Shown here piece after piece: positions 1 to 33,350 of a stretch of 33,350 nt of DNA (its first letter is position 1; each line of letters opens with the position of its first letter). A program made the position numbers and the translations under genes. The notes under the pieces are model-generated. The model had not been told where the DNA came from and did no database searches. It was given only the letters and a program-made list of their open reading frames with translations. Location of the stretch: NCBI RefSeq assembly GCF_900101965.1, contig NZ_FNAP01000020.1, forward strand, positions 1 through 33,350. Direction: 5' to 3'. The DNA comes from Rhodospira trueperi (lineage in GTDB: Bacteria; Pseudomonadota; Alphaproteobacteria; Rhodospirillales; Rhodospirillaceae).

Positions 1-450
1 TGCCTCAGCTCCCGTCACCAAGATCCATCCTGGCCTGTGTCGCCGGGCTCATCTCACCCAAAGATCCAATCTGCATAGCTAACGCTAATTGAGCCAAAAT
101 ATATGGGGCAATCCAGAGCGAATGATGGTGTCCTACGCCCTGGATTGCTTCACCCTCGTCTTGCGACGAGGGTTCGCAATGACAAGTCAAGATGCCGCGC
201 GAGCGAAGAGCCGCCGCTTCGGCGGAAAGAAGTGTGAATATCATAACCCCGAAGGGGCAGGAGAACAGGCCGGCACCGGCCGCAACCGGTTTTCTCCCTC
301 CATCCTGAGAAGTCTGCCGAGGGCGTTGGCCATTTTCTCCGATCCGTACTACCATAGTCGCAATGATCAGACTGTCGCCCTGGTCCGCTCCGAAACGCGG
401 GCTCGCGGCTCCACGGCCATGCCGGTCAGGCGTTCAGGGGAGGCGTGAGG
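1..450. other. Non-coding stretch upstream of the CBS gene
   Basis: Apart from the repeat at 103-240 and a short CCCCGAAGGGG hairpin near 246-256, I see no feature here. Short open frames on both strands are low-complexity read-through of the repeat and lack coding bias and ribosome-binding sites. No convincing promoter for the CBS gene was recognised. Confidence 0.6.
103..240. repeat. Dispersed palindromic repeat, copy 1
   Basis: This 138-bp block matches 30152-30289 without gaps, at about nine in ten positions by hand count. Its core is a palindrome in which GCAATCCAG faces CTGGATTGC, followed by a small hairpin (CCCTCGTC/GACGAGGG) and GTTCGCAATGAC. A second hairpin, CCGCCGCTTCGGCGG, lies near 211-225. 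The left arm with GTCATTGC seen in the other two copies is missing, so this copy looks truncated. The minus strand is open through it and encodes HCEPSSQDEGEAIQ. A third copy lies inside ccoI. Confidence 0.85.
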
Positions 451-882
451 ATGCTGCGCAAACTCGTTCCCGAGATCGTCAATACCAGTGTTTTGATCAG
501 CGTGGCCCCGGACGCCACCGCCCGCGACGCGGCCGTGGCCATGGCAACCCACACCATCGCCGCCGTCCTGGTCATGGACGGCAAGCGGCTGGTCGGGATC
601 ATCACCGAACGAGACATCACGGCCCGCGTCGTCGCCATCGGCCGCGACCCGGCGAACACGCGCGCCGACGAGATCATGACGCCCGATCCCCATACGCTGT
701 CGCCGGAGGCCTCCGCCAACGACGCGCTGGACCTGATGCAAACGCGGGGATTCCGGCATCTGCCCATCGTCGATGGGGACCGGGTGGTCTCCATGGTGTC
801 GATGCGCGACCTACACCGCGCGCTGCATCAGCAGATGGTCCGAACCCTACGCGACCACGGCGGAGACGACGGCACGGCTTAA
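451..882 (+). CDS. Protein with two CBS domains
   Basis: This 143-residue protein consists almost entirely of a tandem CBS pair (Bateman module). The first CBS spans roughly residues 10-65 and ends with the typical VGIITERDITARVV. The second spans about 70-130 with EIMTPDP at its start and VVSMVSMRDLHRAL at its end. Stand-alone CBS pairs of this size usually bind adenine nucleotides and act as regulatory or sensor proteins; no partner domain or signal peptide is visible, so it should be cytoplasmic. The ATG at 451 is chosen because GGGGAGG sits 7 nt upstream; the GTG at 445 in the same frame is too close to that site. The gene appears monocistronic, since the next gene is convergent. The true ligand cannot be told from sequence. 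Confidence 0.9.
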   Translation: MLRKLVPEIVNTSVLISVAPDATARDAAVAMATHTIAAVLVMDGKRLVGIITERDITARVVAIGRDPANTRADEIMTPDPHTLSPEASANDALDLMQTRGFRHLPIVDGDRVVSMVSMRDLHRALHQQMVRTLRDHGGDDGTA

Positions 883-925
883 CCCCCCCCCAGCCCCTCC
901 CCAATCCAGAGGCGGGGATGGAAGA
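880..925. repeat. G/C-run hairpin repeat at gene end
   Basis: Directly after the CBS stop codon lies a C-run followed by CCCCTCCCC and a pairing GGCGGGG. Read on the minus strand it resembles the elements at 10705-10745 and 19121-19166: a hairpin, then GGGGAGGGGCTGGGGG. It lies between convergent genes and could act as a bidirectional transcription stop, though there is no T-run. Confidence 0.45.
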
Positions 926-940
926 GCCTTCCGTCCGACA

Positions 941-3211
941 TTACCCCGTTCCGTACAGGTCAATATCCTCCGGAATGTCGGCGTCCGACATGGCCTGGAA
1001 GTCAACGAGTTCGGTGCTTTCCAGGGTCTCCCCGTCCTCGAATTCAAAGGCCTCGACATCGGTCACGACATCGGTTCCGTCGGCCCCGTCGACAAGCCAG
1101 CCGTTTCCATCCTCCGTCTGCGTGAAGGTGTAGTCCGCCGCGCTGCCGGAGAAGAAGGCGATGTCATAGCCTTCGCCGCCGTTCAGAACGTCGTCTCCGG
1201 CGCCGCCGGTCAGGATGTCATTGCCATCGCCGCCGGTCAGGGTATCGTCGCCGGCGCCGCCCTTGAGGTCGGCCGAGTGGGTGCGACCATCGACGGTCAC
1301 AACGTCATCGCCCGCGCCGGCGTCCACGTCGACCCGGGTATGGCCCTTGTCGCCGGTCACGGTCACGATGTCGTCGCCGTCGCCGGTCTCGACGGTGAAG
1401 GTGTTGTCCCAGCCCGGCCCGTTGGTGTCGGCGTCGATGTTTACGACATCGTCTCCGTCACCGGTCTCGACGGCGCCGCGCTTGGCGCCGGTGATGGTCA
1501 CGTCGCTGTCGCCACCGTCACCCAAGCGGACCTCCGCATGGACGAAGTTGTCGACGCTGACATCGGCGCCGCCGTCACCCTCGGCCAGCACGCTCTTGGC
1601 CTTGTTCCACGTGTCGACACCGATGGAAGTTTCCCCGTCGCCGCTGCCGTCCGTATCCGCGGTGATCTCGGCGCCCCATTGGGAATAGGTGCCGCTCTCG
1701 TCGATCTCCAGGGTCTCGTTGCCGTCGAAGGTCGGGGTGTCGGTGTTGCTGTTATCGACGGTGAAGGTGACGTCGTGTGCCTCTTCGGCGAACGTGAAAT
1801 CGACCGACTTGATCAGGTAGTCCGACGCATCGTTGCCCTTGACGCCGCCGTCGGCATAGGTGCCGGCCTTGAAGACCAACTGGTCGAACGCACCGGCGCC
1901 GTCCGTCGAAATCGTGACGTCACCCTGGTGGCCGGAGTCCGCCTTGAAGGAGCCCTCGGCCACTTTCTCGCCATCGCGGTAGGCTTCCCAAAAGCCCTGC
2001 TCGCCGCCCGCCTCGTTGGCGTAGGCACGCTGGAACTGGGCCGTCGCCTCGCTGACCGGATGATCGAAGTCGATGATCAGGGCCTCGCTCTGGCCCGTAT
2101 CGACGTCATAGCCAAGCTGGGCCGCCGGCCCGGACGCGTTCGACCCATCGACGCCGAGCGCGTCGCCGGACCGGGATACGTTGTCCAGGGAGGCCTCGGT
2201 CAGGGTGCCATCGCTGTTCACGTTGCGGCCGGTGACCCGGAAGCCCTGATCGGTGGCATCGTAGTTGGACACGTCAATTCGGCCGGTCTGGCCCTGGCCT
2301 TCGTCGTCAGCGCCACCGCCGGGTACCTGCTCGTCGCCCGTTTCGTCGTCAGCGCCACCGCCGGCCCCCTGCTCGCCGCCCGTTTCGTCGTCAGCGCCAC
2401 CGCCGGCCCCCTGCTCGCCGCCCGTTTCGTCGTCAGCGCCACCGCCGGCCGCCTGCTCGCCGCCCGTTTCGTCGTCAGCGCCACCGCCGGGCGCCTGCTC
2501 GCCGCCTGTTTCGTCGGTAGCGCCATCGCCGCCGCCGGCTGCCTGCTCGGTGCCGGATACGCCGCCGGATGTCCCGCCCGTGCCGGTGCTGTCGGTCCCG
2601 GTCGCGGCCGTGTCGGCGCCGGCGTTGTTTTCGACGCCAGTCCGCTCCGACTCCTGCACGGGTTCCGACGCCGGCTTGGCAAAGCCCGATCGGCCGGCCC
2701 CTGCCGTGCCCTGATCTTCGGACGCCACACCGCGCATCTGCGGAGCCACCGGAACAAAACCGCCGGCCGAGCCTCCGCCGTCAAACGCGTTCGTGGTCAA
2801 CCCAGGCGCCTCCGCGCCGGTATATCCGCCGCCGCTCGCCGCCGGGTCGGTCTCAGGCGCCACCCCAACACCCTGGCCCGGCAAGCGGCCTTCCGGACCG
2901 TCCACGTCCCCAAACGGGGTCGCCGGGGGCATGGTCTCCGGCCCGCGCATGCCCATTCCGCCTGACTGAGGCTCGACTTGGCCACCGGACACCCCGTCCT
3001 CACCCTGGGATGCCCGACCGGACCCGTCCGCCCGCTCCACCCCCTGGTGGATGTTTTCGTGCGACCGGGCGTCGTCGCCATCGACCGAGTTGCCGATGGC
3101 CTGCTGAAGCTCTGCGTCAGGGTCTGGACGCGCGGTCTTGTCCGCAAGCGACGTCGTGTCATCCAGAATCTGGCGATCAGAGAAGCGCGGGGTTTGGGTG
3201 TCGGTGGCCAT
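941..3211 (-). CDS. Acidic RTX-type protein, probable type I secretion substrate
   Basis: This 756-residue, very acidic protein has no N-terminal signal peptide. The first 215 residues are disordered. Residues about 220-304 are six near-identical 14-residue units (GGGADDETGGEQ plus two). A beta-rich domain of unknown family follows (about 308-460), then a DGDD-rich stretch (about 560-650). Glycine/aspartate nonapeptides of the calcium-binding RTX type (GGAGDDTLTGGDGNDILTGG) lie near 650-680, with a C-terminal tail that probably holds the uncleaved secretion signal. RTX proteins leave the cell through type I secretion, and the exporter genes lie just upstream on the same strand, so this is the likely cargo. 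A GACGAGG sequence precedes the ATG. Whether it is an adhesin, S-layer-like protein or enzyme cannot be told; no catalytic motif was recognised. A 300-bp AT-rich region separates it from the exporter genes and may carry its own promoter. Confidence 0.85.
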   Translation of the reverse strand: MATDTQTPRFSDRQILDDTTSLADKTARPDPDAELQQAIGNSVDGDDARSHENIHQGVERADGSGRASQGEDGVSGGQVEPQSGGMGMRGPETMPPATPFGDVDGPEGRLPGQGVGVAPETDPAASGGGYTGAEAPGLTTNAFDGGGSAGGFVPVAPQMRGVASEDQGTAGAGRSGFAKPASEPVQESERTGVENNAGADTAATGTDSTGTGGTSGGVSGTEQAAGGGDGATDETGGEQAPGGGADDETGGEQAAGGGADDETGGEQGAGGGADDETGGEQGAGGGADDETGDEQVPGGGADDEGQGQTGRIDVSNYDATDQGFRVTGRNVNSDGTLTEASLDNVSRSGDALGVDGSNASGPAAQLGYDVDTGQSEALIIDFDHPVSEATAQFQRAYANEAGGEQGFWEAYRDGEKVAEGSFKADSGHQGDVTISTDGAGAFDQLVFKAGTYADGGVKGNDASDYLIKSVDFTFAEEAHDVTFTVDNSNTDTPTFDGNETLEIDESGTYSQWGAEITADTDGSGDGETSIGVDTWNKAKSVLAEGDGGADVSVDNFVHAEVRLGDGGDSDVTITGAKRGAVETGDGDDVVNIDADTNGPGWDNTFTVETGDGDDIVTVTGDKGHTRVDVDAGAGDDVVTVDGRTHSADLKGGAGDDTLTGGDGNDILTGGAGDDVLNGGEGYDIAFFSGSAADYTFTQTEDGNGWLVDGADGTDVVTDVEAFEFEDGETLESTELVDFQAMSDADIPEDIDLYGTG
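2301..2552. repeat. 42-bp tandem repeat, six units, inside the RTX gene
   Basis: Units start at 2301, 2343, 2385, 2427, 2469 and 2511, exactly 42 bp apart. The middle units are nearly identical and the outer ones diverge. Each unit encodes 14 residues, so changes in copy number keep the reading frame and would lengthen or shorten an acidic, flexible linker in the secreted protein. Confidence 0.9.
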
Positions 3212-3505
3212 GGTGCCCTCGTCTTCGTGATGCGCGGATCAGGTCGCGGCAAGTGAGTTCGACAACAGTTCGGAAATGTCAGACAGTCACAATTTTCTAC
3301 AAATTGAATCAACGAGCTGCATTTCCGTTGATCCTTTATGGAATGAAAAGTGCCGCTCAAAAAAGCTAAAAAATGAAGACTTCCGGTTTGTCATAGTGAA
3401 TTTTGTTCAAAACACTCCATAGGTCATACGTTTCCCATGCGCATCGATGCGTTCGCCTTTCAGATTCGGGTTTCGGAGCCGGCGCGAAGGCCGTTGCGTC
3501 GAGAT
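3212..3505. other. AT-rich intergenic region upstream of the RTX gene
   Basis: From about 3280 to 3430 the sequence is far richer in A/T than the rest of the window, as expected of a promoter region for the minus-strand RTX gene. It contains a perfect inverted repeat, ATCAACG (3308-3314) and CGTTGAT (3326-3332), about 100 bp upstream of the start codon. No clear -35/-10 pair was found. Confidence 0.5.
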
Positions 3506-3787
3506 TCAGTCGCCGCGATTGCGCCGCCGCCCGCCCGAGTCGCCGAAGTCCACGGGGTCGGACGCAAGGTCCGGCGCCACCATGGCCGTCCAGTCGCCGC
3601 CGTCCTGCAGGTCAGCGCGCCCCGCTGCTTCGCCGGTCACGGCCTCCGTCCAGCCGGTCGGCGCCTCGTCTGCTTCGGTCGTGTCGAGAAGCGCGGGATC
3701 CGTGCGCGGATCGCGCCTGCGGTCCCGCTCCGGCGTGAGCAGGCGGGCGCGGTCCTCGGTGCTCTTGGACTCCGAAGGCTCTGTCAT
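3506..3787 (-). CDS. Small acidic hypothetical protein in the secretion operon
   Basis: This is a 93-residue, hydrophilic frame starting 51 bp downstream of the HlyD-type gene on the same strand. An AGGGAG sequence lies about 7 nt before the ATG. The product is rich in Asp, Glu, Arg and Gly, has no membrane segment or signal peptide, and resembles no family I recognise. Its position suggests cotranscription with the exporter genes. Other frames are also open here because of the high GC content, so the call rests on the ribosome-binding site and location; it may be spurious. Confidence 0.45.
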   Translation of the reverse strand: MTEPSESKSTEDRARLLTPERDRRRDPRTDPALLDTTEADEAPTGWTEAVTGEAAGRADLQDGGDWTAMVAPDLASDPVDFGDSGGRRRNRGD

Positions 3788-3838
3788 CGCGCTGACTCCC
3801 TGGCTGGGTTGGACCGACGGGTGAGCGCCGCCGATGGA

Positions 3839-5194
3839 TCACCGTTCCTGGAACGCCTGACTGAGCGAGATGTAGATCGGCCGCAGCATGTAGGCGAGAA
3901 TGGTCTTCTCTCCCGTCACAATGCTGGCGTCCACGGTCATTCCGGGCAGGATCGGGTTGCGACCCTGGGTCTCGCCCACGTAGTTCCGGCTGAGTTCGAT
4001 CACGCCCTTGTAATAGGGCTGTCCGGTCTGCGCATCCAGGAAGGTGGTCGGCGAAAGCTCCGCCAGAACGCCCTCGACCGATCCGTAGCGCGCGAAGTCA
4101 TAGGCCGACAGCTTGACACGCACCGTCTGTCCCTCGTGGACATGCCCGACATCGCGGGGATCGATGCGGCAGTCCACGATCAGGCGGTCGTCGATGGGGA
4201 CGATGGTCATGAGTTCGTCGCCCGGCTGCAGCACGGCGCCGGACGTGCGCACCTTCACGTCCTGCACCAGCCCCCGGGTCGGCGCCGTCACCTCCAGGCG
4301 GTTCAGGCGATCCGCCCCCGCCGTGATGGTTTGCATGACCTCGCTGATCTCGGCGTTGACCTCACCGACCTCGTCCAGAGCCTCGCGCCGGCGGGTGGCA
4401 TCGAGTTGGGCCAGCCGGCTGACCAGTTCCTTGCGGCTCTGGTCATTCAACGCAAGCTGATTGGTCAGTTCCGTGATCTCGCCGTTCATGCGTTCAAGCT
4501 CGGCCTCGACCTCCAGGAAGGTCACGCGCGAGCCCAACCCTTCCACCATCAGTTCGCGGCGCATCTCACGCTGTTCGCCGACCAGTTCGACCTGCCGCCG
4601 CAGCGAGGTGATCTTGTTCTCAAGCAGCGTCATCTCGCCATCCAGGCTGGCCAGCTGATCGCGCAACACCTGCTGTTCGGCCGCCTGCTCCTCTCTTTGG
4701 AGGTCAAGAACCCGGCGCTGATCGGCGGCAAGGTCGGCGTACTGCAAGCCGGCGAACGAGAAGTCGGGTTCGCGCTCGTCGGCGAAGGCACGCAGGCGCT
4801 CCGCCTTCAGGCGCAGACTGACCAAACGCGTACGCAGGGTTTCCACGTCCGAGCGCGCCGCGACCGGATCGAGCCGGGCGAGCACCTGTCCGACCTCAAC
4901 GGTCTGGCCCTTGTCCACCAGAACCTCGCGCAGAATGCCGCCTTCCTTGTGTTGGACGACCTGGAGGTTGGTCGACGGCACGACGGTGCCGGGGGCAGAG
5001 GCGACCTCCTTGACCGTGGTCGCCGCCGCCCAGGCGATGATCGCGGCGACCAACAGACTGATCGTCAGCAGTCCGAGGCGGATCAGGGCGGACGGTCCCG
5101 ATTCCTCCAGCACGATCGACTGCGCAAGATGCCGCGCCTGGCGGCTGGCCTGGGACGGGGCCGGACGCGGCTGTGAGACGGCGGCTTTGGTCAT
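3839..5194 (-). CDS. HlyD-family membrane fusion protein of type I secretion
   Basis: This 451-residue periplasmic adaptor links an inner-membrane ABC exporter to an outer-membrane channel. A short cytoplasmic N-terminus is followed by one membrane helix (about 36-60), then a biotinyl/lipoyl-like half (EGGILREVLVDKGQTVEVGQ, near 84-103) and a long coiled-coil hairpin (about 115-300). The second lipoyl half and beta-barrel follow, with an APTRGLVQDV motif and a C-terminal PGMTVDASIVTGEKT segment typical of HlyD/LapC/PrtE adaptors. The ATG at 5194 is preferred because GGAAGG lies 6 nt upstream; an in-frame start at 5230 would overlap the preceding gene. Only 22 bp separate it from the upstream ABC gene, indicating one operon. 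No tolC-like gene is present, so the outer-membrane partner must be encoded elsewhere. Confidence 0.93.
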   Translation of the reverse strand: MTKAAVSQPRPAPSQASRQARHLAQSIVLEESGPSALIRLGLLTISLLVAAIIAWAAATTVKEVASAPGTVVPSTNLQVVQHKEGGILREVLVDKGQTVEVGQVLARLDPVAARSDVETLRTRLVSLRLKAERLRAFADEREPDFSFAGLQYADLAADQRRVLDLQREEQAAEQQVLRDQLASLDGEMTLLENKITSLRRQVELVGEQREMRRELMVEGLGSRVTFLEVEAELERMNGEITELTNQLALNDQSRKELVSRLAQLDATRRREALDEVGEVNAEISEVMQTITAGADRLNRLEVTAPTRGLVQDVKVRTSGAVLQPGDELMTIVPIDDRLIVDCRIDPRDVGHVHEGQTVRVKLSAYDFARYGSVEGVLAELSPTTFLDAQTGQPYYKGVIELSRNYVGETQGRNPILPGMTVDASIVTGEKTILAYMLRPIYISLSQAFQER

Positions 5195-5216
5195 CGGTGC
5201 CCTTCCTTTCCGGCGG

Positions 5217-7433
5217 TCATTTCGGAGCATCCCGAAGCCGCGCGCGCACCTCGTCGGGCGCGCCGGCCAGCCGCAGATATCCGCTCTCCATCACCAGAAC
5301 CCGGTCGGCGAGATCGAAGTGGCTGGGGCGGTGAGTGATGATGAAAACGGTGGCATGGGTGCGCATCTGCCGCACCGTGTCCATGAACCGGCGGTCGCCG
5401 TCGAAATCGAGGCCATTGACCGGTTCGTCGAACAGGTAGACCGGCGCGCGCTTCAAATAGGCCCGCGCCAGATTGAGCTGTTGGCGCAACGAGGCGGTCA
5501 GAAGCTCGGACCGGCCGTCGCCGATGCGCGTGTTCAGCCCCTCGGGCAGTGCGCCCACGTCCTCCAGGGCACCGGCCTGCTGCAGGGCCCAGCGCAGATC
5601 GGCGTCGCTCGCCGTCGGCTCCACCAGACGCAGGTTCTGCGCGATGGTGCCATAGAAGAAGGTCGGCTGCTGCGGCACGTAGGCGATGGCGTGCCGCAAC
5701 TCGACGGGGTCCAGTTGTCGGATGTCCTTGTCGTCGATGCGCACCGAGCCGGCTTGAATCCGGTACAGGCCGGTAATCAGCTTGAAGATGGTGGACTTGC
5801 CGGAGCCGTTCGGGCCGGTGATGACAACCACCTCGCCGGGCTCGGCCACGAAACTGACGCCGACCAGGGCGGGATCCGCGCTGGGGGTGTAGCGCAGCGA
5901 GACCCGGGAGAACGCGACGCGCCCGCGCAGCCGCCGCAACGGGTGGGCCATGGCGCTCGGCTCGCGTTCCAGGGCCAGGGTCATCAGGGTGTTGATCTGG
6001 CGGATGGAGGCGCGGATCTGCTCGAACCGCGACAGAGACATGAACACGGTCTGCATCGGCGACAGGACGCGCCAGACCAGAATCATGGACGCGATCAGCG
6101 CGCCGGCGGTCATGCCGCCACCGAGCACCCCGAACACGCCCAGCGTCATGGCCGCCACCCCCGAGACCACGACGAGAATATGCGACAGCGTCTGCACGAG
6201 GTTCTGGGCCTGCGCGGTGCGGAAGCTGGCGGTGGCCGCGCGGGCCGAGATGGCGCGGAAGCGGTTCAGCCACACGGCCTCGGCGCCGGTCTGCTTGAGC
6301 GCGCGCATCTTGGTCGTGGTTTCGACCAGGAACTCCTGCCGGCGCGACCCGGCGCGCGCCGATTCCGTCACATTGCGCCGCACCACGGGGATCATCACCA
6401 GCCCCAGGAGAAGGAAACCGATCAGGGTGAACAGCGGCACCACGGCGATCCAGCCGCCCAGAATGGCCAGAACGATCACCGACACGATCATGAACGGCAT
6501 TTCAAGGAAAGTGCTGGCCAGGGGACCGGTGAAGAACTCGCGCACCGACTCGAAGTCCTTGATGCGCGCCACCTGGGCGCCGATGGTGGCGCGCTCAGTA
6601 AACGACGGCGGCAGGTACAGAATGCGCTGGAACACGGCGTTGCCGACGATGGCGTCCAGCCGCCCGCCGACATAGGCCAGCATGCGCGCCCGCACCCCCC
6701 GCAACAGGGTATCGAAGCCAATGGCGATGCCGACGCCGACGGCGAACCAGCCCAGGGTGTCCAGGGCGCGCGCGCCCACGACTTTGTCATAAACGCCCAT
6801 GACGAACAGGGGCGTGGCCAGCGCCAGAAGGTTCAGGATGGCGGTGATGGCCAGCATGCGCCACACCAAACCCCGGAAGCGCCGGGCCATCATCGAGAAC
6901 CAACCGGCCCTCTGTCGCGCCGCCGCGCCCTGGTCCTCGCCCTCCAATGGCGTGAAGAAATAGGCGGTGCCGCCGCGCTTGGGACGCGACACCGGCCCCT
7001 CGGTCCCGGTGCCGCCGTCATAGGCGGTCACGGTGCCGTTCTCGATGGCCTGCACGACCATGGCGGCCCCCCGATGGGGCACGAACAGGCACGGCAGCAG
7101 GCGCGGATCGATGCGATTCAAGCGCACGCGCTCCGGCCGGCTGGAATAGTTCAGGTTGGCCATGGTGTTGCGCAGGCCGGTGATGTCGAGATCATCGGCG
7201 AAATGCGGCAGCGCCTCGGCCACGTGGCGCGGGTCACCCATCCAGTGCAGCGCGCGCAGCAACGGCACCAGACACGACGCCAGATCACTGCCGGCGGCGA
7301 AGCCGCCCAGCGCATCCAGGGTCAGCCGGGACAGCCTGGCGTGGTCGGCCCGGCGGGCCCACCCCGACGCCTTGGCAGCGTCCGGGGTCTCAGACGCGGA
7401 GGATTCCGGAGAGCGGGGCGCGGCCTGGGTCAT
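5217..7433 (-). CDS. Type I secretion ABC exporter with degenerate C39-like N-terminus
   Basis: The 738-residue protein has a cytoplasmic N-terminal domain (about 35-190) like the non-catalytic C39-like domains of RTX exporters, an exporter membrane domain (about 210-480) and a nucleotide-binding domain. The P-loop GPNGSGKST begins at residue 540, the Walker B/DEP motif is near 668 and the switch His lies in ITHRPS. Where LSGGQ is expected there is LTASL (645-649), although the following RQQLNLARA is normal. The family exports unfolded substrates across both membranes with an HlyD adaptor. Its ATG overlaps the upstream ABC gene's TGA (ATGA, 4 bp), so the two are translationally coupled and probably form a heterodimer. 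The signature loss is unusual for a LapB/HlyB relative. Confidence 0.9.
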   Translation of the reverse strand: MTQAAPRSPESSASETPDAAKASGWARRADHARLSRLTLDALGGFAAGSDLASCLVPLLRALHWMGDPRHVAEALPHFADDLDITGLRNTMANLNYSSRPERVRLNRIDPRLLPCLFVPHRGAAMVVQAIENGTVTAYDGGTGTEGPVSRPKRGGTAYFFTPLEGEDQGAAARQRAGWFSMMARRFRGLVWRMLAITAILNLLALATPLFVMGVYDKVVGARALDTLGWFAVGVGIAIGFDTLLRGVRARMLAYVGGRLDAIVGNAVFQRILYLPPSFTERATIGAQVARIKDFESVREFFTGPLASTFLEMPFMIVSVIVLAILGGWIAVVPLFTLIGFLLLGLVMIPVVRRNVTESARAGSRRQEFLVETTTKMRALKQTGAEAVWLNRFRAISARAATASFRTAQAQNLVQTLSHILVVVSGVAAMTLGVFGVLGGGMTAGALIASMILVWRVLSPMQTVFMSLSRFEQIRASIRQINTLMTLALEREPSAMAHPLRRLRGRVAFSRVSLRYTPSADPALVGVSFVAEPGEVVVITGPNGSGKSTIFKLITGLYRIQAGSVRIDDKDIRQLDPVELRHAIAYVPQQPTFFYGTIAQNLRLVEPTASDADLRWALQQAGALEDVGALPEGLNTRIGDGRSELLTASLRQQLNLARAYLKRAPVYLFDEPVNGLDFDGDRRFMDTVRQMRTHATVFIITHRPSHFDLADRVLVMESGYLRLAGAPDEVRARLRDAPK

Positions 7434-9214
7434 GACGCGGTCCCTCCCTCAACGGAGCGAACCGGTACCGGCCCGCCTGTCCCCGCCGGGCGTGGCGTCA
7501 AGGTGCCGGCGCCGAGATCGTACACCTGATCGGCCATCCGCAGCAGCGACGGCCGGTGCGTCACCAGGACCAGGGTGCACTCGCCCTTCAGCGCCTCCAG
7601 CACCGCCCTCATGTCGGCATCACCGGCGCTATCGATGCCGGTGTTGGCCTCGTCGAACAGCACCACCCGGGGACGCGGCAGCAGGGCGCGGGCCACGGCG
7701 ATGCGCTGGCGGATGCCGCGCGGCAACGTCTCACCCGCACTGTCGCCGACGATGGTGTCGTACCCCATCGGCAGACTGGCGATGATCGGCCCCAGCCCGA
7801 GCGCCTCGGCCTGGACGACGGCCGCCTCGCCCTTGCGGGCGTCGAACATGGTGATGTTGTCCAGGATGGACCCCCGGAACAACTCGCCAAGCTGCGGCAG
7901 ATAGGCGATGTGCCGCTTGAGCCGATGCGGGTCATAGGTATCGAGCGGCACCCCATCCAACAGGATTTGGCCCGTCGCGGGCTTGAGCGCACCGCTCATC
8001 AGCGCGAGCAGGGTGGTCTTGCCGGAACCGTTGTCCCCGGAGATGCCGACGCATTCCCCCGGCGGCACCACGATGTTGAGATCGCGCAGCAGGGGCGGCC
8101 CGCCCTCGGCGAACCCGAACGCCACATCGCGCAGTTCAAGCCGGCCCTCGACGGCCTCGGGTTCGGGAAGACCGGGCTCGCTCTCGGGCTCCATCTCGAA
8201 CACGGCGTGCAGGCGGCGCCGGGCCAGACGCACGGTCTGGAACCGCGTCCAGACGCCCAGCGCGCGCTGGATCGGTTGCAGGGAGCGCCCGGCCAGCAGG
8301 GTGCAGGCGGCCAGCGCGCCGACGCTCATGCCCTCGGCGACCACGATGGCGCTGCCCGCGCCGACGGTGGCGGCCATGGCGGCCTGTGAGAAGAAGGTCC
8401 CCAGCCCCATGGCCGTGGCGCTGGCCCGGGTGACCTCCTGGTTGGCGGCGCCGCTGCTTTCCTGAAGGCGTTCATAGCGGCGCATCATCTGCGCCTCCAT
8501 GGCCATGGCCTTGAGGGTGTGGGCGCCCCCCAGCACCTCGATGATGAAGTTGACGCGCCGGTCGTCCACCGCCATGCGCCGGGCGATGGCGTCGCGCAGG
8601 CGTCCGCCCAGCGCCACCGCGAGGATGGCGAACACCGCCAGCAGCCCCAGCGGCACCAACACCAGCCAGCCGCCCAGCAACCAGATCACACCCAGATAGA
8701 TCAGCGCGAAGGGCAGGTCCAACAGCGACAGCAGGGCCTGCCCGGCGTAGAAATCCTTGACGCTGGACAAGGCGCCCAGGCGTTCCAGATGAACACCGCT
8801 GCCCTCGCGCTCGAAGTCCTGAACCGGCGCCTCCAGAAGACGGCGCAGGGCGGCAACGCCGGTGTTGTGCTCGAAACGGGCGCCGACCCAGCCGGTCATG
8901 TAGGACCGACCCAGCTTCAACAGAGCCTCCAGCACCAGCGCGCCGCCGATGCCGAACACAAGCAGGGCGAAGGTGCTCAGGGCCTCGTTGGGAATGATGC
9001 GGTCGTAGACCTGAAGCAGAACCAGCGGCAGCATCAGCGTCAGCAGGTTCATGAACAGGCTGATGACGACCAGTTCAGGCAGAACCTGGCCCAGGGTGGA
9101 ATAGTGCCGGGGCTTGTCCCGCCGCCGCCGGTGGCCGCGCGAGGCGGGCTGTTGGCGCGGTCGCGCGGGTGGAGCGGCCGTTGTCGTCTGCTGTGCTTCC
9201 ATGGTTCCGGACAT
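7430..9214 (-). CDS. ABC exporter half-transporter, partner of the type I secretion ATPase
   Basis: This 594-residue protein has a basic, Pro/Arg-rich N-terminus, a membrane domain beginning near TLGQVLPELVVISLFMNLL and a nucleotide-binding domain. The P-loop GDNGSGKTT starts at 393, LPRGI (497-501) occupies the place of LSGGQ, the Walker B carboxylate is in LFDEANTGID, and the H-loop is VTHRPS. It lacks the C39-like domain of its neighbour. The 4-bp overlap with the next gene suggests the two make one exporter. Start choice is uncertain: ATG 9214 has GGGAAG very close upstream, while a GTG at 9313 would add 33 residues without a good ribosome-binding site. It is the first gene of the secretion operon. 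A role in exporting the RTX protein is inferred from position. Confidence 0.88.
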   Translation of the reverse strand: MSGTMEAQQTTTAAPPARPRQQPASRGHRRRRDKPRHYSTLGQVLPELVVISLFMNLLTLMLPLVLLQVYDRIIPNEALSTFALLVFGIGGALVLEALLKLGRSYMTGWVGARFEHNTGVAALRRLLEAPVQDFEREGSGVHLERLGALSSVKDFYAGQALLSLLDLPFALIYLGVIWLLGGWLVLVPLGLLAVFAILAVALGGRLRDAIARRMAVDDRRVNFIIEVLGGAHTLKAMAMEAQMMRRYERLQESSGAANQEVTRASATAMGLGTFFSQAAMAATVGAGSAIVVAEGMSVGALAACTLLAGRSLQPIQRALGVWTRFQTVRLARRRLHAVFEMEPESEPGLPEPEAVEGRLELRDVAFGFAEGGPPLLRDLNIVVPPGECVGISGDNGSGKTTLLALMSGALKPATGQILLDGVPLDTYDPHRLKRHIAYLPQLGELFRGSILDNITMFDARKGEAAVVQAEALGLGPIIASLPMGYDTIVGDSAGETLPRGIRQRIAVARALLPRPRVVLFDEANTGIDSAGDADMRAVLEALKGECTLVLVTHRPSLLRMADQVYDLGAGTLTPRPAGTGGPVPVRSVEGGTAS

Positions 9215-9334
9215 CGCTTCCCAGTCGCGTTCGGGCAAGCGCCGCGCCCCCGCCCCCGCCAGATCGCGCGCACGCAAACAATCCCGCTGATTGGCGACGA
9301 TCGACCCTCCCACTGTCGCCGGAAATCGTTAAAA

Positions 9335-9348
9335 CTTGGCAAACCAAG
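9335..9348. promoter_or_regulatory. Short inverted repeat upstream of the secretion operon
   Basis: CTTGG-CAAA-CCAAG is a perfect 5-bp inverted repeat in the AT-rich region between the divergent ABC gene and DUF1848 gene. It could be an operator, but it is short and no promoter elements could be fixed around it. Confidence 0.2.
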
Positions 9349-9562
9349 CAAGGAACCCAAATGAAAGATAAGTGTCCGGAACGTCGTTTCTATTTCCTAT
9401 TGTATATGGAATCCAGGCGGCAATGTCGCCTCCATTGGTGGTGCCATCAGGGTCCGCACCCATGCTATTGCATACATCGCCCAAACGCCGTACAGCGGTA
9501 CCCGCACCCGCACCCCGATCCGTCCGTGACTGGCCCACCCCTTCGTTACATCGAGCGATATC

Positions 9563-10498
9563 TTGATCGTCTCCGCCAGCTACCGCACCGACATTCCGGC
9601 CTTCTATGCCCGCTGGTTCCTGGAGCGGTTGGCGGCGGGGGAGGCGTGGGTGGTCAATCCCTACGGCGGGCCGCCGTCGCGGGTGTCGCTGGCCCCGGGG
9701 GCGGTGGACGGCTGGGTGTTCTGGACCCGCAACCCGCTGCCGTTCATGGGGGCGCTTCAGGCCGTGGCGGATTGGGGCGAGCCCTTCGTCATGCAGATGA
9801 CGGTGCTCGGCTATCCCCGGGCGCTGGACGTCTCCGTCATCCCGCCCGAACGAGCACTCGCCGCCATGCGCGAAGTGCGCGACCGGTACGGCCCGAAGGC
9901 CGTGGTCTGGCGCCACGACCCCATCGTCTTCAGCGACCTGACGCCGGCCGCGTGGCACCGCGAAACCTTCGCCCGCCACGCCCGGGCGCTGCGCGGCGTG
10001 GTGGACGAGGTGGTGGTGTCGGTGATGCAGGTGTACGCGAAAAGCCGCCGCACCCTGGACCAGCGGGCGGCGCGGCACGGCTTCGCGTGGCGCGACCCGC
10101 CGGACGACGAGAAGCGGGCGCTGCTCGACGATCTGGCCTCCATCGCGGCCGGGGAGGGGCTGCGGTTCTCGCTGTGCGGACAGGAGGGCCTGCGCGCCGG
10201 CCTGCCGGGAGTGGAGGCGGCGGCCTGCATCGACGCGGCGCGGCTGTCGGCGATCGCCGGCCGGCCCATCGCCGCGCGGCCCAAGCCGCACCGGACGTGC
10301 GCCTGCGCCGAAAGCCGCGACATCGGCGCCTATGACACTTGCCCGCACGGCTGCGCCTACTGCTATGCCGTGCGCAACCAGGACCTCGCCAAGCGGCGCC
10401 ACGCCGAGCACGACCCGGCGGCGCCGTTCCTGGACCGGAGGACACAGCCGCCGCTCCCGCCCGCGCCCGAGACGGAGACCCAAGGGCGCCTGTTGTAA
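9563..10498 (+). CDS. DUF1848 family protein with C-terminal Cys cluster
   Basis: This is a 311-residue member of the DUF1848 family. The start is put at TTG 9563 because family members begin with a sequence like MIVSASYRTDIPAFY; no strong ribosome-binding site precedes it. Conserved segments visible are WVFWTRNP, the FVMQMTVLGYP strand and VWRHDPI. Cysteines at about 246, 248, 260, 264 and 267 lie in CACAES and TCPHGCAYCYA. The last resembles the CxxxCxxC iron-sulfur motif of radical-SAM enzymes but sits at the C-terminus. The biochemical function is not known to me; an iron-sulfur enzyme acting on SAM or nucleic acid is a guess. The gene stands alone, divergent from the secretion operon. 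Confidence 0.88.
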   Translation: MIVSASYRTDIPAFYARWFLERLAAGEAWVVNPYGGPPSRVSLAPGAVDGWVFWTRNPLPFMGALQAVADWGEPFVMQMTVLGYPRALDVSVIPPERALAAMREVRDRYGPKAVVWRHDPIVFSDLTPAAWHRETFARHARALRGVVDEVVVSVMQVYAKSRRTLDQRAARHGFAWRDPPDDEKRALLDDLASIAAGEGLRFSLCGQEGLRAGLPGVEAAACIDAARLSAIAGRPIAARPKPHRTCACAESRDIGAYDTCPHGCAYCYAVRNQDLAKRRHAEHDPAAPFLDRRTQPPLPPAPETETQGRLL

Positions 10499-11161
10499 GC
10501 CGGGCCTGTATTCAGGTCAGCCCTGGGGGCATCGCATGACCTCTGTACGGGCCGCGTGTCGCGCTTGGCGTATGATCCGATCCTTCAAGGACAAGCGATC
10601 GGCCGCGTTCGCCCGGGGCCATCCGGTCCCGGCGTTTCAGTCGGTCGCTCACCAGGTCATACGAAGTCGGTTTAATCCGTTCCGGTTCGGTGAGCGCTGG
10701 CCGTCTCCTCCCCCCTTCGGAGGAGGTTGGGAGGGGGGCGGAGCGCCGGGCGCGGGGCCGGTACCGACCTGACAGTTCGACATTAGTACAAATGGTCCGT
10801 CGCGGAATGGGGGGTGGCGGCATGGATCCGTTCGGACGGAGGTGGTTTGCATACTGGACCTTTGCATGGCAGGCATGACGAGCCATCGCTGGATCGCATA
10901 TCGGGTGCGTCCCATGTTTTCGACGACGGGACCTTATCGACGTCTCCCGTCGTCGTTGGGCAGGCCGCGACGGAACCGACTCCCTTCGGACGTCCGTTTT
11001 GTCAGACGAAACTGCCGGATCATCAAATGCTTAAGGCCACATCACACAGACACGTCAGGGCCAAGCGTCGGGTCCAATTTCACGTGAACGGCTCGATTTA
11101 ACGGCCGGAGACAGGCCCGGGAGGACCGTCCGCCAGCAACCGGAAATGACTGGATTCAGAC
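10499..11161. other. Gene-free stretch with repeats
   Basis: No frame in these 660 bp shows coding bias with a ribosome-binding site. It holds an outer inverted repeat GCTCACC/GGTGAGC around 10648-10695, a sequence resembling 30508-30546 (10653-10690), and the CTCCTCC/GGAGGAG hairpin at 10705-10725 followed by a G-run. The remainder, to 11161, shows nothing I can name. Confidence 0.5.
10705..10745. repeat. G/C-run hairpin repeat, second example
   Basis: CTCCTCC (10705-10711) pairs with GGAGGAG (10719-10725) and is followed by GTTGGGAGGGGGG. The same layout, hairpin then GTTGGG plus G-run, occurs inside ccoI on the minus strand (19121-19166) and, less clearly, at 880-925. It may terminate transcription after the DUF1848 gene. 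Confidence 0.5.
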
Positions 11162-11407
11162 ATGATTGCGCTTTTGGATTGCATCGCGTTGAGCGGCGCC
11201 ATATCGGAAGAAGTGGTCGCCATCGCCATGCACGAAAACCTCCCGCCGATCCTGGCCGCCGCCCTTGCCCATCACACCCTCACACAGCCGACGGGCACGG
11301 TGGTCATTCGGGAAATGATCCTGGATGAGTACGGCCGCGCCACCGCCAAGGGAGACCTCGCGTACGCGGACCGGCTCGCCGCCCTGTTCGCCGAGGCGGA
11401 CGAGTAG
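11162..11407 (+). CDS. Small hypothetical protein, 81 residues
   Basis: The 81-residue product is predominantly helical with balanced charge: a hydrophobic N-terminal stretch (MIALLDCIALSG), then EEVVAIAMHENLPPILAAAL, and an acidic C-terminus. It has normal GC3-rich codon use. I do not recognise the family. It is too short and insufficiently hydrophobic for a clear membrane protein. Only a weak purine stretch precedes the ATG. It is convergent with the peptide-transporter ATPase gene downstream. Confidence 0.6.
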   Translation: MIALLDCIALSGAISEEVVAIAMHENLPPILAAALAHHTLTQPTGTVVIREMILDEYGRATAKGDLAYADRLAALFAEADE

Positions 11408-11465
11408 GGCGAACCGCATGGCATTGGGCCGGCAGCATCGGTCCAATGTCATGCGGGGTGCGGCC

Positions 11466-12488
11466 CTACCCCCGCCCCTCCTCCACCGCGTGGCAGGCGA
11501 CCAACGCGCCGTCGTCCTGGGGCAGCGCCTTCGGCACCTCGGCCGAGCAGCGGGTGTTGGCCAGCGGACAGCGGTCATGGAACACGCACCCCGACGGCAG
11601 GTTCATGGCCGACGGCACCTCGCCGGGCAGGCCGGGCGGCTGCATCTCCTCGGTCGAGACGCGCGGAATGGCGGACAGCAGGATCCGCGTGTAGGGGTGG
11701 CGTGGGCGCGCGAACAGCGTCGCCGTCTCCGCCAGCTCGCACAGCGTGCCGAGATACATCACCCCCACGCGGCTGCCGAAATGGCGCACGACGGACAGGT
11801 CATGGGTGATGAACAGATAGGTCAGGTCGTGTTTCTCGCGCGTGTCCATCATCACGTTGAGGACCTGCGCCTGAATGGACACGTCCAGGGCCGAAATCGG
11901 CTCGTCGGCGACCACCAAATCCGGATCGACCATCATCGCCCGGGCAATCGAAATGCGCTGGCGCTGGCCGCCGGAGAACTCGTGCGGATAGCGCTGGCCC
12001 CAGCCGGGATCGTTGCCGACCGAGACCATCACCCGCTCGACCCGCTCCTTGACCTCGGCATCCGACAACGCGGGAAAGTGGAAGCGCACTGGTTCCTCCA
12101 GCGTCTGCTGGACGGTGCGGCGCGGGTTCAGCGACGCATAGGGGTTCTGAAAGATCATCTGCATGCGGCGATGAAACGGCCTGCGCGCCTTGTGCCTGAG
12201 CGCATCGATCCGCGTGCCGTCGAAGTGGATTTCGCCCTCGGTGGGGTCCAGCAGGCCCATGATGACCCGCGCCAGGGTGGACTTGCCACACCCGGACTCG
12301 CCCACCAGACAGAACGCCTCGCCGCGCCGGACGGCGATGGAGACATCGTTGAGCGCCTTCACCATCGGCCGTTCGCGTTGCAGGAAGTGCCCGCCCAGGT
12401 CGAAGTGCTTGACGATGCCCCGCGCCTCCACCAGCGGGGGGGCGGTCGCCGTGTCGGGCGTCGGTGTCGTTGCCGCGTGTCCCATCAT
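11466..12488 (-). CDS. dppF: Oligopeptide/dipeptide ABC transporter ATPase (DppF/OppF type)
   Basis: This 340-residue ATPase powers an inner-membrane peptide importer. Motifs in order are the P-loop GESGCGKST, Q-loop IFQNPYASLNPR, signature FSGGQRQR, Walker B VVADEPISALD and switch THD. The C-terminal oligopeptide-transporter extension has HPYTRILLSAIP and the Cys-containing GCVFHDRCPLANTRC. The first codon overlaps the stop of the upstream ATPase gene (ATGA), so the two are coupled, as usual for Dpp/Opp pairs. No permease or binding-protein gene is in the neighbourhood, so the substrate is unknown. Other members of the family carry nickel or glutathione, so peptide is only the default. Confidence 0.9.
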   Translation of the reverse strand: MMGHAATTPTPDTATAPPLVEARGIVKHFDLGGHFLQRERPMVKALNDVSIAVRRGEAFCLVGESGCGKSTLARVIMGLLDPTEGEIHFDGTRIDALRHKARRPFHRRMQMIFQNPYASLNPRRTVQQTLEEPVRFHFPALSDAEVKERVERVMVSVGNDPGWGQRYPHEFSGGQRQRISIARAMMVDPDLVVADEPISALDVSIQAQVLNVMMDTREKHDLTYLFITHDLSVVRHFGSRVGVMYLGTLCELAETATLFARPRHPYTRILLSAIPRVSTEEMQPPGLPGEVPSAMNLPSGCVFHDRCPLANTRCSAEVPKALPQDDGALVACHAVEEGRG

Positions 12489-13465
12489 GCCGCCGCCCCC
12501 GCGATCAAGTCATCGGCCCGCACGCACCGCACCCGGTGTCCGTCGAAATCGTCCAGCGGCGGCACGGCGGCGCGGCAGCGGTCCTGGACGAAGTCGCAGC
12601 GCGGATGGAACGCGCAGCCCTCGGGGATGGCGTTCAGCGACGGCATGCCACCCCGGATCTGGTTCAGCCGCGCGCCCGGCGTGCCCTCGCCCGGCAGCGC
12701 CGCCAAAAGGCCCCGGGTGTAGGGATGCACCGGGTCATGAACGACGCGCGCGGTCTGCCCGGTCTCCACCACCCGGCCAGCATACAGCACCACCACCCTT
12801 TGCGTGACCTGCGAGACCACGGCGAGGTCGTGGGTGATCAGGATCAGCCCCACCCCGTGGGTTTTGCACAGGGCCAGCATCAGGCTCATGATTTCCGCCT
12901 GGATGGTGACGTCCAGCGCCGTGGTGGGTTCGTCGGCAATGATCAGCGCCGGCTCGGTCAACAGCGCGATGGCGATCACCACGCGCTGGCGCATACCGCC
13001 GGAGAGTTCGTGCGGATACGAGGCCATGCGGTTTTCCGGCGAGGGAATCTTGACCTCGCCCAGGCGGGCGATGGCGATGCGCTTCGCCTCGGCGTCGGAG
13101 ATGTCACGGTGGGCCTTCAGGGTCTCGACCATCTGCGTGCCGATGGTCAGAACCGGGTTCAGCGTCATCATCGGATCCTGAAAGATCATGCTGATCCGGT
13201 TGCCGCGCACCGACCGCATCTGCTGGCGGTTCAGCTTGGTCAGGTCCCGACCCTCGAAGGTGATGGAGCCCCCGCCGATCCGCCCCGGGCGGCTGAGCAG
13301 GTTCAGAATGGCGAACGCGGCCACGGACTTGCCGGCGCCGGATTCGCCGACAATGCCCAGGCGCTCGCCCTTGTCCACGGTGAAGCTGACGGAATCGACC
13401 GCCGTCAGGGTGCCGTGCCGGGTGGGGAACTCGACCACCAGATCACGCACGTCCAGCAGAGGCAT
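12485..13465 (-). CDS. dppD: Oligopeptide/dipeptide ABC transporter ATPase (DppD/OppD type)
   Basis: The 326-residue partner ATPase has P-loop GESGAGKSV, Q-loop IFQDPMMTLNP, signature LSGGMRQR, Walker B IIADEPTTALD and switch THD. Its C-terminal extension includes HPYTRGLLAALPG and the Cys motif GCAFHPRCDFVQDRC. An AAGGA sequence lies about 9 nt before the ATG. It is first in a two-gene unit with the DppF-type gene. The unit lacks DppB/DppC permeases and a binding protein; the flanking gene upstream is a divergent DUF4336 gene, so the operon really does contain only ATPases. Confidence 0.9.
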   Translation of the reverse strand: MPLLDVRDLVVEFPTRHGTLTAVDSVSFTVDKGERLGIVGESGAGKSVAAFAILNLLSRPGRIGGGSITFEGRDLTKLNRQQMRSVRGNRISMIFQDPMMTLNPVLTIGTQMVETLKAHRDISDAEAKRIAIARLGEVKIPSPENRMASYPHELSGGMRQRVVIAIALLTEPALIIADEPTTALDVTIQAEIMSLMLALCKTHGVGLILITHDLAVVSQVTQRVVVLYAGRVVETGQTARVVHDPVHPYTRGLLAALPGEGTPGARLNQIRGGMPSLNAIPEGCAFHPRCDFVQDRCRAAVPPLDDFDGHRVRCVRADDLIAGAAA

Positions 13466-13527
13466 TCAGGAAAGTCCTTCGTGGTTTCGGCCGGAAAGTG
13501 GCCCCGGACCGTGCCCGGGATCTCTTT

Positions 13528-13576
13528 GGATATTGGGTCGCCACGCTCCCCCAGAACCTCGCGGAATGCAATATCC
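13528..13576. promoter_or_regulatory. Inverted repeat between divergent dppD and DUF4336 genes
   Basis: GGATATTG (13528-13535) and CAATATCC (13569-13576) form a perfect 8-bp inverted repeat separated by 33 bp, in the 212-bp region from which the two genes diverge. It is a candidate operator pair; no regulator gene is adjacent. Confidence 0.3.
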
Positions 13577-13677
13577 TGATTCGCGGGACCAGATCCGTTC
13601 GCCGCTCGACCCCCGATGCGCCAGCCGTTACCGTTCCGATGCTGTGAGGCAGTCGCCCAAAAAAGGAGAAAACGCAC

Positions 13678-14379
13678 ATGGTTCTGGAGCCAATCGACCG
13701 CGACATCTGGATGGTGGACGGCTCCATCGTCAGCTTCTACGGGCTCCCCTATCCCACCCGCGCCGTCATCGTGCGGTTGCCGGACGGCGGGCTGTGGGTG
13801 TGGTCGCCGGTGGCGCTGACCGATCCGCTGCGGGCCGCTCTACAGGACCGGGGGCCGGTGACCCACCTCGTCAGCCCCAACGCGCTGCACCACCTGTGGC
13901 TGGCCGACTGGACGGCGGCATGGCCGCAGGCCACGCTCTGGGGTCCGCAATCGTTGATCCGCAAGCGCCCCGACCTGACCTTCGCCCCGGCCCTGGAGGA
14001 CGCACCGCCGCCGGCCTGGGCCGACATCATCGATCAGGTCTGGCTGCGCGCCTCCCCACTGCTGGACGAGATCGTCTTTTTTCACCGGCCCTCGCGCACC
14101 GCGCTGATCACCGACTACTCCCAGGCCTTCACCGAGTCGTTCCTTGAGGCACACTGGAAGCCCTGGCAACGCTGGCTCATCCGTCTGGCGCGGATGACCG
14201 AGGGCCATGGTCGCGCGCCCCTCGAACTGCGCCTGACCACGCTGAACCGGCGGCGCGCGCGCGACAGCATCCGCCGCGTTCTCGACTGGAACCCGGAGCG
14301 CGTCGTGCGCGCGCACGGTACCTGTCCGATGCGAGATGGCCGCGCCGACCTGGAGCGCGCGTTCGCGTGGGTTCTGTAA
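13678..14379 (+). CDS. DUF4336 family protein (metallo-beta-lactamase-like)
   Basis: This 233-residue protein belongs to DUF4336, recognisable from the start EPIDRDIWMVDG, the conserved YPTRAVIVRLPDGGLWVWSP and SPNALHHLWL. Family members have a metallo-beta-lactamase-like fold, and the His pair in NALHHLW would correspond to the usual metal-binding loop, but activity is not established. AAGGAG lies about 10 nt before the ATG. No signal peptide is visible. The gene diverges from the peptide ATPases and converges on the amidase, so it stands alone. Confidence 0.85.
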   Translation: MVLEPIDRDIWMVDGSIVSFYGLPYPTRAVIVRLPDGGLWVWSPVALTDPLRAALQDRGPVTHLVSPNALHHLWLADWTAAWPQATLWGPQSLIRKRPDLTFAPALEDAPPPAWADIIDQVWLRASPLLDEIVFFHRPSRTALITDYSQAFTESFLEAHWKPWQRWLIRLARMTEGHGRAPLELRLTTLNRRRARDSIRRVLDWNPERVVRAHGTCPMRDGRADLERAFAWVL

Positions 14380-14398
14380 CGCCCCGACCCTCTGCTTT

Positions 14399-14421
14399 GG
14401 GTTGCTCAGGTCAGCAAACCC
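14399..14421. terminator. Hairpin between convergent DUF4336 and amidase genes
   Basis: GGGTTGCT (14399-14406) can pair with AGCAAACCC (14413-14421) with one bulge. The hairpin overlaps the amidase stop codon and lies 20 bp past the DUF4336 stop, so it could end transcription from both sides. It lacks a T-run. Confidence 0.35.
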
Positions 14422-15844
14422 CAACCATGCGGGGCGTCACGATCCCCGCCGCTCTCCCCAACAGCCCCTCCAGCAGCGCCGCGAAGGAGACCAGCGCCGC
14501 CTCGGCACGCGGCGGGGCCATCAACTGCAGCCCCACCGGCAGCCCGGCCGCCGTGGTGCCGCACGGAATCGAGATCACCGGACATCCGGTCAGGGTCAGG
14601 GTGTAGGTGATGCCCAGCCAGTCCACGTAAGTGTCGAGCGCATGGTCGCCAACGGCCTTGACGTACCGCTGTTCGACGGGAAACGGCGGCACCATTGTGG
14701 TCGGGCAGGCGAGCAGGTCATGGGTTTCGAAGAACGCGGCCACGCGCGCCGACAGCGCCGCGCGCCCGCGCTTCGCCGTCGAGAGGGTGCCCTGGGTCTG
14801 GGCCATGCCTCGCTCGATGTTCCACACCACCTCCGGCTTCAGGCGGTCGCGGTGGGGCTCCAACAGCGGACCCAGGGTGGTGACGAAGGCCTCTGCCCGC
14901 AGGGCGTGGAACATCTCCGGGGCTCTCGAAAAATCGGGGCAGGCGTCGTCGACCGCCACCCCCGCGTCCTCGTACCGGCGCACGGCGGCGGCGCAGACGG
15001 CGACGATCTCCGGGTCCACGGGCCACAGCCCCAGGTCGGGGCTCCAGCCGACGCGGCGCGGCGCCTGGGGACGTTCGGCGGCGGCGAGGAACGCCGTCTC
15101 CGGCGCCGGCAGCGCCAGCGGATCGGTCGGTGCCGCGCCGGCCATGGCATCCAGCAACAGGGCGCAGTCGGCCACGTCGCGGGCCATGGGACCTCCGACC
15201 GCCAGCGGGTCCCACGGATCGGCGGTGGGGCCACGCGCCACCCGGCCGGGGCTGGGCCGCAGCCCGACCACCCCACAGAACGCCGCCGGAATGCGCAGCG
15301 AGCCGCCCATGTCGGACCCGGTCGCCAGCCACGCCATGCCGGTGGCCAGCGCCACCGCCGACCCGCCGGATGAGCCGCCACAGGTCAGGCGTGTGTCATG
15401 CGGATTCCGCGTTGCCCCGAAGACCTCGTTGAAGGTGTTGCCGCCGGCCGCCCATTCCGGCGTGTTGGTCTTGCCCAGGATCACGCCGCCGCGCCGTTCC
15501 AGCGTTTCGACCAGCACATCGGAGCGATCCGGCACATGGTCGGCGAACAGCGACGAGCCGTAGGTGGTCCGCACCCCGGCGACGTCCGTCATGTCCTTGA
15601 TGAGCACCGGCAGCCCGGCCAGCCAGCCCGGCCCGGCCACGTCCATACCGGCCGGATCGTCCAAGAGCCGGCGGGCGGCGGCACGGGCGCGGTCCTCGCA
15701 CAGCGTCGGAACGGCCTTCACGGCGCCATCGACGGCCGCGTGGCGGGCCATCGCGGAGTCGATCACCTCCGGCGGCGACACCTCGCCACGCTTCAGCAGG
15801 GTCACCACCTGCCGCGCGGACAGACGGATGAGATCGTCGGACAT
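14411..15844 (-). CDS. Amidase (amidase signature family)
   Basis: The 477-residue protein hydrolyses an amide bond with the Ser-cisSer-Lys triad of the amidase signature family. The triad appears as Lys83 (in LIKDM), a cis-Ser in GGSSGGS (about 158-159) and the nucleophile Ser182 in GSDMGGS. The glycine-rich signature and length fit stand-alone amidases rather than GatA, and no gatB/gatC is nearby. ATG 15844 is selected because GGAGG lies 5 nt before it; a TTG at 15862 is less likely. The substrate is unknown. It lies 80 bp downstream of the alpha/beta hydrolase on the same strand and may be cotranscribed with it. Confidence 0.9.
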   Translation of the reverse strand: MSDDLIRLSARQVVTLLKRGEVSPPEVIDSAMARHAAVDGAVKAVPTLCEDRARAAARRLLDDPAGMDVAGPGWLAGLPVLIKDMTDVAGVRTTYGSSLFADHVPDRSDVLVETLERRGGVILGKTNTPEWAAGGNTFNEVFGATRNPHDTRLTCGGSSGGSAVALATGMAWLATGSDMGGSLRIPAAFCGVVGLRPSPGRVARGPTADPWDPLAVGGPMARDVADCALLLDAMAGAAPTDPLALPAPETAFLAAAERPQAPRRVGWSPDLGLWPVDPEIVAVCAAAVRRYEDAGVAVDDACPDFSRAPEMFHALRAEAFVTTLGPLLEPHRDRLKPEVVWNIERGMAQTQGTLSTAKRGRAALSARVAAFFETHDLLACPTTMVPPFPVEQRYVKAVGDHALDTYVDWLGITYTLTLTGCPVISIPCGTTAAGLPVGLQLMAPPRAEAALVSFAALLEGLLGRAAGIVTPRMVGVC

Positions 15845-15923
15845 GAGAGCCTCCGGGGCCAAGCGAGCACGCAGCCCGCATCGTGCCGCACCCTTCGGCC
15901 CCTGTCACCACCGGCCCCTCCGG

Positions 15924-16727
15924 TCATCCCAAGACAGCCGCCACGACGGCCTCGGGGGCATCCTCCTGCACGATATGGCCAGCCCCAGGAACCCGGGTGA
16001 AGCTGCGCGCGTTCAGCAGCCCGGCGAGCTGTTCGCCCTGCGCCACGGGGATGAAGGTGTCCCGCTCGCCCCACACCAGATCGACCGGGCAGGCCGTGGC
16101 GCCGTAGCGCGGCATCAACTCCTCGATGCAGCGAATGTCGGACTGAGCGATCTGCCGGTAGAACGCCGCCTGACCGACCTCGCCGCGCCACGGCGCCGCG
16201 TAGGTCTGAAAGGCTTCCTCGTGCAGGGGACGCGCCGCCGCCTGTTGGGCGTAGGCGCGGAACAGGGCCTCGTGGGCATAGGCGGGCATGCCGGCGAAGG
16301 CGGCCTCGTGGTCCCGCACATGTGCGAAGAAGGGCGATCCGGAGGGCAGCACGGCCACCGCGTCCATCAGGATCAGGCGCGCATACCGCAGACCGTGCAG
16401 GAAATAGCCGCGCAGCGCGGCCAGGCCGCCGAAGTCGTGCCCCACCACCGTCGGCCGCTCCAGGCCCCAGTGCTCGAACAGCGCCGCCAGAAGGTCCCCC
16501 TGGACGCCCGGGGAGACGTCCTGGCCGTCGAACTTCTCCGACTGGCCGCAGCCGATCATGTCGAAGTAGTAGACGGCGTGGTGCCGAGCCAGCCAGGGGA
16601 CGACCGCACGCCACGCCTGTGCCGACCAGGGAAAGCCGTGGATCAGGACGATCGGGTCGCCCTCGCCCAGGCATCCCCAGGCGACGGACTGGCCGTTGTG
16701 ATGGAACGTGTGATCGAGCGGCAGCAT
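15924..16727 (-). CDS. Alpha/beta hydrolase with Asp nucleophile (haloalkane dehalogenase/epoxide hydrolase type)
   Basis: This 267-residue cytoplasmic alpha/beta-hydrolase has the oxyanion motif HGFPW (30-34), DMIGCGQSEK, and the nucleophile elbow GHDFGG with Asp98 instead of Ser. The acid Asp223 is in GERDTF and His251 in GAGHIVQED. Asp nucleophiles are typical of haloalkane or fluoroacetate dehalogenases and epoxide hydrolases, so it probably cleaves a carbon-halogen bond or epoxide; the halide-binding residues cannot be confirmed by eye. GGAGG lies 8 nt before the ATG. It is divergent from a CGNR-type regulator gene, which may control it. Confidence 0.88.
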   Translation of the reverse strand: MLPLDHTFHHNGQSVAWGCLGEGDPIVLIHGFPWSAQAWRAVVPWLARHHAVYYFDMIGCGQSEKFDGQDVSPGVQGDLLAALFEHWGLERPTVVGHDFGGLAALRGYFLHGLRYARLILMDAVAVLPSGSPFFAHVRDHEAAFAGMPAYAHEALFRAYAQQAAARPLHEEAFQTYAAPWRGEVGQAAFYRQIAQSDIRCIEELMPRYGATACPVDLVWGERDTFIPVAQGEQLAGLLNARSFTRVPGAGHIVQEDAPEAVVAAVLG

Positions 16728-16744
16728 GTGGCGGTCCTCCGTGA

Positions 16745-16770
16745 AACCTGTTATTATGCGTTTTCAGGTT
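16745..16770. promoter_or_regulatory. Candidate operator between hydrolase and CGNR regulator genes
   Basis: AACCTG (16745-16750) and CAGGTT (16765-16770) form a perfect inverted repeat with a 14-bp spacer in the 100-bp divergent region. GGTTAC occurs at 16768-16773 and again at 16815-16820. A weak minus-strand promoter, TTGAAG-N17-TAACCT, would have its -10 box overlapping the right half-site, as expected for a repressor site. Confidence 0.35.
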
Positions 16771-16828
16771 ACGGGCCCGATGATCCCGCTTCAACCCCTT
16801 TTGTGCAAAATAACGGTTACAGGTGCGT

Positions 16829-17419
16829 ATGCAGAGCTGGGAACTTCACGGGCTGATCGGCGGGCATGTGGTGCTGGACTTCGTCAACACCATCAACGAC
16901 GAACTCAAGACGCGGGACCGCAACGCGCTGCCAGACTGGCCCGCCGCGCTCGCCTGGGCGGAGCTTGCCGGCGTGCTGGACGATGCGGAGCGGGCGTGTC
17001 TGGGCGCACCGCGTCCGGACGAAGACACAGACCGGGAGCTTGGCGCCCTGATCGCGTTTCGGGAGTCGTTGTGGCGGGTGCTGAGCGCCGTCGCCGCGGA
17101 CCGGGCCCCGGAAGGCGCGGATCTGGACGCCGTGGCCGGAACGGTGCGGTGGGGCCTGGATCAGGCCACGCTCGCGTCCTCGGACCGGGCGTTCCGGTGG
17201 ACGGTCCCGGTGGAGTCGGCCGGCGTGGCCACGGTGCGCGCCCGGCTGGCGGTGGCGGTGGCCGAGTTTCTGGAGCGTGGCGACCTCGGGCGGTTGCGCG
17301 AGTGCGGCCGCTGCACCGGCCTGTACCTCGATCACGGACGCGGCAGCGGGCGCCGCTGGTGCATCATGGAGGTCTGCGGCAACCGCGCCAAGGCGGAACG
17401 GTTCCGGAAGAAGCGGTGA
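16829..17419 (+). CDS. ABATE-domain/CGNR zinc-finger transcriptional regulator
   Basis: The 196-residue protein has an N-terminal ABATE domain (GGHVVLDFVNTIND near its start) and ends with a CGNR zinc finger. Four Cys lie in the last 38 residues (CGRC, WCIMEVCGNR) followed by a basic tail RAKAERFRKKR. Family members are thought to be ligand-responsive transcription regulators. ATG 16829 is preferred, with AGGTG just upstream; GTG 16823 would add two residues. The gene diverges from the Asp-nucleophile hydrolase, across a short region with an inverted repeat, so local control of that hydrolase and itself is likely but inferred. It is convergent with fnr, 21 bp apart. Confidence 0.88.
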   Translation: MQSWELHGLIGGHVVLDFVNTINDELKTRDRNALPDWPAALAWAELAGVLDDAERACLGAPRPDEDTDRELGALIAFRESLWRVLSAVAADRAPEGADLDAVAGTVRWGLDQATLASSDRAFRWTVPVESAGVATVRARLAVAVAEFLERGDLGRLRECGRCTGLYLDHGRGSGRRWCIMEVCGNRAKAERFRKKR

Positions 17420-17440
17420 GAGAGGTGGCGCGTCTGTGCC

Positions 17441-18226
17441 TTACACCTCCGCCGATCCGTCAGCAATGGCGCGCAGGGCGTCGGGCTGGCGGATGCTGAC
17501 GGAGCTGGGATTCGGCAGGTCGATCAGCCCCTGGCGCTTGAACCAGGTCATGGCGCGGCTGACGGTCTCGACGGTCAGGCCGATGTGATCGGCGATGTCC
17601 GTCCGTCCCATCGGCAGTGCCAGCGGCGACCAAGGATCGCCGCGCCGCCGCGCCCGCTCGGCCAGTCCGAGCAGGAAGGTCGCCACCCGCTCGCGCGCGG
17701 TCTTGCGCCCCAGCAGCAGCACATGGTCATGGAAGTACGCCAACTTGGCGGTCATGCGGCCCATGATGCGGTGCTGCACCTCCGGCGCGGTTTCCGCCAG
17801 TTCGTTCAACCGCCGCATGGGTAGGCGGCACACACCCACCGGCGTGATAGCCTCGGCCGAGTAGGCGTAGGTGCCGTCGAGGCAGAACCCGAACATGTCG
17901 CCGCGAAAGAAAAAGCCGGTGATCTGTCGGCGTCCGTCGGGCATCAGCTTGTAAACCTTCAGAGCACCGGACACGACACTGTAGACGGCGGCGCCGGGAT
18001 CGCCCTCGCGGAACAGCGTGTCATGCGGCTCGAAACGCTGGGTGCACTGAACCCGGGACAGCCGCGAGACGATGCGGGCCGCGAAGCCGTCGCAGAAGGC
18101 CAGGGCGCCCAGGTCGCAGTGACCGCAGGGGCCGCGCGCGACCTCGGCCGGGCGGGGGCACGCGACGGCGGAGGCGCCATCGGCGGGCAGGGTTTCGCGC
18201 AGGGGTACGACGGAGGAACGGGGCAT
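17441..18226 (-). CDS. fnr: FNR-type oxygen-responsive regulator of the Crp/Fnr family
   Basis: This 261-residue regulator has an N-terminal Cys cluster, Cys34-X2-Cys37-X7-Cys45, and a further Cys133 in VGVCRLP. These match the iron-sulfur ligands of FnrN/FnrL proteins of alphaproteobacteria; Cys23, Cys61 and Cys115 are extra. A cyclic-nucleotide-like beta-barrel follows, then a helix-turn-helix whose recognition helix ends ETVSRAM, which in FNR contacts TTGAT-N4-ATCAA. It should dimerise and activate microaerobic genes when its 4Fe-4S cluster is intact. GGGAG precedes the ATG by 9 nt. A perfect FNR box lies about 56 bp upstream, indicating autoregulation. The adjacent ccoHIS genes are classic targets of this regulator family. 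Confidence 0.93.
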   Translation of the reverse strand: MPRSSVVPLRETLPADGASAVACPRPAEVARGPCGHCDLGALAFCDGFAARIVSRLSRVQCTQRFEPHDTLFREGDPGAAVYSVVSGALKVYKLMPDGRRQITGFFFRGDMFGFCLDGTYAYSAEAITPVGVCRLPMRRLNELAETAPEVQHRIMGRMTAKLAYFHDHVLLLGRKTARERVATFLLGLAERARRRGDPWSPLALPMGRTDIADHIGLTVETVSRAMTWFKRQGLIDLPNPSSVSIRQPDALRAIADGSAEV

Positions 18227-18275
18227 GATCGGGTCTCCCAGTCGCCGAACCCCCCTCCATCACGGTTCGGCCATC

Positions 18276-18289
18276 TTGATGCAGATCAA
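18276..18289. promoter_or_regulatory. FNR box upstream of fnr
   Basis: TTGAT-GCAG-ATCAA is a perfect match to the FNR/FixK consensus, centred 56 bp before the fnr start codon. A second ATCAACG immediately follows (18295-18301), making a direct repeat with 18285-18291. The position suits FNR acting on its own promoter. It lies 71 bp beyond the ccoS stop and so is unlikely to serve ccoS. Confidence 0.8.
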
Positions 18290-18359
18290 CGTATATCAAC
18301 GCCCTCTGATATGCCAAGCCCTCTTTGGACGCGTCGCCGGGTTCGGTCGGTCGCCTGTC

Positions 18360-18530
18360 CTACGGTTTGGCGGGCGGGCCGTCATTCCCGTCCTCGTCGT
18401 CGAACAGAATCCGGTGCGCCGCGCCGTCCAGGTCGTCGAACTGGCCACTGCGCAGCGCCCACAGGAACGCCGCCAGACCCGCCAGCCCGAGCAGCAGCGC
18501 CATGGGAATCAGGAACAGCAGGGCGTTCAT
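18360..18530 (-). CDS. ccoS: CcoS, cbb3 oxidase maturation protein
   Basis: This 56-residue protein has one N-terminal membrane helix (about 3-26) followed by RSGQFDDLDGAAHRILFDDE, the hallmark of CcoS/FixS. CcoS is needed for cofactor insertion into the cbb3-type cytochrome oxidase. Its ATG overlaps the ccoI stop codon (ATGA), so it is coupled to ccoI and ends the ccoHIS unit. The short acidic tail ends in GPPAKP. Confidence 0.93.
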   Translation of the reverse strand: MNALLFLIPMALLLGLAGLAAFLWALRSGQFDDLDGAAHRILFDDEDGNDGPPAKP

Positions 18531-21283
18531 GGGCGGGACTTCCGGGTCCGGGTCAGACGCATTGCATTGGTGGTGACCACCAGGGACGAGGTACTCATGG
18601 CCACGGCGGCGATCAAGGGGGTCACCAGCCCGGCCAGGGCCAGGGGCACCGTCACGGCGTTGTACAGCAGCGCCAGCGCCAGATTCTGCCGAACCAGCCG
18701 GTCGGCGCGGTGCGCGGTCTCCAGAGCCTGAAGCACGGGCGCCAGCCGGTCGCCCTGGAACACCAGGTCGGCGGCGGTCTGGCTGATGTCGATGGCGCTG
18801 GCCGGAGAGGCCGAGACATGCGCGGCGGCCAGCGCCGGCGCGTCGTTCAGTCCGTCGCCCACCATCAGCACCCGCCGACCCTGGTCGCGCAGCGCCGCCA
18901 GCCGGGCCAGCTTGTCGCCGGGGGCGCAGCCGCCCCGCCATGTCTCGATTCCGGCGTCCGCCGCCACCCGGGCGACCGTCTCCGGGCGGTCGCCGGACAG
19001 CAATTCCACCGCCAGCCCCCGGGCCTTGAGCGCATCCACCACCTCGGCGGCGTCGGGACGCAGAGGATCGGCGAACCTGAAGCGCACCGGCGCCCGATCC
19101 CCCACCCGCAGCCACAGTTCGGGACCAAGAAACCCCGCCCCAACCCTCCCCATTTCCTGGGGAGGGAGTTCGGCCGGTGTCCGCCGCTCGGACTCCTCGT
19201 CCGTGGAATCTATTGGATTCGCACAACTCTTGTTTTGGTCGTCATTGCCAGGAGCGAAGCGACGAAGCAATCCAGGGCGGATATCGCGCTTCTCGCCCTG
19301 GATTGCTTCGCCCGCGTCAATGGACGCGGGCTCGCAATGACGGATCATACCACTGCCGGAACTGCGGTCTCTGGCTCGGTCAGCTAAGGAGTGTGAACTC
19401 GATAGCCCCATGGACCGGGGGCGGTTGGGAGGAGTTTCAAGCGCTGGGCGCCGTCCACTGGATGTGGTCCCCAGGGTGCCCCCGACGCCCGGCTTCGCGA
19501 CTCCACAGAACGCCGCCGAACCCAGCCGCGTCGGGCCTTCCGGGTCGTCCCAGGATAGCCCCTCTCCCGGGTGTTCGCGGACACCGGATACCGCCGGAGC
19601 GGCGGGACACGCGCCGGCCAGGGCGCGGGCCAGCGGATGGCGGCTGCTCGCCGCGCCTCCGGCGGCGCGGCGCAGGTCGTCGTCCGTCCACTCCGCCGCG
19701 TCGCTCTCCAGGGTCGGGCGCCCCAGCGTCAGGGTGCCGGTCTTGTCGAACACCACGGTGTCGGCCTCGGTCAGGCGTTCCAGCGCCGTGGCCGCCTTCA
19801 GGAACGTGCCGGCCTTCAGCAGGCGGCCGCTGGCGATCACCTGCACCACCGGGACGGCCAGCGCCAGCGCGCACGGGCAGGTGATGATGAGCACCGCCGC
19901 CGCGATCAGCAGCGCCTCCTGCCACGCCAGCCCCCCGACCAGCCACCAGCCCAGGAACGCCGACAGGGCCAGCGCATGCACCACGGGCGCATACAGCCGC
20001 GCCACCCGGTCGGCCAGCGCCACCATGCGGGCGCGGCCCTGCTCGGCCACCTCCATCATGCGCACGATCTCGGCCAGCAGGGTGCGCTCGCCCACCGCGT
20101 CCACCCGCACATGCAGCGGCGCCGACAGGTTCAGCGTACCGGCGAAGACGCGGTCCCCCGGGCCGGCGCGGGCCGGCATGGTCTCGCCGGTGATGAGGCT
20201 GACATCCAGATCGCTCAGCCCCTCGGACACGGCGCCGTCCACGCCGACGCGCTCGCCGACCGCGACCAGCACCGTCCCGCCCACCGGCACCTCGGCCGGC
20301 CGCACCGAGCGGATGCGGCCGTCCGGCTCGATCAGGGTGACCGGCGCCCCACCCAGAGCCAGCAGCCGCCCGGCCGCCGAGCGCGCCCGGCCACGCGCCC
20401 GGCTGTCCAGGAAACGGCCGATCAGCAGGAAGAACAGCAGCATCACCGCCGCGTCGAAATAGGCGTGCGGGCCGCCGCGGGCGGTCTCCCACAGGCTCAT
20501 GCCGGCGGCGAGCAGGACCGCCAGAGTGATGGGCACGTCCATGTTGGCGCGCCCGGCGCGTAGCGCGGTCACGGCCGAGCGGGCGAAGGGCCGGATGCCG
20601 TAGCCGATGGCCGGAATGGCGATCAGCGCCGACAGCCAGTGCATCAGGTCGCGGGTGGCGGCGTCCATGTCGGCGCCGAACCACACCGAGACCGAGAACA
20701 GCATAATGTTACCGGTGGCGAATCCGGTCACCGCCATGGCCCGCAAGAGCGACCTCTCGGTGCGGTCGGTGTCGCGGTCCACGGTGGCCGGGTCATAGGG
20801 AACGAGCCGGTAGCCCACGGTCAGCACCGGGTCCAGCACCCGCCGCGCCCCCAGGTCTGGCGCCTCGCCCTCGCCCGGCTGGGGCGTCCAGCGCAGCGAC
20901 AACCGGCGCGTCGTCATGTTGACGCGGGCGTGGGTCACGCCGGGCTGCATGGTCAACAGGCGCTCGATCAGCCAGACGCAAGCGGCGCAGTGCAACCCCT
21001 CCACCAGAAGCGACAGACTGACCTCACCTTGGTCCGTGGGCGTGACATGCACGGCGTAATCGGGAATGGCGTCGTCGGCGTCCGGCTTCAGCGCGCGGAC
21101 GGCCGGATCCAGGCAGCGTTGGTCGTAATAGCGATCCAGACCCAGGCCGTTGACGAGCCCGAATGCAGCCTGGCAGCCGGCACAGCAGAAGCCGGGATGG
21201 CCGGCGGCGGCGGCTGTATCGGGGTCGAAGGGATCGCCGCAGTGCCGACACGCACCGTCCGTGTCCGGGTCGGGCGCAGCCAA
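18527..21283 (-). CDS. ccoI: CcoI (FixI) copper-transporting P-type ATPase with a repeat-derived insertion
   Basis: This P1B-type ATPase supplies copper for cbb3 oxidase assembly. It has Cys12/15 and Cys33/34/37 near the N-terminus, an HMA-like CAAC (99-102), TGE, the ion site Cys469-Pro-Cys471, the phosphorylated Asp513 in DKTGT, HPLA, and GDGLNDAP (809-816). The TTG at 21283 is chosen because GGTGGAG, overlapping the ccoH stop, precedes it; that gives 918 residues. Between Val595 (FCGV) and Pro721 (PELWL) lie about 120 residues with no counterpart in the family. They are translated from a palindromic repeat (19210-19405) plus flanking DNA including a G/C hairpin. The frame stays open and all downstream motifs are intact, so the protein may be active. 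Start choice is moderately sure; identity is very sure. Confidence 0.93.
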   Translation of the reverse strand: MAAPDPDTDGACRHCGDPFDPDTAAAAGHPGFCCAGCQAAFGLVNGLGLDRYYDQRCLDPAVRALKPDADDAIPDYAVHVTPTDQGEVSLSLLVEGLHCAACVWLIERLLTMQPGVTHARVNMTTRRLSLRWTPQPGEGEAPDLGARRVLDPVLTVGYRLVPYDPATVDRDTDRTERSLLRAMAVTGFATGNIMLFSVSVWFGADMDAATRDLMHWLSALIAIPAIGYGIRPFARSAVTALRAGRANMDVPITLAVLLAAGMSLWETARGGPHAYFDAAVMLLFFLLIGRFLDSRARGRARSAAGRLLALGGAPVTLIEPDGRIRSVRPAEVPVGGTVLVAVGERVGVDGAVSEGLSDLDVSLITGETMPARAGPGDRVFAGTLNLSAPLHVRVDAVGERTLLAEIVRMMEVAEQGRARMVALADRVARLYAPVVHALALSAFLGWWLVGGLAWQEALLIAAAVLIITCPCALALAVPVVQVIASGRLLKAGTFLKAATALERLTEADTVVFDKTGTLTLGRPTLESDAAEWTDDDLRRAAGGAASSRHPLARALAGACPAAPAVSGVREHPGEGLSWDDPEGPTRLGSAAFCGVAKPGVGGTLGTTSSGRRPALETPPNRPRSMGLSSSHSLADRARDRSSGSGMIRHCEPASIDAGEAIQGEKRDIRPGLLRRFAPGNDDQNKSCANPIDSTDEESERRTPAELPPQEMGRVGAGFLGPELWLRVGDRAPVRFRFADPLRPDAAEVVDALKARGLAVELLSGDRPETVARVAADAGIETWRGGCAPGDKLARLAALRDQGRRVLMVGDGLNDAPALAAAHVSASPASAIDISQTAADLVFQGDRLAPVLQALETAHRADRLVRQNLALALLYNAVTVPLALAGLVTPLIAAVAMSTSSLVVTTNAMRLTRTRKSRP
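19144..19166. repeat. G/C-run hairpin inside ccoI
   Basis: CCCTCCCC (19144-19151) and GGGGAGGG (19159-19166) form a perfect 8-bp stem. On the minus strand it is followed by TTGGGGCGGGG, as in the elements at 10705-10745 and 880-925. It lies within the extra segment of ccoI, next to the larger palindromic repeat. Confidence 0.6.
19210..19405. repeat. Dispersed palindromic repeat, copy 2, inside ccoI
   Basis: The core runs from GTCGTCATTGCC (19239) to CTCGCAATGAC (19331-19341) and contains GCAATCCAGGGCG facing CGCCCTGGATTGC. The left flank, with GGATT..CACAACTCT, matches copy 3 at 30090-30110. To the right, GTGTGAACTCGATAG (19391-19405) sits 58 bp after CGCAATGAC, close to the 57 bp of the other copies, although the sequence between differs. 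On the minus strand it encodes HCEPASIDAGEAIQ within CcoI, the same frame as HCEPSSQDEGEAIQ in the other copies. Confidence 0.85.
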
Positions 21284-21288
21284 GACGG

Positions 21289-21816
21289 CTACTCCACCAG
21301 CAGCCGGCGGCGCAGCCGAAAGACGTCCTCGCCCCGGCGGGCGCTGACCACCACATCCCACTGTCCGGGCTTGGCGAACGTCAGGCGGGTTTCATAGAGG
21401 CCCGGCCCAACCGCCCGCAGGGGCAGCGTCTGGTCCAGGCCCTGTTCGGTCGGACGGCGGACCGTGGCGGTTAGACTGAGACCGTCGAGCGGGCCCCCCT
21501 CGGCTCCCCGGCCATCGGCGCGCAGGGTGGCGACTCGGGAAAGGCCGTCGGGCTCCAGAGCTTCGACGGCGGCGAGATCCAGATCCCAGGTCCATCCCAG
21601 GGCGGCCTGAGCCTCTTCCTCGGCAACCCGATCGTTGTAGGCCAGTCCCTCGACATAGGCCTGTTTGGTGGACAGTCCGGAGAAACTGGATAGCGCGAAA
21701 TACAGCATGGCGCCGTTCGCGGCCAGCACGACCGCGAACCCGGCCACAAACGTATAGGGAATCCACCAGCCGCGCTGGCGGTGCGCGTTTTCCGCCTGGG
21801 GCGGTGTCCTGCTCAT
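21289..21816 (-). CDS. ccoH: CcoH (FixH) cbb3 oxidase assembly protein
   Basis: The 175-residue protein has a short cytoplasmic N-terminus ending in RGWWIPYTF, one membrane helix (about 19-42) and a periplasmic domain beginning LSTKQAYVEGLAYND, characteristic of FixH. A C-terminal beta-sandwich follows (PGLYETRLTFAKPGQWDVVV). FixH works with FixI in cbb3 oxidase maturation. It is first of the ccoHIS unit; its stop codon overlaps the ribosome-binding site of ccoI. ccoG, usually next to it, is absent; the upstream neighbour is rpsT, 81 bp away on the same strand. No FNR box is visible in that gap. Confidence 0.9.
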   Translation of the reverse strand: MSRTPPQAENAHRQRGWWIPYTFVAGFAVVLAANGAMLYFALSSFSGLSTKQAYVEGLAYNDRVAEEEAQAALGWTWDLDLAAVEALEPDGLSRVATLRADGRGAEGGPLDGLSLTATVRRPTEQGLDQTLPLRAVGPGLYETRLTFAKPGQWDVVVSARRGEDVFRLRRRLLVE

Positions 21817-21897
21817 CGGCCGACCGACTTCATGATGAGCGTCCCGTCATCGTCACTGGTCCGGGGCTTCGCACCGCCCGGACACACCGCGAGGAGA

Positions 21898-22164
21898 TCA
21901 GGTCCCCAGCGCCTTCACCCGGGCGGAGAGGCGGGAGATCTTGCGCGCGGCCGTGTTGCGGTGCAGCACGCCCTTGGTCACGCCGCGATGGATTTCCGGC
22001 TGCGCGGCACGGAAGGCGGCGCGGGCCTGCTCCGCGTCACCGCTGGCCACGGCCGTTTCCACCTTTTTGATGAACGTGCGGATGCGGCTGATGCGCGAAT
22101 GGTTGATTTCGGTACGGCGCGCGTTGCGACGAATTCGCGTCTTTGCCGACTTATGATTGGCCAT
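21898..22164 (-). CDS. rpsT: 30S ribosomal protein S20
   Basis: This 88-residue basic helical protein begins [17 protein letters not shown] and contains the S20 core [16 protein letters not shown] and [20 protein letters not shown]20 is a primary 16S rRNA-binding protein of the small subunit. The length is normal. The ATG follows AGGGAAC about 11 nt upstream. A strong sigma-70-type promoter (22316-22344) places the start of transcription about 145 nt upstream. A weak hairpin follows the stop, so read-through into ccoH is possible. Confidence 0.97.
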
Positions 22165-22546
22165 GGGTGCTCGCGTTCCCTGCGCTCAAAGACATTCGGT
22201 GATGAGTGGCGGTTCGGGGCCGTCGTCCCGATAGGGGGGCGGCCGGCACAAAAACAGACGAAACGCCCCGCGAGCCTGCACTCCCAGGGTCGGTCGCCCC
22301 ATCCGGAAGGCGCGGTTTATACGCCCACCGGCGCGCGCCGTCAACCTCATGATCGCGGCTTGACACCACCCGAGGAGCCGAGGCGCCGCCTATTCTCTCC
22401 TGATCAGAAAAGATCGCCCCGAAAATCAGTCGAGCCATCGTTTCGCGCGAACCTTCAGGATCATGCACTTTCCCTGATGGCGTCTTCCGTGTATCCTTCT
22501 GGCCTGAGTTGTGTCGCTGCGGCTTTGATAAACTTGGGAGGATTGA
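22165..22546. other. Intergenic region between rpsT and a Crp-family gene
   Basis: It holds the rpsT promoter and leader on the minus strand. Toward the Crp-family gene it is moderately AT-rich, with a single FNR-like half-site TTGAT at about 22525. No promoter for that gene could be assigned. Confidence 0.5.
22316..22344 (-). promoter_or_regulatory. Sigma-70 promoter of rpsT
   Basis: On the minus strand TTGACG (22344-22339) and TATAAA (22321-22316) are separated by 17 bp, a near-consensus housekeeping promoter. Transcription should start near 22309, giving rpsT a leader of about 145 nt. Confidence 0.75.
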
Positions 22547-23260
22547 GTGTCCGTGCCGTCCGATCCCTTGGCGCGTTTCACCCTGTTCGAGGAGACGGCT
22601 CCCGACGTCCGACAGCAGTTGGCGACGCTGTGTTATCACCGCTCGTTCGCGCCGCGTCAGATGATCTGTGACGTCAGCAGTCCGGGGCACGACGTCATGT
22701 TCATTCTGGAGGGCAGCGTCTCCATTTCAAGCTACTCAAGCAGTGGCCGCGAGACTTCTTTCGCGCACCTTGAGGCCGGCGACTACTTCGGGGAAATCGC
22801 CGCCATCGACGGGTTGCGCCGGTCCGCCACCGTGACCGCGCGAACCGGTGTCGCTCTGCTTGTCATGCCGGGCGACAGCTTCCGAGCGCTTCTCCGGCAG
22901 CACCCCGCCATCGCCTGGCGGGTCATGTTACGGATGACCGAAGTGATCCGGAGCGCCAACGAGCGGGTGCAGAGTTTCTCCACCCAGAGCGTGACTCAAC
23001 GCGTCTGTCAGGAGTTGCTCAACCTGTGCAAGCCCAGTCAGGCGGTCCGTGGTGCCTTCATCGTCTATCCGGTGCCGACACAGGCCAATCTCGGCGCCCG
23101 CATCGGCGCCAGCCGCGAGACGGTGGCCCGCGTATTGCTTGACTTGGCCCAGGACGGCATCATCAGCCGCAAGGGGCGCACCCTGACCATTCCGAACCGC
23201 GAACACCTTGAGGCGTTGGTCGAGGGCCTGCGCGGCGGCGCACAAGCCCGGGTGGCCTGA
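22547..23260 (+). CDS. Crp-family transcriptional regulator
   Basis: The 237-residue protein has a cyclic-nucleotide-binding domain (about 10-130) with GDYFGEIAAIDGLRRSATVTA, where the Glu and the Arg-Ser pair match the phosphate-binding cassette of CRP. A dimerisation helix follows, then a winged helix-turn-helix (about 165-225, TQANLGARIGASRETVARVL). It lacks the Cys cluster of FNR, so cAMP or another nucleotide is a plausible ligand. The start is GTG 22547, with GGGAGG 5 nt upstream. It has different neighbours from the FNR-type gene and no identifiable target in the window. It may be cotranscribed with the unknown gene 130 bp downstream. Confidence 0.92.
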   Translation: MSVPSDPLARFTLFEETAPDVRQQLATLCYHRSFAPRQMICDVSSPGHDVMFILEGSVSISSYSSSGRETSFAHLEAGDYFGEIAAIDGLRRSATVTARTGVALLVMPGDSFRALLRQHPAIAWRVMLRMTEVIRSANERVQSFSTQSVTQRVCQELLNLCKPSQAVRGAFIVYPVPTQANLGARIGASRETVARVLLDLAQDGIISRKGRTLTIPNREHLEALVEGLRGGAQARVA

Positions 23261-23389
23261 TCCGGGATCACCTCAGGATCGTGACATGTCGGTAAGTTGG
23301 CAGGGTTCGATTCGATCCTCGAACAGGATTCCCGAAACGCTCCCTTTGTGTCATGATGCGCGGGCGATTTTGACGGTATCGGTTGCCTC

Positions 23390-24475
23390 ATGAGCGATTC
23401 AGCGGACCCGACCAAGCCCGATGCTCCCGAGACACCTCCGCCTGTCACCGCGCGGCAGGAAACGGTGGAGTTCGAGCACTATTTCTTCAAGAAGGTGGAG
23501 GATATCTACTTTCGGCTTGACCCGGCGTCCAAACAACCGCTCGCCATCGTGAGCCTGGGCGCCGAGGAGGTCAGCCTGTCCTTCGCTGGCATCCAGAAGG
23601 AATTCAACATCCCCTCCGACAGCCACGACGGCGCCCTGCTGGCGCTCATGGCCAAGGGTCTGAATTTCGTCAAAGGGTTGCGCATCGGCGATCCGATCCC
23701 CAAGGAGATCCTGAGCGGCGATCCCTCCTGGGAGCCCAAGACAAAACACCGTCAGATCGCCTACAACCGTCTGGCCGTGCAGATTCTTGGCTGGCTGTCG
23801 GGCGACGAGCATATCATCACCAATCCCGACGAGCTGGTGCAGGTGGCCGGCGATTCGACCTTCCGCAAGCAGGTCAACGAGGCTTTCGGCGAGGCGGCCC
23901 GCAGCCTCGGCCTTCCCAGCAAGGAGCACGTCACGCACCTCATCGAGGACTTGTCCCACGAACTGTCCTACATTGAGGCGTTACGAGACGAATTCACAAC
24001 CATTCAGCGCGCGTACGATAAGGCCAAGGGCCTGCGGAAGGCCTACGCCGGTGAGCGCAGCCAGTTGACGACCGTGGACTCCCTGCTGCGCCTGTTCAAC
24101 AGCGCGATCGAGGACTTCGGCGAGCGTTTTGAAACCGTCGATGCCCAAACCGGCGAGATCATGTCCGCGCTGAAGAACCTGGATACCGTCAAAGCCTACC
24201 TCAAGGAACACCGCAACGAATTGCGAACCCGCTTGGTGGTCTGGGATGACATTCTCCTCAAGTGGTTTGAGCAACCCATGAGGGCGGGCCGGGACATGGA
24301 AGACCTTATGGCGGAGACCTATCGCTTCCTCGCCCCGCGTTATATGCCGGTCGACAAATGGGTGATGATGACCCAGTTGCAGGACACGGTGAAGCGGGCG
24401 CCCCTCAAGTCGACGGACATCCGGAAGGACAAGGAGAAGGTCAAGTATATTGGTGGCCGGATGTCTTGGTCATGA
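23390..24475 (+). CDS. Conserved-looking hypothetical protein, 361 residues
   Basis: I do not recognise this family. After a Pro-rich N-terminus (about 1-20), the product is a soluble, mixed-charge, mainly helical protein. Residues about 185-290 look like a coiled coil or helical bundle (ELSYIEALRDEFTTIQRAYDKAKGLRKAY onward, in several segments). The C-terminus has a Trp-rich patch (VWDDILLKWFEQ) and a basic end (DIRKDKEKVKYIGGRM). There is no signal peptide, membrane helix or enzyme motif. Codon use is typical of the genome, so it is a native gene. No strong ribosome-binding site precedes the ATG at 23390. It lies 130 bp downstream of a Crp-family gene on the same strand and converges with the NDUFS4-like gene. 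Confidence 0.8.
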   Translation: MSDSADPTKPDAPETPPPVTARQETVEFEHYFFKKVEDIYFRLDPASKQPLAIVSLGAEEVSLSFAGIQKEFNIPSDSHDGALLALMAKGLNFVKGLRIGDPIPKEILSGDPSWEPKTKHRQIAYNRLAVQILGWLSGDEHIITNPDELVQVAGDSTFRKQVNEAFGEAARSLGLPSKEHVTHLIEDLSHELSYIEALRDEFTTIQRAYDKAKGLRKAYAGERSQLTTVDSLLRLFNSAIEDFGERFETVDAQTGEIMSALKNLDTVKAYLKEHRNELRTRLVVWDDILLKWFEQPMRAGRDMEDLMAETYRFLAPRYMPVDKWVMMTQLQDTVKRAPLKSTDIRKDKEKVKYIGGRMSWS

Positions 24476-24502
24476 CACTGCCCGACCAACAGGATCTTCT
24501 GC

Positions 24503-24802
24503 TCAGCTGACCTTGTCGAAGGCGAAGTTGTCGGCGTAGCTCTTCAACTGGTGGGTCCGCGCCGTCGCTTCCTGCACCCGCACGGCCCAACCGTTGCGGC
24601 GGGCGTGCGCCACGGCCTCCTGCTTACTGGGAAAGGTCAGGCGCACCTGGCCCGTCGTGGTCCCCTGGCCGACCCAGCCCATCAGGGCGTCGTTGCGCTG
24701 GGGGCGATCCGGTTCGAACTCCAGCACCCATCGCCGAGAATTGCCGCGTCCGGACTGCATGGCGGACTTCGCGGGCTGGTAGATTCGCACGGTGCGGGTC
24801 AT
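24503..24802 (-). CDS. NDUFS4-like accessory subunit of respiratory complex I
   Basis: This 99-residue protein matches the bacterial NDUFS4/ETC_C1 family: it begins with RIYQPAKSAMQSG and contains RRWVLEFEP, LMGWVGQGTTTGQVRLTF and SKQEAVAHARRNGWAV. In alphaproteobacteria these are orthologues of the mitochondrial complex I accessory subunit, bound to the peripheral arm of NADH:ubiquinone oxidoreductase. AGAGGCC lies close before the ATG. It is a single gene away from any nuo operon, as is common. tRNA-Pro lies 80 bp upstream on the same strand. Confidence 0.92.
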   Translation of the reverse strand: MTRTVRIYQPAKSAMQSGRGNSRRWVLEFEPDRPQRNDALMGWVGQGTTTGQVRLTFPSKQEAVAHARRNGWAVRVQEATARTHQLKSYADNFAFDKVS

Positions 24803-24882
24803 GTCTGGCCTCTTCTCGGTTCGTTGACGGGCCTGCCGGTGACGGGCGACAGCGGACGGATGCAGACAGCCGCCATCAGGGC

Positions 24883-24959
24883 TGGTCGGGGCGAGAGGAT
24901 TCGAACCTCCGGCTTCTAGCTCCCAAAGCTAGCGCTCTACCAGGCTGAGCTACGCCCCG
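24883..24959 (-). tRNA. tRNA-Pro (anticodon UGG)
   Basis: The minus strand folds into a full cloverleaf: acceptor stem CGGGGCG/CGCCCCG, D-arm GCTC..GAGC, anticodon stem CTAGC/GCTAG with loop TTTGGGA (anticodon TGG), and T-arm GGAGG-TTCGAAT-CCTCT. The discriminator A is followed by an encoded CCA (24885-24883). It reads the proline codon CCA and, by wobble, other CCN codons. Confidence 0.97.
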
Positions 24960-24979
24960 ATGCACTGACGCGACCCTTT

Positions 24980-25008
24980 GATCTAGCCGCTCCGGGGAGC
25001 CGGGGCAA
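24980..25008 (-). promoter_or_regulatory. Probable promoter of tRNA-Pro
   Basis: On the minus strand TTGCCC (25008-25003) and TAGATC (24985-24980) are 17 bp apart. A start near 24973 would lie about 14 nt before the mature tRNA 5' end. Confidence 0.5.
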
Positions 25009-25029
25009 GAGTCACAGATCCGTCCCGCA

Positions 25030-25243
25030 GGGCAATCGGGTGAATGCACTGTTGACGAAATGCGAAACGTCGTAGGGCGGGTTCGCGCCGAAGGCGCAAC
25101 CCGCCGCATCGCCGCCACGCGGCGGATTGCCCCGCTTCGCGGGGCGAATCCGCCCTACCTTAACAAAAGTTGGTGGGGCGTTTCGCCACACGGCACACGC
25201 CCCCCGCGTCTTTGCGACCACACACCCGTTCACCCGATTGCCC
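25030..25243. repeat. Inverted-repeat-bounded element between tRNA-Pro and DUF192 gene
   Basis: GGGCAATCGGGTGAA (25030-25044) has a perfect inverted copy at 25229-25243, the right copy overlapping the DUF192 stop codon. Inside lies a palindromic element bounded by GTAGGGCGG (25072-25080) and CCGCCCTAC (25150-25158). Its internal hairpins include TTCGCGCC-GAA-GGCGCAA and GCCCCGCTTCGCGGGGC. Such GTAGGGCGG elements occur in many proteobacteria. There is no coding frame of substance, so it resembles a non-autonomous mobile repeat. Confidence 0.6.
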
Positions 25244-25794
25244 TAATCCGTCCCGGCGTCCGGGGCGGTGTTGCCGAACAGGGCATGACGCACCTGATCG
25301 CCCACCTCGATGCCCAACAACCGGCACGTGCCCGCCCTCAGTTCCAGGACGGCCCGGATCGGTCCCCGGGCCGTGATGGTCTCCTCCGACAGAGGCGTGG
25401 TATCGGCCGCGATCCGCCAGATGCGGCCATCGCTTTCCAGAAACAGGATATCGAGCGAAAGGTATGTGTTCTTCATCCAAAACGCGCGCGGGCCGATGCC
25501 CCCGAAATCAAACAGCATGCCATGGTCCGGCGCCATTTCCCGCCGGTACATCAGGCCGCGCGCGCGCTGCGTCGGCGTGCGGGCAATCTCGACGGTGAAA
25601 TCATACCGACGCCCGTCGTGCGTGACGATCTCCACCCCGTCGACCTCGAAAGCCACGGGCGCGGCGGCACGGGCGTCGACCCCGGACCCCAGAACCGACA
25701 GCGCGACAACCGCCGCCACGAGAACCCTCGCCGCCACAGCCCCCCACGGCGACCGGTGAACAAAGGAGCGGGAAACAGCGGCGTAACCAGTCAT
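25243..25794 (-). CDS. DUF192 family exported protein
   Basis: The 183-residue product has an N-terminal signal sequence: basic residues, a hydrophobic stretch AARVLVAAVVALSVLGSG and a likely cleavage after DARA. The DUF192 domain follows, with RTPTQRARGLMYRREMAPDHG, FWMKNTYLSLDILFL and DTTPLSEETI in order. The family is widespread and of uncertain function. ATG 25794 is chosen over upstream frames because GGAG lies about 9 nt before it and it begins a good signal peptide. It diverges from the gamma-glutamylcyclotransferase-like gene. Its stop codon lies within the right end of an inverted repeat. Confidence 0.88.
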   Translation of the reverse strand: MTGYAAVSRSFVHRSPWGAVAARVLVAAVVALSVLGSGVDARAAAPVAFEVDGVEIVTHDGRRYDFTVEIARTPTQRARGLMYRREMAPDHGMLFDFGGIGPRAFWMKNTYLSLDILFLESDGRIWRIAADTTPLSEETITARGPIRAVLELRAGTCRLLGIEVGDQVRHALFGNTAPDAGTD

Positions 25795-25901
25795 GGGATC
25801 GGGCTCCGATTTTCGACAGGGCGGGACAGACCGACTATACTCCGCCTCGAGGTTGTCAGGACAAGGGCGCCGTCCAAGGGACGCGGCGGCGGCAGGGCTG
25901 C

Positions 25902-26333
25902 ATGGCACGACTCTACTTGGCCTACGGGTCGAATCTCAGTACCGCGCGCATGGCCGGGCGGTGTCCGGCGGCCAGTCCCGTCCGACCCGTGACCGTCGCG
26001 GGCTGGCGGCTGCGGTTTGACAAAGTGGCGACCATCGAGCGCGCTGCGGACGGCAGTCTTCCGGCGGCCCTGTATCGGATCACGGCAGGCTGTGAGCGGA
26101 CCCTGGACACGCTGGAAGGCGTGACGGAGGGACGATACCGCCGCGTCTGGCTGACCCTTCCCGCCGAAACCGGGGGGGACCACCGGATTCTCAGTTACAT
26201 CAAGATCGATGCCCGGCGCGGACCGCCCACCGGGGCCTATGTCCGCCACATCGCCGCCGGGTACGACGATTGGGGGCACGACCTCACGGATCTGGTGGCC
26301 GCCCTGCGGCGCTGCCGTCCCGAGGCGTCGTGA
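25902..26333 (+). CDS. Gamma-glutamylcyclotransferase-like protein
   Basis: This 143-residue protein has the family's substrate-binding motif YGSNL (8-12) near the N-terminus and a conserved Glu in LEGVTEGRYRR (Glu72 the best match to the catalytic residue). The length and beta-barrel pattern fit the GGCT/AIG2-like family, which forms 5-oxoproline from gamma-glutamyl amines or peptides. The actual substrate cannot be assigned. It starts with MARLYLAYGSNL, so the ATG is secure. It is divergent from the DUF192 gene. Confidence 0.88.
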   Translation: MARLYLAYGSNLSTARMAGRCPAASPVRPVTVAGWRLRFDKVATIERAADGSLPAALYRITAGCERTLDTLEGVTEGRYRRVWLTLPAETGGDHRILSYIKIDARRGPPTGAYVRHIAAGYDDWGHDLTDLVAALRRCRPEAS

Positions 26334-26443
26334 GTCATGAACACCCGGCGGACCTGGACGCGCCCGACTGTTTCCCAATATCCTCTTCTCATGATCCTGC
26401 CGCCCGCCCCCTTGTTTCCGAGTCTCGGTAGAGGACACGCCCC

Positions 26444-27454
26444 ATGTCTCGCGCCCCTGGAATGACCGTTCTTACTGCCGCCCTCGCGCTGGCCGGATTC
26501 GCCGGGCCGGCCGCCGCCGCGGGGCCGGAACTGCCCATCCACACCGCCAGCGACGCGGGCAGCTATCACACCAAGCTGTGCCCCCCCCTCGCCCAGCACA
26601 TCAAGGACAACCAACAATTCCTGTCCCCGGCCTGCACACCCTCCGCCGGCAGCGCCGAGAACTACGGTCTGGTCCAGCAAACGCCCGGTGCGCTGGGGCT
26701 GGCACAGTTCGACGTCATCGCCAACCTGCTCGCGGCGGAGCCGGAGGAGGCGACCCCACCCGTCTCCATCGTCGAGCGGACCGGCGTGCGCGAGTGCCTG
26801 TTCGCCGTCAGCAACGCCGAGACCCCCCTGACCTTCAAGGACATCCGCGAGGCCGCCGCCGTCGCCGCGTTTCACCTGCCGCCGGAGGGCAGCGGCTCCG
26901 CCGCCACCTTCGCCTTCATGCAATCGCTGCATCCCGACGACCTGGGCGCCGCCTTCAGCGTGACGCACGAGGCCGACACCATGGAGATGCTGCGCGCGGT
27001 CGCGCAGGCCGATCAGACCGTGGTCGGGCTGTTCGTCCAGTTTCCGGATCTGTCCTCCAAGGCGTTCGAATACATCAACAAGGCCGGCCTTCAGGTCATC
27101 GGCGTGGGTAGCCGCGCCATGTCCACGGCCCGCGTCGCCGACCAGCGCGTCTACACCGTCCAGGAGGTCGCCACGAGCGAGGGCGGGTGGTTCTCCAGCG
27201 CCGAGACGGCGCGCACCATGTGCACCGAGGTGGTCATCATCGCCGCCAATCCAGAGGCGGTTTCCGACGTCGGCGCGGGCAAGCGGCTCGCGTTGATGAC
27301 CAAGGCCCTGGACGGCTTCGACATGGCGGAGATTGCCGCCGCCGATGATCGCGACTGGTTGGCGCGCATGCTCGATTCGGCCAAGGAAGTGACCGGCCCG
27401 GCCGCCGAGAGTTTCCTGACCGAGGTCGAGGAGGCCACCGGCGGAATGCTGTAG
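26444..27454 (+). CDS. Exported TAXI/binding-protein-like protein
   Basis: This 336-residue protein has a cleavable signal peptide (hydrophobic core LTAALALAGFAGPAAAA, cleavage near residue 26). The mature part has the pattern of a periplasmic two-lobe binding protein of the TAXI type: a GSY-like start (ASDAGSYHTKL), SAGSAENYGLVQQ, LGLAQFDVIANLL and a later QTVVGLFVQFPD. Two Cys (about 45 and 64) could form a disulfide. There are no transporter membrane genes beside it, so it may serve as an orphan sensor or partner of a distant TRAP system. GAGGA lies about 9 nt upstream of the ATG. Family assignment is tentative. Confidence 0.75.
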   Translation: MSRAPGMTVLTAALALAGFAGPAAAAGPELPIHTASDAGSYHTKLCPPLAQHIKDNQQFLSPACTPSAGSAENYGLVQQTPGALGLAQFDVIANLLAAEPEEATPPVSIVERTGVRECLFAVSNAETPLTFKDIREAAAVAAFHLPPEGSGSAATFAFMQSLHPDDLGAAFSVTHEADTMEMLRAVAQADQTVVGLFVQFPDLSSKAFEYINKAGLQVIGVGSRAMSTARVADQRVYTVQEVATSEGGWFSSAETARTMCTEVVIIAANPEAVSDVGAGKRLALMTKALDGFDMAEIAAADDRDWLARMLDSAKEVTGPAAESFLTEVEEATGGML

Positions 27455-27555
27455 GACCGGCGGTCCCGCATGGGCCGACCGAGAGGATATACAAACCAGC
27501 GCTCGCGGCAGGGGATTTCGTGCACAAACCGTGACCGTCAGCGCCCGGATAAAAC

Positions 27556-27571
27556 TGGCACGCGCCGTGCT
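27556..27571 (+). promoter_or_regulatory. Sigma-54-type (-24/-12) promoter motif
   Basis: TGGCACG-N4-GTGCT matches the RpoN consensus TGGCACG-N4-TTGCA closely, with the invariant GG and GC dinucleotides at the correct 10-bp spacing. Transcription would start near 27582. No activator-binding sites of NtrC or NifA type were recognised upstream, and no protein gene follows for 650 bp. Confidence 0.5.
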
Positions 27572-27581
27572 TAGACAGGGG

Positions 27582-27720
27582 ATGACAGGGGTCGCACCCC
27601 CCCTCCGGCGAACCTGTCACGTGGGGCGCGCGGCGCTTTTGTGTCCACGCTCGCGTGTCCGCTTACCCGTCCGGCTTTTCGTTCACGGTGTTCGGAACCG
27701 TGGGCCAGCTGACCGGACGG
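27582..27720 (+). ncRNA. Candidate structured RNA downstream of the sigma-54 motif
   Basis: Starting at the predicted transcription start, TGACAGG (27583-27589) pairs with CCTGTCA (27613-27619), enclosing a GGGGT/ACCCC hairpin. Further on CCGTCCGG (27667-27674) pairs with CCGGACGG (27713-27720), enclosing CACGGT/ACCGTG (27684-27702). Two nested perfect stems suggest a structured transcript, perhaps a small RNA or a long leader. No terminator with a T-run was found, so the 3' end is a guess. Confidence 0.25.
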
Positions 27721-28235
27721 CGGAGCGGGGATCGGTAATGGCGTGTTGCTCCCTCTCTTCGCCTTGCCGGTCCCCGCCAGCCGCCCTCTCCCCTTCTCGC
27801 TCCCTCATCTTCATCTCACGCCCCGGGCCTGTCCGGGCGCGCCGCTTCGTCATGTCGCCCCGGCCGACGGATCGGCGCGCCACCGCGTTCGCGGATATCC
27901 TGACTCGCTGTGTCAGATTGCGTGTCGCGGGTCAGACCGCGTGTCAAATTGACTTGCGCCTTGCGACATCGAGAAAAAAATCCCGCCCGCCCAGGATACG
28001 CCACGCCGCCGGTTGCATACAGGGCGCGCCGCTCACCGGCTCCGACACCCCGGACCCCGTCCGTCCAGGCACCCCCGGAGAGACGCGGCCATGCACCGAA
28101 AACACGTGATTGCAGGTGGTTAAGGCGGTACGGTAAGAGCCGGTGGGATGGCGCGGCACGCAATCCTGTGGCCAAGGCAACAACGGCGCCTCATAAGGGC
28201 CGTTGGTCACCGAAAGCAACCGAAGGAGGTCCGTC

Positions 28236-30032
28236 ATGAGTTCCTACGTGGCGCCGCTGGACGACATGCGCTTTGCCCTTGACCTCGCCGGCCTACTGGA
28301 CATTGCGGCCCTGCCCCCGTTCGCCGAGGCCACGCCCGACCTGATCGACGCCGTGCTGGAAGAAGCCGGCAAGTTCGGCGCCGGCGTGCTGGCCCCGATC
28401 AACGAAATCGGTGACCGCCAGGGCTGCACGCTGGATCCGAGCGGCACCGTGCATCTGCCCGAGGGCGCCGTCGAGGCTTATCAGCAGTTCATCGAGGCGG
28501 GCTGGAACAGCCTGCCCTTCGATCCCGAATACGGCGGCCAGGGGCTGCCCGGCGTGGTCGGCGTCGCGGTTCAGGAAATCTGGCAGGCGGCCAACATGGC
28601 CTGGGCGCTGTGCCCGCTATTGACCACCGGCACCATCGAGGCCCTGTCCGCCCACGGCACAGAGGAGCAAAAGGCCCTCTTCCTGCCCAAGCTGGTCAGC
28701 GGTGAATGGACCGGCACCATGAACCTGACCGAGTCGCAGGCCGGCTCCGATCTGGCGCAACTGCGCTGCAAGGCGGAACCCGCGCCCGACCTGGGCGAAG
28801 GCGTGTTCCGGATCACCGGCCAGAAGATCTTCATCACCCACGGGGACCATGAGGCGGCGGAGAACATCTGCCATCTGGTGTTGGCCCGCCTGCCAGACGC
28901 GCCTCCGGGGGTGAAGGGCATCTCTTTGTTCCTGGTGCCCAAATTCCTGGTGAACCCCGACGGATCCCTGGGGGCGCACAACGACGTCAAGGCGGTCTCT
29001 CTGGAGCACAAGCTGGGCATCCACGGCAGCCCGACCTGCGTCATGGCCTTCGGCGATGAGGGCGGGGCCATCGGCACCCTGGTCGGCGAGCCGCACCGCG
29101 GGCTCGCCTGCATGTTCACCATGATGAACAACGCCCGCCTCAACATCGGCCTGCAGGGAATCGGCATCGCCGATCGCGCCTATCAGCACGCCGTCGCCTT
29201 CGCCAAGGAGCGCGTGCAGGGCGTGGACGTGACCGACCCGGCCACCGGCAAGACCACCATCGTGCATCATCCGGATGTGCGCCGCATGCTGATGCACATG
29301 CGCGCCAAGACCGAAGCCGGTCGGGCGCTGACCTATTACGCGGTGGCGCAGATGGACCTGTCCAAGGCGCACCCTGACGAAGCGGCGCGGGCGGCGGCCA
29401 ATGTGCGCGTCGATCTGCTGACCCCGGTGGTCAAGGCCTGGAGCACCGAGGTCGGCTTCGAGGTCTCCGACCTGGGCGTTCAGGTCCACGGCGGCACCGG
29501 CTACATCGAGGAAACGGGCGCCGCCCAGCACATGCGCGATGCCCGCATCTGCCGTATCTACGAGGGCACCAACGGCATCCAGGCCATGGACCTCGTGGGC
29601 CGCAAGGTGCTGCGCGACAAAGGGGCCGGCGTGCGCGTCCTGCTGGCCGAGATGCGCGAGACAGAGGCGGCGCTGAAGGCGGCGCCGGCCGATGTCGCGG
29701 TAATGGCCGGGAGCTTCGCCCGGGCGGTGGACGACCTTGAGAATACCACCACCTGGATCCTGGAGCACGCCTCCCCGGCGGCCGCGCAAGGGGCCAGTAC
29801 GCCCTACACCTTCCTGTTCGGCCTTGCCGCCGGCGGATGGCTGATGATGAAGGCGGCGCTAGAGGCGCGCCGGCGTCTGGATGCGGGCGAGGGCAATCCC
29901 GCCACCTGGAAGGCCAAGATCGGCACCGCGCACTACTACGCCGACGCCGTGCTGCCCTTCACCGCCGCGCACCGGGCGGCGGCGGAGGCCGGCCCGGACA
30001 GCCTGATGGTGCTGGAAGAGGACTGGTTCTGA
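28236..30032 (+). CDS. Acyl-CoA dehydrogenase, DmdC-like large type
   Basis: This 598-residue flavoenzyme has the short N-terminal segment typical of the ~600-residue class (SSYVAPLDDMRFAL), and the N, middle (MNLTESQAGSDLAQLR; FRITGQKIFITHGDH) and C-terminal acyl-CoA dehydrogenase domains. The catalytic base is Glu443 in IYEGTNGIQAMDL. A C-terminal extension (about 470-598) occurs in DmdC, the 3-methylmercaptopropionyl-CoA dehydrogenase, and in related long enzymes. Substrate is uncertain: fatty acyl-CoA or methylmercaptopropionyl-CoA. ATG 28236 has GGAGG 7 nt upstream and fits the family start; an in-frame start at 28203 is rejected. No beta-oxidation genes flank it. Confidence 0.93.
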   Translation: MSSYVAPLDDMRFALDLAGLLDIAALPPFAEATPDLIDAVLEEAGKFGAGVLAPINEIGDRQGCTLDPSGTVHLPEGAVEAYQQFIEAGWNSLPFDPEYGGQGLPGVVGVAVQEIWQAANMAWALCPLLTTGTIEALSAHGTEEQKALFLPKLVSGEWTGTMNLTESQAGSDLAQLRCKAEPAPDLGEGVFRITGQKIFITHGDHEAAENICHLVLARLPDAPPGVKGISLFLVPKFLVNPDGSLGAHNDVKAVSLEHKLGIHGSPTCVMAFGDEGGAIGTLVGEPHRGLACMFTMMNNARLNIGLQGIGIADRAYQHAVAFAKERVQGVDVTDPATGKTTIVHHPDVRRMLMHMRAKTEAGRALTYYAVAQMDLSKAHPDEAARAAANVRVDLLTPVVKAWSTEVGFEVSDLGVQVHGGTGYIEETGAAQHMRDARICRIYEGTNGIQAMDLVGRKVLRDKGAGVRVLLAEMRETEAALKAAPADVAVMAGSFARAVDDLENTTTWILEHASPAAAQGASTPYTFLFGLAAGGWLMMKAALEARRRLDAGEGNPATWKAKIGTAHYYADAVLPFTAAHRAAAEAGPDSLMVLEEDWF

Positions 30033-30088
30033 GGGGGAACGGGCGGGCAGGCCACGTCCGCCGGGGCCGTGAATCCCGGCTTGTCGGG

Positions 30089-30297
30089 CTATCGGATTGA
30101 CACAACTCTACTTGCGGTCGTCATTGCGAGGAGCACAGCCCATATTAAAACATGGGGCAATCCAGGGTGAGCCTGGGTGTTCTACGCTCTGGATTGCTTC
30201 GCCCTCGTCTTGCGACGAGGGTTCGCAATGACGAGTCAAGATGTCGCGCGAGCGAAGAGCCGCCGCTTCGGCGGAAAGACGTGTGAATACGATAGGC
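30089..30297. repeat. Dispersed palindromic repeat, copy 3
   Basis: This is the most complete copy: left flank GGATTGACACAACTCT, left end GTCGTCATTGCGAGGAGC, the GCAATCCAG/CTGGATTGC pair, right end GTTCGCAATGAC, the CCGCCGCTTCGGCGG hairpin and GTGTGAATACGATAG. Positions 30152-30289 align gap-free with 103-240. The minus strand encodes HCEPSSQDEGEAIQ in an open frame. It begins about 60 bp after the acyl-CoA dehydrogenase stop. Confidence 0.85.
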
Positions 30298-30477
30298 GTG
30301 TCGGGAAGGGGCTGGCGCGGCTTGAGGGTCCGGTGGCGCTGTGGATGTCGCTGGAGTGCGTGCGCGCACCGGAGACTGCGGACGGCCGTCCGCAGTCCTC
30401 CCTGATTCTGAGCAACGGCCTGCTGTCGTTCGTGGGGCGGGAACTGGCGTTCCCACCCACCCCGGCGCCGCCGATGA
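30298..30477 (+). pseudogene. Gene remnant joined to the repeat
   Basis: For about 60 codons the plus frame shows strong G/C preference at third positions and protein-like sequence (RLEGPVALWMSLECVRAP, then SSLILSNGLLSFVGREL). Then the bias ends abruptly at a Pro-rich stretch near 30470. There is no start codon or ribosome-binding site; on the left it runs directly into repeat copy 3. I take it to be an internal or C-terminal fragment of a gene, family unrecognised. Confidence 0.4.
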
Positions 30478-30776
30478 AATCCGACAGGCGAGAGCAAGTC
30501 CCGAGCGATCCGGCGCGGTTCAAGCCGACATCATCGCATACCGCCCAACCGAAGCGATGACTCGTCATCACCTGATGGGCATCGTGCTGCCCCAAAAGAT
30601 CCCTCGCCCCTTCGGGGCCTCGGGATGACGGTTCTATTCAAAAACAACACGACTTGATCCTGAACCGACCCAAGGCCGGGAGGGACCTCCAGCCTCAGCG
30701 GTCCGCCGTCCCGGCAGGATGGGTCAGGTCAAACGCCGCCCGGGACAACGCATTCCCTGCGACGCGACCGCTGGCC
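30478..30776. other. Non-coding stretch with short repeats
   Basis: 30508-30546 resembles 10653-10690 in inverse orientation; both encode a peptide like PxRxKPTS. A GCCCCTTCGGGGC hairpin lies near 30605-30617, between the gene remnant and the convergent helicase gene; it may end transcription of the helicase. No gene is seen. Confidence 0.4.
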
Positions 30777-32921
30777 CTACGCCTCGGCCGCCGGGTCCGG
30801 CTGGGATTCGGCCGGCGATTCGGCGTCGTCCGTGGTGGCGTCCGCTTTTTTTCGGCTGCGCGCGCGACGCGGTTTCGGTTTGGGTTCGGCATTGCCGGAC
30901 CCATCATCCGCGCCATCCGCACCGCCGGTCTCCTCTGACGCAGCCTCACTCGCCTTGGTCCGACGCCGGGAACGCTTGGGTTTGGGTGCCGCGCCGCCCT
31001 CCGTTTCAGCCGGCCCCGACGCATCGACGGACGCATCCGCAGCGTCGGCGGACGCATCCGCGTTGGTGTCGGCGTCGGCCGCCGGCTCGGCCGTCTTGCG
31101 ACGCCGTGCACGTTTCGGCTTTGCGGGCGCGGCATCGGTCTCGGCACCGGCTTCCGTTTCGGCCCCGGTTGCCGTCTCGGCGGAGGCAGCGGCACCATCC
31201 TCGGGTTCGGCCTTCCGACGGCGCGTGGCCCGACGCTTGCGCGGAGGCGGTGCCTCCACGTCGGTGATGTCGGACTCAGGTGCCTCCGGCGTCTCCGTGA
31301 CCGTTTCTTCGGGGACAGCGACATCCTGGGACGTCGCCTCACCCTCACCGTCGCCCTCCCCGTCTTCCGGCCGCTCGTCCCGGCGCCCATGCCGCTTGCG
31401 TTCGCCGCGCCGGGAGGCGGGGGCCGCCTTACGCACGTCACGAGTCCGGGTCTTGCCGCGCCGGCCGGTGCGCGCGCGCTCACCGGTCGCGGCCTCCTCG
31501 TCCTCGTCCCCGCCGCCGGACACCGGCGAGCCCATGGGCACGAGCGTGGTGGTGACGAAGAAGGCGGGGGTGTGATCGCCGAACGCAACCACGTCATCGG
31601 CGTGCGACATGGCGCGAACGCCGTCACGATCCTCCCCGCTTCGGCTGCGACCCCCGCGCCGGCTCCGCGTGGAGCGGTCCTCGGCTGCCTTGGGTCGGCT
31701 GGCGCGGCCATCGCTTCGGCTGGTCGGGCGGCTGTCGCCCCGGGGTTCGCGGCGGCGGCGATTGCCGCTTTCGGACGCGCCGTCCTCGGTCATGATGCTG
31801 TCCAGTCCTTCCAGGGGCATGCGCGGAATGGACCGGCCCAGAAGGGATTCGATGGCCGCCACGTACTTGGCGTCGTCCGACGTCGCCAGACTGAACGCGG
31901 CGCCCTCCTTTCCGGCCCGGCCGGTGCGGCCGATGCGGTGGACATAGTCCTCGGAATGCGTGGGAATGTCGAAGTTGATGACATGGGAAACGTCATCGAT
32001 ATCCAGGCCGCGCGCCGCCACGTCAGAGCAGACCAACAGATCGGCCTCGCCGTCCTTGAAGCGGCGCAGCATCTCGTTCCGAGTCGGCTGGTCCATGTCG
32101 CCGTGCAGCGAAATGCAGTTGAACCCGTGCTTTTTCAGGGACCGGTTCAGGACGTCCACATCGCGCTTCCGGTTGCAGAAGATGAAGGCGTTGCGGACGG
32201 ATTCGCTGCGCAGGATGTGGCGCAGGGCCTCGCGCTTGTCGATCCTGGACACCATGGCCAGGAACTGGGTCACGGTCTCCGCCGCCGTGGCGCGCCGTTC
32301 GATGCTGACTTCGCGCGGGTTGGACAGGAAGGCGTCCGCCAGCTTGCGGATTTCCTTGTCCATGGTGGCGGAGAAGAACAGCGTCTGGCGCAGCGGCGGC
32401 AACAGGGTGACGATGCGTTCGACATCGGGGATGAACCCCATGTCGAGCATGCGGTCAGCCTCGTCGATGACCAGCACCTTGACGTCGCGCAGCAGCACCT
32501 TGCCGCGCTCGAACAGGTCGAGCAGGCGGCCGGGCGTGGCGATCAGCACGTCGACACCCTTGTCGAGCGCCCTCATCTGGTCGCCCATGCTCTCGCCGCC
32601 GATCAGCAGCGCCATGTCCAGCTTGTGATACTTGCCGTAGGTGGTGAAGTTGTCGGCCACCTGGGCGGCCAGTTCGCGGGTGGGCGCCAGGATCAGCGAA
32701 CGCGGCATGCGCGCCTTGGCCCGGCCGTTGGCGAGAATCTCGATCATCGGCAGGGTGAAACCGGCGGTCTTGCCCGTGCCGGTCTGGGCGATGCCCAGGA
32801 CATCGCGTCCCATCAGGACATGAGGGATGGCCTTTTCCTGGATCGGGGTCGGATGTTCGTACCCCACTTCTTCAATGGCCCGGAGTGTCTCCGGCGAAAG
32901 GCCGAGATCGGCGAATGTCAT
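30777..32921 (-). CDS. DEAD-box RNA helicase (RhlE-like) with long low-complexity tail
   Basis: The 714-residue protein carries all DEAD-box motifs: Q motif (FADLGLSP..PTPIQ), AQTGTGKT (45-52), PTRELA (80-85), TPGRL, DEAD (153-156), SAT (184-186), ARGLDID and HRIGRTGRAG. The helicase core ends near 375 and resembles RhlE. The remaining 335 residues are low complexity, with alternating Lys/Arg clusters (KPKRARRRK, KPKRSRRR) and acidic Ala/Asp/Glu stretches. Such tails often bind RNA. It probably unwinds structured RNA in ribosome assembly or decay. ATG 32921 fits the family start; upstream in-frame starts (32948, 33143) have no better ribosome-binding site. A promoter lies about 280 nt upstream. 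Confidence 0.93.
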   Translation of the reverse strand: MTFADLGLSPETLRAIEEVGYEHPTPIQEKAIPHVLMGRDVLGIAQTGTGKTAGFTLPMIEILANGRAKARMPRSLILAPTRELAAQVADNFTTYGKYHKLDMALLIGGESMGDQMRALDKGVDVLIATPGRLLDLFERGKVLLRDVKVLVIDEADRMLDMGFIPDVERIVTLLPPLRQTLFFSATMDKEIRKLADAFLSNPREVSIERRATAAETVTQFLAMVSRIDKREALRHILRSESVRNAFIFCNRKRDVDVLNRSLKKHGFNCISLHGDMDQPTRNEMLRRFKDGEADLLVCSDVAARGLDIDDVSHVINFDIPTHSEDYVHRIGRTGRAGKEGAAFSLATSDDAKYVAAIESLLGRSIPRMPLEGLDSIMTEDGASESGNRRRREPRGDSRPTSRSDGRASRPKAAEDRSTRSRRGGRSRSGEDRDGVRAMSHADDVVAFGDHTPAFFVTTTLVPMGSPVSGGGDEDEEAATGERARTGRRGKTRTRDVRKAAPASRRGERKRHGRRDERPEDGEGDGEGEATSQDVAVPEETVTETPEAPESDITDVEAPPPRKRRATRRRKAEPEDGAAASAETATGAETEAGAETDAAPAKPKRARRRKTAEPAADADTNADASADAADASVDASGPAETEGGAAPKPKRSRRRTKASEAASEETGGADGADDGSGNAEPKPKPRRARSRKKADATTDDAESPAESQPDPAAEA

Positions 32922-33350
32922 GGTGGTCAGGTTGGTCCTCGGGATCATAAAACGGGGGAGATGTACGTGACGGGCCGCCACCCGGCACCAACGAGACCGC
33001 GCCCCCATGACGCGGAACCGCCCTCGTCGCGGCGGTCGCCCGGCTGTTCTGTTTCCCCTGGGTGGCGGCCCCCGGGTGGCGCCGCGCCGCCCGATCCGGG
33101 AAGGCGGGATATCGCGACCACAGCCGGAAGCGCACTCGGGCACGTCTTGAAGGCCGGGGCACGCGCGACAGTTCGCCCACCGTGGATGGTGCGCCGAATC
33201 CCGCGCATCATAGGGCGAGACCCGACGCTGTCAATGATCCCGGTCGCGATCCCACGGCAACGGGCTCAGGTTAACGGCCGAGGGCTGATTTCAGTGGCGA
33301 ACGGGATTCGAGGGTGATTCAACAGGCGTCTGCCCCCCAGAACCGGAGCC
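32922..33350. other. Leader and upstream region of the helicase gene
   Basis: Besides the promoter at 33207-33234, this region is very G/C-rich with many possible hairpins between 32960 and 33110. The helicase frame is open upstream to 33143, but that extension has a composition unlike the family and no ribosome-binding site. No further gene is visible to the window's end. Confidence 0.5.
33207..33234 (-). promoter_or_regulatory. Sigma-70 promoter of the DEAD-box helicase gene
   Basis: On the minus strand TTGACA (33234-33229) and TATGAT (33212-33207) are 16 bp apart, close to consensus. A start near 33200 would give the helicase mRNA a leader of about 280 nt. Confidence 0.7.

Follow-up and report, generated by a model that had tools for sequence, protein, structure and literature searches.

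How does a conserved copper pump come to carry more than a hundred residues that its relatives do without? The window, a 33,350-nucleotide stretch of Rhodospira trueperi DNA analysed here as a whole, contains on its minus strand (18527-21361) the ccoI gene, also called fixI, for a Cu+ P1B-type ATPase used in cbb3 oxidase assembly. The CcoI/FixI identity features, namely P1B ATPase domains and motifs in a fix/cco neighbourhood, are present, and the FixH gene adjoins ccoI. The ORF is open across all 944 amino acids, and the CPC (495), DKTGT (539), and GDGLND (835) motifs are unbroken, as the initial annotation had stated. It had also reported about 120 extra residues between FCGV and PELWL. It was found that 125 residues (622-746; positions 19124-19498, minus strand) separate Val621 from Pro747 in the 944-aa ORF, which are Val595 and Pro721 in the earlier numbering, while about 12 residues lie there in the nearest relative. 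The net gain over this closest relative (G002) is 113 aa.

Is this segment found in other CcoI proteins? The stretch encoding RLGSxxF...LWLR is 423 bp long in the window and 75-90 bp in four same-genus relatives, an excess of 333-348 bp (111-116 aa) over all four genes; no close CcoI was found in G005, a fifth same-genus genome (88% complete). Of the 29 relative loci found, three (L058-L060, 35-37% identical) were excluded from the CcoI alignment, and two of the remaining 26 ORFs end short of the site. All 24 ORFs that cover it lack the insert, and no relative examined carries these residues, from unrelated DNA or otherwise. These comparisons show that the segment is an insertion. It had been placed where the N-domain passes back to the P-domain, but the structural model puts it inside the N-domain, where strands 609-614 and 748-753 flank it. 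In the model, residues 625-742 are coil with pLDDT below 50, while the flanking blocks score 89-91 (601-620) and 88-91 (751-770). Low confidence in the insert is expected from 24 other sequences without it and is weak evidence for disorder. The 125-aa segment has no Pfam or NCBIfam family match. NCBIfam includes models for the palindromic elements of Rickettsia (RPEs), and no RPE model was matched by this segment or, among the best 25 of 29 NCBIfam families at E<=1, by CcoI.

It was revealed that the insert is a nested mosaic, as judged from its DNA: a 103-bp palindrome lies inside a 196-bp MITE-like element, which in turn lies inside GC-rich palindromic flanks. The palindrome, called the E1 core here (19240-19342, minus strand), has the form CGTCATTGC..GCAATCCA....TGGATTGC..GCAATGACG, resembles a dimer of CGTC-tagged REPs, and translates as RHCEPASIDAGEAIQ...FAPGND. 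It is predicted to fold, with z=-8.8 relative to dinucleotide shuffles, into a closing stem that encloses a pair of hairpins, and one of these has a 4-nt loop. The 196-bp element, E1-long (19210-19405, minus strand), has the inverted ends CTATCGAG.../...CCAATAG. This is the dispersed palindromic repeat of the initial annotation; the element is real, but the insert is larger and includes further modules on both sides. The right flank (19124-19209, minus strand) contains a GC-rich hairpin module at about 19131-19173 and is dispersed in the R. trueperi and same-genus genomes. The left flank (19406-19438, minus strand) probably represents one half of a GC-rich module that points the other way; it has short matches only, the best being 88.9% over 27 nt, and none in its own genome at E<=0.01. 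The remainder (19439-19498, minus strand) corresponds in part to a loop that normally varies in the family, and it has no further match in the genome. A single element comprising the 125-aa segment was considered and rejected, since its parts match different dispersed modules.

The E1 core is a genuine repeat. In the window and in the stretches examined from the same genome, 57 non-overlapping copies were found at E<=0.01, the weakest being a 50-nt piece at E=0.0018, and a reversed control pattern gave no matches. The copies derive from about 56 merged places found with a 15-base pattern allowing one mismatch, together with further profile matches in the stretches examined, so that more diverged copies may be missing. 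In G002, 69 copies were examined, among 100 of 146 matches listed. The two other copies in the window are intergenic, as had been noted, in that neither lies in a coding-like open frame. One is a partial core with one recognisable end (103-183, minus strand), and the other is a second E1-long copy (30089-30295, minus strand; core 30119-30233), in which the HCEP..GEAIQ frame used by CcoI is open over the core while no frame is open across the long form.

Assembly errors often stem from palindromic repeats, and it could be asked whether a repeat was wrongly joined into ccoI. The CcoI copy, however, matches no other locus in the genome at more than 88% and is the most diverged among 17 long copies of similar length, and both the reading frame and the CcoI sequence continue on either side. 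An assembly artefact is very unlikely.

How does the element choose its sites? E1-long with both inverted ends occurs in 16 copies in the R. trueperi genome and in at least 15 copies among the G002 matches listed. At least seven of nine flanking bases are duplicated in 8 of the 16 and 6 of the 15 (14/31 together), while shuffled pairs gave means of 1.83 and 1.27, respectively, with a maximum of 5 in each. GC-rich hairpin arms are found on both sides of 10 of the 16 and 8 of the 15 long copies listed (18/31 together), but of only 1 of 29 short copies in the own genome and none of 38 listed for G002. The 9-bp target duplication is thus established at other copies, while that of the CcoI copy itself is poor (6/9). 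An outer module with the same junction but without E1 was not found among the loci examined.

The initial annotation proposed that the element may be built to tolerate insertion in genes, because the HCEP..GEAIQ frame seemed open in its other copies. Spread through coding regions has been suggested for the Rickettsia palindromic elements, and the likening to them is apt. Under such an explanation, selection would keep a frame open for spread through genes. I counted frames in 51 full cores, excluding the six incomplete copies and correcting for alignments that start at position 2 or 3. Over its first 48 nt, the HCEP..GEAIQ frame is indeed open in 47 of 51 cores. Over the whole core, however, only 11 of 51 keep it open, which puts it in the minority, and a TGA in the closing CAATGACG interrupts it in 37. 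It would suit a coding-adapted element that 44 of 51 cores are open in frame -1 and 38 in frame +1, but a core has on average 2.63 of its six frames open, the same as shuffles. Among the 16 long copies, the CcoI frame is open in the CcoI copy alone, and 11 have no open frame at all.

The search for copies in genes gave a similar picture. A copy was counted as genic if an open frame crosses it and the codon scores are positive on both sides; out-of-frame disruptions fall outside this definition. Only 2 of the 57 own copies and, among the matches listed, 2 of the 69 G002 copies clearly lie in coding frames, whereas the same codon score marks about 84% of the window as coding. In-frame insertions into conserved protein genes were found in three cases in two sister species: CcoI, a double-domain glycosyltransferase whose genic copy is common to the sister species, and CobN, whose copy is present in the sister species only. 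Three genic insertions might speak for adaptation to coding regions, but the entry frames differ, as judged by the peptides RHCEP (CcoI), SLRG (glycosyltransferase), and VIAR (CobN). The frame counts largely refute a coding-adapted element, which I regard as very improbable. Some other copies were considered and, despite positive flank scores, not counted as genic: L155 (an 89-aa open frame), L257 of G002 (77 aa), and L277 of G002 (548 aa), whose scores are near zero and which has no family match. Separately, three own copies, two at L130 and one at L157, are found in open frames, either ahead of a likely gene or where one begins, and were left outside the count.

Is the gene still alive? A large insert in the catalytic half of the protein, missing from the nearest relative, could be a recent one that inactivated ccoI and remained open by chance, with cbb3 assembly relying on something else. 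Yet changes downstream of the insert are not in excess. The dN/dS between the CcoI of the window and that of G002 is 0.182 upstream and 0.227 downstream, and among 137 sites after the insert three changes are found in the window only and four in G002 only. Of 85 columns invariant in eight relatives, one is altered in the window. For the part after the insert, the pairs of the window with G004 (0.271) and G001 (0.289) are slightly above the range of the insert-free pairs (0.163-0.267). Sequence comparison thus indicates similar constraint on either side of the insert. The frame is also open through the 196 bp that close it in the 15 other long copies. Finally, the genome has one close ccoI match and, elsewhere, a single intact ccoN above the family cut-off; no second ccoI was listed for it, the next-best match being 37% identical. 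The gene looks alive, and its inactivation is unlikely.

The opposite case is that the inserted peptide has acquired a role, such as regulating the ATPase or binding a partner. Scored for codons in its reading frame, the CcoI copy ranks top of the 51 cores (-0.02, against a mean of -0.42), but its antisense -1 frame also ranks first, so that the signal is not specific. Against the consensus of the 16 other copies, it has 13, 16, and 22 differences (codon positions one, two, and three) across the entire element, of which 5, 6, and 11 fall in the core and right arm, a mild third-position excess that is not significant. The divergence is mostly in the left arm, where no codon pattern is seen (8, 10, and 11). 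In addition, the peptide has no family match and no predicted fold, and it is found in one species only. A use for the peptide is therefore improbable, to about the same degree as a dead gene.

The reading that I favour, and consider quite likely, is that a mosaic of mobile repeats has survived in ccoI as an in-frame, stop-free insertion in a loop. At its centre would be a CGTC-REP-like palindromic dimer carried within the 196-bp MITE-like element, which would insert with a 9-bp target duplication, preferably in the loops of GC-rich hairpins; in ccoI, it sits between GC-rich modules. The mosaic would have entered the CcoI N-domain at a loop of variable length that connects two strands. It may have been retained because its net length is divisible by three, because no stop is in frame in this copy, and because a long and probably disordered peptide can be accommodated there. 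Transcription and translation would run straight through the gene, the repeat apparently being read as about 113 additional residues in an otherwise intact pump. The poor duplication of the CcoI copy (6/9) and the weak matches of the left module make the order of events uncertain. E1-long plus 9 bp amounts to 205 bp, which is not a multiple of three, and E1 arriving alone would thus shift the frame unless compensated. The CcoI copy has one additional base in its left arm and one fewer in its core, and the two cancel, though the left-arm alignment is uncertain; the additional base is also present in one G002 copy (L268).

How new is this? The initial annotation regarded such an insertion as not described. 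For CcoI this stands as far as the literature search shows, which found no paper on a palindromic insertion in it; there was also no published use of the peptide strings of the insert, and the eight papers with its DNA string are, by title, on other subjects. As a kind of event, it has been published: in-frame REP and RPE insertions that lengthen proteins are on record for Rickettsia and some other bacteria (PMC3733652, PMC2229807), so that CcoI is a clear further example rather than a new phenomenon. The analysis also characterises a MITE-like element with a REP dimer in its interior and hairpin loops as its preferred target. I also offer, tentatively and as a possibility that I consider rather unlikely, the idea that in this Roseospira/Rhodospira-like genus hairpin-targeting mosaics recurrently make long loops (at least three conserved proteins, with three entry frames), that one has apparently stayed in frame from before the separation of two species, and that some may now alter their host proteins. 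Here, in a bacterium outside Rickettsia, empty, filled, and shared insertion sites can be compared between sister species, which allows a direct test of whether in-frame insertions are neutral survivors or useful.

Three known systems resemble the CcoI mosaic. According to the parts of PMC3733652 (Di Nocera, De Gregorio and Rocco 2013) used here, CGTC-tagged REPs have a CGTC tag, AT at the stem start, a CCA tail, a stem of 8-9 bp with a loop of 4-5 bp, and paired inverted units; they are mostly intergenic, some dimers lie inside larger palindromes, and some are in frame within genes of many kinds, the authors' suggestion being that insertions into flexible linkers or loops may be neutral. E1 shares the terminal CGTCATTGC (a CGTC tag and a stem starting with AT) in most aligned copies, the CCA tail (GCAATCCAG in both core arms of CcoI and in most copies), and the dispersed, many-copied, mainly intergenic distribution. 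It differs in that its tags are outside with the tails facing, probably the arrangement called rare in the same source, in that its geometry does not neatly fit stems of 8-9 bp unit by unit, and in that its dimer is embedded in a longer element that has ends of its own; the coding insert of about 113 aa in CcoI exceeds 82 aa, the largest figure met in those parts of PMC3733652. RPE-1, RPE-4, and RPE-6 are described in the portions used of PMC2229807 and PMC3733652 as palindromes of about 105-146 bp that form in-frame fusions in conserved proteins, one of which, Gmk, is reported to be translated and active. Like them, E1 is in frame in conserved protein genes, but its genic copies are few and have no common reading frame. 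MITEs are moved by a transposase that recognises their ends. Bacterial ones such as RUP, Correia/NEMIS, and ERIC are short elements with inverted ends and target duplication, some of which are fused in frame (PMC2229807, in the part used). E1-long likewise has terminal inverted repeats and, at other copies, a target duplication, while its CTATCG/CGATAG kind of ends, the 9-bp length of its duplication, and its hairpin-loop target set it apart from these families.

The ccoI ORF (18527-21361, minus strand, 944 residues; E1-E2 ATPase, hydrolase, HMA and ATPase-cat_bd domains) lies downstream of a gene with a FixH domain match (21289-21816), and a gene for a Crp/FNR-type regulator with cNMP-binding and Crp HTH domains is found near the cco genes (17441-18226, minus strand). 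The window is the complete contig C16 (33350 bp), one of 50 that make up a 4.21-Mb genome. The nearest CcoI matches are loci labelled uncultured Rhodospira sp. (82%) and Roseospira visakhapatnamensis (77%). Is the extra segment of 125 residues (19124-19498) shared with relatives? I searched 40 genomes including the own genome, 38 of which have a match to CcoI or another P-type ATPase, and aligned 26 relative ORFs; none of the 24 that span the site has the insert, as the initial annotation had anticipated. At the DNA level, the site measures 423 bp in the window versus 75, 84, 87, and 90 bp in four same-genus genes, and the gain relative to the nearest relative, the sister species G002, is net 339 bp or 113 codons. 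At this site, the loop of L051, a distant relative, is of unrelated sequence and somewhat longer, so loop length varies in any case. The in-frame repeat insertion in CcoI is real and well supported.

The possibility that this ccoI is dead and replaced by a second intact copy was assessed. No such copy was found, the next best match listed in the own genome being 37% identical to CcoI, and a single ccoN match scores over the family cut-off. The dN/dS between the window and G002 is 0.182 before the insert and 0.227 after it, while insert-free pairs give 0.149-0.253 and 0.163-0.267, respectively; two window pairs lie slightly over the latter range (0.271 and 0.289). Private changes at sites on which three other species agree number 17 of 432 before the insert and 3 of 137 after it in the window, and 12 and 4 at the same sites in G002. 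Where eight relatives are invariant, the window deviates at 3 of 261 columns before and 1 of 85 after. Judging from these sequence comparisons, the insert-bearing ccoI is apparently a working gene. In an AlphaFold2 model of CcoI (25 sequences, mean pLDDT 71), residues 625-742 have a pLDDT below 50 and no secondary structure, against a pLDDT of 88-91 for the blocks 601-620 and 751-770. Strands 609-614 and 748-753 flank the insert and the match to a solved P-domain starts at residue 759; thus, the insert is modelled as a long loop within the N-domain, not at the passage from the N-domain to the P-domain where it had been placed.

On the coding strand, the segment begins with about 60 bp that have no other match in the own genome, followed by a C-rich stretch (19406-19438) which is probably half of a GC-rich module and gave no own-genome match at E≤0.01. 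The third part is the 196-bp E1-long element (19210-19405), and the last 86 bp (19124-19209) hold a CTCCCTCCCC/GGGGAGGG hairpin. This hairpin module is dispersed in the own genome, with at least 22 further matches at E≤0.01 among the best 40 of 53 candidates, and several copies sit within a longer repeat bearing inverted ends like CAGCAGTTCTCATTTTG. A second dispersed family with such ends (L062-L080, up to roughly 250-300 bp) has two GC-rich hairpins in opposite orientation, and E1-long invades some of its copies (L066, L073). In a survey of the genus scoring at most the best 40 candidates per genome, E1 is plentiful among the matches listed for G002 and G005; those of G004 are mainly the hairpin module, and G001 and G003 have two matches each. 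As single strands, six E1 cores fold with z-scores of -6.0 to -9.9, and positions 19124-19440 with z = -7.4. The window's only Rfam match at the gathering threshold is a tRNA gene (24886-24959, minus strand). Repeats of another kind occur in a 756-residue ORF (941-3211, minus strand), where a 111-nt direct repeat occurs six times with overlap, one copy every 42 nt (2258-2578), and shorter repeats lie at 1147-1530.

The search for the element revealed the E1 core palindrome at 57 places in the own genome; loose patterns for the ends of the long form detect both in 16 copies, one in 12, and neither in 29. The bases flanking long copies were compared over 9 positions with an offset of one allowed. 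At least 7 of 9 agree in 8 of 16 own and 6 of 15 G002 long copies (shuffled pairings: means 1.83 and 1.27, maxima 5), and agreement is perfect in one own and five G002 copies. GC-rich hairpin arms lie on both sides of 10 of 16 own and 8 of 15 G002 long copies, on one side of five and three, and on neither side of one and four, while only 1 of 29 own and 0 of 38 G002 short copies have them on both sides. From the flanking agreement and the two-sided arms, I take E1-long to be a MITE-like element that duplicates 9 bp of its target and prefers hairpin loops. The CcoI copy itself has a poor target duplication (6/9). Across the phylum, a strict arm pattern was found in 17 of 299 evenly drawn genomes, namely the own genome and 16 others of the same class, and the reversed control pattern in none of the 299.

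Is the element built to tolerate insertion in genes, as the initial annotation proposed? This was not borne out. A coding-like frame spans only 2 of the 57 own copies, those in CcoI and in a double-domain glycosyltransferase; three others, whose open frames lie ahead of likely genes or at their starts, were classed as outside genes, and a third scan match with an 89-residue open frame (L155) was left out of the count. By the same codon score, 0.84 of the window is coding; copies inserted at random and not subject to selection would therefore fall mostly within genes. On average, 2.63 of the 6 frames are open per core, which is also the value for shuffles; among 51 full cores, 11, 38, and 16 are open in frames +0, +1, and +2, and 6, 44, and 19 in -0, -1, and -2. 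The frame used in CcoI, +0, had been described as open in the other copies too, which holds for the first 48 nt (47 of 51 cores) but not for the whole core (11 of 51): in 37 of 51, a TGA in the final CAATGACG stops it. By core length, frame +0 stays open in 8 of 9 copies with 103 or 115 nt and in 2 of 3 with 117 nt, as against 1 of 31 with 104 nt and none of 4 with 116 nt. Over the long element, +0 is open in the CcoI copy alone (1 of 16), and 11 of 16 long copies lack any open frame. When set against the consensus of 16 other copies with similar length, the one in CcoI diverges most (73.8% versus 79.6-92.8%). It has an extra base in the left arm, where the alignment is uncertain, and lacks one in the core, the two cancelling each other; the extra base also occurs in one G002 copy. 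Its differences fall 13, 16, and 22 times on codon positions 1, 2, and 3. As this third-position excess is mild and not significant by my own arithmetic, the substitutions give no clear sign for or against constraint on the inserted peptide.

The glycosyltransferase (L141:1194-4142 = G000:C14:81300-84248, plus strand) has the E1 core in frame in its inter-domain linker. G002 has the copy at the same linker position, also in frame (L228/L251), and G001, G003, G004, and G005 do not; most simply, this insertion predates the split of the two species. However, over 29 aligned codons the element is 94.3% identical in DNA (2 synonymous and 3 replacement codon differences), against 76% identity of the proteins; gene conversion, or more than one insertion at this site, may therefore be involved. 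In G002, 2 of 69 copies examined are clearly genic. Its CobN (L278:4686-7901 on G002:C82, minus strand; TIGR02257, 1347.5 bits versus a cut-off of 822) has an in-frame E1 core that comes with roughly 83 additional residues. CobN carries no insert in the own genome, G001, G003, and G005; in G004, the site is occupied by a different, hairpin-rich one.

The literature search found no paper combining CcoI, cbb3, insertion and palindromic, and none containing any of five peptide strings from the repeat. The CcoI case thus appears new, as claimed, but in-frame REP and RPE insertions are already published (PMC3733652, PMC2229807); the kind of event is known, and CcoI adds another example. CcoI itself is of less interest than the comparison between the sister species and the hairpin-targeting element. 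In-frame fusions of RPE and MITE sequences were reviewed by Delihas, who cites a Gmk with an RPE that is translated and active with altered substrate affinity (PMC2229807). According to Di Nocera and colleagues (PMC3733652), CGTC-tagged REPs are mostly alphaproteobacterial, two are equated with rickettsial RPE-6 and RPE-4, REP dimers occur within larger palindromes, and several species have in-frame REPs within genes. Dimers or groups coding for 20-30 residues account for over half of these inserts, and clusters code for 43-82; the authors consider that an insertion in a flexible linker or loop may be neutral, and speculate that some altered DNA-repair proteins. Although its stem geometry and unit orientation fit the norms stated there imperfectly, the E1 core likewise has the CGTC tag, the AT start, and the CCA tail.
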